This document shows, in pieces, positions 1 to 64,000 of a stretch of DNA of 64,000 nucleotides. Under the pieces are notes generated by a model. It did not search any database. It was not told the DNA's origin and worked only from the letters and a program-made list of their open reading frames with translations. The stretch lies in the NCBI RefSeq assembly GCF_024171605.1, contig NZ_JALKAA010000002.1, positions 558,001 to 622,000 on the forward strand, in the 5' to 3' direction. A program made the position numbers and the translations under genes. Each line of letters opens with the position of its first letter. Position 1 is the first letter of the stretch. The stretch comes from Pontibacter sp. HSC-36F09. Lineage in GTDB: Bacteria; Bacteroidota; Bacteroidia; Cytophagales; Hymenobacteraceae.

Positions 1-977
1 ACGCCACACCGTTCACGGTATCAGTTGACCTGATCGGGCACGGTTGTACGACCGGTATCTCGGCCTCTGACCGCGCCAAAACCATTCAGGCACTGGTGGA
101 CCCGAATACAGACCCACACTCACTGGGCAAACCAGGCCATATTTTCCCACTCAAAGCAAAGAAAGAAGGCGTGCTCCGTCGTGCAGGCCATACGGAGGCT
201 GCCGTTGACCTGGCCCGCCTGGCAGGACTTGCACCGGCTGGCGTGCTGATCGAGATCATGAACGAGGACGGGACAATGGCCCGTTTGCCAGACCTGGTGA
301 AAGTGGCGGAGCGTTTCAACCTGAAACTGATTTCGATCAAAGACCTGGTAGCGTATCGCCTGAAGAAAGAAAGCCTTATTGACCGTGAAATAGCGGTAGA
401 ATTGCCAACCGATTTCGGAAACTTTGACCTGTATGCCTTCACACAGCGCAGCAACGGTGCCAAGCACCTGGCCCTGGTAAAAGGAAGCTGGAATGAAGAT
501 GAGCCTGTGCTGGTGCGTGTGCACTCTTCGTGCGTGACGGGTGATATTTTCGGCTCGTGCCGTTGCGATTGCGGTCCACAGCTGCATGAGGCCATGCGCA
601 TGGTAGAGCGCGAGGGCAAAGGCGTGATCGTATACATGAACCAGGAAGGACGCGGCATTGGCCTGATCAACAAACTGAAAGCCTACAAACTGCAGGAGCA
701 GGGCCGCGACACCGTGGAAGCCAACCTGGAACTGGGCTTCGGTATGGACGAACGCGACTACGGTGTGGGCGCTCAGATCCTGCGCGATCTTGGTGTGAAG
801 AAGATGCGCCTGATCACAAACAACCCGAAAAAGCGCGTTGGTTTAATTGGCTACGGGCTGGAGGTAGTGGAAAATGTGCCGATAGAAATCGCGCCAAACC
901 CACACAACCAGAGCTACCTGACTACAAAGCGTGACAAGCTAGGTCACGAGATCCTGAAAAATACCGTTGTGCGCTAA
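1..977 (+). CDS. ribBA: Bifunctional 3,4-dihydroxy-2-butanone-4-phosphate synthase / GTP cyclohydrolase II (3' part)
   Basis: Riboflavin biosynthesis; cytosolic enzyme making the four-carbon precursor from ribulose 5-phosphate (RibB half) and opening GTP (RibA half). The frame is open from base 3, where it reads [19 protein letters not shown], so the gene is cut by the window edge and lacks only the first part of the RibB domain. RibB signatures [16 protein letters not shown] and [15 protein letters not shown] follow. The RibA half begins near base 400 and holds the zinc cysteines in [17 protein letters not shown] (about 527-575) and the NQEGRGIGL loop. A GTG at 96 lies inside the RibB core and is not a start. 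The gene stands alone ahead of a terminator. Identification is secure. Confidence 0.95.
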
Positions 978-1002
978 GCAGCCTTCGTTAAAACAGAACA
1001 CC

Positions 1003-1034
1003 AAGCCCGTGCCATTAGGTACGGGCTTTTTTTT
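1003..1034 (+). terminator. Rho-independent terminator of ribBA
   Basis: Stem AAGCCCGT / ACGGGCTT with a ten-base loop, followed by a run of T, 25 bases after the ribBA stop. Confidence 0.8.
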
Positions 1035-1190
1035 GCACCGGACTTCCTGTAGCCTTTAAATATAATTTAGTGAATGGCCTATCCCGTATCCGGTTTATTA
1101 CGTTTAGAATTGTATGTAAACTTTTGTATAACAATAGGTTAGGTGGTATGTGTTGAGGTTTGTTATTTGCATTATTTAATGTTTAGGTAG

Positions 1191-1862
1191 ATGAGAGGAC
1201 TGGGGACTAAATATTTGTTTTTCACGTTATTTGTAACTTTTGCCTGTGGTAGCATACAGGGCTGGGCACAGGGTCAGTTGGGGTTCGATACAGAGCATTG
1301 GCTTTATGGAAAAGTTGTACTGGTTAACGGCGATAGCTTGCAGGGGGCTGTGATCTATCACCCTGCTGAGGATGTCGTGCAAATAGCATCAGAAGATGGT
1401 GCCATCAGTTCTTTCTCGGCCGTCAATGTCAGTTATTTTATGATAAGTGGCGTGTATAATGGCAAGCCACAGACCTTTCGGTCCCTGCCCTGGAACAGGG
1501 GGAGTCTGGAAAGCGATTTCAGGGTGCCGGTATTCTTTGAGCAGATCAACCAAGGGGAGTTCGTACTGATGAAACGATATGTGGGGGTGACCGGCACAGA
1601 AGCAGATAAGCAGTATGCGACAGCTTCTTTACAAACGAGTTACTTTCCCCATTTCGCCACAGAAGGCAATAAATTTCAGGAGGTGCTGTACATGCTCTTG
1701 CCCGACGGTGAGATTGTGCAGTTACGCAAGCCCAGAAAAGACCTGCTCAAACTATGCGGCGTTCACACAGGAAAAGTGAAGCAGTATGCCAAGTCCAAAA
1801 AGCTCGACTACAGTAATTCCAAGGACCTGCTCAGTATTGTAGATTATTATAATACGCTTTAA
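1191..1862 (+). CDS. Secreted protein of unknown function
   Basis: 223 residues with a signal peptide (hydrophobic stretch KYLFFTLFVTFACG, cleavage likely after GWAQ). The mature start, with the pattern GKVVLVNGDSLQGAVIYHP, resembles the N-terminal part of the two barrel proteins at 50.1 and 51.6 kb (GYIVQNYDTLQGYVDYRG), suggesting a shared small beta domain here without the barrel. No catalytic motif is visible. It ends 11 bases from the convergent ABC permease gene, with no obvious terminator between them. Function unknown; periplasmic or outer-membrane location is inferred from the signal peptide only. Confidence 0.7.
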   Translation: MRGLGTKYLFFTLFVTFACGSIQGWAQGQLGFDTEHWLYGKVVLVNGDSLQGAVIYHPAEDVVQIASEDGAISSFSAVNVSYFMISGVYNGKPQTFRSLPWNRGSLESDFRVPVFFEQINQGEFVLMKRYVGVTGTEADKQYATASLQTSYFPHFATEGNKFQEVLYMLLPDGEIVQLRKPRKDLLKLCGVHTGKVKQYAKSKKLDYSNSKDLLSIVDYYNTL

Positions 1863-1873
1863 AGCCAGGGCCC

Positions 1874-2644
1874 TTATAGGTCGCGGAGGCGCACCAGCAG
1901 GATGGAGGCCAGCACGAGCAACGCGATATAGAACAAGGCGGGCAGTACTGCCCATGCCGGGCTAAGCGCCAATGTGGGGCTGGTGAGACCATCAATAATT
2001 TCCTGCCCCGGAGTAGGCGTGAGGCTACCAAAAACTTTCATGGGCATAAAGCGGTCGATGCTGTCATCGATTTGGTAATGTATGATCGGCTCCACGATCT
2101 TGGACCAGGCCAGGAAAGCGATAATGGCCAGTCCGCTTTTGCGTATCAAAAAAGCGAAGAACATAGCCAAACACATATACCCGACAGCCTGCACAAAGAA
2201 GTAGGAGAGGTAATCGATTTTGCCGAATATGGCGCCTATGCTGGTGTCCTTGCTGTAAATCAACCCGAAAAGCAGGCCCATGATCAACAAAAAGATAGTC
2301 CCGGTTGCGGCCAGGCCCAGCGTCACGTAAAATTTTGCCAGCACCGCCTCGGTGCGGGAGCGCCCGTCTATGACTTGCTGCCGAAGCGTGCGGTAGCTGT
2401 ACTCGTCTGTGATCAGCACAATGACCAGTATACCTAGCAGGAGGTTAAAAAAATAGGCGATATAAGAGAAGCGCATCCACAGGTTAGGGAAGTCATAGAG
2501 CGACTTGCCCAGCGACTGCCCGCTAACCATGAAGCTACTGCTGAAATAGATCAGCAGCACTTGCAGCAGCACGTAGGTGGCCATGATCACCCAGAAAGTA
2601 GGGTATTGGAGTATCTTTCTGAGCTCGGTTTTAATCAGGTTCAT
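1874..2644 (-). CDS. ABC-2 type transporter permease
   Basis: 256 residues with about six hydrophobic segments: a first one near residues 15-40, a re-entrant pair around 60-80, then segments near 105-130, 145-170, 175-190 and a last one at 230-250. This is the usual ABC-2 permease layout. It starts six bases after the stop of the ATPase gene, so the two are one operon and should form an exporter of the type (two ATPases, two permeases) that handles lipids, peptides or antibiotics. The substrate cannot be read from the sequence. Start ATG at 2644 is the only good one. Confidence 0.85.
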   Translation of the reverse strand: MNLIKTELRKILQYPTFWVIMATYVLLQVLLIYFSSSFMVSGQSLGKSLYDFPNLWMRFSYIAYFFNLLLGILVIVLITDEYSYRTLRQQVIDGRSRTEAVLAKFYVTLGLAATGTIFLLIMGLLFGLIYSKDTSIGAIFGKIDYLSYFFVQAVGYMCLAMFFAFLIRKSGLAIIAFLAWSKIVEPIIHYQIDDSIDRFMPMKVFGSLTPTPGQEIIDGLTSPTLALSPAWAVLPALFYIALLVLASILLVRLRDL

Positions 2645-2650
2645 GCGGAC

Positions 2651-3541
2651 TTATTTTTGGGTGATTTCAAGAAACTGTGCTTCGAGGCTTTTGCGGCGCA
2701 CCAGCAGTTGCGAAAGCACGATGCCCTGGGCAAACATATCGCGGTTGAGGTCAGTACTAGTGTAGCCTTCGGAGAGCGTAAGGCTGATGGTATTCTTATC
2801 CTGGGCAAACCGCACCACGTAAGGCAAGCGCTCCAATAGTTGCAGCACAGGTGCCAACTCTTCGGCACTGATCAACAGCTGGTCCTGCGCAGAGAGAATG
2901 TCGCCCACTGGTCCGTTGGCTTTAAGCTTGCCTGACTGCAGCACCGCTACGTGTGTGCATACCTTCTCGACCTCGTCGAGCAAGTGGCTGGCCAGCAGGA
3001 TGGTCTTGCCCTGCGCGGCGATCCGGGTGATAAGGTCGCGCACCTCGGCTATACCTTGTGGGTCGAGGCCGTTGGTGGGTTCATCGAGCACCAGCACTTC
3101 CGGGTCATTGAGCATCGCGGCGGCCAGAGCCAGGCGTTGTTTCATACCCAGCGAGAAGCCTTTGAAGGTTGTGTGGCTCCGTGTACCGAGGCCTACCATG
3201 TCGAGCATTTTGTTGATGTGCCGATGGTCTGCTTGCTTGGTGTCGGCCACTACCTGTAGGTTTGCTTTGGCAGTCAGGTAGGGGTAGAAATTTGGAGTCT
3301 CGAGCAGCGCACCCACTCGCTGTTTGGTTTCATTGCTGATAGAACGCCCAAACCACAGATAACTGCCACCGCTTGGCCGGATCACGTCGAGCACCATACC
3401 CAAAGTCGTGGTCTTGCCGCTGCCATTCGGACCTAGCAACCCATAGATGCTGCCCGCTTCCACCTGGAGCGTCAGTCGGTCGACGGCCTGCAGGCTTCCG
3501 AATTTTTTTGAGAGTTCGTCAAGGTATAGGACTGTTTCCAT
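2651..3541 (-). CDS. ABC transporter ATP-binding protein
   Basis: 296 residues from the ATG at 3541. Walker A GPNGSGKTT lies near residue 38, the signature is the variant FSLGMKQRLALA, Walker B is VLVLDEPTNGLDP, and the switch histidine is in LLASHLLDEVEKV. The C-terminal ~75 residues are an extra domain common in drug- or peptide-export ATPases. A longer frame begins with TTG at 3562, but that TTG is the end of the -7 box TATATTTG at 3560-3567, so translation should begin at 3541. First gene of the exporter operon with the permease at 1874-2644. Confidence 0.92.
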   Translation of the reverse strand: METVLYLDELSKKFGSLQAVDRLTLQVEAGSIYGLLGPNGSGKTTTLGMVLDVIRPSGGSYLWFGRSISNETKQRVGALLETPNFYPYLTAKANLQVVADTKQADHRHINKMLDMVGLGTRSHTTFKGFSLGMKQRLALAAAMLNDPEVLVLDEPTNGLDPQGIAEVRDLITRIAAQGKTILLASHLLDEVEKVCTHVAVLQSGKLKANGPVGDILSAQDQLLISAEELAPVLQLLERLPYVVRFAQDKNTISLTLSEGYTSTDLNRDMFAQGIVLSQLLVRRKSLEAQFLEITQK

Positions 3542-3559
3542 AGCGGGGAGTCGTTTAGG

Positions 3560-3567
3560 CAAATATA
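3560..3567 (-). promoter_or_regulatory. Bacteroidota -7 promoter box of the ABC exporter operon
   Basis: TATATTTG on the minus strand matches the TAnnTTTG element of the Bacteroidota primary sigma factor. It sits 18 bases ahead of the ATG at 3541 and overlaps the alternative TTG start, arguing against that start. No convincing TTTG at -33. Confidence 0.55.
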
Positions 3568-3909
3568 GCCTTTTTCTGATACTGATATGAAAAGCAACCC
3601 GCTAAGGTATAGGAAATGTGTCGATCGGCCAGGTGTGGACAATCCCAAACAACCGGATATGGTTGGAATAAAGTGAATCAGGAAGGCATACCTATCAGGT
3701 GTGGTTATGCTGAAACGTAGTGCTTCTGGCTCTCTGCACAAGCCGAACGAGGTAGCCCAATTCCAGCATGGCAGCATTTCGATGGTCTTGACTACAAACG
3801 GCAGGGTGGTCGTTCGTGTGATTTTTGTAATAAAACCCAAAGGGCTAAATGGATGAAAACCAACGTGATTTTTTGTCTATTTTTACTGCTTATAAGTGAC
3901 GATTAGCGC
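3568..3909. other. Gene-free stretch between the divergent ABC operon and the DUF3267 gene
   Basis: No credible gene. It holds scattered GGTATA copies and a weak -7-like TATTTTTA at 3878-3885 that could serve the gene at 3910. Nothing else recognised. Confidence 0.5.
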
Positions 3910-4497
3910 ATGGAAGCAGAAAAATACAGCAAAACAGAACTGAGTATGACCGCTGCAGAGGCCAATGTGCGGGCGCTCGTTTTCATCGTGCCGATTTTGG
4001 TCATCTATGGGGCGGCCTACTGGCTCATCTGGCCCGAACAGTTCGCTGTACAGCATCTGCGACAACTGGTGCAAACACAGCGGGATTTGATGATGATCTC
4101 GCCCATGATCATGCTGCTGGTTTTTGTGCTTGGGGCAGTGGTGCACGAGTTACTGCACGGGCTTACCTGGGCGGTCTTTTGCAAAAATGGGCTCAAGTCG
4201 ATCAAATACGGCGTGCACTGGAAAGTGCTGACGCCTTACTGCCACTGCAAAGAAGTGCTGCCGCTCAGGCACTACGCGATAGGCGGGATGATGCCAGGCC
4301 TGGTGATGGGACTTTTGCCGGCACTCGCAGGTATAGCCATGGGTCATTTTCTGCTCTTCCTGTTCGGTTTGTTCTTCAGCATAGCCGCTGCCGGCGATTT
4401 GTTGATCCTCTGGATGCTGCGCCACCAGCACAGCTCCGACCTCGTGCAGGACCATCCGGATAAGATCGGGTGCTATGTGTTGAGTACGAAGGTATAG
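3910..4497 (+). CDS. DUF3267 membrane zinc-metalloprotease-like protein
   Basis: 195 residues with membrane segments near residues 22-42, 60-78, 120-142 and 145-165. The second segment carries a zincin motif HELLHG (HExxH) just after LVFVLGAVV, and the tail SSDLVQDHPDKIGCYV is typical of the DUF3267 family (putative membrane-embedded zinc peptidases). The protein is the usual family length. Substrate unknown. It is monocistronic: divergent from the ABC operon and followed by a 180-base gap with a hexamer array before the dipeptidase gene. Confidence 0.82.
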   Translation: MEAEKYSKTELSMTAAEANVRALVFIVPILVIYGAAYWLIWPEQFAVQHLRQLVQTQRDLMMISPMIMLLVFVLGAVVHELLHGLTWAVFCKNGLKSIKYGVHWKVLTPYCHCKEVLPLRHYAIGGMMPGLVMGLLPALAGIAMGHFLLFLFGLFFSIAAAGDLLILWMLRHQHSSDLVQDHPDKIGCYVLSTKV

Positions 4498-4548
4498 CCG
4501 TAATAATTCCTGACCTGTCTATTCTCGGAAAAGCCTTGTCTATCCTCT

Positions 4549-4584
4549 TATACCTATACCTATACCTATACCTATACCTATACC
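4549..4584. repeat. Tandem (TATACC)6 array
   Basis: Six exact copies of TATACC in a row, i.e. GGTATA on the minus strand. The unit is the core of the octamer AGGTATAG/CTATACCT that is scattered throughout the window. A second array, on the opposite strand, is at 46412-46435. Confidence 0.95.
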
Positions 4585-4709
4585 TGCGTCCATCCAGGCT
4601 AATTCATTCAGACTTTTTAATCTGATCACGCTGAATCAGGTGCTGTAGGAAAGTCGCGCCTTTTTACTATATTTAAGGTATGGCTCTTTGGTACATGAAG
4701 CATCAGACT

Positions 4710-5909
4710 ATGAATTATAAGAAACTACTGGGCGGAGGCCTGGCGCTGGCAGCCCTGCTGTGCAGCAATCCGCAGGCATCGGCACAAGACTACAAGCAAC
4801 TGCACGATAAGGCGATTGTGATAGACACCCACAACGATGTGCTGATCTCGGTACTGGAAGGTTTGCGACTGGAAGACGATCTGCGCGGTAAAACGCACTC
4901 TGACCTGGCCCGCTTCAAGGAGGGCGGGGTGGATGTGCAGGTGTTCTCTGTCTGGAGCGATGAGACTTACGGAAAAGGCAAAGGCTTTAAATTCGCCAAC
5001 CTCCAGATCGACTCGCTCGAAGCCATTGTGCGTCGCAACCCAGACAAAATGATGCTTGCCCGCACACCCGCCGACATAGAACAGGCTGTTGCGCAAAACA
5101 AAATGGCCACGATGATCGGGGTAGAAGGCGGGCACATGATGGAAAGCAACCTGAAATACCTGGAGGCGCTGCACAAGCGCGGTACCAGCTACATGACCCT
5201 GACTTGGAACAACTCGACGCCCTGGGCGACCTCTGCCATGGACGAGACAAGTGGCAAGCTGCCCAAGAACCGCAAGCCTGGGCTGACAAAATTTGGTAAG
5301 CAGGTGGTACGCAAAATGAACAAGCTCGGTATGCTGGTCGACCTGAGCCACGTGGGCGAGCGCACTTTCTGGGATGCCATGGCCACTACCACCAAACCAG
5401 TGCTGGTTTCGCACAGTTGCGTGCACCATTTCAACCCGCACTCCCGCAACCTGAAAGACGACCAGATACAAGCCATCGCCAAAAATGGCGGCGTGATCCA
5501 CCTTAACTTCTTCTCCGGCTTCCTGGATCCGGAGTATGACAAGCGCATGAATGCTTTCCGGGCCAATCACAGAGCGGAAGTAGACTCGCTGCGCAAAGCA
5601 GGTGCGAACTCGATCCAGATCTCTGATTGGGCCATGGCAAACTACCCCGAAGAAGCCTCCGAATTGCGTCCGCCACTCTCCCTGCTGATGGAACATCTCG
5701 ATCATATCGTAAAGTTAGTTGGCGTTGATTACGTGGGCCTAGGCTCCGACTTCGATGGCATTACGTCCACTCCACAGCAACTGGATAGTGTCGCCGATAT
5801 GCCTGTCATCACCCGTGAGCTACTTGCTAGAGGGTATAGCGAAGAGGATGTTGAGAAGATACTTGGCGGGAACTTCCTGCGCGTGCTAAGGGCGAATGTA
5901 GGAAGCTAG
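4710..5909 (+). CDS. Membrane dipeptidase (peptidase M19 family)
   Basis: 399 residues from the ATG at 4710, which puts a signal peptide (KKLLGGGLALAALLCSNPQ, cleavage after ASAQ) directly at the N-terminus; the frame upstream to 4680 adds only eleven unlikely residues. M19 zinc ligands are visible in order: IDTHND near residue 28, the bridging Glu in GVEGGH, the His in VLVSHS and HF downstream, and the aspartate in GLGSDFDG near the C-terminus. The enzyme cleaves dipeptides, including D-residue ones, and here should act in the periplasm. Single gene; ends before a hairpin at 5930-5975. Confidence 0.92.
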   Translation: MNYKKLLGGGLALAALLCSNPQASAQDYKQLHDKAIVIDTHNDVLISVLEGLRLEDDLRGKTHSDLARFKEGGVDVQVFSVWSDETYGKGKGFKFANLQIDSLEAIVRRNPDKMMLARTPADIEQAVAQNKMATMIGVEGGHMMESNLKYLEALHKRGTSYMTLTWNNSTPWATSAMDETSGKLPKNRKPGLTKFGKQVVRKMNKLGMLVDLSHVGERTFWDAMATTTKPVLVSHSCVHHFNPHSRNLKDDQIQAIAKNGGVIHLNFFSGFLDPEYDKRMNAFRANHRAEVDSLRKAGANSIQISDWAMANYPEEASELRPPLSLLMEHLDHIVKLVGVDYVGLGSDFDGITSTPQQLDSVADMPVITRELLARGYSEEDVEKILGGNFLRVLRANVGS

Positions 5910-5933
5910 GTATAGCAGGTATAGGTACAACCA

Positions 5934-5975
5934 AAAAAGTCAAGCTCTGAGATAGGGCCTGACCTTTTTTTTTGT
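5934..5975. terminator. Probable terminator after the dipeptidase gene
   Basis: Imperfect stem GTCAAGC / GCCTGAC flanked by A-rich and T-rich runs, with nine T after it on the plus strand. One bulge on each side, so only moderate confidence. Confidence 0.45.
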
Positions 5976-6060
5976 GCTATTTTGAAGTCAATGCTGTTAT
6001 GGTAAGCTGATTAATAGGTATAGGTGCTGAATTCGGCTTTATACCTATGCATGATTAATA

Positions 6061-6419
6061 TACCCCTGCCCCCTTCAAAGGGGGAGTTTTGGCCGCTAAC
6101 TTTTGACAGGTATAGGCTTCGTATCACAGACCACTGACAGGTAGAGCAAGACTCACTTGCACGCTGGCTATGGAACAGACAACTGTGCCTGGTGCGCTTT
6201 TGACGATTTTTTGTTTGAGCGGTCAGCGAGTTCAAAATCGTCTTGATTTTTTTGCTTACTTTTTTCATCAAGGAAAAAAGTAAGTGCCCGCCGCACAGGC
6301 GAAGCTATAGAACAATACTGGTTGCTATACCCATAATTGCAGTTGCTAGAAAGTAAATTAAGCAAAATCTATACCTTGGCCCCACTATACCTGTCACAAG
6401 CGAGGACGCTCGCGCCATG
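6061..6419 (+). repeat. Composite non-coding repeat element, copy 1
   Basis: The ~360-base element is repeated, inverted and diverged, at 46361-46798. Parts in order: a G/C hairpin (CCCCCTTCAAAGGGGG, about 6070-6085); a middle block with GGTATAGGCTTC; stem S1 (GACGATTTT 6202-6210 with AAAATCGTC 6234-6242) closing over a loop containing GTCAGCGAGTT; stem S2 (CTTACTTTTTT 6255-6265 with AAAAAAGTAAG 6274-6284); a nearly invariant stretch GCCCGCCGCACAGGCGAA; and a truncated REP at 6377-6419. Between the copies the bases in S1 and S2 change in a compensating manner. Short frames in it (6011-6271, 6168-6365) follow the hairpins and are not credible proteins. Structured RNA or non-autonomous mobile element; similar hairpin-rich repeats occur in other Bacteroidota. 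Confidence 0.75.
6377..6419 (-). repeat. REP element, truncated copy
   Basis: Retains GGCCCC..CACAAGCGAGGACGCTCG and GCGCCAT of the REP consensus seen around the RAYT gene at 38.4 kb, but has lost half of the GGGGCC hairpin and gained a TATACC. Forms the end of repeat element copy 1. Confidence 0.7.
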
Positions 6420-6428
6420 GCAACACCA

Positions 6429-7910
6429 CTACTCAACCGGCACAACTCTATAAATCGTCCCCGGACTCTCTACAGCAACATAAATAAACCCATCCGGACC
6501 CATTTTTACATCACGTACACGGCCGATGTTTTTGAGGAGCTTTTCTTCACTTACGATCTTATTACCATCCATCTTGAGTTTACTCAAAAACTGGAAACGC
6601 AGCGATCCAACCAGTAAGTCGCCCTCCCAACCTTTGTAGCGATTGCCCGTCACGAAAGCCATACCGGAAGGGGCGATAGAAGGCACCCAGTACCAGAGCG
6701 GCTGCTCTATACCTTCTTTTTTAGTCAGTTCAGTCAGTACGGTGCCGTTGTAGTTGATGCCGTAGGAGATAACCGGCCAGCCGTAGTTTTTGCCTCTTTC
6801 GGCAATGTTCACTTCGTCCCCGCCTCTCGGACCATGCTCGTTTGTCCAGATGGCGCCGGTGCCCGGGTGAATGGTCATACCCTGGATGTTGCGGTTACCG
6901 ATGGTCCAGATGGAGCCGATGGCGCCTTTTTCGTTCGCAAAAGGGTTATCAGCAGGTATAGTGCCATCGTCTTTGATGCGGTGTACTTTGCCCGGGGCGC
7001 GTTCTATGGTCTGCGCGTTTTCGTGGTGCTGTCCTCGATCGCCTACGGTCACATAAAGCAAGCCGTCGCGACCAAATTCCAGGCGGGAGCCGTAATGGTG
7101 GCGGGTGCGGGCCCAAGGCTGTGCTTCGAAGATCACTTTCTGTTCCGTGAGTTTATTGCCGTCTAGTTTGGCGCGCATCACGGCTGTGGTTGAGAGCATC
7201 TGTTCTCCTTCTTTCTTGAAGGCCGAGTAGGAGAGATAGATCAGGTTATTTTTGGCGAAGTCGGGGTGCAGTTCTACGTCCAGCAGACCGCCCTGTCCCT
7301 GTGCCAGCACTTCCGGCGCACCGGTAATCTTCTGCAATTGACGGCTCCCCTTCGGCAGATGGTAGAAAGCGCTGTTGCGGTCCGTTATCAGCATGTCGCC
7401 GTTTGGCAGGAAGGCCATTCCCCACGGAATTTCCATACCTGTTGCCACGGTATCGAGGCGGTACTTCAGCGATTCGGAGGTATAGACAGATGTGGCTGTA
7501 GTTTCTTCACTGAAATCGTATTGCTTCACGTTCTGTATACCTTCCTGTATGTAGGCAACCAGCGCCGTGATTTCCTGATCGTTAAAAGTCTGCTCAAAGG
7601 CAGGCATGCCTTCCTCAGGATAACCGTGTTTGATAGCAGCAAAAAGGTTTTCAGCGGTGTTGCCATGCTTCCATTTGCGATCGGTGAAAGCTTCCATCTG
7701 TTCGCCATGGCAGCCGGAGCAGTAGCTGGCGTAGTTGGTGCGGGCTTTGTCCAGTTGGGCTTCACTGAGGGCTACTTCCTGAGCTGAGTTTTGGGCGATA
7801 GCTTGTGTATTAGTTTCCGTGGTGCTGGCGCTGTTGCCGGAACTGGTGCAGCTATGCAGCGTGATAAGGGCGAATCCCAGAAGTGGAAGCAGGTGTGATG
7901 TTTTTAACAT
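6429..7910 (-). CDS. Lipoprotein fusing cytochrome c to a PQQ-dependent sugar dehydrogenase
   Basis: 493 residues. A lipobox (ITLHSC) ends the signal peptide near residue 21. A class I cytochrome c domain follows (haem site CSGCHG near residue 66, methionine ligand likely in EGMPAF). From about residue 150 a six-bladed glucose/sorbosone dehydrogenase domain begins with IPWGMAFLPNGDMLITDR and carries GNRNIQGM, NEHGPRGGDE and NYGWP. It should oxidise an aldose in the periplasm and pass electrons through its own haem to the respiratory chain. Fusion order haem-then-PQQ domain is a known arrangement. Single gene with its own -7 box 50 bases upstream. Confidence 0.9.
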   Translation of the reverse strand: MLKTSHLLPLLGFALITLHSCTSSGNSASTTETNTQAIAQNSAQEVALSEAQLDKARTNYASYCSGCHGEQMEAFTDRKWKHGNTAENLFAAIKHGYPEEGMPAFEQTFNDQEITALVAYIQEGIQNVKQYDFSEETTATSVYTSESLKYRLDTVATGMEIPWGMAFLPNGDMLITDRNSAFYHLPKGSRQLQKITGAPEVLAQGQGGLLDVELHPDFAKNNLIYLSYSAFKKEGEQMLSTTAVMRAKLDGNKLTEQKVIFEAQPWARTRHHYGSRLEFGRDGLLYVTVGDRGQHHENAQTIERAPGKVHRIKDDGTIPADNPFANEKGAIGSIWTIGNRNIQGMTIHPGTGAIWTNEHGPRGGDEVNIAERGKNYGWPVISYGINYNGTVLTELTKKEGIEQPLWYWVPSIAPSGMAFVTGNRYKGWEGDLLVGSLRFQFLSKLKMDGNKIVSEEKLLKNIGRVRDVKMGPDGFIYVAVESPGTIYRVVPVE

Positions 7911-7960
7911 AGTATGTGTGTAAATCTTGCGGCTTTACGTGATTGATGTGGTTGTGTATA

Positions 7961-7968
7961 CAAATATA
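7961..7968 (-). promoter_or_regulatory. -7 promoter box of the sugar dehydrogenase gene
   Basis: TATATTTG on the minus strand, an exact TAnnTTTG match, 50 bases ahead of the ATG at 7910. No exact TTTG at the -33 position. Confidence 0.5.
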
Positions 7969-8105
7969 GCTTTCAAGAGTTATTTCAGGTATAAAATCTG
8001 TTAAGTGAGATGTTTTAGGTATAAGGATCAGCAGTCAGTTATAGGAAAGCTCCGGGAAGAAAAGTGGTTTAGTCCCCTCGTTTCCAAACTGCAATTTACT
8101 TGACT

Positions 8106-8825
8106 ATGCTACTTAGGCTTTGCGTTCTTTTGATGCTGATGACAGGCACCGGCTCGGCTTGTCTGGCGCAGTTTACTGCTTCAGATATACGCCAACTACA
8201 CAATGCCGCCCGCTATACCGGAAGCGAGGAGGATTTACTCAAGATACTGGGGAAGAACATCCGCTACCCGGCAGCCGCTCAGCGGGCTAATAAAGTCGGA
8301 ACGGCAGTTGGTGTCATAAAATTTTCCAGAAGCGGGGATGTTGTCGAGTTCGGTACACTTAACAAGGCCTTTTCAGAATTTAAGAAGGAATTTGAACGCA
8401 TGGTGCCTCTTATCAAAGGCAAATGGACTGCGACAAACGACACAGCACAATTCTTTTATGCCGTCATTCCAGTTCAATTCAAGATCATTGGAGTAGGCTA
8501 TACCTTAAATAGCGACTTAAAACCAGATTTTTTTAAAGAAACCATCATGACGATCGCTTCTGGTGTGCCTAGAGATAAGATGGACGCTGTGGAGAAACAG
8601 GCAGTGGGAGTGTACCAGCGTATGGAAGATGAACTGGTAGCCCAGGTAAATGCCTATGTACAAAGTGAAAACTATACAGAAGCTATTACGGCAATGGAGG
8701 AGCTTGTAAACCTGCAGCCACTGCATACTGCTTATTACCAGCCACTGATTACGTTGCACGAACGGATAGGCAATGAACAGGAGGCTACTTACTACCGGGA
8801 AGTAGTGCAGCTGTTCATAAAATAA
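8106..8825 (+). CDS. Secreted protein with a TonB C-terminal-like domain
   Basis: 239 residues from the ATG at 8106 (a TTG two codons earlier is not needed). Signal peptide MLLRLCVLLMLMTGTGSACLAQ. Residues ~45-125 contain NIRYPAAAQRANKVG and a following beta strand VGVIKFSRSGDV, the pattern of TonB_C domains as in the genes at 12.9-16.6 kb, though the later WxPG-type motif is weak (KGKWTA). The C-terminal third is helical and looks like one or two TPR-type repeats (YTEAITAMEELVNLQP). Role unknown; may bind an outer-membrane or periplasmic partner. Stands alone before a strong shared terminator. Confidence 0.7.
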   Translation: MLLRLCVLLMLMTGTGSACLAQFTASDIRQLHNAARYTGSEEDLLKILGKNIRYPAAAQRANKVGTAVGVIKFSRSGDVVEFGTLNKAFSEFKKEFERMVPLIKGKWTATNDTAQFFYAVIPVQFKIIGVGYTLNSDLKPDFFKETIMTIASGVPRDKMDAVEKQAVGVYQRMEDELVAQVNAYVQSENYTEAITAMEELVNLQPLHTAYYQPLITLHERIGNEQEATYYREVVQLFIK

Positions 8826-8843
8826 AACCCTCCTCTATACCTT

Positions 8844-8884
8844 ATAAAGCGAAAGCCACCTTCATGGGGTGGCTTTCGCTTTAT
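8844..8884. terminator. Bidirectional terminator
   Basis: Perfect 17-bp stem (8844-8860 with 8868-8884), seven-base loop, built on AAAGCGAAAGCCACC. It lies between convergent genes ending at 8825 (+) and 8898 (-) and can serve both. Confidence 0.9.
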
Positions 8885-8897
8885 CGTTAATTTCATT

Positions 8898-10649
8898 TTA
8901 GAGGGGCAGTTTCACATCCTGCATCAGCCTGCCTACCGGGTACATGTTGTGGGTAGGCTCGTAGTGCGGTGAGTTTCTGTACACGAAGTCCAGTTGGGCG
9001 CGGGCGTTCTTGGCGAACTCTGTATCCTGCTTTTTGCGCTCCTCCAGCTGCTTGCGCAGATCTGGGTTTTTCTTCAGGATCTCAGCGGCCAGGTCTTCGA
9101 ACACATAGCTCGAGAAATACTCCTTCTGCATCAAAATACTGTCGAAGAAGTTCCAGTTGAAGTAGGAGTCTACGGCCTGCGGCTCTAGGGCCTCTACTAA
9201 AAAGCGGTTAGCCTCCTGATTCAGGTATACCACATAGTCACCTTTCAGGAACTGGCGTGGCATGATGCGCGTCTCCACCTTAGTGCCAGAGTGCAGGTAG
9301 TGGCCTTCGTAAGCACGAGGAGAGGTTTTGTAATCAGAGATGTAGTAAGTGTCGAGTGTGAGGGTGGTATCGCGTTTAAGCTGGCCCATCTCCACTTTGT
9401 TCAGCTTCAGACGGTCAATTACTTCGCGCCATGCCTGCGGAATGATGTAGGCCACCGGCTTCTCCACCGTTACAGTCGGGGTGAAAGTGTTGTAGTAATT
9501 GATATTAGTGGAATAAGGCGCTTTGCGGTCGTAGTACAGGCGCTCCAGTCCGCTCACTTCACTTGGCTTATACTTGGCAGCGTAGCCCAGAAATGGGATT
9601 TTATCCACTTTGGTCGTATCCAGTTGCCAGTCGAGGGCGAAGGTTTTCTGCGTCAGTGTTTCCTGTTTTGCCTTGGCGCGTATCTCGCCTATTTCTTTGG
9701 CGTCGCGGCTCACAGTGCTGATCATGTGCTCCATCAGCTTGTAAGTTGACTGCACCCGCTGATCGAAAGGCTTGAGCATGTGGGTCTCCGGTACAAAACC
9801 GATGGTGTTGTACAGCGCGGTATACCCGGTGGCATAGCGTGGCGACTCCATGAAGCCGATAATTCCTTTTTCAGGCGTCTCGCCAATGGTATTCATATAA
9901 GGCACCATCGGGAACTTGTCCTTCTTCATACCTTCATAAAGCGTCGGCAACATTTTGCCCTGCAGGTAGCCGGCCAATGTCGGGTTCAGCTTGTTGTGTT
10001 GCGTGGCGATGAGGGTCATCACGTGCTGGTAGTCGGCGCCATTGGAGGTATGGTTGTCCATGAACACATCCGGGTCCCAGTCGCGGTAAATGAGGTGGAA
10101 GGTCTGGGCATTCCGGGAATCGGTTTTGAGGTAATCGCGGTTCAGGTCGAGGTTGCGGGCATTGCCCCGGAAGCCGTAGCTCTCCGGACCTTCCTGGTTG
10201 GTGCGGGTGTGGCTGTTTCGGTTGAGCGCGCCGCCAATGTTGTAGACAGGTATAATGGCCAGCACCACATTATCGAGTTGTTTGCGCTTGCTCTTGTCCT
10301 GCAGGTAGTCGCGAAGCAGCAGCATGGTGGCGTCAATGCCTTCGGGCTCGCCCGGGTGAATGCCGTTCTGGATCAGCAGCACGCGCTTGTCTTTCTGTTT
10401 TACAGATTTCGGATCAAAGTCTTTTCCGGTGGAAACGATGACCAGGTGCAGCAGCCGGCCGGAGTCGGTATAGCCGTAGGGCACCATTTTCACCTCGTCG
10501 TAGGCCGCATCGAACTTGCGGTACCAGTCGATGGCCTCGTCGTAAGTGGCGGTTTGGTTCTTGTTGCCTTTTTCGTAAGGCGTTTTGAGATCGTTTTTGT
10601 CAGGTGTTCCGGTAGCCAGCAGCGCGGCCAAGAGCAGAGTGGTTAGCAT
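8898..10649 (-). CDS. M14 family zinc carboxypeptidase, secreted
   Basis: 583 residues with a short signal peptide (MLTTLLLAALLATG). The zinc site is complete: HPGEPE (HxxE) near residue 98 and the third ligand in FMDNHTSN near residue 197; substrate arginine in NLDLNRDYLK; catalytic glutamate likely in GFVPETHML near residue 286. The C-terminal ~250 residues form an additional domain found in large Bacteroidota M14 proteins. It should trim peptides or cell-wall-derived substrates in the periplasm. Single gene between the shared terminator and the DoxX gene. Confidence 0.88.
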   Translation of the reverse strand: MLTTLLLAALLATGTPDKNDLKTPYEKGNKNQTATYDEAIDWYRKFDAAYDEVKMVPYGYTDSGRLLHLVIVSTGKDFDPKSVKQKDKRVLLIQNGIHPGEPEGIDATMLLLRDYLQDKSKRKQLDNVVLAIIPVYNIGGALNRNSHTRTNQEGPESYGFRGNARNLDLNRDYLKTDSRNAQTFHLIYRDWDPDVFMDNHTSNGADYQHVMTLIATQHNKLNPTLAGYLQGKMLPTLYEGMKKDKFPMVPYMNTIGETPEKGIIGFMESPRYATGYTALYNTIGFVPETHMLKPFDQRVQSTYKLMEHMISTVSRDAKEIGEIRAKAKQETLTQKTFALDWQLDTTKVDKIPFLGYAAKYKPSEVSGLERLYYDRKAPYSTNINYYNTFTPTVTVEKPVAYIIPQAWREVIDRLKLNKVEMGQLKRDTTLTLDTYYISDYKTSPRAYEGHYLHSGTKVETRIMPRQFLKGDYVVYLNQEANRFLVEALEPQAVDSYFNWNFFDSILMQKEYFSSYVFEDLAAEILKKNPDLRKQLEERKKQDTEFAKNARAQLDFVYRNSPHYEPTHNMYPVGRLMQDVKLPL

Positions 10650-10787
10650 GTGTGGTGTTTACAATTGTTCTTGCAGAGCAATGTTAACCAATTATGCTTA
10701 GAAATGGAATCAGAAAATTGTCTGAGCGTTGTTTTTATACCTTGTAAGTTCAGATCAAGGCCTGTTCGAATCGTGCACCGACATAGC

Positions 10788-11231
10788 CTATACCTGAAAG
10801 GTCTTCCGGTTCTTATTGGGGAATAGTGTTTTATCGAGGCTATACCTACCAGGACCAATAAAGTAGAGGGCGAAAAAGAGAATGGCTGCTTCGAGCGAGT
10901 GGGAGTAACCACCAAATCCATCGCCGGCAGTGACATGGCGCAGGGTAGCCACCAGCATAGTGATGACGAGCAGCACTGTAACGGGCCTGAAAAACAAACC
11001 AAGCACCAGCAGCGCACCACCTACCGTTTCGGCAAAAGCGGCCATAAAACCCCAGAACTCCGGCATAAAATCAATCCCCAGCAGCTGCATGTTCGCTCCG
11101 ATCTTCGCCCAGCGCTCCGATCCGCCCACCATTTTGGGCCAGCCATGGAGTATGAACATGATGCCGATGCCGATGCGGAGAAGCAACAGTCCGGTGTTTT
11201 TATAGCTATAGCGGGCGCGGAGTAATGACAT
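10788..11231 (-). CDS. DoxX family membrane protein
   Basis: 147 residues from the ATG at 11231; the longer frame would need a TTG at 11249. Four membrane segments: LLLRIGIGIMFILHG, FMAAFAETVGGALLVLG, VTVLLVITMLVATL and LEAAILFFALYFIG. The HGWPK after the first segment and GLFFRP between the second and third are typical of DoxX. Members are linked to oxidative stress and quinone chemistry, but the exact activity is not settled. Lies 40 bases downstream of the lipoprotein gene at 11272, so possibly co-transcribed with it. Confidence 0.85.
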   Translation of the reverse strand: MSLLRARYSYKNTGLLLLRIGIGIMFILHGWPKMVGGSERWAKIGANMQLLGIDFMPEFWGFMAAFAETVGGALLVLGLFFRPVTVLLVITMLVATLRHVTAGDGFGGYSHSLEAAILFFALYFIGPGRYSLDKTLFPNKNRKTFQV

Positions 11232-11271
11232 GCGAGCAATAATACGCAATCCGCAGAAATATTACAATAAC

Positions 11272-11901
11272 CTAATATATTAAAATGCCACGCACAAGTG
11301 TATTAGCAGGTATCTGGTCGGGTTTCAGTTTGTGAAGGCTATTCTGATCTAATTGTGAGGAATCCAAGATGAAGGACATACCCGATTTTTCGCTCACAGC
11401 CACAAAACCCGCCTCACCTGTGCTGGTGTAGTCAATAGGGTGCTGCTGTGCCACCTCACCGTACTTCGACCCGACTCCTATACCTTGGGCCGTTCTGTAG
11501 TTGGTGTCGCGGATGCTGATGCGCCATACATGGCAGTTGGGCTCGCAGAGTTGTTCCACCAGCATGCCGTGCGGGCTTTCCGGATTGCTGAGCACATAAG
11601 CCGTGTATTGTTGGCCCTCTAGTTGCAGGGTGGTGTCCCTGATCTGCCAGCCTGCCGGCACCTGGCTGCGCATTTCTTCTATGGGCATACCGATCCTGAC
11701 CCTGCCCGCCTGTCCTTTGGCAAGCACTAAATTAGCCGGGTCTGTGACTTCCGTGTTCGTGTCGGGTTGCTCGGTTTCTGACATCGCCTCACCCGCTGTT
11801 ATATTTGAGTTGGAGTCCGCTTGACCGGTGTTGTCATGGTCGGCCAGGCAAGCTGCCATGCCCACCCCCAACAGGATAGCGTACAATATATTCTTGAGCA
11901 T
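11272..11901 (-). CDS. Lipoprotein of unknown function
   Basis: 209 residues; lipobox GMAAC at residues 14-18, then a low-complexity acidic linker (to ~residue 55). The folded part contains LAKGQAGRVRIGMPIEEM and GIGVGSKYGEVAQQHPI, a pattern seen in lipoproteins that have repeated 'IGM/VGS' beta-alpha units, and two cysteines in LCEPNCHVW that may form a disulfide. No catalytic motif recognised. Upstream gene of the DoxX gene on the same strand. Confidence 0.65.
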   Translation of the reverse strand: MLKNILYAILLGVGMAACLADHDNTGQADSNSNITAGEAMSETEQPDTNTEVTDPANLVLAKGQAGRVRIGMPIEEMRSQVPAGWQIRDTTLQLEGQQYTAYVLSNPESPHGMLVEQLCEPNCHVWRISIRDTNYRTAQGIGVGSKYGEVAQQHPIDYTSTGEAGFVAVSEKSGMSFILDSSQLDQNSLHKLKPDQIPANTLVRGILIY

Positions 11902-12021
11902 AAGGTAAGATTAGGAAATCATTATATTCCTTGTAACCCTGTTCTGAGAGCCGGGGTTGTCGTATATTAGCACCAAAACGGAATTCGTTTCTTTTGTTAT
12001 ACATCAACTAAAAATAATAAA

Positions 12022-12795
12022 ATGGCTTTACCATTAATACTGGTTTCGAACGATGACGGCATCACAGCGCCAGGCATACGTATGCTGGTGAAAGTGGCCA
12101 AGAGGATAGGGGACGTCGTAGTTGTGGCGCCCGACGGTCCGCAGTCAGGTATGGGGCACGCGATCACGATCGGGAACACCCTGCGGCTCGACCGCTCCAT
12201 CGCTTTCGACGATTTGGATATAGAGGCGTACGAGTGCTCCGGCACCCCGGCCGACTGCGTGAAACTGGCCAAGTTCCATGTACTGAAAGACCGCAAGCCC
12301 GACCTGGTGGTAAGTGGCATCAACCACGGCTCGAACTCGAGCATTAGTGTACTTTATTCAGGCACCATGTCAGCAGCTATTGAGGCTGCAATCGAAGGAC
12401 TTCCGGCTATCGGTTTTTCACTTTGTGATTACGGACACGAAGCGGATTTTTCTCATACCGAGGAGTTTGTGGAACTGATCATCCGGCAGGCGCTGGAGCA
12501 CGGTATACCTGAAAACACGGCCCTGAACGTGAACCTGCCAAAGAAAAGCAATGAACCCATAAAAGGCGTGAAGGTATGCCGGCAAGCCCATGCCAAGTGG
12601 CAGGAAGAATTTGACGAACGCCTTGATCCGCGCAACCGCCACTATTTCTGGTTGACGGGTAGCTTCGTGAACTTCGACAAAGGCGAGGACACCGACGAGT
12701 GGGCGCTGTTGAATAACTACGTATCGGTCGTGCCCTGCCAGTTCGATATGACAGCCTACCACGCCATGGCTACGCTCAATGAATGGGATCTATAA
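12022..12795 (+). CDS. surE: 5'/3'-nucleotidase SurE
   Basis: 257 residues. Metal-binding VSNDDG at residues 8-13, APDGPQSGMGHA near residue 37, GTPADCVK near 75, SGINHGSN near 95 and YSGTMSAAIEA near 110 are all present, as in SurE phosphatases that hydrolyse nucleoside monophosphates and are linked to stationary-phase survival. Slightly longer than the E. coli enzyme but of normal length for Bacteroidota. Cytosolic. Single gene with a strong terminator. Confidence 0.96.
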   Translation: MALPLILVSNDDGITAPGIRMLVKVAKRIGDVVVVAPDGPQSGMGHAITIGNTLRLDRSIAFDDLDIEAYECSGTPADCVKLAKFHVLKDRKPDLVVSGINHGSNSSISVLYSGTMSAAIEAAIEGLPAIGFSLCDYGHEADFSHTEEFVELIIRQALEHGIPENTALNVNLPKKSNEPIKGVKVCRQAHAKWQEEFDERLDPRNRHYFWLTGSFVNFDKGEDTDEWALLNNYVSVVPCQFDMTAYHAMATLNEWDL

Positions 12796-12819
12796 GGTAT
12801 AGGTATAGAGTATAAAGTG

Positions 12820-12857
12820 AGAAGCCTCCCTGGATTAACTGTTCCAGGAAGGCTTCT
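12820..12857. terminator. Bidirectional terminator
   Basis: 15-base arms, AGAAGCCTCCCTGGA (12820-12834) and TCCAGGAAGGCTTCT (12843-12857), with one mismatch; T run after. Shared by surE (+) and the convergent TonB_C gene (-). Confidence 0.85.
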
Positions 12858-12876
12858 TTTTGTTACTGAAGCCAAA

Positions 12877-13650
12877 TTAAAAACGAACGGGCACGGTAAA
12901 CCGAACTTTAACCGGCTTACCCAGCTGCATCCCGGGATTCCAGTCTCCACTTGTTAAAGTCAACACGCGGATAGCCTCCTGATCTAAAGCGGGCGACAGG
13001 CTTTTAACCACTCGGAAATCACTCAGGCTACCGTCTTCATGAACAATGAACGAGATTTGAGAAATGCCCCAGGGAGATTTCAGACTCTTGTTTATTTTGT
13101 TCTTGTCAATAAACTTATATAATTCAGCTATTCCTTCCTTATAGTCTGGCACCACGTCTCCTTCCCTCATGCTAGAATTAGAAAACTGTCCGGTGGAATT
13201 AACCTCTCGGGCCGTATTCGTCTTTGCTGGAGATTTCGGCTCACTGCCCTCAAAGCGGATTGGCAGGGTAAACCGAACGGCTACCAACTTACCGTTCTGC
13301 CTGCCCGGCACCCATTTCCCGGTCATGCTTTCGATCACACGTACGGACTCCTGCTCCAGCTCCGGGTGCAGTCCTTTCAAGATCGCCACATCGGAGACGC
13401 TGCTATCCGGGTTTACGACAAAAGACGCGACCAGCAAACCGCCGGGAAGGCCTTCGGCATAGCGGAGGTTCTGCCCGATATACTGCATCATACCCGCTTC
13501 TCCGCCTGCAAACACTGGCATTTGTTCTACAAAGGTATAGATGTCTCTTTTTTCAGTTTTCTGGGTTTGAGCAACCGCTACAGAGGGGTTCAGTGAGCTA
13601 ATCGTAAAAGCCAGTGCCAGGCCTGTGAAGTAGTGTAAAGGTGTTTTCAT
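12877..13650 (-). CDS. Secreted protein with two TonB C-terminal domains
   Basis: 257 residues with a signal peptide ending in VAVAQ. Two TonB_C-type domains: residues ~38-130 (QMPVFAGGEAGMMQYIGQNLRY ... GKWVPGRQNGKLVAVRFTLPIRF) and ~165-257 (ending GDWNPGMQLGKPVKVRFTVPVRF). These domains normally contact TonB boxes of receptors, but the protein has no membrane anchor of its own beyond the signal peptide and no proline-rich spacer, so it is not a classical energy transducer. Close relative of the two genes to its right, and probably arose by duplication. Separated from them by a terminator. Confidence 0.85.
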   Translation of the reverse strand: MKTPLHYFTGLALAFTISSLNPSVAVAQTQKTEKRDIYTFVEQMPVFAGGEAGMMQYIGQNLRYAEGLPGGLLVASFVVNPDSSVSDVAILKGLHPELEQESVRVIESMTGKWVPGRQNGKLVAVRFTLPIRFEGSEPKSPAKTNTAREVNSTGQFSNSSMREGDVVPDYKEGIAELYKFIDKNKINKSLKSPWGISQISFIVHEDGSLSDFRVVKSLSPALDQEAIRVLTLTSGDWNPGMQLGKPVKVRFTVPVRF

Positions 13651-13742
13651 GAAATAAGTAAGGTGAATAATCCAGACCCGAGGCTTAAAGAAGCTAAATG
13701 TAGATATTATTTTGCTTACTCTAAAAGCTGTAAGCAGAAAAA

Positions 13743-13772
13743 CCCCTGGGCTGCATAGCGCAGCACCAGGGG
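13743..13772 (-). terminator. Terminator of the BlaI-M56-TonB_C operon
   Basis: Hairpin CCCCTGG..CTGC / GCAG..CCAGGGG, followed on the minus strand by five T. It lies 27 bases beyond the stop of the gene at 13799. Confidence 0.7.
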
Positions 13773-13798
13773 CAACCTAACAAGTTTGTTATTATAGC

Positions 13799-15061
13799 TT
13801 ACTTATACCTTGTCACTACCACGTCGGCGATTTTCAAGTCTTCCGCCGATGGTTTATTGGCGCCTCCTTCGGTTACAAACAGTAGCTTGATGGTTCGAGA
13901 TACAGCGACAGGCTGGCCGTCTACCTTGCCGGGGTTCCACATACCTTGTGAGTTGCGGATGGTGCCCGCAATAGCATCGTGCAGTTCTTTACCAATGGCT
14001 ACAGTGAACATGCTCATAACTTTGCCGTCCTCTTTTACGACGAGGTGCACATCCAGAGGCCCTTCGAAGTCGACGCCCGCCGGATAGCGCAGGTTTTTGG
14101 CCAGGTACCGCTCAAAGGAGCCGTCTTTGAAGGTTGGCTTCACATCCACCTCGTTCAGGTTGTAGTAGCTCTTGGTATACTTGGTCATGCTCGGTACGCC
14201 CATTTTTTCGCTGCTATGGCCCGATTCTGAACCCAGGAACTGTACCGGCAGCACCACTTCGGCACCGGTTGGCTGACCGCTTTTGAGGGCCGGTTCCCAT
14301 TGGCCGGAGGTGGCTTTCACGGCCGCCATCGCCGATTCTGACAGTTTGGCCAAAAGGGTTTTGTTCTGCAGCTGAAACGTTGAGGCATCCATGTAGTCGA
14401 GTTCAGAGCCTGGTCCCACGGTTTTCTTCAGTTTGGTGCCCTCCAGTCGCACGTTCGATACCTGCCCCTCGCGGTCTACATAGAACTTCACCATCACACG
14501 GGCGTTCAGGTTTTCGTTTTTGGCTTCGGCTGGCAAGCTCAGGTGAGCCTTCATGGCCTGAAACATCGCCTCGGTGCCGCCCTTAAAGGCAGGCATGCGG
14601 TTGGCTACGCTGGCTGCGGCTGCGCGGTCGGATTCTTTCAGGGCAAACCGGATCGGTAAGGTATAGCGCACCCGCACGATCTCACCGTTCTGGCGGCCCG
14701 GGTTCCACTGGCCGCTCATCATGTTCACAACCCGTATCGCCTCTTCGTCGGTTTCTTTGCTGAGCGACTTGACCATTTTTACGTTGCTGATCTTGCCGTC
14801 GGCCTCCACCACAAAGCTCAACACAGCCAGGCCTTCGATACCATTGCTTTTGGCGATAGCCGGATACTGGATGTTCGTGCCCAGGAATTTCATCATTTCA
14901 GATTCGCCACCTTTAAACTGCGGCATTTCCTCCACATAGGCGTAAGGCTCGTTTGCAGATTTTTTGCTTTGTGCGGTGATCTCTGTTGGTAATCCGAAAC
15001 AGAGGGAGAGGGCAAGCAGTGGAGCAGCCAGCCAGGTTTTGAGTGTGTTTTTGTTTTTCAT
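13799..15061 (-). CDS. Secreted protein with three TonB C-terminal domains
   Basis: 420 residues, signal peptide ending in EITAQ. Three TonB_C-type domains: ~42-140 (EEMPQFKGGESEMMKFLG ... GQWNPGRQNGEIVRVRYTL), ~152-275 (RMPAFKGGTEAMFQAMKAH ... GQWEPALKSGQPTGA) and ~305-400 (FKDGSFERYLAKNLRYP ... GMWNPGKVDGQPVAV). The first is nearly a copy of the domain ending the M56 protein upstream. Third gene of the blaI-M56 operon, 101 bases after the M56 stop. It may act as the periplasmic partner or target of the membrane protease; that is inference. Confidence 0.85.
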   Translation of the reverse strand: MKNKNTLKTWLAAPLLALSLCFGLPTEITAQSKKSANEPYAYVEEMPQFKGGESEMMKFLGTNIQYPAIAKSNGIEGLAVLSFVVEADGKISNVKMVKSLSKETDEEAIRVVNMMSGQWNPGRQNGEIVRVRYTLPIRFALKESDRAAAASVANRMPAFKGGTEAMFQAMKAHLSLPAEAKNENLNARVMVKFYVDREGQVSNVRLEGTKLKKTVGPGSELDYMDASTFQLQNKTLLAKLSESAMAAVKATSGQWEPALKSGQPTGAEVVLPVQFLGSESGHSSEKMGVPSMTKYTKSYYNLNEVDVKPTFKDGSFERYLAKNLRYPAGVDFEGPLDVHLVVKEDGKVMSMFTVAIGKELHDAIAGTIRNSQGMWNPGKVDGQPVAVSRTIKLLFVTEGGANKPSAEDLKIADVVVTRYK

Positions 15062-15162
15062 GAGAGGTATTTTTAAGGTTATTTTTTAGAAAAGAAAAGA
15101 CAATAGGTGTCCTGCCCCGGTTTTCAGGCCAGGTGAGTCAGGTATAAATAAGGGTGAGCGTA

Positions 15163-16608
15163 TTATTTTATCGCGAAGCGAATGGGCAAGGTATAGCGCA
15201 CCGGTACGACCACTCCGTCCTGTCTGCCCGGAGACCATTGGCCTTGCATTTTTTCCACTACGCGCAAAGCTTCTTTGTCGAGCGATTCGTGCAAAGTTTT
15301 AAGGATGGTGATATCCTGCAAGCCACCGTTTTTGTCTACGACAAAGCTCAGTACAACCAGACCTTCCACGCCTACCTCCTGCGCATCTTTCGGGTAGCGT
15401 ATGTTGCGCCCCAGGAACTTCATCATTTCCTCCTCGCCACCATTGAATTGGGGCATCTGCTCTACATAGGTATAAGGTTTCTCGCCCGAAAACTCTTCTT
15501 CTGAAGGAGGGATCGTAACAGATGGTTTCACGTTTTTGAAATCCTCCTTCTTCACGGTACTGGCTGTTTCGGTAGCTGCCGGCTTCGCTATTGCTTCTGT
15601 GGCACCCTGCGCTATACCTGCCTGCTTCTGGTTCCCAACAGGTATACCTGCTTTGCGGGCAGGAGCGGTGATAAGGATTTCTGACAGCGAAGCAGGCTCC
15701 TCGACAAGGGGCATCATGTCAGCGCTTACTTTACTGGCAGAGAAGGCAACCAGCAGCAAAAGGATGACCGGCAGCACGAGGAGCAGGCGCGTTTTGCTGG
15801 CAGGCTTGCCATGCAGCTGCAGCATGCGCAGGCGGCGGAAAACCTGTGGTTTCTGAAAGTAGCTGCCCACCGGTATACCGGCCATAAAGAGCGCCTCTTT
15901 GGCCAGCAGGGAGCTGTACTCCTGCGGCTGGCAGCTGGCCAGCACCTCGGCATCAGCCTGAAATTCGTGTACGTTGCGTAGTTCCTCCTTCATAAGCCAC
16001 ACCAGCGGGTTAAACCACAGCACAGCGGTCAGCACTTCATAGTAAAGCACGTCGTAGGTATGGCGCAGGCGCACGTGGGCCATTTCATGCGAGAGGATTT
16101 GCTGCTGTTCGTGCGCAGACAAGTGCTTCATATCTCCCAGAAAAACATAGTGCAGGAAGGCAAAGGAAGGAAATTGGCCTTCGGTCTGCAGTACTGTTGC
16201 TCCGGCGCCTGGAGATGGAATTGGTCTGGCGGCAGAAGCCAGCGAGCGAATACGCACTACCTGCAGGTATAGCCTGGCCAGCAACACAAATCCGATCACA
16301 CTATATAGTACAAGAAGCCAATGGCCTGTCGTGAAAAGCGGCGCTGTGGTGGTAGCGGCTGAACCATAGCCCACTACCTGCACTTCCTGCAATTGAAAGG
16401 CAGGTATAAGGTCGGTAACAGGAAGCACTGTTTGAAACGGCAGCGGCAACTCCAGCAACGGAATGGCCAGGGCAAGAACCGGAGACAGCAACAGGTATAG
16501 CCTGTTGTAAAGCAGACCCGGTTGGTTGTGGAACACGAGTCTGTAAAACAGGTATAGCACCAGCAGGGCCAGGGCCGATTGCAGCAGGTAATTAACTGTT
16601 GTTTCCAT
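15163..16608 (-). CDS. M56 (BlaR1-type) membrane metalloprotease with C-terminal TonB_C domain
   Basis: 481 residues. Membrane segments near residues 5-22, 38-55, 98-118 and 275-295 surround a cytosolic zincin site SHEMAHVRLRH (HExxH) near residue 170, as in BlaR1/MecR1 sensor proteases. The periplasmic C-terminal ~105 residues form a TonB_C domain (QMPQFNGGEEEMMKFLG ... GQWSPGRQDGVVVPVRYTL) in place of the penicillin-binding sensor. The gene overlaps the BlaI gene upstream by 17 bases, so it is translationally coupled. By analogy with BlaR1 it should inactivate the BlaI-type repressor on sensing a periplasmic signal. Confidence 0.9.
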   Translation of the reverse strand: METTVNYLLQSALALLVLYLFYRLVFHNQPGLLYNRLYLLLSPVLALAIPLLELPLPFQTVLPVTDLIPAFQLQEVQVVGYGSAATTTAPLFTTGHWLLVLYSVIGFVLLARLYLQVVRIRSLASAARPIPSPGAGATVLQTEGQFPSFAFLHYVFLGDMKHLSAHEQQQILSHEMAHVRLRHTYDVLYYEVLTAVLWFNPLVWLMKEELRNVHEFQADAEVLASCQPQEYSSLLAKEALFMAGIPVGSYFQKPQVFRRLRMLQLHGKPASKTRLLLVLPVILLLLVAFSASKVSADMMPLVEEPASLSEILITAPARKAGIPVGNQKQAGIAQGATEAIAKPAATETASTVKKEDFKNVKPSVTIPPSEEEFSGEKPYTYVEQMPQFNGGEEEMMKFLGRNIRYPKDAQEVGVEGLVVLSFVVDKNGGLQDITILKTLHESLDKEALRVVEKMQGQWSPGRQDGVVVPVRYTLPIRFAIK

Positions 16609-16984
16609 CTTGTTGGTCCTCCTCTTTAAGGTCGTCTTTTACATGGCGCATCAATTGGTCGAGCTCTTTTACATCCAGGTTGTTGTCCTTGGCGAAGAAC
16701 GAAACGAGCTTTTCGAAAGAGCCTCCGAAATAGCCGCTCATAAAGTTCTTCAGAAAGAAGCTCTTGTACTTGTCTTCGGCCACCAGCGGGAAGTACTCGT
16801 GCGACTTGCCAAAGGCGTTATAGCCCACAAAGCCTTTCTTCTCCAGAATACGCACAATCGTGGACACGGTGTTGTAGGCAGGTTTGGGCTCGGGTATCTC
16901 CTCCAAAATGTCCTTCACAAATCCTTTTTCCAGTTTCCAGAGAATCTGCATGATCTCTTCTTCGGCTTTGGTGAGTTCTTTCAT
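16592..16984 (-). CDS. BlaI/MecI/CopY family repressor
   Basis: 130 residues: N-terminal winged helix with LTKAEEEIMQILWKLEKG and PAYNTVSTIVRILEKKGFV, then a dimerisation tail with FAKDNNLDVKELDQLM. Typical BlaI size and the usual cleavage region between the domains. It overlaps the M56 gene by 17 bases. A promoter covered by several ACTAA/TTAGT half-sites lies directly upstream (17009-17053), so auto-repression is very likely. Confidence 0.95.
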   Translation of the reverse strand: MKELTKAEEEIMQILWKLEKGFVKDILEEIPEPKPAYNTVSTIVRILEKKGFVGYNAFGKSHEYFPLVAEDKYKSFFLKNFMSGYFGGSFEKLVSFFAKDNNLDVKELDQLMRHVKDDLKEEDQQDGNNS

Positions 16985-17008
16985 AAGGCTATTGGTTGCT
17001 TGGTAGGA

Positions 17009-17039
17009 TAAATATATAACTAATTACTTAGTTTACAAA
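17009..17039 (-). promoter_or_regulatory. Promoter of the BlaI-M56 operon
   Basis: On the minus strand TTTG (17036-17039) and TATATTTA (17009-17016) are 19 bases apart, matching the Bacteroidota -33/-7 arrangement with one base off in the -7 box. The start ATG is 25 bases downstream. Confidence 0.7.
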
Positions 17040-17053
17040 CTAAAGGTTTAGTT
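17018..17053. promoter_or_regulatory. Probable BlaI-type operator
   Basis: Four alternating half-sites ACTAA / TTAGT give overlapping inverted repeats: ACTAA-4-TTAGT (17019-17032), TTAGTTT-2-AAACTAA (17028-17043) and AACTAAA-2-TTTAGTT (17038-17053). They cover the -33 box and spacer of the operon promoter, where a repressor would block transcription. Confidence 0.7.
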
Positions 17054-17067
17054 TTTGTGAAATTAAA

Positions 17068-17102
17068 TCAAAAAGAGCTCCCTACATAGGAGCTCTTTTT
17101 GA
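17068..17102 (-). terminator. Terminator of the susC-susD operon
   Basis: Perfect 14-bp stem (TCAAAAAGAGCTCC 17068-17081 with 17089-17102) and seven-base loop, with A/T tracts in the arms, 23 bases beyond the SusD stop. Confidence 0.88.
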
Positions 17103-17124
17103 TTTCAGTACTTTGAATCAGGTA

Positions 17125-18513
17125 TCAATATCCTTCGTTCTTTTCTAAGTTAGGATTTATTTCGATCTGCTGTAACGGAATAGGCCATAGGTTTCGGAAA
17201 GCCTGTGCGTCACAAAAGCCCAACACCTCGCAAGTGCGATTGTAGCGGCGCAGATCCATAAAGCGCAGACCCTCACCTACAAACTCAAGGCGGCGCTGAA
17301 GCAGGATTTCATCCAGCGCTGCTCTGTTAGTGAGAACCAATAATGGCCGTAGCCCTGCCCTGGTTCTTATGGCGTTGATGTCAGAAAGGACTTGTGGCGA
17401 TACAGGCAGAATGTTGTCGCCACCATTGGCTGTTTGTCTTACGGCAGCCTCTGCTCTGATCAGGTACATTTCGGCCAAGCGGATGACGATCACGTTATCG
17501 GCGTTGTTTACGGCGTCTTCGTACTTCAGCAAGCGACGACGGTTGGCAGAGCCCTCAATGCGAACAGTAGCCGCAAAACGGGAATCGCCATTGGCAGCCG
17601 ATGCCTGTAATACGTTGTACGTATCCTCGCTGACATAAAACTTCTGGCCTGGTGTGTTCGGGTTGGTAGCTGAGCCTAAGCTGTTCTGATCGTTCGGTGT
17701 AAAATCAATTTCGAAGATAGACTCTGAGTTGCCGCTTCCTTCGGTCGTAAAAACGCTGGCGAAAGTAGGCATCAGCGAGAAAGCGCCACTCTCGATCACC
17801 TGGCTGGCTTTGGCTTGTGCCTCTGCATTGTTGCCGTTCTGCAAATACACACGGGCAAGCAAAGCTGTGGCGGCAAGGCTCGAGGCACGGCGTGGGTCGC
17901 CAACCTCTACCAAGCTCAGCATGTTCTCAGCAGTAGCCAAGTCGGTAATGATCTGACTATACACTTCCTGCTCAGAAGAACGCGCCAAATACTGGATATC
18001 CGGCAGGCCGGATGTGGCATTCAACTCAAGTGGCACACCACCAAATACCTTCACCAGGTCAAAGTAAGCCAGCGCTCTCAGAAAGTGCATCTCACCACTG
18101 ATGGCATCGCGCTGCTCAGCCGTGATAGTACCAGCCGTAACCAAACGCTCTGCCTGAGAAATAACAGTGTTGGCTCGGTTGATAACCAGGTAAATGGTTC
18201 CCCAGAAATTTTCGATCTGCAGGTTAGATGCAGTTAAAGCACGTCGGGCTGCTTCGGCATCAGTGGTGAACGTGCCAACAAACTGCATGTTATCGGAGTA
18301 AATCTCGTGGTAAATGTTGTAACGGAAGCCATAGTAATCTTCAGACTGCAGGGCACTGTAAACGCCGAGTGCTGCCTTGTCCAGCGAATTGAAATCAGTT
18401 ACGGCAACGTCTGCTTCTACCTGCGTGGTAGGCGCCACTTCCAGTCTATCCTCGCAGCTGGTCAGCACACTTAAACCAAGCGCTGTAGCCAATATATAGG
18501 TGTATTTTTTCAT
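17125..18513 (-). CDS. SusD/RagB family nutrient-binding outer-membrane lipoprotein
   Basis: 462 residues, lipobox VLTSC at residues 16-20. SusD hallmarks: FNSLDKAALGVYSALQ near the start, HFLRALAYFDLVKVFGGVPL with TPR-type helices, and the C-terminal LRFMDLRRYNRT ... LWPIPLQQIEINPNLEKNEGY. It should cap the SusC channel encoded just upstream (20-base gap) and bind the substrate on the cell surface. No glycosidase, peptidase or sensor gene is adjacent, so the substrate (glycan or peptide) cannot be inferred. Confidence 0.95.
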   Translation of the reverse strand: MKKYTYILATALGLSVLTSCEDRLEVAPTTQVEADVAVTDFNSLDKAALGVYSALQSEDYYGFRYNIYHEIYSDNMQFVGTFTTDAEAARRALTASNLQIENFWGTIYLVINRANTVISQAERLVTAGTITAEQRDAISGEMHFLRALAYFDLVKVFGGVPLELNATSGLPDIQYLARSSEQEVYSQIITDLATAENMLSLVEVGDPRRASSLAATALLARVYLQNGNNAEAQAKASQVIESGAFSLMPTFASVFTTEGSGNSESIFEIDFTPNDQNSLGSATNPNTPGQKFYVSEDTYNVLQASAANGDSRFAATVRIEGSANRRRLLKYEDAVNNADNVIVIRLAEMYLIRAEAAVRQTANGGDNILPVSPQVLSDINAIRTRAGLRPLLVLTNRAALDEILLQRRLEFVGEGLRFMDLRRYNRTCEVLGFCDAQAFRNLWPIPLQQIEINPNLEKNEGY

Positions 18514-18533
18514 CTTGCTAATCGGTTTAAGGA

Positions 18534-21500
18534 TTAAAATCCAACATTAATACCAAATGTGATGGTACGGTTCTGCGGCACTGTATAGAAGTCCACACCC
18601 AATGTGGTATTGCTGGTGCCTGCAAAGTTCACCTCCGGGTCGAAGCCAGGATAATCGGTGAAAGTAACGAGGTTCTGAGCCTGGGCGTACAGGCGCAGCG
18701 TTCTCATTCTCAGTCGCTCACTGATTGTGGATGGCAGGGTATAGCCCAGCACCAGGTTCTTGAGGCGCAGGTATGAGCCATCGTAAATGAAGCGAGAAGA
18801 GTTGCTACGGCCGTTGTAGTTCAGGTCTTCGTAAGTAGCCCGAGGCACGTCAGTTACGTCTCCTTCCTGCTGCCACCTGCCCAGCACGTCTTCCAGCATG
18901 TTATCGTCGTAGCGGCCCAGGTGCATCTGGTACTCCCGCGACGGCATGGCAATGTCGTTGCCGTAAGAGAACTGGAAGAACACGTTCAGGTCGAAGCCCT
19001 TGAAGCGCACTGTGTTTGTTAAACCACCTATAAAGTCTGGCTGGGCGTTACCGATTACCGTGAAGTCGTCGTCTGTGATGATACCGTCGTTGTTGATGTC
19101 GCGGTAGTTCACGTCACCTGCCAGCGTGCCGTTAAACTCGGTTTTAGAAGCCGGAACCTGGTCTTGTCTGCTGTAAATGCCGTCAGCGATCAGGCCATAG
19201 AACGTACCAATCGGATAGCCCTCGCGCAGCACGATGGAATTACCACCGAAACCGTAGAATATATCCTGGCCTTCGTAGAGCGAAGTCACCTTATTGCGGT
19301 TGCGGGCAATGTTAAAGTCTGTTGTCCAGTTAAATCCATTACCCGGATTAGAGATGTTTACCGTGTTCAGGGCAATCTCAAAACCCTTGTTCTCTGTAGA
19401 GCCCACGTTAAACTGCACGCTTGAGAAACCACTCTGGGTAGGTATAGGGCGAGCAAACAACAGGTCATCCGTCTTCTTCACATAGTAGTCAACAGCCAGG
19501 TTAACGCGCCCGTTCAGGAAGCCGATGTCGGCACCCACGTTAAACTGCTTGGTGGTCTCCCACTTCAGGTCAGGGTTAGCCAGCTGCGACTGCGCCAAAC
19601 CAGACAGGTCGAGGTAGTTACTGCCACCTGTATAAAGGGCCAGGTAGCGGAAGTCGCCAATTTCCTGGTTACCGGTTACACCATAGGAGGCACGCAGTTT
19701 CAGTTCGCTCATGTAGTCAAGACCCGACATGAAGTCTTCTTCGATCAATCTCCAACCAGCAGAAACGGATGGGAAGTAACCAAAGCGGTTGTTTTCGCCA
19801 AAGCGCGAAGAGCCGTCAGCACGGAAGTTCACACCCAGCAGGTACCTGTCTCTGAAAGAGTAGTTTACACGGCCAAAGAACGATACCAGTGAAGACTCAA
19901 GTTCGGAGCCTGTACCAGCGTTTACGCGGGCTGCGCTCGATACGTAACGGAAACGCTCACTGGCAAAGCCCTCGCCTGTCACACTGGTGTTGCGGATCAC
20001 ATTGTCCTCATTGCTGGCGCCTATTACGGTAGAGAAGCTGTGGATTTCGTTGAAAGCTCGGTTGTAAGCGAGTGTGGCTTCCAGCAAGCTCTTCGAAACA
20101 GTTGTCGTGGCATTGATTGCCTGACCACCCTGCGCCTCAAAAGTAGCACCAGGGAAGTTAGCTGCGCTGTAGCGGCGCTCATCCACATTCAGCACGTCCA
20201 TACCGCCCTTCACCTGAAAGTCAAGACCAGGTACAATGGTGTATTTGGCAAAGGCATTGCCTACGGCGCGCAAGTTGCGTGTCTCGTTATCATTTTCACG
20301 GCCTTCTGCCACTGGGTTGGTATAGAAGAAGTTTGGATAAGAGTACGTTTTGGTTTCTATGTCCGTGTAAACCGGCCAGAGTGGAGAGGCTGCCAGCGCA
20401 TTGGCAAACGGGCTGGTAATGGAGTTATCGCTGATGATACGATCGCTGTCAGATCGGCTGAGCTGGATGCTGGTACCTAGTGCGAATTTGTCATTCGCCT
20501 GGTGGTCCAGGTTCAGTCGGGTAGAGTAGCGCTGGTAGCGGCTGCCGATCACGACGCCTTTCTGATCGAAGTAGTTACCAGACACATAATAGCGTGTCTT
20601 CGGATCGCCACCGCTGAGTGAAATTTCATAATTCTGAATACCAGCCCTGCGGGAGATTTCATCTACCCAATCCGTATCCGTCAGCGGGAAATCAACTCCG
20701 TTATAATAGAAGTCAGTAAACTCCTCTGGCGTGTATTGGCCCTCCGGTATATAACCATCATTTACGAAGGCCTCCATCATGATGTCGGTATACTGCTGGG
20801 CATTCAGAAGTTTTGGTTTCTTCCAGTAATTCTGTGTACCCGCATACATGTTGAAGTTAATCTGCGTCTGGCGGGCGGAGCCACGCTTGGTTGTGATCAG
20901 CACAACGCCATTGGCAGCACGCGAACCGTAGATGGCAGCAGCAGAAGCGTCTTTTAGAATGTCAATGGACTCGATGTCGTTCGGGTTGATGTCTGTAACA
21001 GCGTTAACGGATTGCCCCCCAAAGCCAAGTTGTGAAAAATCACCTGTTGTAAGGGGCACACCGTCCACTACATAAAGCGGCTGGTTGCTGGCGGAGATGG
21101 AGGTTGCACCACGCACACGCACCGTGATACCGCCGCCGGGCGTACCTGAGTTTTGAGAGATCTGCACACCAGCAGCACGGCCCTGCAGCGCCTGGTCAAC
21201 ACCTACAACCGGCAGGTTCTGGATATCCTCAGATTTTACCTTCGCAGTAGCACCCGTTACCTCACGACGCTCCTGCGTGCCGTAACCCACTACCACCACT
21301 TCGCTCAACTGCCGCTCGTCAGCAGCCAACTGCACATCAATTGTAGAACGTCCGCTGACAGGTATTTCCTGACGCTGCATACCGATAAAGCTGAAAACCA
21401 GTGTGGCGTTGGGTTGTATGGTCAGGGTGTATTCGCCATCGACTCCTGTGGTGACACCATTGGAAGTGCCCCGTTCCAGCACGGTAACACCCGGTAGCGC

Positions 21501-21611
21501 AGAGCCGTCAGTGGCAGCGGTGACCCTACCGGATACAGTTTGAGTCTGAGCCCAGACACTCCCTACAAGTGTCAGGACTAAAAAGAAGCTCAATAGTATA
21601 CTCTTCTTCAT
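18534..21611 (-). CDS. SusC/RagA family TonB-linked outer-membrane receptor
   Basis: 1025 residues. Signal peptide ending SVWAQ, a carboxypeptidase-like beta domain (~25-95, VSGRVTAATDGSALPGVTV), the SusC motif LSEVVVVGYGTQ that includes the TonB box, a plug domain (~115-230, with RVRGATSISASNQPLYVVDG) and a long barrel ending in aromatic-rich FGINVGF. It imports a SusD-bound substrate using TonB energy. Promoter region is very AT-rich (21612-21780) without a clear -7 box. First gene of the susC-susD operon. Confidence 0.96.
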   Translation of the reverse strand: MKKSILLSFFLVLTLVGSVWAQTQTVSGRVTAATDGSALPGVTVLERGTSNGVTTGVDGEYTLTIQPNATLVFSFIGMQRQEIPVSGRSTIDVQLAADERQLSEVVVVGYGTQERREVTGATAKVKSEDIQNLPVVGVDQALQGRAAGVQISQNSGTPGGGITVRVRGATSISASNQPLYVVDGVPLTTGDFSQLGFGGQSVNAVTDINPNDIESIDILKDASAAAIYGSRAANGVVLITTKRGSARQTQINFNMYAGTQNYWKKPKLLNAQQYTDIMMEAFVNDGYIPEGQYTPEEFTDFYYNGVDFPLTDTDWVDEISRRAGIQNYEISLSGGDPKTRYYVSGNYFDQKGVVIGSRYQRYSTRLNLDHQANDKFALGTSIQLSRSDSDRIISDNSITSPFANALAASPLWPVYTDIETKTYSYPNFFYTNPVAEGRENDNETRNLRAVGNAFAKYTIVPGLDFQVKGGMDVLNVDERRYSAANFPGATFEAQGGQAINATTTVSKSLLEATLAYNRAFNEIHSFSTVIGASNEDNVIRNTSVTGEGFASERFRYVSSAARVNAGTGSELESSLVSFFGRVNYSFRDRYLLGVNFRADGSSRFGENNRFGYFPSVSAGWRLIEEDFMSGLDYMSELKLRASYGVTGNQEIGDFRYLALYTGGSNYLDLSGLAQSQLANPDLKWETTKQFNVGADIGFLNGRVNLAVDYYVKKTDDLLFARPIPTQSGFSSVQFNVGSTENKGFEIALNTVNISNPGNGFNWTTDFNIARNRNKVTSLYEGQDIFYGFGGNSIVLREGYPIGTFYGLIADGIYSRQDQVPASKTEFNGTLAGDVNYRDINNDGIITDDDFTVIGNAQPDFIGGLTNTVRFKGFDLNVFFQFSYGNDIAMPSREYQMHLGRYDDNMLEDVLGRWQQEGDVTDVPRATYEDLNYNGRSNSSRFIYDGSYLRLKNLVLGYTLPSTISERLRMRTLRLYAQAQNLVTFTDYPGFDPEVNFAGTSNTTLGVDFYTVPQNRTITFGINVGF

Positions 21612-21858
21612 ATTAGTTAAATTTGATTTACACTTAAGAACGTTTTTACGGAAATATTGTAAATAAATCGAAGAAATAATTTAATTATATTAAATAAAAC
21701 ATAAGTAAATATTCAAATAACTATATTTTTCAAAAGACAAAAATCAGCGCTTCCCTAACATGTTGCTTACAGATTAGACTTCGTGAAATAGAAAAGTATA
21801 GTGTATAGGAAAGCGAGTTCTCAGGTATCTACCGCTTCAATTCCCGGTGTTGTTGATG

Positions 21859-22488
21859 TTATTTCTTTTCCAGCATCGTCACACTCAAGAAGCCGCTGCC
21901 CTCTTTAATGACCGACTTCCAGCCCAGGTCCTGCAGGTACCAGCGTATAAAGTTGTTGAGCAGGCCATGCGCCACCAGTATCACGGGCGGGTTATGCTCG
22001 GCCTGTTGTGCCAGAAAGGAAGCCGCTTCCCGTGCCCGCTGCTTCGCCTGCCTGAACGTTTCGATTCCCTGGCTGTTGAGGCCCAGCATCCAAAGCACCC
22101 TGGCGCTCACCAACCAAAGCCGGATGGGTAGCCGTAGCAGAGGCAGGGAGAAAATGCGGCGCTCAAACTCCCGGAATTCGTGTCGTACCACTAATTCCAC
22201 CTCCTCCCCAAATATCTGTCGGGCAGTGAGCTGCGACCTTTTCAGGGTGCTGCAATATACCTGGCAAACCTCCTGGTAGGGAATGGCCTCGTGTTCCATG
22301 ACAAACTGCTCCACCTCCGCTGCGTCGTAGGCGCTGATGTAGTTGCTTGCATCTGCCTTGCTAAAGTATCCCTTTTTTGGCACCACTGGCCGCGCATGGC
22401 GGATCAGGAAGATACGCCCTCTGGTACGACTGGTCTCTGGTACTCCTTTCAATGCAAGGCTCGCGTGGTTCAAACATGTTATACGCAA
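21859..22488 (-). CDS. Histidine phosphatase family protein
   Basis: Up to 209 residues. Phosphohistidine motif LIRHARPV near residue 29 and the second active-site histidine in ILVAHGLLNN near residue 170; FEVELVVRHEF-type middle region. Cytosolic phosphatase with unknown substrate; the RHG core is complete. Start is uncertain: the frame offers only TTG codons (22488 and later ones), with AAAGGAG around 22450; the region before RGRIFLIRH is not conserved in type. Stands alone, tail side facing the glycosyltransferase operon by its start. Confidence 0.78.
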   Translation of the reverse strand: MRITCLNHASLALKGVPETSRTRGRIFLIRHARPVVPKKGYFSKADASNYISAYDAAEVEQFVMEHEAIPYQEVCQVYCSTLKRSQLTARQIFGEEVELVVRHEFREFERRIFSLPLLRLPIRLWLVSARVLWMLGLNSQGIETFRQAKQRAREAASFLAQQAEHNPPVILVAHGLLNNFIRWYLQDLGWKSVIKEGSGFLSVTMLEKK

Positions 22489-22806
22489 GGCGTAAACCTA
22501 CGATGCCTGCGCACTGTTTGGCAGCTAATAATAATGCATGGTTTTAGAACACATGCCGCATATGGGATACACACCTGATAAAAAATCGTAAAAAACCGAG
22601 AATCACACTAACGGAATCTGGCTTGCACCCGTAATAGAATGCACTGCCGGCAGACGCCGGCCGGCCAGCCATCGGACATCCTTATACCTGGCCGGCACAA
22701 TTACCTATCCTATACCTGTCTCCAAAGCCGTTCTGCAACCGGACGTACAAGGTATACTGGCCTGAACCAAAACACGATGTAACACATATCTACACCAGAA
22801 AAGATA
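22489..22806. other. Gene-free divergent spacer
   Basis: Lies between the phosphatase (-) and glycosyltransferase (+) genes. It contains a palindromic GC-rich patch around 22648-22670 (GCCGGC...GCCGGCCGGCC) and several TATACC/GGTATA copies. No promoter box of the TAnnTTTG form was found with confidence. Confidence 0.4.
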
Positions 22807-23916
22807 ATGAAGATACCCCTTTACCCATCGACTATCCTGATGACTGCCGATACGGTTGGCAGCGTATGGACGTATGCACTGGAGCTAACAAGAGCCGTAG
22901 CAGCGCATGGCACCAATGTGGCGCTGGCGACCATGGGAGAGCCCATGAACGAGGAACAGCGCGCGCAGGTTGAAAGCATCTCCAACCTCACGGTATATGA
23001 AAGCGAGTATAAACTAGAGTGGATGGACTCCCCTTGGGAGGACGTAGAGAAAGCCGGTGAATGGCTGTTGCAACTGCGCGACCAGGTGCAGCCTGACATG
23101 ATCCACCTCAACCACTTGAGCTTCGGAAGCCTGGACTGGGGTAAACCCGTGCTGGCCGTGATCCATTCGTGTGTGCTGTCGTGGTGGCGCGCCGTGAAGC
23201 AGGAAGAAGCCCCGAAGAAGTGGAACAGGTATAGCGAGATGGTGCGCAAAGGACTGCAGGCAGTTGATATCGTGGTAGCGCCTACGCAGGCCATGATGCA
23301 CCAGGCAGAAGAACTGTACGGTCCGTTCAAACAGAGTGCCGTGGTGTATAACGGCCGCGGCCAGCAGTACTTTCAGTTCGGACGCAAAGAACCATTCGTC
23401 TTCAGCCTGGGCAGGGTGTGGGACGAAGCCAAGAACATTTCCATGCTGGCGCACATCGCCTCGGACCTGCAGTGGCCGGTTTATATAGCTGGCGAAGGCA
23501 AGCATCCGGAAACAGGGGAGTCTATGGAACTTGACAATGTGTATTTCCTGGGGCAGCTCACCAACAAAGAGGTGACCGACTGGCTATCCCGAGCGTCTAT
23601 CTATGCACTGCCTGCCAAATACGAGCCTTTCGGACTGACGGTGCTGGAGGCGGCCATGTCGGGTTGCGCGCTGGTAGTGGGAAAGACCGAAAGCATGGCC
23701 GAGGTATGGGGCAATGCCGCCCGGTACGTGGATCCGGCCAGTGCGGATGAACTGCGCGATACGATCGAGAATCTGATAGAAGACGAGTTTTGCCGCAACA
23801 TCATGGCTTGCCGTGCCGTGAAACGCTCCCATGGATACACTGCCGACCAGATGGCCCAGGACTACAGTTATCTGTACGGGCAGCTGGTCGAGGCACCGGT
23901 TTCGGTTTCTAAATGA
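22807..23916 (+). CDS. Glycosyltransferase family 4
   Basis: 369 residues of GT-B fold. N-terminal ILMTADTVGSVWTYALELTRAV, HLNHLSFGS and IHSCVLSWW; C-terminal nucleotide-sugar part with FSLGRVWDEAKN, GQLTNKEVTDWLSRASIYALP and the catalytic-type EPFGLTVLEAAMSGCALVVG near residue 275. It should transfer a sugar from an NDP-sugar to a cell-surface glycan or glycolipid. Followed after 40 bases by a CgeB-like glycosyltransferase, so likely a two-gene operon. Confidence 0.88.
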   Translation: MKIPLYPSTILMTADTVGSVWTYALELTRAVAAHGTNVALATMGEPMNEEQRAQVESISNLTVYESEYKLEWMDSPWEDVEKAGEWLLQLRDQVQPDMIHLNHLSFGSLDWGKPVLAVIHSCVLSWWRAVKQEEAPKKWNRYSEMVRKGLQAVDIVVAPTQAMMHQAEELYGPFKQSAVVYNGRGQQYFQFGRKEPFVFSLGRVWDEAKNISMLAHIASDLQWPVYIAGEGKHPETGESMELDNVYFLGQLTNKEVTDWLSRASIYALPAKYEPFGLTVLEAAMSGCALVVGKTESMAEVWGNAARYVDPASADELRDTIENLIEDEFCRNIMACRAVKRSHGYTADQMAQDYSYLYGQLVEAPVSVSK

Positions 23917-23956
23917 AAATCTAGCTTATCTTTACCAAAAATTGTCTGACAACGAC

Positions 23957-25051
23957 ATGAACATTGTTATACTCGGCCTTTCGATTACAACCTCCTGGGG
24001 CAATGGCCATGCCACTACTTACCGTAACCTGGTGCGGGCACTGCACGCCAATGCACACCGCATCCTGTTTCTGGAAAGAAAGCCAACGCAGCGTACTGCC
24101 CCCGATTTAGGCGAGCCTGACTTTTGCCAGCTCGGCACATATGCCTCGTTCGAGCAGCTGCGCCAGTACACGGAGCAGGTGCGGGAGGCTGATATGGTGA
24201 TCGTGGGCTCCAGCCTGGCGGAAGGCAATGCCATCGGGAAATGGGTGATCGAGACGGCAAAGGGCATCAAAGCTTTCTATGATCTGGATGCCCCCGCTAC
24301 CCTTACCGAACTGGAAGGCCAGGGACCGACTTACCTCAATGCGAGCCTGATACCTGCCTTCGACCTATACCTGTCCTGCACAGGCGGTCCGGCGCTGGAG
24401 CTGTTTGAACAGAAATATGGTGCCCGCATGGCACGGCCGCTGTATTTTTCAGTCGACCCGACACTATACCACCAGGAGTACCGCGAGATAAAATGGGACC
24501 TGGGTTACCTGGGCACTTATTCAGAGGACAGGCAGTTGACTTTGCAGAAACTGATGGTGGATGCCGCGGCACAGTGGCCCGCCGGACGTTTTGCGGTGGC
24601 GGGCACCAAATATCCCGAAGACATGGGCTGGCCCGGCAACATCACTATGCTCCATCACCTGACGCCAGTTGAGCACCGCGATTTCTTCAATAGCCAGCGC
24701 TTTGCCCTGAGCATCGCCCGCGCCGGCACCAGCAGGTTTGGCTACACCCCGAGCATGCGACTTTTTGAAGCGGCCGCCTGCTGCACACCCGTCATCTCCG
24801 ACTATTGGGAAGGTATAGAGACGCTGTTCGAGCCTGAGTCTGAGATTCTGATCACCAAGAGTGCCTCCGAAACGCTCCGTTATCTCCGCGAGATCTGTAC
24901 ATCTGAGCGGAAGGCGATCGGTATGCGGGCGCGTCGCAAGGTGATGGCGCACCACACGGCCGCACATCGCGCCCACGAGCTGGAAACCTACGTCGGGGAG
25001 CTCATGACTCTGGATACTTCCAATGAAGAACAGCTGGAGGTGATCAGCTGA
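23957..25051 (+). CDS. CgeB-like glycosyltransferase
   Basis: 364 residues from the ATG at 23957 (MNIVILGLSITTSWGNG). The frame extends 42 codons upstream, but that stretch overlaps the end of the previous gene and has no protein-like pattern. N-terminal Rossmann part, then LGYLGTYSEDRQLTLQ and a C-terminal block SIARAGTSRFGYTPSMRLFEAAACCTPVISDYWEG as in CgeB/GT1-like proteins. Probably works with the upstream GT4 enzyme on the same surface glycan. A weak -7-like TATCTTTA lies upstream at 23928-23935. Confidence 0.82.
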   Translation: MNIVILGLSITTSWGNGHATTYRNLVRALHANAHRILFLERKPTQRTAPDLGEPDFCQLGTYASFEQLRQYTEQVREADMVIVGSSLAEGNAIGKWVIETAKGIKAFYDLDAPATLTELEGQGPTYLNASLIPAFDLYLSCTGGPALELFEQKYGARMARPLYFSVDPTLYHQEYREIKWDLGYLGTYSEDRQLTLQKLMVDAAAQWPAGRFAVAGTKYPEDMGWPGNITMLHHLTPVEHRDFFNSQRFALSIARAGTSRFGYTPSMRLFEAAACCTPVISDYWEGIETLFEPESEILITKSASETLRYLREICTSERKAIGMRARRKVMAHHTAAHRAHELETYVGELMTLDTSNEEQLEVIS

Positions 25052-25074
25052 AATAAACTTGTTTAAATTGCATA

Positions 25075-25116
25075 AGCCATACCTGTTATGCTGTGAAGCA
25101 GGTATGGCTCTTTTTT
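25075..25116 (+). terminator. Terminator of the glycosyltransferase operon
   Basis: 11-bp perfect stem AGCCATACCTG / CAGGTATGGCT (25075-25085, 25099-25109) plus T run. The stem is built from the window-wide GGTAT motif in inverted orientation. Confidence 0.85.
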
Positions 25117-25155
25117 GTGCAGTAGCCACTGCTCCGCACTGATAATTTGAAAACA

Positions 25156-25710
25156 ATGAAGAAAGGATTAGAACGCTGGAAAACACTCAAGTCGGAAGTA
25201 GTCTTTAACCACAAGTGGTATACCTTGCGCCGCGACCACGTGGAGCTGCCCAACGGTCACCAGATGGATGATTATTTTGTAAGCGTGCGCCCCGATGTGG
25301 TGCTCACTTTTCCGATCACCGAAGATGGAAACGTGCTTTTTGTGCGGCAATACAAACACGCTGCCAGCGATATTTTTATCGAGTTGCCGGGTGGCGTAAT
25401 TGATGCGCACGAAACCGACCCGCAGGAAGCAGCCCGTCGCGAGCTGCTGGAAGAAACCGGCTATACCTCCGACGACGTAGAGTTGCTCCTAGAAGTGATC
25501 GACAACCCGACAAAGGACACTAACAAAATCTACTTCTTCCTGATGCGCAACGCGCGCGAAGTGGCTGCCCAGGACCTGGACGAGAGCGAGCACATCGAAG
25601 TGCTGAAAGTGCCCCTCCACGAAGTCGAGCAAATGGTGCTCAACGGGCAAGTGCATGTGTCGGGCTCGGTGGCACTCTGCCTGCTGGCCCTCCGCAAACT
25701 GGGGCTTTAG
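25156..25710 (+). CDS. Nudix hydrolase, ADP-ribose pyrophosphatase type
   Basis: 184 residues from the ATG at 25156; the frame can be extended by three codons to a TTG at 25147, which lies in a TAATTTG box-like stretch and is less likely. Complete Nudix box GX5EX7REUXEEXGU: GVIDAHETDPQEAARRELLEETGY near residue 80, split here as GGVIDAHETDPQ and AARRELLEETGY. FVRQYKHAASD before the box is typical of ADP-ribose/GDP-mannose pyrophosphatases. Cytosolic. Its stop codon overlaps the stop of the convergent aminotransferase-GRAS gene by four bases. Confidence 0.9.
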   Translation: MKKGLERWKTLKSEVVFNHKWYTLRRDHVELPNGHQMDDYFVSVRPDVVLTFPITEDGNVLFVRQYKHAASDIFIELPGGVIDAHETDPQEAARRELLEETGYTSDDVELLLEVIDNPTKDTNKIYFFLMRNAREVAAQDLDESEHIEVLKVPLHEVEQMVLNGQVHVSGSVALCLLALRKLGL

Positions 25711-27860
25711 TCAGCTGGCTGCCAGGCAGTGGCTGCGATGATGTTGGTGTTTTTCCAATGCAAGGTATAGCCAGCCGTATGCGCAGCCAGGCTGAACTGC
25801 GGGTGCAGGTCCAACTCCTCCTGGATCTGGGCTGCTGTCACCAGAACCGGAGCGGGTTTAAAACCATTGCGTATGAGGCGGTGCTGCCAGGCATCGAGGC
25901 GTTCGTGGCGCTCCACGCGGTCACTTCCTTCAAAGGCCACCACATTAAGGATCTCTCTTCCAAAAAACTCCTGCTCGATCACGCGTCGCTCCGGCATATC
26001 GGCAGGCAGCAGAGTGTCAAGCACATCAAACACGGTGTGGTAGTGGCGCAGTGACTCCCGCAGACGGGGCAGAAAATCGAGTCGGTTGTGCTCGGAGTCT
26101 GGTTCGGTGAGGGTGAGCAGCTCAGGACGCAGCGTTCGGATCTGCTCCAGTACCCGGTCGCGTTGGTCAGGTATAGCCACTAGTTCGTCGGCAAGGTGAT
26201 GCAGGGTGAGTGCGGCATTCACGATCAAGGTATGGGAAGGGTCGATCTCCAGTGTTTGCAGGTCGAAGTCTTCGAGGCGGGTGGCGACATAGGTATAGCT
26301 GAAGTCTAGACCCAGACGCCCGGCATGCGCTGCCAGGCGAGCGCCGGTAGCCTGCAGCTTGTAAGTCGGGTCATCGTTGCTGTTGTCCGGTATATCGATG
26401 CCGGTGAGGTGCAGGGTAGGGCGCTCCCCAGGTATAGCCGCCAATAACTCCATTAAATGGAACCATTGCAAACCGCTACCTATACCCAGGTCGAGCATGT
26501 ATACCGATGACTTTCCGGCAATGGTTGGCAGGATGGAGTGGTTGGCAAAGCGGTGCCCGAAAGTGACCAGAGGCGTGGCCGTTACCAGTACATTGAAGGC
26601 CGCGATCATGTCCATCACTCCAAAATTAGAAGCATATAGATTGCCGGAGTCCTTGGTTATACCTTGCTGGCAGCGCAATGCCAGGGCACGCGCAAAAGCC
26701 TGCGCAATGCGGCCCTCTGCGTCTGTTTGCCCGGCCGCTCTGTCCAGCAGATCGTGTGCAACGGCTGCCGCCTCTTCAGGCTGATCCTGTACCAGGTAGC
26801 CCAAGTCAAGCACTTGTGCCAGAAGGGGTTGTGTGGCGTATACGCGGGAGGGGTGTAGCAATTCTTGTAGCATTTGTAGGAGGTATAGCTGGTGCTCGTC
26901 CGGGCCTATGGTCAGGCGCAAGGTATGGTGGTCGGCACGGCGCACCAGGATATGGTTTGCGAGTAAGTAGTTGTGAATTTCATCGGCGCTGTAGCCGCCA
27001 GCATCCAGTAGCAGAAAATTACCCTGTGATGGCCAGAACTGCACGCCCATTCTATGCAGTGCCTGTTCCAGCTTGCTTTTCCCGATCTGTGTCGCCTGCA
27101 GCGTCTTATACAGGAAGTGCTCATCCTCCAGGGCAGCCAGGGCAGCGACCTGAGCCAGCTGGTTCACATTGTAGGGCTGTTTCACTTCCATTACCTGCTC
27201 AATCAGGTGTTGCTGCGCGACCATATACCCGATGCGAACAGAGGCGAGTCCGTAGGCTTTGGAGAAAGTGCGCAGCACGACCAGGTTAGGATAGCGCGAC
27301 AGCATGGCCACTGCGTCGGCACAATCGGGAGCGGTAACATACTCGATGTAAGCCTCGTCGACTACGACGGTAACATGTGGCGGCAGCGAGTCGAGTACCT
27401 GCTCCAGTTCAGTGCTTGTCAGGTAAGTCCCGGTCGGGTTATTGGGGTTGCAGAGAAAGCAGAGCCGCGTAGAAGGCCCCACTTGACGTTTTAAAGCAGC
27501 AACATCGATCCGATAGCTACTGGTTAGCGGAATTTCCGAGCAGGGAATGCGCAGCGCGCGGGCTTCCTGGCAGTACAGCGGGTAGGAAGGCGTGAAAGTC
27601 AGCACTTCCCCGTCCCTGTCATGACCACAAAAACGGCGCACCAGGAGCGAAATCAGCTCTGCCGAGCCGCTTCCCACCACAATTTCGTCAGCCCGTACCC
27701 CTAACTTGGTGGCCAGGGCATGTCGCAGGTCGGAGGCGTCGGGGGTGGGGTAACCGTGCACGCTGTTCAAGGCTTGTTGCATGGCGGCAAGCACCTGCGG
27801 TGATGATCCGAACAGGTTTTCGTTGGTGGCAGCTTGATAAGGGAGGCGTTTGGTTTCCAT
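25707..27860 (-). CDS. HisC-like aminotransferase fused to a GRAS domain
   Basis: 717 residues. Residues ~1-340 form a fold-type I aminotransferase of the histidinol-phosphate group: CNPNNPTGTY, VVVDEAYIEY, the PLP lysine in RTFSKAYGLASVRIGY (about residue 200) and the C-terminal arginine in TLRLTIGP. From ~345 a GRAS domain follows: a helical leucine-rich part (DQPEEAAAVAHDLLDRAAGQ), VHIID-like YMLDLGIGSGLQW near residue 455, PFYRE-like RESLRHYHTVFDVLD and RRVIEQEFFGREILN, and SAW-like IAATAWQP at the very end. The DLGIGSG loop is an intact SAM-binding motif, unlike most plant GRAS proteins. Bacterial GRAS proteins are known but few; substrate and role are unknown. Divergent from a MarR gene. 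Confidence 0.85.
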   Translation of the reverse strand: METKRLPYQAATNENLFGSSPQVLAAMQQALNSVHGYPTPDASDLRHALATKLGVRADEIVVGSGSAELISLLVRRFCGHDRDGEVLTFTPSYPLYCQEARALRIPCSEIPLTSSYRIDVAALKRQVGPSTRLCFLCNPNNPTGTYLTSTELEQVLDSLPPHVTVVVDEAYIEYVTAPDCADAVAMLSRYPNLVVLRTFSKAYGLASVRIGYMVAQQHLIEQVMEVKQPYNVNQLAQVAALAALEDEHFLYKTLQATQIGKSKLEQALHRMGVQFWPSQGNFLLLDAGGYSADEIHNYLLANHILVRRADHHTLRLTIGPDEHQLYLLQMLQELLHPSRVYATQPLLAQVLDLGYLVQDQPEEAAAVAHDLLDRAAGQTDAEGRIAQAFARALALRCQQGITKDSGNLYASNFGVMDMIAAFNVLVTATPLVTFGHRFANHSILPTIAGKSSVYMLDLGIGSGLQWFHLMELLAAIPGERPTLHLTGIDIPDNSNDDPTYKLQATGARLAAHAGRLGLDFSYTYVATRLEDFDLQTLEIDPSHTLIVNAALTLHHLADELVAIPDQRDRVLEQIRTLRPELLTLTEPDSEHNRLDFLPRLRESLRHYHTVFDVLDTLLPADMPERRVIEQEFFGREILNVVAFEGSDRVERHERLDAWQHRLIRNGFKPAPVLVTAAQIQEELDLHPQFSLAAHTAGYTLHWKNTNIIAATAWQPAD

Positions 27861-27961
27861 ATGCAGATGGTGCGGCGGGTTGGTGACGTCTGCAATATAG
27901 TACTTAGGAAATGTATATGATACTTTTTGTCTAAGGTTTAAACATAAAAAAATAATAACAA

Positions 27962-27980
27962 AGTTAAATTCTCTAACTTG
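27962..27980. promoter_or_regulatory. Candidate MarR operator (inverted repeat)
   Basis: AAGTTA and TAACTT separated by seven bases, in the divergent spacer between the aminotransferase-GRAS and MarR genes. A second inverted repeat TTGT/ACAA is near 28017-28027. Either could be the regulator's site. Confidence 0.35.
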
Positions 27981-28029
27981 TTCCGCTTGTCAAAGTAACT
28001 AAATGTTTGGAAATGTTGTATATACAATT

Positions 28030-28061
28030 ATTGCAAGCGTTATTGCACCCTACTAGATTTT
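28030..28061 (+). promoter_or_regulatory. Possible promoter of the MarR gene
   Basis: ATTG (28030-28033), a 20-base spacer and TAGATTTT (28054-28061), one base off TAnnTTTG. The ATG follows seven bases later, leaving little or no leader. Confidence 0.4.
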
Positions 28062-28067
28062 TTTCAC

Positions 28068-28520
28068 ATGAAGTTAGAAGATGAATTAAAGATGCCGAAG
28101 TTCAGGAACTCCTACCAGAAGGCTTCCCTGAACCTGATGTTTACAGGCGAGTGGATGATGGCACGCGTCGACAGCCTGCTCAAACCCTACGATATTTCTT
28201 CGCAGCAATTCAATGTGCTGCGCATCCTCAGAGGACAACAGGGGAAACCCATCAACCTATTCACGATACAGGAGCGCATGCTCAACCGCATGAGCAACGC
28301 CACCCGGTTGGTAGAGAAACTGCGTTTGAAGGGACTGGTGACCCGCGAGCTTTGCGAACAGAACAGGCGCAAGGTAGAAATTGCCATTACAGCCAAAGGC
28401 ATAGAATTGCTCGATAGCCTGGATCCGCTGATGCAACAATTGGAAGAGGATACATTTAAGAACCTGTCGGCTGAAGAGGCCCAGCATCTGAGCGATACGC
28501 TGGATCGGGTACGAGATTAA
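28068..28520 (+). CDS. MarR family transcriptional regulator
   Basis: 150 residues. Winged helix with PYDISSQQFNVLRILRGQQG (helices 1-2), the recognition region MLNRMSNATRLVEKLRLKGLV and the wing with RRKVEIAITAKGIELLD; dimerisation helices at both ends. It is transcribed away from the aminotransferase-GRAS gene over a 207-base spacer, the usual arrangement of a MarR protein with its target, so control of that fusion gene by a small ligand is a reasonable inference. The downstream TerB-like gene is 77 bases away and could share transcription. Confidence 0.92.
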   Translation: MKLEDELKMPKFRNSYQKASLNLMFTGEWMMARVDSLLKPYDISSQQFNVLRILRGQQGKPINLFTIQERMLNRMSNATRLVEKLRLKGLVTRELCEQNRRKVEIAITAKGIELLDSLDPLMQQLEEDTFKNLSAEEAQHLSDTLDRVRD

Positions 28521-28597
28521 CAGAGGCAGAATGTTCCACTACGCTTAACTTCTGACAAGCCCTATCGTTTAAAAGTCAGAAAGAACACTAAAAAGCT

Positions 28598-29413
28598 ATG
28601 GAACAAGAACAAACCACATTATTGAAGGATTATACCATGGAAGAGAAAGGTGCCTATTTAGCGGCCCTTGCTTCCATGGCCTCCGCCGATGGGCATGCCT
28701 CTGAAGAGGAACTGGAGTTTCTGAGGGTATTGAGCGAAGCAGCCGAAATGCCGGAGAACGTAGAGCAGGAAGTGCTCTCTATTGCCCAAAACCCCTCCCA
28801 AATCAGCCTGAAACGTGTGCTGGATGTGCTGCAGAAGAGTCAGTTGCGCTTTTCCTTCATCACCGATATCATCAGCTTTGCCAAGGCAGACGGCGAGTAT
28901 ACCCAGGATGAGCAAAAGCGCATTCAGGAGATGGCCAACTACCTGGGTGTGGACCAGAAGCAATACAGTGTGCTCGAGCAGTTTGTAAACAAGGCAGATG
29001 AAGCACAACAGCACGGCGAGGATCCTACAACGCAGTCCTTTATGAGTAAGAACGGTTTCAGCGATATGTTCAAAAATGCCGGTATCTCCCCGCAAATGGT
29101 GCAGGGTATACTAGGTATAGCAGCGCCCATTGTGCTGGCCCGCCTGATGAGTGGTGGCAAACGCCGTGGCGGAGGCATGATGGGCGGCATGGGCGGTGGC
29201 CTTTTGGGCGGATTGCTTGGCGGCATGATGACAGGCCGCGGTGGCCTGATGGGAGGTGGCCGACGTTCTACCAGCGGACTGGGCTCGATGGCCTCGGTGC
29301 TGGGGGGGCTGAACGGCCGTAGCCGCTACGGCGGCATGGGCTCCGGCGGACTCGGCAGCTTGCTGGGCGGACTGTTTGGCGGCAGTAAGCGGGGCGGCAG
29401 CACGAGCTGGTAG
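28598..29413 (+). CDS. TerB-like protein with glycine-rich tail
   Basis: 271 residues. Residues ~10-140 form a helical TerB-type domain (AALASMASADGHASEEELEFL near the start and ISFAKADGEYTQDEQKRIQEMA), with acidic pairs that in TerB bind metal. Then a hydrophobic helix ILGIAAPIVLARLMSGG and a tail of ~100 residues rich in Gly, Met and Arg (GGMMGGMGGGLLGGLLGG). The tail could be membrane-seeking or aggregation-prone. TerB proteins are linked to tellurite and stress responses, but no other ter gene is here, so the role is open. Confidence 0.75.
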   Translation: MEQEQTTLLKDYTMEEKGAYLAALASMASADGHASEEELEFLRVLSEAAEMPENVEQEVLSIAQNPSQISLKRVLDVLQKSQLRFSFITDIISFAKADGEYTQDEQKRIQEMANYLGVDQKQYSVLEQFVNKADEAQQHGEDPTTQSFMSKNGFSDMFKNAGISPQMVQGILGIAAPIVLARLMSGGKRRGGGMMGGMGGGLLGGLLGGMMTGRGGLMGGGRRSTSGLGSMASVLGGLNGRSRYGGMGSGGLGSLLGGLFGGSKRGGSTSW

Positions 29414-29434
29414 GTATAGCCAGGCGCTATACCT
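29412..29434. repeat. Inverted AGGTATAGC pair at a stop codon
   Basis: AGGTATAGC (29412-29420), loop CAGGC, GCTATACCT (29426-29434): a perfect 9-bp hairpin that begins within the stop codon of the TerB-like gene. An example of the window-wide octamer arranged as an inverted pair. Confidence 0.85.
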
Positions 29435-29457
29435 GATGTGCAGGTATAAATAATATA

Positions 29458-29494
29458 AAGAGCGGGAGGTGAGCAAAACCTACCGCTCTTTTTT
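29458..29494 (+). terminator. Terminator of the TerB-like gene
   Basis: Stem AGAGCGGGAGGT / ACCTACCGCTCT with one mismatch, then six T. Confidence 0.8.
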
Positions 29495-29573
29495 GTGTGA
29501 TGACAGCGCCGGACTAGCAGTTATACCTTACTTTGAGTAATTTTAGAGAGATCTTCCATACCTATCAGACACG

Positions 29574-30767
29574 ATGATAAAAAGTAAAATTTTATACCTG
29601 GCGCTGACCTTGGCGCTCGGCTTTTCTTCCTGCCAGCAACAGCCGCAACAACCTACTGTAACTGAACAGGCGCAAGCCACAGAAGGCAAGGTATACTACC
29701 CGGGCAAAGGTGATAACTGGGAAAAGAAGCAGCCGGATCAGCTAGGTATGGATGCCGCGATGCTACAGGAAGCCGTGGAATGGGCCAGACAGCAGGAAAC
29801 GACCCAGATGCCAAAAAATTTCTCTACACAGGAAGAGATTTTTGGCAAAATGCTCGGACCTATACCTGATGACAGAGCCAGCACCAATGGCATCATCCTC
29901 AGAAACGGCTTCATCGTGGCCGAGTGGGGCGAAACAGAGCGGGTGGATCCGACCTATAGCGTGGCCAAAAGCGTGCTTTCTACCATTCTAGGTATAACGA
30001 TCGATCGTGGGATGATCAAAGACATCCACGACCCGGTGGCAAATTATGTGCAGGACGGTGGCTATGACTCGGAACAGAACCGGAAGGTAACCTGGGAACA
30101 CCATGTACGGCAAACCAGTGAATGGGAAGGGGAGTTGTGGGGCAAGAAACACGACTTCGTAGGCAAAGCGGAATTTGGCAGAGGTGAGCGCAAGCCACGT
30201 GCGCTACAGGAGCCGGGAACCCACTATGAATACAATGATGTGCGCATCAATCGCTTTGCTTTGTCGCTGCTGCGCCTCTGGAAGAAACCTATACCGGAGG
30301 TGTTTAAAGATGAAGTGATGGACCCGATTGACGCCTCCAATACCTGGCAATATGTGCCCTACCGCAACTCGTATGTAGAACTGGACGGCAAACGCGCGCC
30401 CTCAGTAAGCGGCGGTACCCGCTGGGGCGGCGGCCTCTGGATCAGCGCCCGCGACGAAGCCCGCTTCGGCTACCTTTTTCTCCGCAACGGCCGCTGGAAA
30501 GACAAGCAAATTGTGTCAGAAGAATGGGTGAAGGAAGCGACGACCTCCCGCGGACCAGTTGGTCCTGACTACGGTTACCTGTGGTGGCTCAACACCGAAG
30601 GCAAAGCCTGGCCAAGTGCCCCGACTACCAGTTATGCCGCTCTAGGTGCCGGGCAGAACACGATCTGGGTAGACCCCGAGCATGATATCGTGATCGTGTG
30701 GCGCTGGCATAACGGTAATCCGGATGAGTTGATCAAAAGGGTGCTGGCAGCGGTGAAGGAGAAGTAG
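29574..30767 (+). CDS. Lipoprotein serine hydrolase, class C beta-lactamase fold
   Basis: 397 residues with a lipobox GFSSC near residue 20. The active-site tetrad SVAK (SxxK) is near residue 129 and the YxN motif is in THYEYNDV near residue 218; the third box is likely in GAGQNT near the C-terminus. This family covers DD-peptidases, esterases and beta-lactamases; the sequence does not decide between them. Periplasmic, anchored to a membrane. It is convergent with the DUF4846 gene over a spacer that holds a REP copy. Confidence 0.85.
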   Translation: MIKSKILYLALTLALGFSSCQQQPQQPTVTEQAQATEGKVYYPGKGDNWEKKQPDQLGMDAAMLQEAVEWARQQETTQMPKNFSTQEEIFGKMLGPIPDDRASTNGIILRNGFIVAEWGETERVDPTYSVAKSVLSTILGITIDRGMIKDIHDPVANYVQDGGYDSEQNRKVTWEHHVRQTSEWEGELWGKKHDFVGKAEFGRGERKPRALQEPGTHYEYNDVRINRFALSLLRLWKKPIPEVFKDEVMDPIDASNTWQYVPYRNSYVELDGKRAPSVSGGTRWGGGLWISARDEARFGYLFLRNGRWKDKQIVSEEWVKEATTSRGPVGPDYGYLWWLNTEGKAWPSAPTTSYAALGAGQNTIWVDPEHDIVIVWRWHNGNPDELIKRVLAAVKEK

Positions 30768-30805
30768 AGTTGTTGATTGTTATTTAGAATTGTAAAGTGG
30801 TAGGT

Positions 30806-30856
30806 ATGGCGCGAGCGTCTTCGCTCGTGTCTTCTATAGCGGGGCCTCTGGCCCCT
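30806..30856 (+). repeat. REP element
   Basis: ATGGCGCGAGCGTC-TTCGCTCGTGTCTTCTAT followed by GGGGCCTCTGGCCCC; two hairpins (CGAGCG/CGCTCG and GGGGCC/GGCCCC) as in the REPs flanking the RAYT gene at 38.4 kb. Lies between convergent gene ends. Confidence 0.85.
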
Positions 30857-30884
30857 TCTTTATATTCTTATACATAGATCAAAA

Positions 30885-31739
30885 TCAAAACCGCTTCAAG
30901 TGGTTCCGTTGAAACGACCACTCCGGCGTGAGAAGCGGGCCACTGAAGTTGCTGCTATACCAGGGGCTTATACCTGGGTTCATCGGATTTTTCAGAATGT
31001 GGATTTCCTGCGCTGGCATATAGCTTTGGGCGAGCAGGAACAGCTTTTCTCCAGTTTGCGCAACCGCCATATCCATTACGATCACAGCATGGCCGGGACT
31101 TCCGCCCTTGATGAAAACGTCGCCAATTTGTAGGTCATTCATCGAAAGAGCTTTCATTTCTTTCTCCAGCGACAGGGTGCCGGCATAGGTAAACACAACT
31201 TGCAGGTAATCCTTGAAGGAAGCATAGGCAGTTGATGGAGCTGCTTTTTTTACCCATGAGCAATCATTGCCTTTCACTTGTACCCGGTAACCCTGCTGCC
31301 ATTTGCTATAGTCTGCCCGGAAGCCGCTCGTGAAGTTAAAGTGAATAGCATCGTATTTTTCCTGCCCATACAAATACTCCGCCCGCAGTCGCATCACAGC
31401 ATCAGCGCATTGTTGCAGATCGCGGGTGCCAACATCTATGTCGAGCACAGCATCATAGATATTGTCGTTTGGTTTGATGGCACCGTTGTAGTAATGCACC
31501 TGTGCGCCATGCGGTTTTAACTTGAAATGCTGGAGATAAGCTCCAAAAGTATTCACGGATTGCACAGCTCTTTTGTAACCTCTCGGTGGGGAAAACCTCT
31601 CTGCTATTGTCTTACCTGCAGGGTTGACCAGCACTTCGGTCTCGGTTATACCTTCAAGAATTTCAGCTGCTACCTGCTCGGCTTTGGAACCGCAGGCGGT
31701 GAGCAAAATGAAGAGAATGCTGTACAGGTATAGCGGCAT
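30885..31739 (-). CDS. DUF4846 lipoprotein
   Basis: 284 residues with lipobox LLTAC at residues 12-16. Family-like stretches ERFSPPRGYKRA near residue 47, VLDIDVGTRDLQQCADAVMRLRAEYLY in the middle, HFNFTSGFRADYSKW and GDVFIKGGSPGHAVIVMDMA near residue 210. The last segment resembles the histidine-containing part of cell-wall amidase/NlpC-type proteins, but a full Cys-His-His triad is not evident to me. The DUF4846 family has no established function. Single gene. Confidence 0.8.
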   Translation of the reverse strand: MPLYLYSILFILLTACGSKAEQVAAEILEGITETEVLVNPAGKTIAERFSPPRGYKRAVQSVNTFGAYLQHFKLKPHGAQVHYYNGAIKPNDNIYDAVLDIDVGTRDLQQCADAVMRLRAEYLYGQEKYDAIHFNFTSGFRADYSKWQQGYRVQVKGNDCSWVKKAAPSTAYASFKDYLQVVFTYAGTLSLEKEMKALSMNDLQIGDVFIKGGSPGHAVIVMDMAVAQTGEKLFLLAQSYMPAQEIHILKNPMNPGISPWYSSNFSGPLLTPEWSFQRNHLKRF

Positions 31740-31877
31740 GGGGCGGAGGTTAGGTTATGAACTAAGTTAATAGTTTTAATTGAATTTGCAAGCATTTATC
31801 AGTTAAGTAGATAGTTAATATTTAATAGATTCTTTATAGGGCCAAAGGCCTAAAGCCATCAACATAAGCTTTCTCAT

Positions 31878-31976
31878 GTCATTTCGACCTGGGGTAGGGG
31901 ACCTCGTTTTGGGAGAAATCTGAAATATTGCCACTGCTCTCCGAGAATTCGGATCTCTCATTACTTTCGAGATGAC
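31878..31976. repeat. MITE-like palindromic repeat
   Basis: Terminal arms GTCATTTCGA (31878-31887) and TCGAGATGAC (31967-31976) pair with one mismatch; inner arms GAGAAATCTGAA (31913-31924) and TTCGGATCTCTC (31948-31959) pair at ten of twelve. Such GTCATTTCGAC...-type elements are common in Bacteroidota spacers. No other copy was seen in this window. Confidence 0.6.
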
Positions 31977-32012
31977 AGTATAGATTTATTGTTCCTTAAG
32001 TTAATGGAGTAG

Positions 32013-32059
32013 CGCCAGAGGCCCCCGATAGTCGACACGAGCAAGGACGCTCGCGCCAT
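32013..32059 (-). repeat. REP element
   Basis: GCCAGAGGCCCCCGATAGTCGACACGAGCAAGGACGCTCGCGCCAT split around two hairpins; same family and orientation as the REP at 38941-38989, with one base pair of the second hairpin disturbed. Confidence 0.8.
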
Positions 32060-32086
32060 ACCCAATGCTTATACCTTCAAAAACAA

Positions 32087-32116
32087 AACGAGCCGACTCA
32101 AAAGAGTCGGCTCGTT
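32087..32116 (-). terminator. Terminator of the amidohydrolase gene
   Basis: Perfect 13-bp stem AACGAGCCGACTC / GAGTCGGCTCGTT with an AAAA loop, then T runs on both sides. Confidence 0.9.
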
Positions 32117-32141
32117 CCTTTTTAGTTTATACCTGAAGATC

Positions 32142-35100
32142 TTAGTGACGGCAGGTGCAATTTTCACCGGCTATACCTTCTACGCGGGTGTCGGTACCTT
32201 CGTGCCAGTCAAAAGAAGAAGCGTACTTGCTGTTTTCCCACCAGAATTTGCCTGGTTTGCGTTCGTGGTTGCCAACTTCATTCATGGTGGCAGCATCAAA
32301 CAGACGGCCGTTTACCATGGTGTAGCGCACGTGTTCTGAGTTCTGGATGTTCTCCAGCGGGTTCTGGTCCAACACGATCAGGTCGGCCAGTTTGCCGGTT
32401 TCCAAGGAGCCGATGTCTTTGCCCATACCCAGGTACTCGGCACCGTTCAGGGTTGCGGCACGCAGTGCTTCCATGTTGGTCATGCCGCCTTGCTGCAGCA
32501 TCCACAGTTCCCAGTGTGCACCTAAGCCTTGCAGCTGTCCGTGGGCACCGAGGTTCACTTTCACACCAGCGTCCGTCAGGGCCTTGCTGGCTTCAGAAGT
32601 CTTGAAGTAACCGTTCTTGTACTCCTCGTCCGGTACCTGCATCACAAAGCGTGAGCGACCGTCGATCACAGAGCGTGGCGTGAATTTCAGGAGTCTTTCC
32701 TTCTCCCATACCTTGGTGTTCTGGTACCAGTAGTACTCGCCGCTGGTGGCGCCGTAGTTCACAATCAGGGTAGGGGTGTAACCAGTTTTAGAAGCTTTCC
32801 ATACCTCTACCACATCTTTGTAAAGCGGATGAACCGGGATGTTATGCTCAATGCCGGTGTGACCGTCCAGGATCATGCTCATGTTGTGGAAGAAGGTAGA
32901 ACCACCCTCTGGTACCACGGTCATGTCCAGCTCGCGGGCTGCCTGAATAATCTGCTGGCGCTGCTCACGGCGTGGCTGGTTGTAGCTCTTCACCGAGAAA
33001 CCACCGGCAGCCTGAATACGGCGCAGGTGCGAACGGGCATCGTCGAGGCTGTTCACCACGGCTTTGAAGCTACCATCAGCTCCGTACAGAATCGTGCCTG
33101 TCGAGAAAATTCTAGGACCTACCATGTGCCCCGCCTTCACGGCCTCGGACTGGCTGAACACCATCTCCGTAGTAGAAGAAGGGTCGTGTGTGGTCGTTAC
33201 GCCGTAAGCCAGGTTGGCCAGGTAGGACCACTGCTGTTTCGGGCTCATGCCGTTGCGGAAAGTACCCAGGTGCGCGTGAACATCTACTATACCTGGCATA
33301 ATCGTTTTGCCGCTGGCGTCGATCACTTTCGCGTCTTTTGGCACGGCTATACCTTTGCCAACTGACACAATGCGGTTGCCGTCTACTACGATCGTACCGC
33401 CTTCGATCACTTCATCGCCTTTCATCGTGATGATGCGGGCATTGGTGAAGGCTACTTTGCCTTGCGGGGCATCAGTTTTGAACTCCAGCCCGATTTTTAT
33501 ACCTGTCGTGTCGATGGCAGGCAGTTTCTCCGGGGCACCTTCCAGGAAGGCGAAGCGGTCTTTCAGGTCATTGGAGAAATACTCATCACCCAGCACCCAG
33601 TTCACTTTCTTGCTGTCGCCTGACCAGTGCACGCTTGTTCCAGCGTCTTTGGTGAAGCGGGCCACAGGCACAGCCTTGGTCTCTGCGCTCAGTTCCATGC
33701 CGGCACCGTTAGCCGAGAAAGGCACCACATAGCCGTTGAACAGCTCCACAAAAGCCAGCCACTTGTTGTCCGGGCTCGGGTAGAACTGGTCGGTGTAGGT
33801 AGAAGTATAGTGCGTACGCTCCTCTTTGCCGCTCAGGTCCACACTCTTGAAAGCAGTTTTACCACCTCCGTAAGCCGAGAAGAAGATGCGGTCAGAAGTT
33901 GCGTTGAACAGCGGAAGTGAGCCGCTCTTTTGTACCAGTGTCGGGTTTTTTCCTTCGGCGGTCATGTAATAAATGCCGCGCTCGTTGCCATGCGCATAGC
34001 CCATGTGGTTGTTGCCACCGTCTTTGCTATACACAATCAGCTTGCCGTTCGGTGAGAAAGAGGCGTTGGTATAGAATCCTTTCTCAGAAGTGAGTTTGGT
34101 TGGCTTGGCGTTTTTCTTGCGGATGTCCACTTTCACCAGCGCACCCAGGTTGTCATCGTCCCAGGTAGAGAAGAGAAGGGTCTTGCCATCTGGCGAGAAA
34201 GCCGGATAGAATTCGAAATCCTTGCCATTGGTCACGCGCTCCGGCTTACCGTTTGGCAGTTCTTTTTTGTAGATATGACCCGCCGCATTGAACACGAGCA
34301 ACTTGCCGTCAGGCGAGGTCACGGCGTGGCGAATAGCCTTGGCCGTGAACTGGTCCGGCGATACGCCTGCCTTGCTGAAATCGTGGCGAACAGCTTCGGC
34401 GATATGGTGTGTGGCAGTCGCTTCGAATGGTATGTTGGTTACTTTCTGGCTGGCTACGTCGATCTTGTTGATCTTGCCACCCGCCCAGAACACAATGCTC
34501 TTGTTGTCGGGCGTCCAGGCAAAGTTCGGGTATACCCCGAAAATAGCCCAGGCTTCCTGCTGGTCGTGGTTGAGCTGGTCGTAAATCGGCCACTGCTCAC
34601 CTGTCTTCAGGTCATGAAGGAAGAGTACCGACTTGGTGCGCACGCGGCGCACGAAAGCCAGTTGCTTGCCATCGCGGGAGATAACCGGGCGGACCGAACC
34701 ACCATTACCGGTCACCACGTTCTCAATTGCGCCTGTGTTGCGGTCTACGCGACGAATGACGTAGATCTGGCCGTTCGGATCTTTGTTGTACTCAAACGTA
34801 GAGCCGCCGCTCATGTCTTCAGAGAAGTACACATACTTGCCGTCCGGCGATACTACCGGCTCGCCAACGTCCTGCTGGTCGTTTTTGCGCTTGGTCAGCT
34901 GCACACCGCTTCCACCCGACTTATGGTACATCCACATTTCGCCGGCACCCAGCGAACGGGAGGCCGTGAAGTGCTTGCGGGCAATCAGGTACTCACCATC
35001 TGGCGTCCAGACGGCGTTATTCAGGAGTCGGAAATTTTCTTTGGTGATCTGCTTGGCATCAGAGCCATCGCGCTTCATTACCCAGATGTTGTCGCCGCCA

Positions 35101-35435
35101 CCCGCATCGGAGGTAAAGGAAATGAACTTACCATCGGGACTGAACCGAGGCTGTACTTCGTAGGCGCGGCCACTGCGAAGGAGTTTCGCTTTGCCACCGG
35201 ACATTGGCATGCTGTAGATGTCGCCGAGCATGTCAAACACGATCTCTTTGCCGTCCGGACTCACGTCCACACTCATCCAGGTGCCTTCGTCGGTTGTTAC
35301 GGTGATTTCTTTTTGCGGTCCGCGGGCTTCTTCCACGTTCCATTTGTTGTCTTTTTTGTCCTGCGCCGTGGCTGTGCCCAAAGGTAAGGCAAGCGCCGCC
35401 GCCAGGAACATACTCCAATAGGTATGCTTCTTCAT
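32142..35435 (-). CDS. Secreted beta-propeller amidohydrolase
   Basis: 1097 residues. Signal peptide ending TATAQ. Residues ~45-680 contain repeated TolB/PD40-type blades (VSPDGKEIVF, FSPDGKFISF, WTPDGEYLIA, VSPDGKYVYF, FSPDGKTLLF). From ~690 an amidohydrolase of the metal-dependent TIM-barrel type: KTIMPGIVDVHAHLG (HxH metal ligands near residue 717), further histidines in GIEHNIPVHP and NLGAHGQ, and the closing strand LADLIVLDQNPLENI. It should hydrolyse a C-N bond in the periplasm, possibly in peptides. C-terminal residues CTCRH are unusual and could bind metal. Single gene with a clear -7 box and terminator. Confidence 0.9.
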   Translation of the reverse strand: MKKHTYWSMFLAAALALPLGTATAQDKKDNKWNVEEARGPQKEITVTTDEGTWMSVDVSPDGKEIVFDMLGDIYSMPMSGGKAKLLRSGRAYEVQPRFSPDGKFISFTSDAGGGDNIWVMKRDGSDAKQITKENFRLLNNAVWTPDGEYLIARKHFTASRSLGAGEMWMYHKSGGSGVQLTKRKNDQQDVGEPVVSPDGKYVYFSEDMSGGSTFEYNKDPNGQIYVIRRVDRNTGAIENVVTGNGGSVRPVISRDGKQLAFVRRVRTKSVLFLHDLKTGEQWPIYDQLNHDQQEAWAIFGVYPNFAWTPDNKSIVFWAGGKINKIDVASQKVTNIPFEATATHHIAEAVRHDFSKAGVSPDQFTAKAIRHAVTSPDGKLLVFNAAGHIYKKELPNGKPERVTNGKDFEFYPAFSPDGKTLLFSTWDDDNLGALVKVDIRKKNAKPTKLTSEKGFYTNASFSPNGKLIVYSKDGGNNHMGYAHGNERGIYYMTAEGKNPTLVQKSGSLPLFNATSDRIFFSAYGGGKTAFKSVDLSGKEERTHYTSTYTDQFYPSPDNKWLAFVELFNGYVVPFSANGAGMELSAETKAVPVARFTKDAGTSVHWSGDSKKVNWVLGDEYFSNDLKDRFAFLEGAPEKLPAIDTTGIKIGLEFKTDAPQGKVAFTNARIITMKGDEVIEGGTIVVDGNRIVSVGKGIAVPKDAKVIDASGKTIMPGIVDVHAHLGTFRNGMSPKQQWSYLANLAYGVTTTHDPSSTTEMVFSQSEAVKAGHMVGPRIFSTGTILYGADGSFKAVVNSLDDARSHLRRIQAAGGFSVKSYNQPRREQRQQIIQAARELDMTVVPEGGSTFFHNMSMILDGHTGIEHNIPVHPLYKDVVEVWKASKTGYTPTLIVNYGATSGEYYWYQNTKVWEKERLLKFTPRSVIDGRSRFVMQVPDEEYKNGYFKTSEASKALTDAGVKVNLGAHGQLQGLGAHWELWMLQQGGMTNMEALRAATLNGAEYLGMGKDIGSLETGKLADLIVLDQNPLENIQNSEHVRYTMVNGRLFDAATMNEVGNHERKPGKFWWENSKYASSFDWHEGTDTRVEGIAGENCTCRH

Positions 35436-35766
35436 GACAGGGTGTTTGTCGATTAGATTAGGTTAGATTCTCAAATTTAGCGATTTGAGGGGAGAAATCA
35501 GAAAAGGTTTAAAATGGGTAGGGAGGAATAATGATGATGGAGGGGAATGTGAATCTTGCGGACAATTTCGAGCCTGAATGTTTTGGAGATCTGGAGGTAT
35601 AGTTTTTCAATCGTAATACCTGTTATTCTGGAGAAATCTTGGTGGAAGGGAGGTTAAGCCTTTGCTACTCAGTTATAAGCTCATCGACTGCTTGCCGCGA
35701 GTGTGAGGTATACGGTAGACTCTGGCCACTTATTTGTCTTGGAGAAGTGTTTAAAGCCTTCTCCAA
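35436..35766. other. Gene-free stretch upstream of the amidohydrolase gene
   Basis: Contains the -7 box at 35472-35479 and several GGTATA copies, including AGGTATAG near 35597 and AGGTATAC near 35706. No gene or other structure recognised. Confidence 0.4.
35472..35479 (-). promoter_or_regulatory. -7 promoter box of the amidohydrolase gene
   Basis: TAAATTTG on the minus strand matches TAnnTTTG exactly, 37 bases before the ATG at 35435. No exact TTTG at -33. Confidence 0.5.
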
Positions 35767-36549
35767 TCACGGACATGGGTTGTCATCATGCAGATTTCCG
35801 TAAATGGCAAATACCTCATCGCTATTATAAGAATATTTAAGACGAATAATTTTATAGCAATTTGCCTGTACCACAAAAGTGAAATCTTCCAGTTGTGCAG
35901 CTGTGTTTCCGCTACCATTCTCAAAATGTTCAAAATATCCCGGCAGGGCTCTTTCTAATTCATAGAAATCATCACCAACTTTAAATTTAGGTATAGTCTC
36001 CTTTATTATCTCCCGACGGATGTCGTCAGGCATCAATCGAAACGCATACGCAGGAAAGAGAGTTGGGAAAATTTTAAGGTATAGCACCATAAAAGTGGTG
36101 GGGTATAGAATTACGGATGTTCTCATGAACCAGCTTTCTTGCATTTTTTTTACAATCCTACTACTCCTGATCAAAGCCAAATATATACTTCCAAACAGTA
36201 CCCCGATTAGGAAAGCAATCCAAAATACTACTTTGAAGTCACTCTTTAAAAACAGCCAGCCAATCAGAATTGTAAAAACAATGACAGCGTATATGCCAGT
36301 GAAAATCGGGAAGATAGGATAGGAGAATATCTTACTTGAATGGTTGAGCCGTCTTAATGGCAAGAGTATAAATATTAGCCATGCTATTGTCACGAAAATT
36401 GCTGACCAAAAAATGATTACACCTAAATCATCTGCTCGTCCATCTGCAATACCTTGCTGAAGGGCAATGAAAACTATCGACAAAGCCCAAGCAACAGAAA
36501 TCGCCAAAAAGGATAGAGGTCCTGTAGCCTTATTTATACCTTCAGTCAA
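35767..36549 (-). CDS. Membrane protein of unknown function
   Basis: Up to 260 residues from a TTG at 36549. Four membrane segments: FLAISVAWALSIVFIALQQG, VIIFWSAIFVTIAWLIFILL, IFPIFTGIYAVIVFTILIGW and VVFWIAFLIGVLFGSIYLAL; then a soluble C-terminal part of ~115 residues. No family recognised. The frame has no ATG. It remains open upstream to an ATT at 36573 that overlaps the TAA of the preceding gene by one base (TAATT), so an ATT start with stop-start coupling is possible. The region is more AT-rich than its neighbours, which suggests relaxed selection or a foreign origin. Confidence 0.6.
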   Translation of the reverse strand: MTEGINKATGPLSFLAISVAWALSIVFIALQQGIADGRADDLGVIIFWSAIFVTIAWLIFILLPLRRLNHSSKIFSYPIFPIFTGIYAVIVFTILIGWLFLKSDFKVVFWIAFLIGVLFGSIYLALIRSSRIVKKMQESWFMRTSVILYPTTFMVLYLKIFPTLFPAYAFRLMPDDIRREIIKETIPKFKVGDDFYELERALPGYFEHFENGSGNTAAQLEDFTFVVQANCYKIIRLKYSYNSDEVFAIYGNLHDDNPCP

Positions 36550-36572
36550 TTTATCAGACTCTTTTCTTTCAA

Positions 36573-37115
36573 TTACTCCACCTCAAACTCCCTCGGCAAA
36601 TCAAAGCTCAGCGGCTTGTTGCGGCTGTGGATCTGCTCCAGAAAGCTGTTGAGCTCGTCTTTATACTCCAGGTGGTAATCTTCGTGCAGGTTCTTGCGAA
36701 TGAGTTGGATGGTGCGCTGCAGAAGGCGGGCGGTGGCGGTATAGAAGGCTTTGTAATAGCTGTCGAAGTGGCCGGTGAAGTTTTCGAAGATCAGGCGCAG
36801 CAGGTATAAGTGCAGGTCAGTTTCGAGCTTCACGTCTTTGGTAATACGCTTGAAACGGGCAATTTCCTTGGCCGACTTGCGCAACGACTTGGTCAGGGCA
36901 CGACCCAGGTAGCGACCGGAGGTGTCCATCATCAGTTCGCGTATCTTTTCTGCGGTCTGGTCATAGGCCTCTTCCGGCGTAAGTTCGCCCAGTTCAATGG
37001 CCAGCAAATCGTACAGCTCCCCGTCGCGGCGGGCAGCTTTGATGATGATGGCTTCCTTTTCTTTATCGCTCAGCTGCTTGACAGCTTTTTTAAAACCAGT
37101 AGAGACGGTGGGCAT
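36573..37115 (-). CDS. Conserved-looking helical protein of unknown function
   Basis: 180 residues, almost entirely alpha-helical and highly charged (LSDKEKEAIIIKAARRD, LTPEEAYDQTAEKIRELM, RYLGRALTKSLRKSAKEIARF). No signal peptide or membrane segment, so cytosolic. No domain recognised; repeat-like heptads suggest coiled-coil or HEAT-type packing. Start ATG at 37115 is preceded by an inverted GGTATA pair (37116-37136) and, further up, a -7-like TATATTTA at 37182-37189. Upstream partner of the membrane protein at 35767. Confidence 0.65.
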   Translation of the reverse strand: MPTVSTGFKKAVKQLSDKEKEAIIIKAARRDGELYDLLAIELGELTPEEAYDQTAEKIRELMMDTSGRYLGRALTKSLRKSAKEIARFKRITKDVKLETDLHLYLLRLIFENFTGHFDSYYKAFYTATARLLQRTIQLIRKNLHEDYHLEYKDELNSFLEQIHSRNKPLSFDLPREFEVE

Positions 37116-37136
37116 AGGTATATATAAGCTATACCT
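37116..37136. repeat. Inverted AGGTATA pair in a leader
   Basis: AGGTATA (37116-37122), seven-base loop, TATACCT (37130-37136), directly before the ATG at 37115 (-). Could form a hairpin over the ribosome-binding region. Confidence 0.7.
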
Positions 37137-37325
37137 GTAAAGCTAGGTAAAATAGGCGTGCTGTTCAAGATGGTCGGGCCGTAAATATAGCTTGAAATAT
37201 GTGCTTTTGCAGGAATTAACCCCGGCTCCGGATTGTTTTAAACTATACCTTTTTCAGATAGCCGGAGCTGGCCGGGGAGAGCTGTATTATAATGCGTTCT
37301 GCTTCCGTAGCTCCATAAAAATTCG

Positions 37326-37333
37326 TAATTTTG
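37326..37333 (+). promoter_or_regulatory. -7 promoter box of clpS-recR
   Basis: TAATTTTG, an exact TAnnTTTG match. Only four bases separate it from the clpS ATG, so the transcript may begin at or next to the start codon (leaderless). Confidence 0.6.
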
Positions 37334-37337
37334 CACT

Positions 37338-37619
37338 ATGAATATTGAGACTCAAATTTTACATCAGGATGAAGTGGCTCTGCTCGAAGAGAGCACCGAT
37401 CTGCACAACCTGATTGTGTATAACGACGACGTGAATACGTTTGACCACGTGATTACAACGCTTATCAAGGTATGCGGCCACTCGGCGGAACAGGCGGAGC
37501 AATGCACGCTGCTGATCCACTACAAAGGCAAGTGCACCGTGAAGGTGGGGTCTTACGAAGAGCTGGCAGGTATGTGCACTGCCCTGCATGACAAAGACCT
37601 ATCGGCCAACATCGAGTAG
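37338..37619 (+). CDS. clpS: ATP-dependent Clp protease adaptor ClpS
   Basis: 93 residues. The ClpS core is clear: NLIVYNDDVNTFDHVITTL near residue 23 (the N-degron-binding DD and neighbours), HSAEQAEQCTLLIHYKGKC and the closing VKVGSYEELAGMCTALHDK. It delivers N-end-rule substrates to ClpA/ClpC-type unfoldases. Start ATG at 37338 lies four bases after a perfect -7 box. Eleven bases separate its stop from recR, so the two form an operon. Confidence 0.93.
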   Translation: MNIETQILHQDEVALLEESTDLHNLIVYNDDVNTFDHVITTLIKVCGHSAEQAEQCTLLIHYKGKCTVKVGSYEELAGMCTALHDKDLSANIE

Positions 37620-37630
37620 CGGGAGGTTGA

Positions 37631-38239
37631 ATGGAATTTCCGTCTAAACTGATTGAAAACGCCGTTGAGGAGCTGGCGAAGCTCCCGGGCGTAGGGCGCA
37701 AGACTGCCCTACGGTTGGCGCTGCACATGCTTAAAGAGGAATCTGAAGAGACTTTTCTGCTGGCCGAGGCACTCGTGAAAATGCGCACCGAAGTGAAGCA
37801 TTGCAGGGAATGCCACAACATTTCAGACACTGAGGTATGTGGTATCTGCCTCAACCCGCTGCGCGACCGCAGCCTGCTGTGCGTAGTAAGCGACATCCGC
37901 GATGTAATCGCTATCGAGAATACCTCGCAGTTCAAGGGCCTGTACCACGTGCTGGGCGGTGTGATCTCGCCGATTGAAGGCGTAGGGCCATCGGACCTCC
38001 ACATCGACTCGCTGCTGGAGCGTCTGCCGAACTCCGAAGTAAAAGAAATATTGCTGGCCATCAGCCCGACCATGGAAGGCGACACCACTGCTTTTTACCT
38101 GACCCGCAAACTCCGCGACCACAACGTGCGCATCACGACCATCGCCCGTGGTGTGCCAGTAGGGGGTGAGCTGGAATATACCGATGAAATTACCCTGGGA
38201 CGCAGCATTGTAGAGCGTACTTCTTACGGGAAGAATTAA
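37631..38239 (+). CDS. recR: Recombination mediator RecR
   Basis: 202 residues. N-terminal helix-hairpin-helix LAKLPGVGRKTALRLALHM, zinc finger CRECHNISDTEVCGIC (four cysteines, residues ~57-72), TOPRIM domain with VVSDIRDVIAIE and the C-terminal Walker-like RKLRDHNVRITTIARGVPVGGELEY. Works with RecO and RecF in loading RecA on gapped DNA. Second gene of the clpS-recR operon. The RAYT element is inserted just downstream. Confidence 0.97.
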   Translation: MEFPSKLIENAVEELAKLPGVGRKTALRLALHMLKEESEETFLLAEALVKMRTEVKHCRECHNISDTEVCGICLNPLRDRSLLCVVSDIRDVIAIENTSQFKGLYHVLGGVISPIEGVGPSDLHIDSLLERLPNSEVKEILLAISPTMEGDTTAFYLTRKLRDHNVRITTIARGVPVGGELEYTDEITLGRSIVERTSYGKN

Positions 38240-38310
38240 AATTATCTTTTTGAAAGCTGAGGAAGGACATGCGAACCGCGTGTCCTTTTTTTGTTTTGGT
38301 AGGTAGGGTA

Positions 38311-38360
38311 TGGCGCGAGCGTCCACGCTCGTGTCTACTATCGTGGGGCCTCTGGCCCCT
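38311..38360 (+). repeat. REP element, left flank of the RAYT gene
   Basis: Two hairpins: CGAGCG-TCCA-CGCTCG and GGGGCC-TCT-GGCCCC, joined by TGTCTACTATCGT. Inverted relative to the REP on the other side of the transposase gene, 40 bases from its start. Confidence 0.9.
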
Positions 38361-38399
38361 TTATAATCATCTGCGTACAATTTCTCAAACTTTAAACTT

Positions 38400-38930
38400 A
38401 TGTCTGAGAAGTATAAAATCTACAGAGGAGGCCTGTTCTTCGTTACCCTTACAGTGGCCGGCTGGATAGATGTATTCACCAGAAGAGAATACGCTGATGA
38501 AGTGGTACAGAACCTGAACTACTGCAGCAAAAACAAAGGGCTACAGGTATACAGTTATTGCCTGATGCCCAGTCACCTGCACATGGTTTGCTCAGTAGAA
38601 GATGGCTATTTGAGTAGTGTACTCCGAGACTTTAAGAGTTATACAGCTAAAAGGATCATAACTCAGATTGAAAACAATCTAACTGAGAGCAGAAAAGAAT
38701 GGTTGCTATACCTGTTTCGCTTCTTCAGGCGGCACAATACGCACAACAAAGAATATCAATTCTGGCAACAGCACAACCATCCCATTGACCTGACGGATAC
38801 GCCCATGCTTCAACAGAAAATTAATTACATTGAGCAGAATCCGGTGGTGGCTGGCTTGGTGACCGATGCAGCTTACTATACTTTCAGCAGTGCAAACCCA
38901 GGTAGTGGTGTGATGCTGGCAGAAGTGTAA
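38400..38930 (+). CDS. REP-associated tyrosine transposase (RAYT)
   Basis: 176 residues of the Y1-HUH transposase superfamily. HUH motif in CLMPSHLHMVC near residue 58, N-terminal strands FFVTLTVAGWIDVFTR, and the catalytic tyrosine in INYIEQNPVVAGLV near residue 142, the usual RAYT signature. It nicks and joins single-stranded REP DNA. The gene lies between inverted REPs at 38311-38360 and 38941-38989, and related REPs occur at four other places in the window, so it is probably the enzyme behind their spread. The frame is intact, so it may be active. Confidence 0.93.
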   Translation: MSEKYKIYRGGLFFVTLTVAGWIDVFTRREYADEVVQNLNYCSKNKGLQVYSYCLMPSHLHMVCSVEDGYLSSVLRDFKSYTAKRIITQIENNLTESRKEWLLYLFRFFRRHNTHNKEYQFWQQHNHPIDLTDTPMLQQKINYIEQNPVVAGLVTDAAYYTFSSANPGSGVMLAEV

Positions 38931-38940
38931 AAAAAGCAAA

Positions 38941-38989
38941 GGGGCCAGAGGCCCCACGATAGTAGACACGAGCGAGGACGCTCGCGCCA
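38941..38989 (-). repeat. REP element, right flank of the RAYT gene
   Basis: GGGGCC-AGA-GGCCCC then ACGATAGTAGACA and CGAGCG-AGGA-CGCTCG, GCGCCAT. Exact inverted partner of the left REP except at the loops, starting ten bases after the transposase stop. Confidence 0.9.
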
Positions 38990-39057
38990 TATAATGCTAT
39001 CAAGCCAATGGGCGCCATATTCAATCCACATTTCACTGGTTTTCTCTTGCATTATAT

Positions 39058-39065
39058 TAACTTTG
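39058..39065 (+). promoter_or_regulatory. -7 promoter box of the aminotransferase gene
   Basis: TAACTTTG, exact TAnnTTTG. It lies inside the 26-codon extension of the reading frame, which fixes the start at 39086. Confidence 0.6.
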
Positions 39066-39085
39066 GAGCTTATCTCAGAAGAAGC

Positions 39086-40294
39086 ATGCAAAATACAGCA
39101 TCACACATACTTTCAGACAGAATCATGGCGCTGTCGGAGTCGCAGACTATCGCGATGGCCAAAAAAGGTCGTGAACTGGCCGCACAGGGATTTGATATCA
39201 TCAACCTGAGCTTTGGAGAGCCGGATTTTCAAACGCCGCAGTACATCAAAGATGCCGCGAAGGAGGCGATCGATGAAGGCTTTACTTTCTATACCCCCGT
39301 ACCGGGCTTTCCGGCACTGCGTCAGGCGATCGCCGATAAATTTAAGCGCGACAACAACCTGGACTATGGTCCAGAGAACATTGTGGTATCGACAGGGGCC
39401 AAGCAGTCCATTGCCAATGCGGTGATGTGTCTGGTGAATCCGGGGGACGAGGTGATCGTTTTCTCGCCTTACTGGGTGTCCTATGAAGAGATCGTGAAGC
39501 TGGCCGAAGGTATACCTGTGCCGCTGCAGGGTCGTCTGGAGAATGACTTTAAAGTGACGCCGGAGCAACTGGAAAGCGCCATTACCTCCAATACCAAACT
39601 AGTGATGTACTCCTCGCCCTGCAATCCGACGGGTTCTGTGTTCGACGAGCAGGAGCTGCTGGCGCTGGCCAAAGTGCTGGAGAAACATCCGCAGGTATAC
39701 GTCATTGCCGACGAGATCTACGAGTACATCAACTTCGGGGAAAAACATGCCAGCATGGCCGGCTTTGATTTTATCAAAGACCGCGTGATCACGGTGAATG
39801 GTTTCTCGAAAGGGTACGCCATGACGGGCTGGCGCGTGGGCTACATTGCTGCGCACAAAGACATCGCCATTGCCTGTGAGAAAATGCAGAGCCAGATCAC
39901 GTCCGGCACCTGCTCCATCGCCCAGAAGGCGGCCCATGCAGCGCTTTTGGGAGGAAATGAATCGGCTTTGGAGATGCGTGACGCTTACCTTCGTCGCCGT
40001 GACCTCGTACTGGAGATCATGCAAGGTATACCGGGCTTTAAGACCAACGTTCCGACCGGCGCTTTTTATATTTTCCCGGATGTGAGTTACTATTTCGGAA
40101 AGAGCTACAACGGCAACATCATCAGCAGTGCGCTCGACCTGAGTCTATACCTGCTCACCGATGCACATGTGGCCTTGGTAAGTGGCGAGGCATTCGGTGC
40201 GCCGCAGTGTATCCGTTTCTCGTACGCCACATCCGACGATAAATTAATCGAGGCGCTCCGCCGCATTAAGGAGAGCCTCGCCAAATTGCAATAA
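39086..40294 (+). CDS. Aspartate/aromatic aminotransferase (class I, Ib subgroup)
   Basis: 402 residues from the ATG at 39086; the frame runs 26 codons further up but a -7 box lies within that part. PLP-fold signatures: NLSFGEPDFQTP, GAKQSIANAV, SPCNPTGSVFD, VIADEIYEYI, the PLP lysine in VNGFSKGYAMTGWRVGY near residue 240 and the C-terminal arginine in QCIRFSYA. Most like aspartate aminotransferases that link oxaloacetate and glutamate; side activities toward aromatic amino acids are possible. Its stop overlaps the start of the heptose kinase gene (TAATG). Confidence 0.9.
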   Translation: MQNTASHILSDRIMALSESQTIAMAKKGRELAAQGFDIINLSFGEPDFQTPQYIKDAAKEAIDEGFTFYTPVPGFPALRQAIADKFKRDNNLDYGPENIVVSTGAKQSIANAVMCLVNPGDEVIVFSPYWVSYEEIVKLAEGIPVPLQGRLENDFKVTPEQLESAITSNTKLVMYSSPCNPTGSVFDEQELLALAKVLEKHPQVYVIADEIYEYINFGEKHASMAGFDFIKDRVITVNGFSKGYAMTGWRVGYIAAHKDIAIACEKMQSQITSGTCSIAQKAAHAALLGGNESALEMRDAYLRRRDLVLEIMQGIPGFKTNVPTGAFYIFPDVSYYFGKSYNGNIISSALDLSLYLLTDAHVALVSGEAFGAPQCIRFSYATSDDKLIEALRRIKESLAKLQ

Positions 40295-41313
40295 TGAATC
40301 AGCATACCAATTTAGAAGATATATTCAGTGCCTTTGACAGCCTGACCGTGCTTATTGTGGGCGACGTGATGATCGACTCATACCTGTGGGGCAAGTCGAC
40401 ACGTATTTCACCGGAAGCACCGGTGCCGATTGTGAACGTAGTGAAGCGCGAGAAGCGACTGGGCGGAGCAGCCAACGTGGCCTTGAATGTGCAGGCCATG
40501 GGCGCGACCCCGCTGCTTTGTTCCGTGATTGGCGACGACCCGGATGGCGGAGATTTCCTGCGCCTGATGGAGGAACGCAATCTTTCCACAGAAGGCATCG
40601 TACAAAGCCCCGAGCGCGTGACCACCATCAAGCACCGCATAATAGCCGGTGGTCAGCAACTGCTGCGCGTGGACGCCGAGATTGAGCATAACCTGGCCGA
40701 CTACGAGGAGCGCCATCTGGAGGAACATTACCTGAAACTACTCGAACGGGCTGATGTGATCGTTTTTGAAGATTATGATAAAGGAGTGTTCTCCGAGCAA
40801 AACATTACCCGTTTTATTCAGCTGGCTAACGAGCGCGGTATACCTTCTGTGGTGGACCCCAAAAAGAAGAACTTTTTGAGCTACAAGGGCTGCACACTAT
40901 TCAAACCAAACCTGAAAGAACTCAAAGAGGGCCTGAAAGTTGACTTTGCCGACGAGAACCTGCCCGCTTTTGAAGAGGCTGTAGCACAACTGCAGAAACG
41001 ACTGGAAACGCAGCAGGTATTGGTTACACTCTCTGAGCGTGGTGTGTTTGTGGCCAATGGCGAAGAAAAGACTTATATACCTGCGCACCGTCGCGCAATT
41101 TCTGATGTGTCCGGTGCCGGCGATACGGTGATCAGCATATCGGCGCTGTGTATGGCGCTGAAGACTTCGCTCCCTTTTATGGCCGGCCTGAGCAACCTGG
41201 GCGGTGGCCTGGTGTGCGAACAGGTAGGCGTGGTGCCTGTCGACAGAAACCGCTTGTTCCAGGAAGCAAAAGTGAACAGGCTGTACGAAACCCATGAACA
41301 CCGAACGGCTTAA
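40294..41313 (+). CDS. hldA: PfkB family kinase, D-glycero-beta-D-manno-heptose-7-phosphate kinase type
   Basis: 339 residues. N-terminal IVGDVMIDSYLWGKSTRISPEAPVPI and LGGAANVALNVQAMGA match the kinase half of HldE/RfaE; VFEDYDKGVFS, VVDPKKKNFLSYKGCTLFKPN and the catalytic loop DVSGAGDTVIS near residue 272 follow. It would phosphorylate heptose 7-phosphate in ADP-heptose synthesis for the LPS core. The adenylyltransferase half is absent, so a separate hldC would be needed elsewhere. Starts in the stop of the aminotransferase gene (TAATG) and overlaps the next gene by 20 bases. Confidence 0.88.
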   Translation: MNQHTNLEDIFSAFDSLTVLIVGDVMIDSYLWGKSTRISPEAPVPIVNVVKREKRLGGAANVALNVQAMGATPLLCSVIGDDPDGGDFLRLMEERNLSTEGIVQSPERVTTIKHRIIAGGQQLLRVDAEIEHNLADYEERHLEEHYLKLLERADVIVFEDYDKGVFSEQNITRFIQLANERGIPSVVDPKKKNFLSYKGCTLFKPNLKELKEGLKVDFADENLPAFEEAVAQLQKRLETQQVLVTLSERGVFVANGEEKTYIPAHRRAISDVSGAGDTVISISALCMALKTSLPFMAGLSNLGGGLVCEQVGVVPVDRNRLFQEAKVNRLYETHEHRTA

Positions 41314-43093
41314 CAGGCTCTTATACGGCAGTAAACTGTGGGCATACATGCTGATGCGCCGCACAACCTATGTGCTCACCATCGTGGCCATAGGTTTGTT
41401 GCTGTATGCACACGGTGTTGTAACAGACCCCGGAACTCTACAACTTATCTACTATGCCATCGACGCCATTCTTGGCGTCTTTGTCCTGATATACCTGTTG
41501 CGGATTCTGTATGGCTTTGAACGATTGAAATTCCTGCAGCGGACTTGGTTCGAGGGCACGTTGATGGGCCTCATTCTGATCAACCACGTAGGTACCTACC
41601 TGTTCAACTTCCCTGTCATTTACAATATTTTTGAGGGGCTGGGCATGCCGCTTTCAGTGGAGGTATACCGTATCCTGGTGTCGCTCTACATGCTCATGCT
41701 GCTGATCGTGGAGCTGCTCGAGACCCGGGTGCACCTGAAGACCCTGCAGGTAAAACCGGCTGTTATATTCCTGATGAGCTTTCTTTCGCTCATCGCTATT
41801 GGCACCGCCATGTTCATGTTCCCCAAAATGACCAACGACCCAGATGGCATGCGCTTCATTGATGCACTTTTTATGGCCACCAGTGCCTCATGCATCACCG
41901 GGCTGGCAGTAGTGGATCCGGGTACATACTTTACCCTTGCAGGGCAGGTAGTGCTTTTGGGGCTGGTGCAGTTGGGCGGTTTGGGCGTGATGACCTTTGC
42001 TACCTTCTTTGCAACGCTCATGCGACAAGGTATAGGTATAAAGCAGCACGTGGCCATGTTCGAGATAATGGAAAGCGAGTCCATCTCGTTCACAAAAGGA
42101 CTGCTCCGCAAACTGATCATGATGACGCTTTCGATTGAGGCGTTCGGAGCTGTGATCATCTTTGCAACGTGGAGCAACGAAGTGGAGTTTGTGGGGCTGG
42201 GGAGCAAAATTTTCTTCTCCGTGTTTCATGCGGTGTCGGCCTTTTGTAATGCCGGCCTTTCCTTGTTCCCGGAAGGCCTCTACAGCAACCCGCTTCAAAA
42301 CGCCTATGTCATGCACCTGACCATTGCGGCCATGGTTATCCTGGGCGGCATCGGTTTCCCGACCATGCTGGATGTGTTTTCCCCGGATGCCATGCGTACC
42401 CGAATGGCAATGCCCTGGCGCAACTGGAAAATGATGACACGCGTGACCGTGTATACCTCGGCTGCTCTCCTGGCCTTTGGTACCATTACCTTTTTCTTGT
42501 TGGAGTACTTCAACACCTTGTCTCACCTGAACTTTGCGGAGGCGCTCATCACGTCCTTTTTTCAGTCAGCCACTACCCGCTCGTCCGGGTTCCACACGGT
42601 AGATGTGTCAGCCATTTCGGTGCCGGCCCTGCTGATCATGATGATGCTGATGTTCATCGGTGCCTCGCCGGGCTCGATGGGCGGCGGTATCAAGACGACT
42701 ACCTTTATGGTGATCATCCTCTCTGTGTGGACAACGATCGTAGGCAAACGTAACATCGAGATCGGTAAAAGAACCATCCCGCATTCGGTTTCTTACAAGG
42801 CTTTTGCGGTGTTCACATTCGCGGTGGTCTTTAACATCCTGTTTCTGATTATCCTCTCTATTTCAGACTCGCAATTTGATATTCTTCGCCTGGCTTTTGA
42901 GCAGGTCTCGGCCTTTGGCACGGTGGGCCTGAGCACCGGTATAACGGCCGGGCTTTCAGACATAGGCAAGATGGTTATCATTATGTCGATGTACATTGGC
43001 CGGGTAGGTACCCTGACGTTGGCGCTCGCTATCAGCACACGGGTTCCTTCTACGGCCTACAAATACCCGGATACTCACCTTTCGATCGGATAA
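41294..43093 (+). CDS. Trk/Ktr-type K+ transporter membrane subunit, copy 1
   Basis: 599 residues, longer than the ~450 of KtrB because of an N-terminal extension of about 140 residues with four extra hydrophobic segments (TYVLTIVAIGLLLYAHG onward). The four P-loops of the channel are visible: ASCITGLAVVD (~199), SAFCNAGLSLFPEG (~316), TTRSSGFHTVD (~425) and SAFGTVGLSTGITAG (~540), each with the selectivity glycine. It should conduct K+ (or Na+/K+) across the inner membrane, gated by a KtrA/TrkA-type RCK protein that is not encoded nearby. Overlaps hldA by 20 bases. Confidence 0.9.
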   Translation: MNTERLNRLLYGSKLWAYMLMRRTTYVLTIVAIGLLLYAHGVVTDPGTLQLIYYAIDAILGVFVLIYLLRILYGFERLKFLQRTWFEGTLMGLILINHVGTYLFNFPVIYNIFEGLGMPLSVEVYRILVSLYMLMLLIVELLETRVHLKTLQVKPAVIFLMSFLSLIAIGTAMFMFPKMTNDPDGMRFIDALFMATSASCITGLAVVDPGTYFTLAGQVVLLGLVQLGGLGVMTFATFFATLMRQGIGIKQHVAMFEIMESESISFTKGLLRKLIMMTLSIEAFGAVIIFATWSNEVEFVGLGSKIFFSVFHAVSAFCNAGLSLFPEGLYSNPLQNAYVMHLTIAAMVILGGIGFPTMLDVFSPDAMRTRMAMPWRNWKMMTRVTVYTSAALLAFGTITFFLLEYFNTLSHLNFAEALITSFFQSATTRSSGFHTVDVSAISVPALLIMMMLMFIGASPGSMGGGIKTTTFMVIILSVWTTIVGKRNIEIGKRTIPHSVSYKAFAVFTFAVVFNILFLIILSISDSQFDILRLAFEQVSAFGTVGLSTGITAGLSDIGKMVIIMSMYIGRVGTLTLALAISTRVPSTAYKYPDTHLSIG

Positions 43094-43123
43094 GGTATAG
43101 CTAGTACGTATAAGACAGCAGAT

Positions 43124-43192
43124 ATGGGAATTGAAAATCCTACGCAAACGACAGGAGTAGTGGATACTACTGAAGTGCATAAAGCTATATGA
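43124..43192 (+). CDS. Possible 22-residue leader peptide before the second K+ channel gene
   Basis: ATG at 43124, reading MGIENPTQTTGVVDTTEVHK-AI, stop TGA at 43190-43192, which overlaps the ATG of the next gene (ATGA). The overlap would allow coupled translation. No membrane segment; no relatives recognised. It may be a chance frame in the 95-base spacer. Confidence 0.3.
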   Translation: MGIENPTQTTGVVDTTEVHKAI

Positions 43193-44988
43193 GTACAGAA
43201 AGACTCAACAGAGCGTTATACGGCAGCAAACTGAGGGTATACGCCATCATGCGCCGGACGACTTACCTGCTCACGCTGATATCGGTGGGCCTGCTGGTTT
43301 ACGCACATGGTATGGTGGAGGACCCGGATACTGTACAAAAAGTGTTTTATGCCATAGACGGGATTTTTGCAGTCTTTGTAACCATTTACCTGCTCCGGAT
43401 ACTGTATGCCTTTGAACGCGTGAGGTTTCTGAGGCGCACCTGGTTTGAAGGCACCCTGATGGCGATCGTTTTCATCAACCTGGTGGGCACCTATTTGCTG
43501 CAACTGCCCATTATTTACAACCTGTTTGATAGCGTTGATATAAAGGTTTCAGTGGAGCTGTACCGGGTGGCGGTGTCAGTATACATGCTGGTGCTGCTTC
43601 TGATAGAGTTGCTGGAAACCCGGGTCTACTTCAAGGTCCTGCAGTTTAAGCCGACGGTTGTCTTCCTGCTGAGCTTCGTGTTCCTGATCTTATTGGGTTC
43701 CGGGCTCCTGATGATGCCGAACATGATTACCTCGCCGGGCAGTATGCGCTACATCGATGCCCTTTTTATGGCTACCACAACCTCCTGTGTAACAGGTCTG
43801 GTGGTGGTGGACCCGGGCACGTACTTCACGTTTTCAGGGCAAGTGGTACTGCTCATGTTGATACAGCTGGGAGGATTGGGCATTCTGACCTTCGCCACAT
43901 TCTTCGTTTCGCTTATGCGGCAGGGGATGGGCATCAAACAACACCTGGCCATGTACGAGATCCTGGAAAGTGACTCGATCTTCTCCACCCAACACCTGTT
44001 GCGCAAACTGGTGTTGATGACTTTTACGATCGAAGCGGTCGGGGCGCTGATTATCTTTACGACCTGGGACAAAAACCTGGAATTCGTCAGCTTGGGCAGT
44101 AAAATATTTTACTCCGTTTTTCACTCGGTTTCGGCTTTTTGCAATGCGGGCATCTCCCTATACCCGGAGGGGTTGTACACAGCGGCAGTACGCAATTCGT
44201 ACGCGTTACATCTTGTCATCGCGGTGCTGATTATTCTGGGCGGTATCGGTTTCCCGACTATGATTGATGTACTATCTCCTCAGTCGATCCGCGCCCGTAT
44301 GAGGGCCCCGTGGAAAAACTGGAGACTGCTCACCCGCATCAGCATTTATACTTCTATCGGTTTGATTGCCCTGGGTACCGTGGGGTTTTTCCTGTTGGAG
44401 TACTTCAACACGCTGGCGCACCTGAACTTTGGGGAAGCCGTTATCACATCCTTTTTCCAGTCTGTCACCACCCGCACGGCCGGCTACAACACCGTGGATA
44501 TTTCGGCTCTATCGGTGCCAACCCTGCTGATGTTCATCTTTCTCATGTTTATTGGGGCTTCTCCTGGTTCCACGGGCGGGGGTATCAAGACGACCACATT
44601 CCTCATCATTTTGCTTACTGTGTGGACTACCATCCGGGGTAAGCGCTACGTGGAGATTGGCAAGAGAACGATTCCGCACGCTGTGTCCTACAAAGCCTTT
44701 TCAGTGTTTGTCTTTGCCGCCATACTCAACCTCCTGTTCCTGTTTACTCTTACCATCACTGATTCTCAGTTTGACGTGATGCGGCTCGCCATTGAGCAGG
44801 TATCGGCTTTTGCCACAGTAGGGCTGAGCACAGGTATAACGGCCGGCATGTCGGACGCCGGAAAAGGGGTGTTGATTCTATCCATGTTCATCGGGCGGGT
44901 AGGTACGCTTACTCTTGCTGTTGCGCTCAGTACCCGCACCACCACAACCGCTTACAAATTCCCGGAAACGCATGTGCCAGTCGGGTAA
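43189..44988 (+). CDS. Trk/Ktr-type K+ transporter membrane subunit, copy 2
   Basis: 599 residues, same length and alignment as its upstream neighbour, including the four-segment N-terminal extension. P-loops: TSCVTGLVVVD, SAFCNAGISLYPEG, TTRTAGYNTVD and SAFATVGLSTGITAG. The pair is a tandem duplication that has diverged mainly at synonymous and conservative sites. Two different channel subunits may give two transporters with different kinetics or a mixed dimer; the sequence cannot say. A strong terminator follows. Confidence 0.9.
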   Translation: MSTERLNRALYGSKLRVYAIMRRTTYLLTLISVGLLVYAHGMVEDPDTVQKVFYAIDGIFAVFVTIYLLRILYAFERVRFLRRTWFEGTLMAIVFINLVGTYLLQLPIIYNLFDSVDIKVSVELYRVAVSVYMLVLLLIELLETRVYFKVLQFKPTVVFLLSFVFLILLGSGLLMMPNMITSPGSMRYIDALFMATTTSCVTGLVVVDPGTYFTFSGQVVLLMLIQLGGLGILTFATFFVSLMRQGMGIKQHLAMYEILESDSIFSTQHLLRKLVLMTFTIEAVGALIIFTTWDKNLEFVSLGSKIFYSVFHSVSAFCNAGISLYPEGLYTAAVRNSYALHLVIAVLIILGGIGFPTMIDVLSPQSIRARMRAPWKNWRLLTRISIYTSIGLIALGTVGFFLLEYFNTLAHLNFGEAVITSFFQSVTTRTAGYNTVDISALSVPTLLMFIFLMFIGASPGSTGGGIKTTTFLIILLTVWTTIRGKRYVEIGKRTIPHAVSYKAFSVFVFAAILNLLFLFTLTITDSQFDVMRLAIEQVSAFATVGLSTGITAGMSDAGKGVLILSMFIGRVGTLTLAVALSTRTTTTAYKFPETHVPVG

Positions 44989-45078
44989 GAGGGTTTTGGT
45001 GTTAACAATTAGTTGTGGAGTGTATAGAGCAGAGTGTTTGACGGGGATTATATTCAGACATTTATATTCCCGACCCTT

Positions 45079-45123
45079 CATAACAGCGAAGGCCCGCCAA
45101 ATAGGCGGGCCTTCGCTGTTATG
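45079..45123. terminator. Bidirectional terminator
   Basis: Perfect 20-bp stem (45079-45098 with 45104-45123) and a five-base loop; core GCGAAGGCCCGCC. Lies between the convergent K+ channel and hemE genes. Confidence 0.92.
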
Positions 45124-45153
45124 TATGAAAAGGTCAATTCTAATCTCTTAACT

Positions 45154-46200
45154 CTAAAACTCTCCAACTCCTAAACTTCCAAACTCCTTCACCGTCTGAA
45201 TAAAGCATTTTACCTTCTCAGGATCAGTGTCCGGGTATACGCCGTGGCCGAGGTTGGCAATGTGACGCTGTGGTCCAAACTCCTTCAGCATTTTGATGGT
45301 TTCGTCCTGGATAGTCTCAAATGAACTGTAAAGCAGGCAAGGGTCCATGTTGCCTTGCAGCGTTTTGTTCGGACCAACCTGTGCTCTGGATGTTTTGATA
45401 TCCATATTCCAGTCAAGGCCAATGGTTTCGCAGTTTAGTTTGCTGAAATCCTCCAGCGCAAAGAAAGCACCCTTGGCAAAAACCGTTACCGGTACATCGT
45501 TTATGGCGTTGCAAATTTCGGTGATGTAAGGCAGTGAGAACTCACGGTAGTGCGTCGGAGGCAGGATTCCTGCCCAGGAGTCGAATACCTGAATCAGGTT
45601 AGCGCCTGCCTCTACCTGTGCTTTCAGGTAGGCAATGGTGGTATCGGTGATCATGCGCAGCATCTGGTGCGCCAGTTTCGGATTGGTATACAGCAAACCG
45701 CGGGCATGCGAGAACGTCTTGGAGCCGCTGCCTTCCACCATGTACGCCAGGATCGTCCACGGCGCGCCGGCAAATCCGATAAGCGGCACGCGTCCGTTCA
45801 AGGCTCTTTTGGTCACTTTGATGGCTTCCAGCACATAACCCAGGTGCTCGTGCGGGTCGGCAACGCGCAAACGGGCCAGGTCAGCCTCAGTGCGGATAGT
45901 TTTTGGGAACCAGGGACCGCGCTTCTCTACCATTTCGTAGGTACAGCCCATTGCCTCCGGCACCACCAGGATGTCAGAGAAGATGATGGCAGCGTCCACG
46001 TCCAGAATATCCACAGGTTGGATGGTCACTTCAGCGGCCAGATCCGGTGTTTCCACCAGTTCCTTAAATCCGCTCAGGCTTTCGCGTACGGCTCTGTATT
46101 CAGGTAAGATGCGGCCGGCCTGGCGCATCAGCCACACCGGAGTACGTTCTACGGTCTCTCCTTTGGCGGCTCTTATAAGCAGGTCATTCTTCAGTTGCAT
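45154..46200 (-). CDS. hemE: Uroporphyrinogen decarboxylase
   Basis: 348 residues from the ATG at 46200. HemE signatures: [16 protein letters not shown] near residue 22, [11 protein letters not shown] near 80, [17 protein letters not shown] near 145 and [10 protein letters not shown] near 205. It makes coproporphyrinogen III in haem synthesis. An upstream extension of 18 codons contains the -7 box TATCTTTG, four bases before this ATG, so the extension is not translated and the mRNA is likely leaderless. Single gene, convergent with the K+ channel operon. Confidence 0.96.
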
Positions 46201-46204
46201 GGCA

Positions 46205-46212
46205 CAAAGATA
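46205..46212 (-). promoter_or_regulatory. -7 promoter box of hemE
   Basis: TATCTTTG on the minus strand, an exact TAnnTTTG match, only four bases before the hemE ATG at 46200. This decides the start and suggests a leaderless transcript. Confidence 0.65.
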
Positions 46213-46360
46213 CGTTAAAATTGCTGACTGTCGGAAGATGATTGTTATCACCAAAAGGACATGAGCTATACCTGACTGTTAAAATGTTTTACTCTTGCTC
46301 ATAGAAGAATGTTAGGTTTTGTTTTCGCCTGTCCGGCTAGGGTTTGCAGGTATAGCGGTG

Positions 46361-46410
46361 GTGGTGTGAGTGTCCTCCACTATTGACTAATATGGTGGGG
46401 TCTCTGGCCC
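46361..46410 (+). repeat. REP element, decayed copy
   Basis: GTGTGAGTGTCCTCC...TGGTGGGGTCTCTGGCCC keeps the order and part of the REP hairpins seen around the RAYT gene, with many substitutions. Assignment rests partly on its place in the composite element. Confidence 0.45.
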
Positions 46411-46411
46411 A

Positions 46412-46435
46412 GGTATAGGTATAGGTATAGGTATA
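46412..46435. repeat. Tandem (GGTATA)4 array
   Basis: Four exact copies of GGTATA, followed by a partial GGT. Opposite strand orientation to the array at 4549-4584. Confidence 0.95.
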
Positions 46436-46868
46436 GGTGCGCCTTTGCTCCATACCGTAAGTTTAGTGTCAGAGTAACTGGTAATGGCACATGTGGCCAG
46501 TTTGTAATTGGCGTAGCTACTGCTGTAGGTATAGCAACTTATTCATTCTATAGTTTCGCCTGTGCGGCGGGCACCTACTTTTTTTCTTGACAAAAAAAGT
46601 AGGCAAAAAAGTCAAGACCCTCCAAACTCGCTGAACGCTCGAACAGTGGAGTGTCGTTTGGTGCACTTGGCTGATGTGATCTGTTTCATAGGTTAAGGGG
46701 CAAGTTACTCTTGCTATACCTACCAGTGGTACGTGCTAAGAGGCTTATACCTGACACAGGTAATGACAGAAGTCCCCCCTTTGAAGGGGGCAGGGGGATG
46801 ACAATCGTGCACAACTCCTTCCCCTATTATGGGGGTAGGGGGCCTCTTTAAATCAAGAAGATACTGAG

Positions 46869-47489
46869 TCACACAAAAAACAGCCCCTGTATACCTGTTA
46901 CAATAAAATTGACCCCTATCGACAGTACTATAAAACCCATTATTCTCGATAATGCTGAGAGTCCCGCCTTGCCCATAAACTGCAGCAACTGGTGGGAGAA
47001 GATAAGGATGAGATAGGCGACCACGGCTAGCGCAACAATAGCAGTTACCACCAAGCCCAAATCCGTAACCTGTAGCGCATCAGAGTATAGACTAATACTC
47101 ACGGCGATAGCTCCCGGACCCGACAACATGGGCATGGCGAGCGGTGCAAAGGAAATGTCTTCTTTCTGCATGCTCTCTTTCATCACGCCTTTCGACACTT
47201 TTTTGCCTCGGTGTGCCTTGCTGGAAAGCAGTTCGAAGCCTGCTTTCATAATCATCAGTCCGCCCGCAATGCGGATGTCGTGTAACCGGATACCGAAAAA
47301 GTTGAGCACGTACTGCCCGGCCAGAAAAAAAACGGCCAGTATTAGGGCCATGTAAATACAGGCTCGCAAGGCCTGTTGGTTGCGATTTGAAGGGGTATCG
47401 TCCTGGGTGAGCGTTAAAAAGACGGGCATCGCTCCGAAGGGGTTCACTACACTAAACAGGGCCGAAAAAGTGGCCAGCATCATTTCCAT
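46869..47489 (-). CDS. MarC family integral membrane protein, copy 1
   Basis: 206 residues, six membrane segments. Start MEMMLATFSALFSVVNPFGAMP; the family motif NPFG(A)MPVFLTLT, GGLMIMKAGFELL and the middle block MPMLSGPGAIAVSISLY are clear. MarC/UPF0056 proteins are found across bacteria and have no settled transport substrate; the old link to multiple antibiotic resistance has been withdrawn. Tandem paralogue of the gene at 47582; both read leftwards and are separated by 92 bases. Confidence 0.9.
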   Translation of the reverse strand: MEMMLATFSALFSVVNPFGAMPVFLTLTQDDTPSNRNQQALRACIYMALILAVFFLAGQYVLNFFGIRLHDIRIAGGLMIMKAGFELLSSKAHRGKKVSKGVMKESMQKEDISFAPLAMPMLSGPGAIAVSISLYSDALQVTDLGLVVTAIVALAVVAYLILIFSHQLLQFMGKAGLSALSRIMGFIVLSIGVNFIVTGIQGLFFV

Positions 47490-47581
47490 AGCTTGGTCAG
47501 GCGTTATTCTGATGCAAAGCTAGGGAGGTGAAATTACGCCTGCGTTACCGTCGCGTTGTATGATTGTTAAGTGTGTTGTGA

Positions 47582-48199
47582 CTACGACAAAAACAGCGCG
47601 TAAATAGCTGACACGATGAAATTCACACCAATCGACAGCACAATAAAACCCATGATGCGAGAGAGCGCAGAGAGACCTGCCTTGCCCATGAAACGCGTGA
47701 GCTGGGTCGAGAAGCGAAGGATCACGTAGCTGATTGCGGCGAGCAGGATGATGCCGATAAGAATCAAAGTCATATCCAGGAAAGAAAGCGAAGTGGTAAA
47801 CAGACCGATGCTCACCGCAATAGCTCCCGGCCCCGACAACATGGGCATGGCCAGCGGCGTGAAGGAGATGTCTTCTTTTTGCTGCGCTTCTTCCACCACA
47901 TCCGGCGACACTTTTTTAGTACTGCCACCTGGGGTAAGCAGGTCAAATCCTGCCTTCATAATCATCAGTCCGCCAGCGATGCGCAGGTCGTGGATGCGGA
48001 TACCAAAGAAGTTGAGCACGTACTGCCCGGCCAGAAAAAAGACCGCCAAAATGCCCACCATGAAGAGACAAGCCTTGAGCGCCTGTTGGTTACGTTGTTC
48101 AGTTGTGTCGTTCTGAGTAAGAGTCAGGAAGACCGGCATGGCGCCGAAAGGGTTCACAACGGAGAAGAGGGCAGAAAGCGTAGCAAGAATAATTTCCAT
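47582..48199 (-). CDS. MarC family integral membrane protein, copy 2
   Basis: 205 residues from the ATG at 48199 (MEIILATLSALFSVVNPFG), which aligns with the start of copy 1; the frame's 14 extra upstream codons contain a -7-like TACGTTTA and are unlikely to be translated. The same six segments and MPMLSGPGAIAVSIGLF block. The two copies are close to identical in the C-terminal segment (MGKAGLSALSRIMGFIVLSI), so the duplication is fairly recent or kept similar by gene conversion. Confidence 0.9.
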   Translation of the reverse strand: MEIILATLSALFSVVNPFGAMPVFLTLTQNDTTEQRNQQALKACLFMVGILAVFFLAGQYVLNFFGIRIHDLRIAGGLMIMKAGFDLLTPGGSTKKVSPDVVEEAQQKEDISFTPLAMPMLSGPGAIAVSIGLFTTSLSFLDMTLILIGIILLAAISYVILRFSTQLTRFMGKAGLSALSRIMGFIVLSIGVNFIVSAIYALFLS

Positions 48200-48313
48200 G
48201 AATGCGATAAACGTATAGCCAACAATATAGTTTTTAATCAATATAAAAACAAAGAAGCGCGGGCGGCAGGTATAGAAATTCTCTAGGGGGAAGGCCGATT
48301 AAAACATAATCCT

Positions 48314-48321
48314 TAATTTTG
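48314..48321 (+). promoter_or_regulatory. -7 promoter box of purK-purE
   Basis: TAATTTTG, exact TAnnTTTG, 28 bases before the purK ATG. Confidence 0.55.
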
Positions 48322-48349
48322 GGTAGAAAACACCCTAAGCAACAATACT

Positions 48350-49480
48350 ATGAAAGGAGAGGTAAAGCTCGGGATACTGGGCGGCGGGCAGCTGGGCCGC
48401 ATGCTGATTCAGGCCGGGCTCGATTTTAATATTTATACCCTGGTACTCGATCCGGACGAGAACGCACCTTGCAAGGACGTGTGCCACGAGTTCTTCGTGG
48501 GCAGTTTCCGCGACTTCGACACCGTCTATGAATTCGGCAAGAACTGCGACGTCCTCACCATCGAGATCGAGCACGTAAACGCCGATGCCCTGGAGAAACT
48601 GGAGCAGGAAGGCGTGAAGGTATACCCGGACGCTAAAACGGTGCGCACCATTCAGGACAAAGGATTTCAGAAAGAGTTCTACCGCCAGCACGCTATACCT
48701 ACCGCTGATTTCAGAATCTTGAAAGACGCCGAGGAATTAAAATCCAACACGGACTTTTTGCCCGCTTTCCAGAAGCTGCGCCGCGAAGGCTACGATGGCC
48801 GAGGCGTAACCCGCCTGCAGAACGAGGCCGATCTGGGCAAGGGCTTCACTGAGCCGTCGGTGCTGGAGAAACTAGTGGATTTTGAGAAGGAGATCTCTGT
48901 GATCGTGGCCCGCAACGCCAGCGGACAGGTGACCGCCTTCCCGGTAGTGGAGCTGAGCTTCAATCCGGAGCACAACCTCGTGGACTCGCTTTTTGCGCCT
49001 GCCAACGTGCCCTACAAAATGCAGCGCATGGCCATCGAGATCGCTACCCGCGTGATCGAATCCTTCGACATGGTCGGGATACTGGCTGTGGAGATGTTCC
49101 TGACCAAGGATGGGCAGATACTGGTGAACGAGGTGGCGCCGCGTCCGCACAACAGCGGTCACCATACCATCAAGGCCAACTACACTTCGCAATACGAGCA
49201 GCACCTGCGCGCCATCCTCAACCTGCCACTGGGAAGCACCGATATCCAGAGTGCCGCCGTGATGCTTAACCTCTTGGGGGAACCGGGCTACGATGGCGAG
49301 GCAAAATATGAAGGTCTGCAGGAGGCGCTGGCCGTGCCGGGTGTCTACATTCACCTGTATGGCAAGAAATATACCCGTGCCGCCCGCAAGATGGGCCACA
49401 TCACCGTGTTGGGCAGCGACCTGCAGGAGGCGCAGCAGCGGGCTGAGCAAATCCGTAACGTAATCAAAGTAATCGCATAA
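48350..49480 (+). CDS. purK: N5-carboxyaminoimidazole ribonucleotide synthase
   Basis: 376 residues of the ATP-grasp family. KLGILGGGQLGRMLIQAG at the N-terminus, IEIEHVNADALE near residue 72, QDKGFQKEFYRQHAIPT, KLRREGYDGRGVTRL (ATP-binding loop) and NEVAPRPHNSGHHTI near residue 262. It carboxylates AIR using ATP and bicarbonate in purine synthesis. Its stop is two bases before the purE start, so the two enzymes of this step are made together. Confidence 0.97.
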   Translation: MKGEVKLGILGGGQLGRMLIQAGLDFNIYTLVLDPDENAPCKDVCHEFFVGSFRDFDTVYEFGKNCDVLTIEIEHVNADALEKLEQEGVKVYPDAKTVRTIQDKGFQKEFYRQHAIPTADFRILKDAEELKSNTDFLPAFQKLRREGYDGRGVTRLQNEADLGKGFTEPSVLEKLVDFEKEISVIVARNASGQVTAFPVVELSFNPEHNLVDSLFAPANVPYKMQRMAIEIATRVIESFDMVGILAVEMFLTKDGQILVNEVAPRPHNSGHHTIKANYTSQYEQHLRAILNLPLGSTDIQSAAVMLNLLGEPGYDGEAKYEGLQEALAVPGVYIHLYGKKYTRAARKMGHITVLGSDLQEAQQRAEQIRNVIKVIA

Positions 49481-49482
49481 TT

Positions 49483-50007
49483 ATGGCTAATGAAACAACC
49501 ACACAGCCGCTTGTAGGCATTATCATGGGCAGCCAGTCTGACATGAAAGTAATGGAAGCGGCGGCTGAGATCCTGGAAAACCTGGGTGTTCCTTTTGAGA
49601 TCACGATCGTGTCGGCGCACCGTACCCCGCACCGTATGTTTGAGTATGCCGAGCAGGCCCGCAAAAAAGGCCTGAAGGTGATCATCGCCGGAGCAGGCGG
49701 CGCAGCCCACCTGCCAGGTATGGTGGCCTCGATCACGACACTTCCGGTTATCGGCGTGCCGGTGAAGTCAAGCAACTCCATCGACGGCTGGGACTCGGTA
49801 CTCTCGATCCTGCAAATGCCGGGCGGCGTGCCGGTGGCCACTGTGGCACTAGACGGTGCCCTGAATGCAGGTATACTGGCTGCTCAGATTATCGGTACTT
49901 CCAACGCTGCCGTGGCAGATAAGCTGGAGAAGTATAAGGTTGGTCTGAAAGATAAAGTTATGCGCTCGGTAGAAGAATTACGGCGCGGTGATCGTGATCT
50001 TGATTAA
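49483..50007 (+). CDS. purE: N5-carboxyaminoimidazole ribonucleotide mutase
   Basis: 174 residues. Class I PurE signatures: GIIMGSQSDMKVM, the catalytic histidine in VSAHRTPHRM, AGAGGAAHLPGMVAS, PVKSSNSIDGWDSVLSI and QMPGGVPVATVALDGA. It moves the carboxylate of N5-CAIR to carbon. Second gene of the purK-purE operon. Its 3' end is found again as a decayed fragment at 51434-51487, next to a second copy of the neighbouring barrel gene. Confidence 0.97.
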   Translation: MANETTTQPLVGIIMGSQSDMKVMEAAAEILENLGVPFEITIVSAHRTPHRMFEYAEQARKKGLKVIIAGAGGAAHLPGMVASITTLPVIGVPVKSSNSIDGWDSVLSILQMPGGVPVATVALDGALNAGILAAQIIGTSNAAVADKLEKYKVGLKDKVMRSVEELRRGDRDLD

Positions 50008-50027
50008 GTTATAGTCTATTCTAATAA

Positions 50028-50065
50028 CAAAAAGGGCCGCAGTATAAATACTGCGGCCCTTTTTG
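50028..50065. terminator. Bidirectional terminator after purE
   Basis: Perfect 18-bp stem (50028-50045 with 50048-50065) and a two-base loop; core AAAAAGGGCCGCAGTAT. Shared by purE and the convergent barrel gene. A related hairpin is at 51515-51560. Confidence 0.92.
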
Positions 50066-50071
50066 AAAGCT

Positions 50072-51310
50072 CTAAAACCTATACCCTGCCATTATGCTGA
50101 ATCCTTTAACACTGCTGGCAAGGCTTCGGATATTGGAGATACCCTCTGTTGTCTCGTACCTTGTCTCGATGAGTAGTGCCCTGTTATGCATTGGGTACAG
50201 GATACCTATACCTGCCTGCGCACCGAACATATACTGCTTAAAAATGCTGCCCGGCATGGCTTCTGACACTTCGGTATAGCTGGTGTTATGAAAGGTGCTG
50301 GTTTTGGTTTCTACTCTGTCTGTGCTGATAGCATAAGAATAAGAAACTCCGGCGTTTACAAATGGTCTGAACTTGCCTTTGGGAAAGGTATAGCGTAGTT
50401 GAGCAGGGAGCTTCAGGTAGTGCAGATCGAGGAGAATATCGTGTTGTGTAGTTCTACCTGAGTTATTTACATCTCTGATCTCACCTTCGAAGCGATAGGG
50501 GGTGTAAAGTAACTCCAGTACCAGTGTTAGCTTTTCGCTGATGGTTGGATTGGAAACTTCGAGGGCTACTCCACCTCCCAGACCCAGACCGGTAGTGCTG
50601 AACGAAGCTTCTGAATAAGGGTGCTCTCCTGTCATTTGCAGCGTGGGCTTTGAGATAAAGAGCACAGGATACGGTTTTACAGTCGTTTTGCGGGATGGCT
50701 GCACATACTGGTTGCTGTCCATGCATTCATTGTAGTCATTGACTATTTTGGTTAGGCCACCGTGTCGGAATGTTGTGTTCCTAAACCGCTCTTCTGACAT
50801 GGCGGGGCAGTCGGCAAAGGCTGACCCTAGCACACCAAGGTATAGCTTATCCACCATCCGGAAGGTTTTGCCGGTCTCAGGATCTTTCTTGTTGTAGACA
50901 TTCTCTCTGAGTTCCACCAGGTCGTCTCCGTCTTTCGACAGATAAAAGTGGTCCAGGTCCGAGTCATCCCGATACGAGTAAAGAGAGGCTCTGCCTTTTG
51001 TCAGTACCTGCAAAAATAAACGCAGCACAGGCTGTGCCCCATCGGCAGGTATAGTATGCGCCTCGTATACCTTGTTTTCTTTTACAAAGCCATAGCCAGT
51101 CAGCTGGTCAGGAGAATAGGCTTGCTCTGCAGCACCTGGATTAGCCTTAAAAGTAGTGGTTTTAGAATTACGGATTGCCCCCCGGTAATCGACGTACCCT
51201 TGCAGCGTATCGTAGTTCTGGACGATGTAGCCTTCCCTGAAATCTTTTTGAGCAAAAGCGGGTGCAGCGACTAATAAAGTGAGGATAAAGATTAGGTAGA
51301 GCTGTTTCAT
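50072..51310 (-). CDS. PorT-like outer-membrane beta-barrel protein, copy 1
   Basis: 412 residues, signal peptide ending APAFAQ. An N-terminal globular part (~20-215; GYIVQNYDTLQGYVDYRG, ATTTFKANPGA-like) is followed by an outer-membrane barrel of about eight to ten strands (from LGLGGGVALEVSNPTISEKLTLVLELLY to the last FSIMAGYRF, split here). The C-terminal aromatic residue is typical of OMPs. Function unknown. Paralogue of the gene at 51630, with which it shares order and length; the pair comes from a duplication that also took the end of purE. Confidence 0.8.
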   Translation of the reverse strand: MKQLYLIFILTLLVAAPAFAQKDFREGYIVQNYDTLQGYVDYRGAIRNSKTTTFKANPGAAEQAYSPDQLTGYGFVKENKVYEAHTIPADGAQPVLRLFLQVLTKGRASLYSYRDDSDLDHFYLSKDGDDLVELRENVYNKKDPETGKTFRMVDKLYLGVLGSAFADCPAMSEERFRNTTFRHGGLTKIVNDYNECMDSNQYVQPSRKTTVKPYPVLFISKPTLQMTGEHPYSEASFSTTGLGLGGGVALEVSNPTISEKLTLVLELLYTPYRFEGEIRDVNNSGRTTQHDILLDLHYLKLPAQLRYTFPKGKFRPFVNAGVSYSYAISTDRVETKTSTFHNTSYTEVSEAMPGSIFKQYMFGAQAGIGILYPMHNRALLIETRYETTEGISNIRSLASSVKGFSIMAGYRF

Positions 51311-51433
51311 TAAGCTGTTTTAAAGATAGTTCGCGTTGGATATAGATAAATAAATATATATTATAAACCTGCGGAAAATAGAGGCCTATTCAAATGACGA
51401 TGTGCCTGAGTGGATAAGAAATACCAACATAAT

Positions 51434-51487
51434 ACTTAAAGGACAAAGTGATGCGCCCGGTAGAGGAGTTGTGGTGCGGTGACCACG
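51434..51487 (+). pseudogene. Decayed 3' fragment of purE
   Basis: In frame it reads LKDKVMRPVEELWCGDHG, against LKDKVMRSVEELRRGDRD at the end of purE (49945-50001): 14 of 18 residues agree. Base differences are mostly at third positions. Nothing of purE precedes it. A hairpin related to the purE terminator follows (51515-51560) and then the second barrel gene, so this is a footprint of a tandem duplication whose breakpoint fell inside purE. Confidence 0.75.
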
Positions 51488-51514
51488 GGTTGACTATTAA
51501 ACAGAGCATCACGA

Positions 51515-51560
51515 CATATGAAGAGGACCGTAGCGTTTAAGCTGCGGTCCTCTTCATATG
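51515..51560. terminator. Bidirectional terminator, copy of the purE terminator
   Basis: ACATATGAAGAGGACCG / CGGTCCTCTTCATATGT arms around a loop with TAGCGTTTAAGCTG; the inner part resembles the purE terminator (AGGACCGTAGC / GCTGCGGTCCT against AGGGCCGCAGTA / TACTGCGGCCCT). Confidence 0.85.
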
Positions 51561-51629
51561 TCGCTGACTGATACGTTCAGATTTATACTCCATCAATATT
51601 CAGATCCGAACGGGATCTTCAAGGTATAA

Positions 51630-52874
51630 CTATAATCTATAAGATAGTACCAGGAACATGCTCTTGATGCTCGTAGAATGACTTGTATAGCGTGACACAC
51701 CATCGTTGACTTCGTAGCGTGCTTCCAGGCTAAGCGGTTTGTTAAAAACCGGGTAAGAGATACCTATACCAGCTGCCACGCCTCCGGAAAGCGTCAGAAA
51801 ACCATCATCTTCCAGAAAAGGTTTTGTAGTTGTGCGCGTTGAACTACCAAATGTAGACGCGGTAGTCATCTCATTTTCCTGCGATGCTACCAGGTTAATG
51901 ACCGGGCCGATGTTGATGTACGGTCTGATCACCCCTTTAGGGTAGGTATAGCGGGCCAGAACAGGGATTTTCACATGTTTCACATCCAGCCAGATTTCGC
52001 TGGTGGAGACACCCGGCACCATCGGGTCATCTTGAAGACTCCCCTCGAAATAATTAGGAGCATACAGCACTTCTACCTGTAACGACAGTTTCTCACTGAT
52101 GGTAGGCACCGAAAAGTTAAATGAGGCACCCAACACAGGCTTAATAGATGTGTTGTCGAAAATCTGATCCGAATCTTCTATCTTATAGGCAAGCGTTGAA
52201 CTGCTCATACCTGCAATAGGTCCCAGCGCAACACGTATTTTCTTCGGTACTTTGCTGTACTCCTCCTGACCAACACACTCATTGTATTTCTTAACTATAC
52301 TCGACAGCGAGTTAAGGCCCAGCACTACCTTGTCTACATCAGTTTCAGTGATAGAGTTGCAGTCCAGGAAAGTTTGCATCAGAAGCGGTTTATAGAGCTC
52401 ACGGCGCATGAGGTTGATATGACCTAGTTTGCGGCCTTCCTGCATATTTTTTTGTTTAAAGTCCTCCACCCGTAGTTCCTTGAGCGGCTCTTCGTCTTTG
52501 GAGATGTAGAAGCGGTCTTTCTGCATTTGGTCACGCAAGAGGTACAGGTTGGCTTTGCCTTTAACCAGCAACTGTGCAAAAAGTGTTTGTTCTGTGCTCA
52601 GGGTATCAAAAGCCGGCACCAGTTTAGATTCATAGTACTTCTGCTCTTGCCGGAAACCATACCCCTGTATTTGAGTTGGTGTAAAATCCTGTTGGTTAGC
52701 AGCATTGTTGCTTTTAAAGGAGATCTGGTGCGTATTGCGTTGCGCACCGCGGTAGTCGACTAAACCGCTGGCTGTGTCGCCATTCTGGACAATGTAACCC
52801 GGTCGGAAATCTGATTGGGCGAAGGCCTGCGAGAGGAATAAAAAAGTAATAAGGGTCAAATAAAGTTGTTTCAT
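51630..52874 (-). CDS. PorT-like outer-membrane beta-barrel protein, copy 2
   Basis: 414 residues, signal peptide ending SQAFAQ. Same layout as the gene at 50072: N-terminal GYIVQNGDTASGLVDYRGAQR and FTPTQIQGYGFRQEQK, cysteine pair region with NECVGQEEY, and a C-terminal barrel from FSVPTISEKLSLQVEVLY to MFLVLSYRL. The barrel part is better conserved between the copies than the middle. Function unknown; surface or periplasmic binding role is possible. The spacer on its downstream side holds the purE remnant and terminator. Confidence 0.8.
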   Translation of the reverse strand: MKQLYLTLITFLFLSQAFAQSDFRPGYIVQNGDTASGLVDYRGAQRNTHQISFKSNNAANQQDFTPTQIQGYGFRQEQKYYESKLVPAFDTLSTEQTLFAQLLVKGKANLYLLRDQMQKDRFYISKDEEPLKELRVEDFKQKNMQEGRKLGHINLMRRELYKPLLMQTFLDCNSITETDVDKVVLGLNSLSSIVKKYNECVGQEEYSKVPKKIRVALGPIAGMSSSTLAYKIEDSDQIFDNTSIKPVLGASFNFSVPTISEKLSLQVEVLYAPNYFEGSLQDDPMVPGVSTSEIWLDVKHVKIPVLARYTYPKGVIRPYINIGPVINLVASQENEMTTASTFGSSTRTTTKPFLEDDGFLTLSGGVAAGIGISYPVFNKPLSLEARYEVNDGVSRYTSHSTSIKSMFLVLSYRL

Positions 52875-52972
52875 CAGCTTGATTTAAATGATCTGTTTAA
52901 GTAAATATAGATATTTATAGGTATAGACAGAAGTTCTGAATAAGTTTTATAAAAAATCTCTATTCATTATAA

Positions 52973-53638
52973 TCAAAAGTAAAACCCTGCACCCAGGTTC
53001 ATCCTGTGCACATTCAGGTTAGCCTCTGTATCACTTCCCCGATTAAAACCAGATTGGTAGTTCAGGGCATTAGCCTTCAGTTCTATACCTAGTCTGTCGC
53101 TCGGGAAAAAGACAAGGCCAGGTGACAAGGTGCCAAATAAAGAGAGCCCTTTTGAGCGTGCCGTCGATAAGGATTGTGAGCCACCCGTTGGAGTCGTGGG
53201 GTCACCGAACTGCCCGGTGCCTATAAAGTTGTGCTCTGCCCTCGTGCTGATCCACGCAAAGCCAGCTTTACCCTCTGCAAACAGGGCAAACTTATTACTT
53301 AGGCTAACATAGTAGCGAGCCATAGGTCCTATGTTATAAGAGTGCGCTATGGTTTTACTGTCATAATGATAAAACGTATTCGAACTGCCAGGTGCTGAGG
53401 TTCTTTCCTGACGGTTTGCAGCATATTGATAACCATAACTGAGGCCAACTACCAGTTTGTCTTTAATAAAGTAGCCCACAGAAGATGCCACCTCAAAAGA
53501 GGTGATTTTACTAAACTCGTCGGGTTTGGAAAAGCCTGCTCCTGCCTGTATGCCGGCGAACCTGCTACCTGATTGGAGTTGGGCGAAGGAGCTGCTGGCT
53601 ACCAGCAGGGCCAGGATGGTGAGGAGAATTGTTTTCAT
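52973..53638 (-). CDS. Small outer-membrane beta-barrel protein
   Basis: 221 residues from the ATG at 53638 (MKTILLTILALLVASSSFAQ signal peptide); an ATG six codons earlier lies right after a -7-like TATATTTC and is less likely. Alternating strands of an eight-stranded OMP (FAGIQAGAGFSKP, VGLSYGYQYAANRQ, YNIGPMARYYVSL, FALFAEGKAGFAW) and a C-terminal GAGFYF. Resembles OmpW/opacity-type barrels. It is the third barrel gene in a row on this strand but not obviously a copy of the other two. Function unknown. Confidence 0.8.
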   Translation of the reverse strand: MKTILLTILALLVASSSFAQLQSGSRFAGIQAGAGFSKPDEFSKITSFEVASSVGYFIKDKLVVGLSYGYQYAANRQERTSAPGSSNTFYHYDSKTIAHSYNIGPMARYYVSLSNKFALFAEGKAGFAWISTRAEHNFIGTGQFGDPTTPTGGSQSLSTARSKGLSLFGTLSPGLVFFPSDRLGIELKANALNYQSGFNRGSDTEANLNVHRMNLGAGFYF

Positions 53639-53754
53639 GGTTTGTAGAATGTCCATGAAATATAGGGGTAAATAAATATCTCTGAAAACCCATTCACCGA
53701 ATTTTTACAAGGAGGCTTAGGTTAGTTTGCTATTTTACAGGCAGGTATAAAAAA

Positions 53755-53787
53755 GAATCCCCTGTCGGGAGGCCCAACAGGGGATTC
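53755..53787 (-). terminator. Terminator of dnaK
   Basis: Perfect 11-bp stem GAATCCCCTGT / ACAGGGGATTC with an 11-base loop and T-rich tail on the minus strand, 23 bases beyond the dnaK stop. Confidence 0.85.
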
Positions 53788-53809
53788 TGTGTATAATTTG
53801 AGTTAATGC

Positions 53810-55741
53810 TTACTTTTTGCCGTCTACTTCTTCGTAGTCTACGTCAGTTACGCCGCCATCGTCAGTGGTAGCGCCCTGCGGACCGCCAGCCTGCTGACCG
53901 TTACCGGCTGCACCTGCTGCGCCTTCCTGTCCGCCTCCGGCAGCGTACATCTCCTGAGAGGCCGCCTGCCAGGCATTGTTAAGGCTTTCGATCGCGCGGT
54001 CTATACCTGCAATGTCTTTGGCACCGTGTGCTGTTCTGAGTTCGCCCAGCGCAGTTTCGATGTTAGACTTGTTGCCTTCGGATAGTTTCTCACCATACTC
54101 CTTCAGCTGCTTTTCGGTCTGGAAGATCATCGAGTCGGCTGCGTTCAGCTTTTCGATTTCTTCTTTCGCCTTCTTGTCAGCTTCGGCGTTGGCTTCAGCT
54201 TCCTGACGCATTTTCTCGATCTCCTGCTCGCTCAGACCAGAAGAAGCCTCGATGCGGATCTTTTGCTCTTTGCCAGTTGCTTTGTCCTTGGCCGTTACAT
54301 GCAGGATACCGTTGGCGTCGATGTCGAAGATAACCTCGATCTGCGGAACACCGCGCGGTGCTGGTGGAATGCCGTCCAGGTGGAATCGTCCGATTGTACG
54401 GTTATCCTTGGCCATTGGACGTTCACCCTGCAGAACGTGAATCTCTACCGACGGCTGGTTGTCAGATGCTGTTGAGAACGTCTCAGACTTCTTCGTAGGT
54501 ATAGTCGTGTTCGATTCGATCAGCTTGGTCATTACACCACCCATCGTCTCGATACCCAGTGAAAGCGGGGTTACGTCCAGCAGAAGTACATCTTTTACTT
54601 CACCTGTCAGTACACCACCCTGAATCGCAGCACCAATCGCTACCACCTCATCCGGGTTCACACCTTTAGAAGGCTTCTTGCCGAAGAACTTCTCTACTTC
54701 TTCCTGTACTTTAGGTATACGGGTAGAACCACCTACCAGAATCACTTCATCAATGTCAGAAGTTGACAGGCCGGCATCCTGAAGCGCTTTCTTGCAAGGC
54801 TCCATAGAGCGGCGAACCAAATCGTCTGTCAGCTGCTCGAATTTAGCGCGCGTCAGTTTGCGTACTAAGTGTTTCGGCACACCGTCTACCGGCATGATGT
54901 ATGGCAGGTTGATTTCTGTTTCGTTTGAAGAAGAAAGCTCCACTTTTGCTTTCTCAGCGGCTTCTTTCAGACGTTGCAAAGCCATTGGGTCTTTGCGCAG
55001 GTCCAGGCCTTCGTCGTTCTTGAACTCGTCAGCCAGCCAGTTGATGATCTTCTGGTCGAAGTCATCACCACCCAGGTGTGTGTCACCGTTGGTAGAAAGT
55101 ACTTCAAACACGCCGTCACCCAGCTCCAGGATAGAGATATCAAACGTACCGCCACCTAAGTCGAATACCGCGATCTTCTGATCTTTGTGTTTTTTGTCGA
55201 GGCCGTAAGCCAGCGCTGCTGCTGTCGGCTCGTTGATGATACGCTTCACTTCAAGACCTGCAATCTGACCAGCCTCTTTCGTAGCCTGGCGCTGAGCGTC
55301 GTTGAAGTAAGCCGGAACCGTAATAACGGCTTCTGTTACCGTTGTACCCAGGTAATCTTCTGCCGTAGCCTTCATTTTCTGAAGCACCATTGCCGAGATT
55401 TCCTGTGGCGTATACTGGCGATCGCCAATTTCCACACGGATGGTGTTGTTGCCACCCTGTACCACTTTGTAAGACACCTGCTTGGCTTCTTCACTCACTT
55501 CATTGTAGCTGTGGCCCATGAAGCGCTTAATAGAAGCGATCGTGTTTTGTGGGTTTGTGATTGCCTGACGCTTGGCAGGGTCACCTACCTTGCGCTCGCC
55601 TTTGCCACCATCTAAGAAAGCGACAATAGACGGAGTAGTTCTGCGGCCTTCGCTGTTAGGAATAACCACTGGCTCGTTACCTTCCATAACGGCAACGCAG
55701 GAGTTGGTTGTACCTAAGTCAATACCAATTATCTTTCCCAT
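53810..55741 (-). CDS. dnaK: Chaperone protein DnaK (Hsp70)
   Basis: 643 residues, the normal length. [20 protein letters not shown] at the N-terminus, [16 protein letters not shown] and [19 protein letters not shown] in the ATPase domain, [13 protein letters not shown], the linker [19 protein letters not shown] and the substrate-binding part with [11 protein letters not shown]. The C-terminal tail is Gly/Gln-rich and ends DYEEVDGKK, a variant of the usual EEV motif. No dnaJ or grpE is adjacent. No -7 box or CIRCE-type palindrome was recognised upstream. Confidence 0.98.
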
Positions 55742-56039
55742 TCTATAGTTTTATAATGATTCGAATACAATTTCTTTTTTACTGTTGCTAGCAATCTATC
55801 AAGGTATGTGCCAAGGCGTTTTATACCTGTTTTGCCTGTCATTCTGTCACAAGTGTGCGGGCTGAGATTCCTTTTGTCGCTTTTACGTGAACACAACTTT
55901 CATAACTAAGACACTTTTGCCTGCAATTGTCAAGGTATAGCAATGCAAGACGGTAAAATTTATACCTGTTATGCTGATGCTCAAGAATAAAAAAGCCCTC
56001 TCACTGGAGGGCTTTTTAAATATGCTTATATAGAAATTA
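55742..56039. other. Spacer upstream of dnaK
   Basis: No gene. It has three TATACC/GGTATA pairs in inverted arrangement (for example near 55802 and 55832, and near 55934 and 55960) and the terminator of the S8 protease gene at its right end. A heat-shock operator was looked for and not found. Confidence 0.4.
55991..56016 (-). terminator. Terminator of the S8 protease gene
   Basis: 10-bp perfect stem AAAAGCCCTC / GAGGGCTTTT with a six-base loop, 24 bases beyond the stop. Confidence 0.85.
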
Positions 56040-58760
56040 CTAGCGTGCGATCACCATTTTCATGGTCGATGTTTTTCCTTTTGTGTTGATGCGGTACAGG
56101 TAGGTGCCGCTCGGAAGCGTACTGCCATCGAACTTCACCTCGTGGTTGCCGGACGTCTTCGTGTCAGATACAAGCGTTTTGATTTTCTTGCCCATAATGT
56201 CCAGCACCTCCATCGTCACAAAGCCTTCGTTTTCCAGGCTATACTGGATGGTGGTTGTTTCGGCAAAAGGATTCGGATAGGCGATGGTCTTCGTGTGTGC
56301 GGCTTCTGCTATTTGCATCGCCGAAGTGCTTGCAGCGGCAAGTTCGTTCCAGCCGTTGAAGGTGCGTGTCACGATCACGGCAAAATCAGCGCGGGTCACA
56401 TTTGCTTTTGGCTTAAAGGTAGCGAGCAGTACCGGCTGCAGGTCGTTCGGCCCCTGTGTGACAGCATAGAAGGCGTTGATCAGGTTCAGTTCCAGTGCTA
56501 CGCTCACGTAACCTTCCAGGCCAGCAGGTATATCCTTGGCGTCCTCTATCGGGTAGGTATTGCCGTTGAGCGTTACAGTTGGCGCTGTGCCATTACGTTT
56601 AATTGCCTCAGCTTCCTGACCAAGCGCTTGCACCAGCGAGTAGGCTAGGCTTGCTCTGCTCACCGTGCCACTCGGGCTGAATTTGCCGGCAGAGGCCAGC
56701 GTCATCAATCCGCCAAAGGTATGGAAACCGTCTCGTATGGCAGCGCCTTTTGCGGTCACCGATTCAGCCAGCAGTTTCTGTCCTGCCGCTACATCAGTGA
56801 AGGAAACCGCTCCGTTTGTAGGTATATACTGACGAACGCCCTGACCCATCATCAGGTAATCAGCCAGCTCGATTCGCTTCAGTGGGGCGTCGGGCTTAAA
56901 GGTGCCGTCGCTGAACCCATCCGCCAGACGATCTCCAACGGCCAGTTCTATGGCCGATTTAGCAGGGTGACTGGCAATGTCGCTTAATCCTGAAGTACCC
57001 AGAATTTGTGTTTGCGTGACCTTTATATCGATTGCTTCCGGGAAGCCTGCCCCTTGCAACCCGTACACGACGGCTTTCCACTGGCCTGCCATCGGGTTGG
57101 CAACAGCAACGGCACGATCAGTGTACAGAGTAAATAATGCCGAGATTCCTGAACTGTAGATGGTTCCGTCTGGTGCAACCAGGCGCAGACCAACAGGGTT
57201 GCCTGTCTCGCCTAGTAGACCCTTTGCAAACATTTTCGCCTCTATACCTGATACGCCGGCTGCCACTTTAAACGTGCTCTCGTTGCTGGCAGCAGTAGCC
57301 GGGTTGTAGTTGATCGGAAGCGTTTGTTCTGAAGCCGAGGAGTTGATATTGCTGTTGAATTTTCTGGTGATGTTCAGCTGAGAGCCAAAAGATGTGTTTC
57401 TGAAGATATGATCCACGGCGGCATAAGCGTTCACATAGCCTGCGCCCACTTCCCAGGGCTCTCGGCCCGGTATGTTGGTGGCAGTCTGCTGCAGGATAGA
57501 TTTCACCTGGTCCGGAGTCAGGGCCGGGTTCGCTTCCAGCATCAGGGCGACGATGCCTGCCACGTGCGGTGTAGCCATGGAGGTACCGCTCATGTGCGTG
57601 TAGAAAGGCACCTCGGCAGGTTCTAATGTTTCCACGTCCTGTTGGGCGGCGAGCGAGGCAACTGGGCCGATCACTCTGGTAGAGACTACATCAACGCCGG
57701 GGCCTACAATGGTTGGTCTGTTTTCAACAGTCCAGGTTTTTCCATCATAGGTCAGTTTCTCTTTATGGTTTCGAACTCCTCTGGAAGAGAAATCGGCCAG
57801 TCTGCCGTAGCGGTCACCGGCGCCAACAGAAATTACCCAGGGAGCGATGGCGTATGGGTTGTGCGTATCGGAACCCGGACCTTCGTTGCCGGCGGCGAAT
57901 ACTGAAATGATGTTCTTTTTGTAAGCTGCGAGTGAGGCCACGTTCACAGGGTTGTTCACATCAAAAGGACCCGATGAACCCCAGGAGTTACTCATCACGC
58001 GGATGCCGTAACGGGCCTGGTTCAGCATAACCCAATCATAGGCGCCGAGCGCATCCAGAATGAAAAGCGCTCCACCGGAACCGTATCCGATCAGGTCAGC
58101 TCCTGTGGCCACACCTGCATACTTGCCTTTCGACATGGTGCCCAGTCCACCTACAGAGCCGGCGCAATGGGTGCCGTGGCCGGAGTTAGTGTCGGTGTTC
58201 GGCACATTCTCCAACCAAACAGGTGGCAGCAGCGCCACAAGGCTGTTCAGGTTAGTAGTGCCCAGCACGTTCTGTTTCAGGTTCTTGCCTAGCTTCAGGT
58301 CTTCGTGCGTACCATCTACGCCACTGTCATTGATGACGACTGTCACGCCCTTTCCTGAAACCGGAAGTCCGCCGTTTCGGGTCGTCATTTCCATATCGTT
58401 GCGGAGCCGTTGCACGCCTGTCAGATGGGTGTCGTGGTGGTTAAAGTAAGTCAGCTTTTTATTGAGGTAGAGGGAGCGCACCTGTGCGTTTCTGGCCAGG
58501 GCATCTACCTGCGCACTGGTAGCCAGCACGCCCACAATGGGCAAAGACTGCAATGAAATGCCTGTGGTGATACCGAGTAGCTTTAACGATAAGATGTTGC
58601 TGCTGCTCGGTGCTTTATCGCCATGAAAAGTGACAATTACCTGCTGTGGTAATAAAGACGACTGCAATGCCTGTCGTAATTCGGGGTCGACAGTAGCTTG
58701 TGCAAACGCACTACTTGCCAGGAAGCATAGTGCGGCAACCAATGTAAAGAATCTGTTCAT
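56040..58760 (-). CDS. Subtilisin-like S8 protease with SLH repeats and T9SS sorting domain
   Basis: 906 residues. Signal peptide ending SSAFAQ; an inhibitor-like propeptide to about residue 110. Subtilase triad complete: Asp in VVINDSGVDGTHED (~143), His in NSGHGTHCAGS (~197), Ser in SGTSMATPHVAG (~395), oxyanion Asn in FAAGNEGPGS. After a linker (to ~590) come S-layer-homology repeats: IELAVGDRLADGFSDG with DAPLKRIELADYLM (~605-645), a second around SVTAKGAAIRDG, and a third with VALELNLINAFY and ANVTRADFAVIVTR (~740-800). The last 80 residues are a type A T9SS domain (YPNPFAETTTIQY to KMVIAR). Surface-secreted protease. SLH repeats with a T9SS signal in one protein are unusual. Confidence 0.92.
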   Translation of the reverse strand: MNRFFTLVAALCFLASSAFAQATVDPELRQALQSSLLPQQVIVTFHGDKAPSSSNILSLKLLGITTGISLQSLPIVGVLATSAQVDALARNAQVRSLYLNKKLTYFNHHDTHLTGVQRLRNDMEMTTRNGGLPVSGKGVTVVINDSGVDGTHEDLKLGKNLKQNVLGTTNLNSLVALLPPVWLENVPNTDTNSGHGTHCAGSVGGLGTMSKGKYAGVATGADLIGYGSGGALFILDALGAYDWVMLNQARYGIRVMSNSWGSSGPFDVNNPVNVASLAAYKKNIISVFAAGNEGPGSDTHNPYAIAPWVISVGAGDRYGRLADFSSRGVRNHKEKLTYDGKTWTVENRPTIVGPGVDVVSTRVIGPVASLAAQQDVETLEPAEVPFYTHMSGTSMATPHVAGIVALMLEANPALTPDQVKSILQQTATNIPGREPWEVGAGYVNAYAAVDHIFRNTSFGSQLNITRKFNSNINSSASEQTLPINYNPATAASNESTFKVAAGVSGIEAKMFAKGLLGETGNPVGLRLVAPDGTIYSSGISALFTLYTDRAVAVANPMAGQWKAVVYGLQGAGFPEAIDIKVTQTQILGTSGLSDIASHPAKSAIELAVGDRLADGFSDGTFKPDAPLKRIELADYLMMGQGVRQYIPTNGAVSFTDVAAGQKLLAESVTAKGAAIRDGFHTFGGLMTLASAGKFSPSGTVSRASLAYSLVQALGQEAEAIKRNGTAPTVTLNGNTYPIEDAKDIPAGLEGYVSVALELNLINAFYAVTQGPNDLQPVLLATFKPKANVTRADFAVIVTRTFNGWNELAAASTSAMQIAEAAHTKTIAYPNPFAETTTIQYSLENEGFVTMEVLDIMGKKIKTLVSDTKTSGNHEVKFDGSTLPSGTYLYRINTKGKTSTMKMVIAR

Positions 58761-59242
58761 AGGGGAGTTGTTTTTTGGTTAGAAATGGTACTGGAATAGG
58801 ATAGCAGGGAGAGCAACTATTCTATCATGCGTGATAATGAGCTTTATACTTGGTTTGCACTATATTGGTTTGTGTTGATTAGTGAAGATTAAAAAATTTA
58901 AAAAGAGTGGCTTTTCGATGGTTAAACACCTTATTTACAGTTCATAAGCAAATTCATTAACTTTTGTGATTTATGAATTTACCGAGCTATACTTTAAATT
59001 TTTGTTTTGGTATTAAACCAATAAGTAAAATTAATTTTTGTATTCTTTTAGAAATAAATACTTATTAGCTGACGCACAAACACGCAAGTTTTTCCGGATG
59101 CTCTTCCTATAGATAGAGGGCGATATTTTTGTACCCGCCCTTAGAAGGTATAGCTTGTCCGCTGTTTCGATTTGCTATTTTGGCTAAACTTTTATAAATC
59201 AGTTCACCAAAAAAAGTCTATCAACCTATTGCTCACCTTTAC
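58761..59242. other. AT-rich divergent spacer
   Basis: Lies between the protease (-) and BNR protein (+) genes. Contains a perfect -7 box TATTTTTG at 59124-59131 on the plus strand, 111 bases before the BNR gene; a near-match TATTTTGG lies closer, around 59192. Many AT runs from 58870 to 59060. No gene seen. Confidence 0.45.
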
Positions 59243-62200
59243 ATGAAAAGCACCTTTTTTAGAACAGGCACAACGGCTTGTCTCTTGCTGGCACTGACTT
59301 TTTTGTCGCCTGAAGCGGTGGCGCAGAAACAGAGGCCGCGCAACAGCAAGCAGAAAGAAGCTGCCGCCCCATTCGACGCTAAGCTTTACAAAGGCATGAC
59401 CTGGCGCTCCATCGGTCCTTTCCGGGGCGGGCGCTCTGCTACCGTGACGGGCGTACCCGGTAAACCCAATCTATATTATATGGGCTCCGTGGGTGGCGGT
59501 GTCTGGCGCACCTCCGATGGTGGCTCCACCTGGGAGAACATCTCGGATGGCTTCTTTGGCGGCTCCATCGGGGCAGTGGCTGTGAGTGAGGCTGATCCGA
59601 ATGTGATTTATGTGGGAGAAGGGGAGAAGACGGTGCGCGGCAATGTGTCATCCGGACACGGGATGTGGCGCTCGGTGGATGCCGGCAAATCCTGGCAACA
59701 CATCGGGCTGAAAGATTCCAAGCACATTGGCCGTATCCGTATCCATCCGCAAAACCCGGACATTGTGTATGTGGCAGCCATGGGCGACCTGTACAAATCG
59801 CACGAGGAGCGGGGTGTGTTCAAGAGCGCCGACGGCGGCAAGACCTGGAAACGCACGCTCTTCGCTAACAAAGATGCCGGCGCTGTGGACCTCGTGATCG
59901 ACCCGAATAACCCACGCGTCCTGTACGCGACCACCTGGAACGTGCGCCGCAATCCTTATAGCCTGTCTTCCGGCGGACCTGGTTCGGGCATCTGGAAAAG
60001 TACTGATGGCGGCGACTCCTGGAAAGAGATCTCACGGAACGAAGGCCTGCCGAAGGGTACGCTGGGTATCATAGGTATAGCTGTTTCTCCTGTCAATTCC
60101 AACCGCGTATTTGCCATGGTAGAGGCGGAGGAAGGCGGGCTTTTCCGCTCCGATGACAGCGGCCTGACCTGGCAGAAAGTGAACGACGACCGCAACCTGC
60201 GCCAGCGCGCCTGGTACTATACCCGCGTGTATGCCGACCCGAAAGACGAGGATGTAGTATACGTGCTGAACGTGGCCTATCACCGCAGCAAGGACGGCGG
60301 CAAGACCTTCACCTCTGCCTACGCTGGGCACAGCGACCACCACGACCTTTGGATCGCACCGGAAAACCCTTCGCGCATGGTGATCGCTGATGACGGCGGA
60401 GCACAGGTGACTTCGGACGGTGGCATGAACTGGAGTACCATGAACAACCAGCCGACGGGCCAGTTCTACCGCGTGGTAACCGACAACCATTTCCCGTACC
60501 GCATCTACGGCGCGCAGCAGGACAACTCCACTGTTCGCATCAGCCACCGCTCTACCGGGTATAGCATTACCGAGAATGACTGGGAGGAGACAGCCGGCTC
60601 GGAGAGTGCGCACCTGGCCGTGAATCCGGAGAACCCGGAAATCGTGTATGGCGGCAACTACGGCGGCTTCCTCTCGCGGGTGGACCATAGCAACGGGCAG
60701 GAGCGGGTGATCAACGTATGGCCGGATAACCCGATGGGGCACGGTGCTGAAGGGATGAAGTACCGCTTCCAGTGGAATTTCCCGATCATGTTCTCACCAA
60801 ACGATCCGAAGAAACTCTACACCACGTCCAACCACGTGCACGTCACCTACAACGAGGGGCAGTCATGGGAGACCATCAGCCCGGACCTGACGCGAAACGA
60901 TTCTACCAAACTGGGGCCATCGGGTGGGCCCATCACCAAGGACAACACCAGCGTGGAGTACTACGGCACTATCTTCGCCATCAGCGAATCGCCGGTGGAA
61001 CCGGGCGTGATCTGGACTGGTTCTGATGACGGCCTGCTGCATGTGACACGCGACAACGGCAAGAACTGGGCGAAGGTGCAGCCGAAAGGGATGCCGGAGT
61101 GGATCCAGATCAACAGCATCGAAGCACACCCAACGCAAAAAGGCGCCGCTTACGTGGCCGCCACCATGTACAAGTCCGGCGACTTCAGTCCCTACCTGTA
61201 CAAGACCACCGACCACGGCAAGTCCTGGACGAAGATTACGACAGGTATACCGGGTCACCACTTCACCCGTGTGGTGCGTGCCGATCCAAAGCGCAATGGT
61301 TTGCTATACGCCGGTACCGAGTATGGCATGTATGTGTCGTTCAACGATGGGCAGAGTTGGCAACCTTTTCAGCTGAACCTACCGATCGTGCCGATAACGG
61401 ATTTGACCATCAAGAATGATAACCTGATTGCCGCCACTCAAGGCCGTAGCTTCTGGATCATCGACGATTTGACGCCTTTGCACCAACTGAACGAAGGTAT
61501 AGCCAAGAGCAAGTTTCACCTATATCAGCCGCTGGATACTTACAAGATGGACGGTGGCAACCGTGGCCTTTCCAAAACAGCGGGCGAGAACCATCCGGGT
61601 GGTGTGATGGTGCACTACTGCCTGCCACAGAAGCCTGATTCGGCGACCGTGGTGCAACTGGAGATACTGGACCAGAACGGCAAACTGATTCGTAACTATG
61701 TGAGCAATGCCAAAGAAAAGAAGGACAAGCTGGAGGTGAAGGAGGGACTGAACCGCTTCGTGTGGGACATGCGCTACCCGGAGGCGAGCAAGTTTGACGG
61801 CATCATCCTGTGGGGTGGTGGTCTGCAGGGGCCGAAAGCTATACCTGGTACTTACAAAGCGAAACTCACGGTGAACAAGGAAAGCCAGGAGACGGACTTC
61901 ACCATCCTGCCTGACCCGCGCACCCAAGCCACACCTGAGGACAGGGCAGCCCAGTTCACCTTCCTGACAGAGGTGCGCGACAAACTCACCGAAACGCACG
62001 ATGCGATTAAGGACATCCGGACTATGCGCGCGCAGCTCAATACACTTAAGGGCAACCTGAAGGGGCAGGAGAACTATAAAGATGTAGTGGAATCAGCCAC
62101 GGCTATCGACAAGAAGATCACGGCCATTGAAGAGGCGCTTTACCAGACCAAGAACCGCAGTGGACAGGACCCGCTTAACTTCCCGATCCGGCTCAACAAC

Positions 62201-62428
62201 AAGTTGGCGAACCTGGTAGGGCAGGTGAGCACCGGCGACTTCCGTCCGACCGATCAGGCTTATGCCTTCAAAAAGGAAATCACAGCCCAGATCGACGAGC
62301 AGTTGAATATGTTTAAGCAAGTGCAGACGCAGGATGTGCCGGCCCTGAACAAACTGGTGAAGGAGAAAGGCGTGGACGCGATCTCCGTGAAGAAAGCAGA
62401 AACTGCCCCGGCAACGGGGGCTTTATAA
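59243..62428 (+). CDS. Secreted BNR/sortilin-like beta-propeller protein
   Basis: 1061 residues. Signal peptide ending EAVAQ. The N-terminal ~720 residues have repeated Asp-boxes of the SxDxGxTW form (RTSDGGSTWENI, RSVDAGKSWQHI, KSADGGKTWKRT, KSTDGGDSWKEI, RSDDSGLTWQKV), as in VPS10/sortilin-type ten-bladed propellers and xyloglucanase-like folds. The C-terminal ~340 residues include a FlgD-like beta domain (KEGLNRFVWDMRYPEAS) and helices. Such proteins are common in Bacteroidota; no catalytic residues can be assigned, so binding or a protease-like role is open. Single gene followed by a palindrome and a terminator. Confidence 0.87.
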   Translation: MKSTFFRTGTTACLLLALTFLSPEAVAQKQRPRNSKQKEAAAPFDAKLYKGMTWRSIGPFRGGRSATVTGVPGKPNLYYMGSVGGGVWRTSDGGSTWENISDGFFGGSIGAVAVSEADPNVIYVGEGEKTVRGNVSSGHGMWRSVDAGKSWQHIGLKDSKHIGRIRIHPQNPDIVYVAAMGDLYKSHEERGVFKSADGGKTWKRTLFANKDAGAVDLVIDPNNPRVLYATTWNVRRNPYSLSSGGPGSGIWKSTDGGDSWKEISRNEGLPKGTLGIIGIAVSPVNSNRVFAMVEAEEGGLFRSDDSGLTWQKVNDDRNLRQRAWYYTRVYADPKDEDVVYVLNVAYHRSKDGGKTFTSAYAGHSDHHDLWIAPENPSRMVIADDGGAQVTSDGGMNWSTMNNQPTGQFYRVVTDNHFPYRIYGAQQDNSTVRISHRSTGYSITENDWEETAGSESAHLAVNPENPEIVYGGNYGGFLSRVDHSNGQERVINVWPDNPMGHGAEGMKYRFQWNFPIMFSPNDPKKLYTTSNHVHVTYNEGQSWETISPDLTRNDSTKLGPSGGPITKDNTSVEYYGTIFAISESPVEPGVIWTGSDDGLLHVTRDNGKNWAKVQPKGMPEWIQINSIEAHPTQKGAAYVAATMYKSGDFSPYLYKTTDHGKSWTKITTGIPGHHFTRVVRADPKRNGLLYAGTEYGMYVSFNDGQSWQPFQLNLPIVPITDLTIKNDNLIAATQGRSFWIIDDLTPLHQLNEGIAKSKFHLYQPLDTYKMDGGNRGLSKTAGENHPGGVMVHYCLPQKPDSATVVQLEILDQNGKLIRNYVSNAKEKKDKLEVKEGLNRFVWDMRYPEASKFDGIILWGGGLQGPKAIPGTYKAKLTVNKESQETDFTILPDPRTQATPEDRAAQFTFLTEVRDKLTETHDAIKDIRTMRAQLNTLKGNLKGQENYKDVVESATAIDKKITAIEEALYQTKNRSGQDPLNFPIRLNNKLANLVGQVSTGDFRPTDQAYAFKKEITAQIDEQLNMFKQVQTQDVPALNKLVKEKGVDAISVKKAETAPATGAL

Positions 62429-62443
62429 GGTATAGCTATACCT
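62428..62443. repeat. Perfect AGGTATAG-CTATACCT palindrome at a stop codon
   Basis: A 16-base perfect palindrome made of two inverted copies of the window-wide octamer, starting at the last base of the BNR gene's stop codon. Similar placement to 29412-29434. Confidence 0.9.
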
Positions 62444-62452
62444 GAAAAAATG

Positions 62453-62482
62453 GAAAGCCCTGCCAGCAATGGCAGAGCTTTC
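62453..62482 (+). terminator. Terminator of the BNR protein gene
   Basis: Arms GAAAGCCCTGCCA and TGGCAGAGCTTTC with one mismatch, GCAA loop, then TTGTTT. Confidence 0.75.
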
Positions 62483-62574
62483 TTGTTTGCATAAATTTGC
62501 GTTTTTAGGTCTTCGGCAATTATCTCAACCAGGCAGCATTTTACGGTTGCCACAGGTATAGAACAGGTATAGGC

Positions 62575-63045
62575 CTATTCCTTCTCCACCACCAAAGCCG
62601 CTTTTTGCACTTCGCCTTCATGCGCCTGGCCTGGGTAGGGCTTCACACCTTTCAGGGTGAAGGTATAGTTAACACCGCCGACCTCTGCCACCAGGGTATG
62701 GGTTTCTCTTATGCCATCGGTTCCGCAGTCGCCGATGCAAAGCGTGATGTTCTCGTTAGCGCCCTGGCTGTTGGAGGCACGCAGCGCAACAGTGGCGTTG
62801 CCCGCCGTCACACAGTTAACATCGGTCGGGCAGCGGGAATCCTGGATACTTTTCAGGGCAACGATCAGACGGCGGGGCACCCCCTCCCCGTACATCGTAA
62901 TTTGCCCGTACTGCTGCAGGAGCGCCTCCTGGCCAAATTTCAGGTCGCCTTCTTCTTGCATGGACGAGGCGACTTCGTGTGCTTCTTCTGGCTGACACTC
63001 GGTCAGGAACGCCAAAGCAAGCAGAGGATAAAACAGTTTAATCAT
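62575..63045 (-). CDS. Small lipoprotein with conserved cysteines
   Basis: 156 residues; lipobox FLTEC near residue 16. The core contains SIQDSRCPTDVNCVTAGNATVAL, split here as SIQDSRCPTDVNC and VTAGNATVAL, and ITLCIGDCG, giving four cysteines that likely form two disulfides. This 'RCP...C..AGNA' pattern is common in small Bacteroidota lipoproteins of unknown role. Single gene. The downstream side faces the terminator of the BNR protein gene. Confidence 0.75.
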   Translation of the reverse strand: MIKLFYPLLALAFLTECQPEEAHEVASSMQEEGDLKFGQEALLQQYGQITMYGEGVPRRLIVALKSIQDSRCPTDVNCVTAGNATVALRASNSQGANENITLCIGDCGTDGIRETHTLVAEVGGVNYTFTLKGVKPYPGQAHEGEVQKAALVVEKE

Positions 63046-63192
63046 ATATTTATTGGTTAATCAACCTTAGGAGCCCATAAAACGGAGGATGGTTGCAATT
63101 AGTACGCAAATTTTAAAGACTAGTGTCGCCACATTGCTTATCTGCCGCAATTGTTGGATATTGGGCTTTCATACCTATCGCATCCTATTTAC

Positions 63193-63759
63193 GTGAGTAC
63201 CAGTACTGCCACCCTTGTGAAACAGAAAGTAAGAACGCTTGCCGACAGGTTGCGAAACTTTCGGACCTACCACCGCTACCTGGGGCTTTTTATGGGCGTG
63301 CTTATCCTGATCAGCAGCACAACCGGTATACTGCTGGGCTGGAAGAAGGATGTGGACCTGTTGCAACCACCTACCCATAAAGGAGCCAGCACCGACCTGC
63401 AACAGTGGCTGCCCATTGCCGAACTATCCTCGCGCTCCCTGGCCGGTTTAGACTCAGCCGCCGCCGTTCAGAATAACCCCATCGACCGCATCGAAGCCCG
63501 TCTCGATAAAGGCATCGTCAAAACTATTTTCAAAGAAGGCAGTTGGGAAGTGCAGCTGGATGCGAGCACCGGCAAAGTCCTTTCCGTTGCCCGCCGCCAT
63601 TCTGATTGGATCGAGAAAGTACACGACGGCTCCATCATCAGCGACATTTTCAAACTGATTTCCATGAACGTGCTGGGCCTTGGGCTGCTTATCCTTTCCG
63701 TCACAGGATTCTTTTTGTGGTTCTACCCAAAACAGATCAGAAAGATTAAAAGCGAGTAA
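63193..63759 (+). CDS. PepSY-associated membrane protein
   Basis: 188 residues from the GTG at 63193 (VSTSTATLVKQKV); the frame also runs to a TTG at 63151, and no ATG is available before the first membrane segment. Two membrane helices (YLGLFMGVLILISSTTGILLGW and LGLGLLILSVTGFFLWFYP) enclose a periplasmic domain with a PepSY-type strand (WEVQLDASTGKVLSVARR). Such proteins often pair with TonB-dependent receptors and act in iron or haem reduction. The next gene, five bases downstream, is such a receptor, so a metal-uptake operon is likely. Confidence 0.8.
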   Translation: MSTSTATLVKQKVRTLADRLRNFRTYHRYLGLFMGVLILISSTTGILLGWKKDVDLLQPPTHKGASTDLQQWLPIAELSSRSLAGLDSAAAVQNNPIDRIEARLDKGIVKTIFKEGSWEVQLDASTGKVLSVARRHSDWIEKVHDGSIISDIFKLISMNVLGLGLLILSVTGFFLWFYPKQIRKIKSE

Positions 63760-63764
63760 GCAGC

Positions 63765-64000
63765 ATGAAGAAACTCCTGCATTTGATAGGATGGCTCTGC
63801 CTGCTCAGTTCTTCCACGTTCGGGCAGGTCCTGACGGTGAAAGACCAGGTGACCCAACAGCGGCTGGAGATGGTGCAGCTCTCAGGTATAAACGTAACAC
63901 AAACAATTTTTACTGACAGCAAAGGACAGACGGATGTCAGCTCATTTAAAGGGCTGGACAGCTTGGCGGTTCGCCTGATAGGCTATGAACAGAAAGTGTT
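63765..64000 (+). CDS. TonB-dependent receptor, N-terminal part (cut by window end)
   Basis: Begins ATGAAGAAACTCCTGCAT; the 78 visible residues show a signal peptide (KLLHLIGWLCLLSSSTFGQ) and then a carboxypeptidase-like regulatory domain start (VLTVKDQVTQQRLEMVQLSG, TDSKGQTDVSSFKG, RLIGYEQKV). This is the N-terminal extension common to Bacteroidota TonB-dependent receptors; the plug and barrel lie beyond the window. Coupled to the PepSY gene (five-base gap), which points to siderophore or haem uptake. Confidence 0.75.
   Translation, partial: MKKLLHLIGWLCLLSSSTFGQVLTVKDQVTQQRLEMVQLSGINVTQTIFTDSKGQTDVSSFKGLDSLAVRLIGYEQKV

Follow-up and report, generated by a model that had tools for sequence, protein, structure and literature searches.

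In Pontibacter sp. HSC-36F09, a HisC-type PLP aminotransferase and a GRAS domain are joined in one protein of 717 residues, encoded in a stretch of 64,000 nucleotides (contig NZ_JALKAA010000002.1, positions 558,001 to 622,000 of the forward strand) that was analysed as a whole and is called the window here. The fusion is a novel variant built from known families, and the pairing of aminotransferase and GRAS recurs as adjacent genes within the phylum. We consider it somewhat probable that the fusion is a bifunctional enzyme that would carry out transamination and methylation on one small amino or oxo acid. A preliminary description of the locus had suggested two such steps on a single molecule, and the recurrent pairing of separate genes strengthens this idea, while the activity and the substrate are matters that we infer. 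A PLP aminotransferase that is fused to GRAS here and recurrently paired with it elsewhere suggests that the GRAS substrate is an amino or oxo acid; a search of the open-access literature, judged by titles and the beginnings of abstracts, found no substrate for any bacterial GRAS protein. The fusion also offers a single protein for expression and assay.

A single gene for both halves

The gene (Table 1) is one open reading frame without internal stops. In a search of the genus, GRAS was found in 22 of 50 Pontibacter genomes, each time in an open frame of 716-774 amino acids and each time with the aminotransferase half (22/22); the other 28 genomes are without GRAS, and the HSC-36F09 genome has one copy. 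Purifying selection acts on both halves alike, with median pairwise dN/dS values among 12 fusions of 0.068 for the aminotransferase (37 usable pairs of 66) and 0.080 for the GRAS half (42 of 66), and the linker, residues 337-358, is under looser constraint (0.165; 49 of 66). The single frame in so many genomes, together with this selection, excludes a frameshift, a mis-join or an assembly artefact, and with it the concern that the halves might be two separate proteins. A scan of named genomes with Pontibacter-derived patterns returned 17 Pontibacter records (four of them 'sp.', one uncultured) and one from Botryobacter, all with the fusion, and such patterns matched 46 stretches of viral contigs, none of them a relative. 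We found no description of an aminotransferase-GRAS fusion in the open-access literature, a search that did not extend to the 2012 paper on bacterial GRAS proteins mentioned below.

Both halves belong to recognizable families. The N-terminal half matches Aminotran_1_2 in Pfam (188 bits, residues 11-323), and the C-terminal half scores 279.8 bits with GRAS (PF03514; cut-off 27), over positions 15-374 of the 374 in the profile. When the Protein Data Bank was searched, the former led to HisC-type aminotransferases and the latter to plant GRAS proteins, with DELLA at the top. The VHIID, PFYRE and SAW motifs follow one another as they do in DELLA and align with its motifs (SVYMLDLGIGSGLQW with RVHVIDFGLKQGMQW, RESLRHYHTVFDVLD with TEALHYYSSLFDSLE, and IIAATAWQ with LIATSAWK), at 31% identity between the GRAS half and two DELLAs. 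AlphaFold models, each built on a shallow alignment, reached a pLDDT of 83.6 and pTM of 0.82 for the whole protein (18 close relatives) and 80.8 and 0.81 for the GRAS half (19 close relatives). The model of the GRAS half has the helical cap and alpha/beta methyltransferase-like core of the family; its first 12 Foldseek matches are all plant GRAS chains (SCL3, TM 0.84/0.85), followed by weaker matches to SAM methyltransferases (Coq5, PsoF, histamine N-methyltransferase and nicotinamide N-methyltransferase; TM about 0.4 by query length). Since Pfam, the Protein Data Bank and Foldseek all lead to GRAS, the GRAS assignment made earlier from motifs holds, and placement in another methyltransferase family is rejected.

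Full-length match, motif order and fold are thus common to the fusion and to plant GRAS proteins (DELLA, SCARECROW, SHORT-ROOT, SCL3 and SCL7), which are transcription regulators, unlike the enzyme that we propose. In a 2012 paper by Zhang, Iyer and Aravind (Bioinformatics 28:2407), bacterial GRAS proteins were reportedly predicted to be Rossmann-fold methyltransferases. The GRAS half falls in this predicted class, with the difference that GRAS is here joined to, or beside, a HisC-type aminotransferase.

Table 1. Coordinates of features in the window, and paired genes in family f11
Feature	Position	Strand	Basis or remark
Aminotransferase-GRAS fusion gene	25707..27860	-	717 codons + stop
HisC-type PLP aminotransferase core, residues 11-333	26862..27830	-	Pfam, NCBIfam, alignment
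PLP lysine K201 codon	27258-27260	-	Alignment of fusions
GRAS domain, residues 359-714	25719..26786	-	Pfam, structure model
SAM-binding-type glycine motif DLGIGSG, residues 457-463	26472..26492	-	Alignments
Acidic partner D489	26394-26396	-	Alignments
HH pair H554-H555	26196..26201	-	Invariant in 32/32 aligned bacterial GRAS
Divergent MarR-family regulator gene, 150 aa	28068..28520	+	Pfam
Perfect palindrome TTGTATATACAA, candidate MarR operator	28016..28027		Between fusion and marR
Convergent NUDIX hydrolase gene	25147..25710	+	3' end overlaps fusion end by 4 bases
Pairs in f11: G1020, G1049, G1071, G1108, G1135, G1141, G1145, G1146, G1161			GRAS then aminotransferase

Aminotransferase neighbours of GRAS genes outside Pontibacter

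GRAS is rare in the genomes sampled: matches that pass the Pfam cut-off occur in 4 of 395 drawn from the phylum (the HSC-36F09 genome included), 22 of 390 from the order (eight of them Pontibacter) and 19 of 200 from the family f11, and two other classes gave one genome each among 244 and 245. Our sample outside the genus comprised 29 copies over the cut-off from 28 genomes of the same phylum, a match in G646 being under the cut-off and excluded from the counts; flanks of about 3-7 kb were inspected for the first 16 copies and of 1.5 kb for the last 13. A same-strand aminotransferase gene directly adjoins GRAS in 11 of the 29, and both gene orders occur. In genome G173 a HisC-type aminotransferase gene comes first and overlaps GRAS by ATGA, and in G249 GRAS comes first, with the ATG of the aminotransferase one base past its stop. 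The latter order is also that of nine of the 20 copies in f11 (Table 1), where seven others have a phosphotriesterase-family neighbour and four have neither; G1141 holds two copies, one beside each kind of gene. The other 18 of the 29 copies lack an aminotransferase neighbour. On plasmids, the only GRAS genes were two from Skermanella, neither with such a neighbour.

Judged by their places in a tree of 45 aminotransferase sequences that leaves several forks open and has flagged long branches, the linked aminotransferases appear to come from two or three lineages. GRAS-linked members fall in three places (the fusions, G249 with f11, and G173), and the tree takes 3 changes, 2 of them forced by starred branches, against a shuffled mean of 13.4; a single clade was not found. 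This distribution probably reflects repeated recruitment of partners, or else the divergence of an old link, and because they do not form one clade their substrates may differ.

Proposed chemistry and its alternatives

In the mechanism that we favour, the aminotransferase half would use PLP to turn an amino acid into the corresponding 2-oxo acid and back, and the GRAS domain would bind SAM and methylate the substrate of the aminotransferase. Residues expected for both steps are conserved. K201, D168, Y171, R209 and R315 are invariant in all 18 fusions aligned (of 22), and we take K201 to be the Schiff-base lysine and the others to be the Asp, Tyr and Arg cofactor residues of class I/II PLP aminotransferases. 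The SAM-type motif, DxGxGxG plus an acidic residue, is equally invariant (D457, G459, G461, G463 and D489; 18/18), so that the PLP lysine and the SAM-type loop are both as intact as had been supposed. The aminotransferase had also been called complete, which is true of its lysine and cofactor residues and not of its shortened N-terminus: in all 11 fusions aligned in this region the protein starts about ten residues ahead of the NEN motif. The N-terminal arm, which in HisC covers the active site of the partner subunit and is kept by the hisC gene beside hisD in the same genome, is thus missing from them.

The SAM-type residues extend to the other bacterial GRAS proteins aligned. In an alignment of 32 bacterial sequences with two DELLAs (DELLA1 and RGA), G459, G461 and G463 are present in all 32, position 489 is always acidic (21 D, 11 E), position 457 holds D (28) or N (four), and the second His of the HH pair (H555), P587 and E636 are invariant. 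At position 461 the two DELLAs carry K or N instead, and at 489 they carry G; they also differ at H555, P587 and E636, and thus lack the SAM-type glycine and acidic residues that the fusion keeps. To the extent that motifs are a guide, this favours SAM use in bacteria. It is nonetheless conceivable, though we think it unlikely, that the GRAS domain is a sensor of SAM or another ligand that tunes the aminotransferase without methyl transfer. A study of SHR-SCR reports that plant GRAS domains, which have the same fold, are without SAM-binding motifs and that calorimetry did not detect binding of SAM or SAH (PMC5873383), in keeping with such a role. However, the retention of these residues throughout the 32 bacterial proteins would fit catalysis better, and the GRAS copies without an aminotransferase neighbour also argue against a sensor.

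If the GRAS half is instead a methyltransferase, as we propose, the type of methylation has to be considered. Our preferred version is C-methylation, which we hold tentatively and at well under even odds, with N- and O-methylation as the alternatives. The oxo acid would be C-methylated and then re-aminated, yielding a methylated amino acid, in a manner comparable to StnR and StnQ1. In the synthesis of beta-methyltryptophan for streptonigrin, these are an aminotransferase and a SAM C-methyltransferase that share one oxo acid, with tryptophan as the amino acid (PMC4742848). They resemble our proposal in bringing a PLP aminotransferase and a SAM C-methyltransferase to one amino or oxo acid; unlike the fusion they are separate proteins, and the likeness is one of function only. 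We know of no StnQ1-type enzyme that is a GRAS protein. This counts against the proposal, as do the 28 Pontibacter genomes that lack GRAS, the 18 GRAS copies outside the genus and the two Skermanella copies that have no aminotransferase beside them (seven copies in f11 adjoin a phosphotriesterase-family gene instead), the scattered places of the linked aminotransferases in their tree, the uninformative flanks and the shallow alignments behind both models.

The halves could also be two independent enzymes that share a pathway and a common regulation, each with a substrate of its own. Although the less constrained linker and the occurrence of the halves as separate genes in other bacteria are compatible with this explanation, genes that are fused, or that lie side by side in either order, would be more typical of consecutive steps, and we regard it as quite improbable.

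A role in histidine synthesis has to be weighed as well, since the fused aminotransferase scores 293.6 bits against the hisC model TIGR01141 (profile positions 26-348 of 349), above the equivalog cut-off of 276.55. It resembles HisC in subfamily, catalytic lysine and PLP motifs, and it keeps both R307 and R315, positions that we equate with R322 and R335 in the E. coli enzyme. Yet a better-scoring hisC (366 bits) has hisD on one side and hisB on the other, whereas the fusion is located elsewhere and has neither histidine-operon position nor sole-copy status; it is therefore unlikely to be the HisC of the histidine pathway. In all four linked partners scanned outside the genus (G173, G249, G1049 and G1020), TIGR01141 ranks first among the NCBIfam models, and only the partner in G173 passes the cut-off. 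The first of the two Arg positions is missing in the partners of G173, G249, G1049, G1071 and G1020, an argument weakened by the Lys found there in 4 of 29 unlinked HisC-type sequences. A better HisC than the linked aminotransferase exists in each of G1049, G1071 and G1020, and in G173 the two HisC scores are nearly equal (292.4 and 290.4 bits). The partner in G249 might serve histidine synthesis, because it is that genome's best HisC-like match (239.8 bits, under the cut-off; the next reaches 129). That the aminotransferase half of the fusion is a working second HisC with GRAS as a chance passenger is quite improbable, for the equivalog score and the two arginines are set against the better HisC of the operon, the missing arm, the recurrence of aminotransferase partners next to GRAS and, weakly, the missing first Arg in partners.

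The enzyme that we propose may also bear on the origin of plant regulators. According to two papers (PMC9942845, PMC6232258), plant GRAS proteins probably descend from bacterial GRAS genes; the DELLAs, which repress gibberellin signalling, are among them. In a midpoint-rooted tree of 34 GRAS sequences, a limited sample, 14 fusions, G173 and the two DELLAs are separated from 17 other bacterial sequences with 99/99 support, the order inside the DELLA-containing group being left open, long branches being flagged, and an unlike residue make-up being flagged for G173, G249, G778 and Skermanella. The phmmer scores against plant DELLA1 (9x5i) agree with this grouping (151 bits for the fused domain, 135 for G173, 47 for G249 and 56 for Skermanella). 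Because of this grouping, we raise as a speculative and rather doubtful idea that the bacterial methyltransferase ancestral to plant GRAS and DELLA proteins acted on an amino or oxo acid together with an aminotransferase of the HisC type, and that the cavity of the plant proteins would be a relic of the substrate pocket. The recurrent pairs may hint at the function of those ancestors, and a methyltransferase activity of the GRAS half would be a first clue to the former occupant of that pocket.

The MarR gene, its candidate operator and other neighbours

The genes that flank the fusion indicate no pathway; the NUDIX hydrolase gene is present in 16 of 18 fusion loci retrieved. A consensus scan gave three promoter-like sites (2.0 expected, sd 1.4) and no terminator-like sites (3.1 expected).

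Ligand-controlled expression had been suggested from the divergent marR gene. This gene adjoins the fusion in 14 of 22 genomes, and an ortholog of at least 62% identity occurs in 3 of 28 Pontibacter genomes without the fusion, so MarR is associated with the fusion (Fisher p 0.0002, kinship ignored) and is not its fixed partner. The suggestion survives for part of Pontibacter, where the conserved palindrome TTGTATATACAA, 40 bases from marR and 155 bases from the fusion, supports MarR control and where the repressor probably acts on the fusion through it. The window has the palindrome in exact form, as do 10 of 12 marR-bearing loci; the other two, L068 and L072, show one and three mismatches. 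Where marR is not adjacent (six loci), the best match in the 500 bases upstream of the fusion has one mismatch in two loci, two in three and three in one. Three exact copies occur in the HSC-36F09 genome, where 0.2 are expected from the base composition of the window and the reversed control has none. Its conservation between the two genes and its other genomic copies make TTGTATATACAA a good candidate for the operator of this MarR subfamily: the second copy lies 34 bases ahead of a MarR paralog (41% identity), and the third is flanked by two genes identified by eye, one Dps-like and the other of the LysR type.

Other neighbours of GRAS genes

Beside six GRAS genes, none of which has an aminotransferase neighbour, lies a gene for a protein of 129-163 aa; the six small proteins are mutually homologous (34-95% identity), and none of the three scanned had a Pfam match at 1e-3. 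A distant relative (18-24%) is encoded beside hisB in the genome of Pontibacter sp. HSC-36F09 itself. Family f11 has a second GRAS subfamily, made up of the 7 copies (of 20) that a phosphotriesterase-family gene adjoins; in one genome of this family, G1141, both subfamilies occur, with a single copy apiece. On both Skermanella plasmids, GRAS is adjoined by a PAS-domain protein and has no aminotransferase neighbour.

Surroundings of the fusion and its candidate operator

The NUDIX gene and the fusion are convergent, and their ends, stop codons included, share 4 bases (window 25707-25710). Ahead of the NUDIX gene stand two glycosyltransferase genes, one of group 1 and one of the Glyco_trans_1_2 type; loci L070, L073, L074, and L077 have three copies of the latter type. 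The genomic setting of a third copy of the palindrome TTGTATATACAA suggests a possible link between stress genes and the MarR subfamily of the fusion-adjoining marR.

Coordinates of features in the window and in fetched loci (L)
Feature	Position	Remark
129-163 aa protein gene beside GRAS	L106:7111-7500; L105:8159-8548; L104:6914-7306; L098:6168-6569; L099:6809-7210; L096:8482-8973	
Distant relative	L109:5750-6157	
GRAS with phosphotriesterase-family neighbour	L178, L181, L189, L082, L084, L087, L024	about 0.4-3.6 kb in each
GRAS gene, Skermanella plasmid	L079:8617-9735	
GRAS gene, second Skermanella plasmid	L080:8476-9594	
Two glycosyltransferase genes	window 22807-25051	group 1; Glyco_trans_1_2 type
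Third genomic copy of TTGTATATACAA	L145:1501-1512	between Dps-like and LysR-type genes (named by eye)
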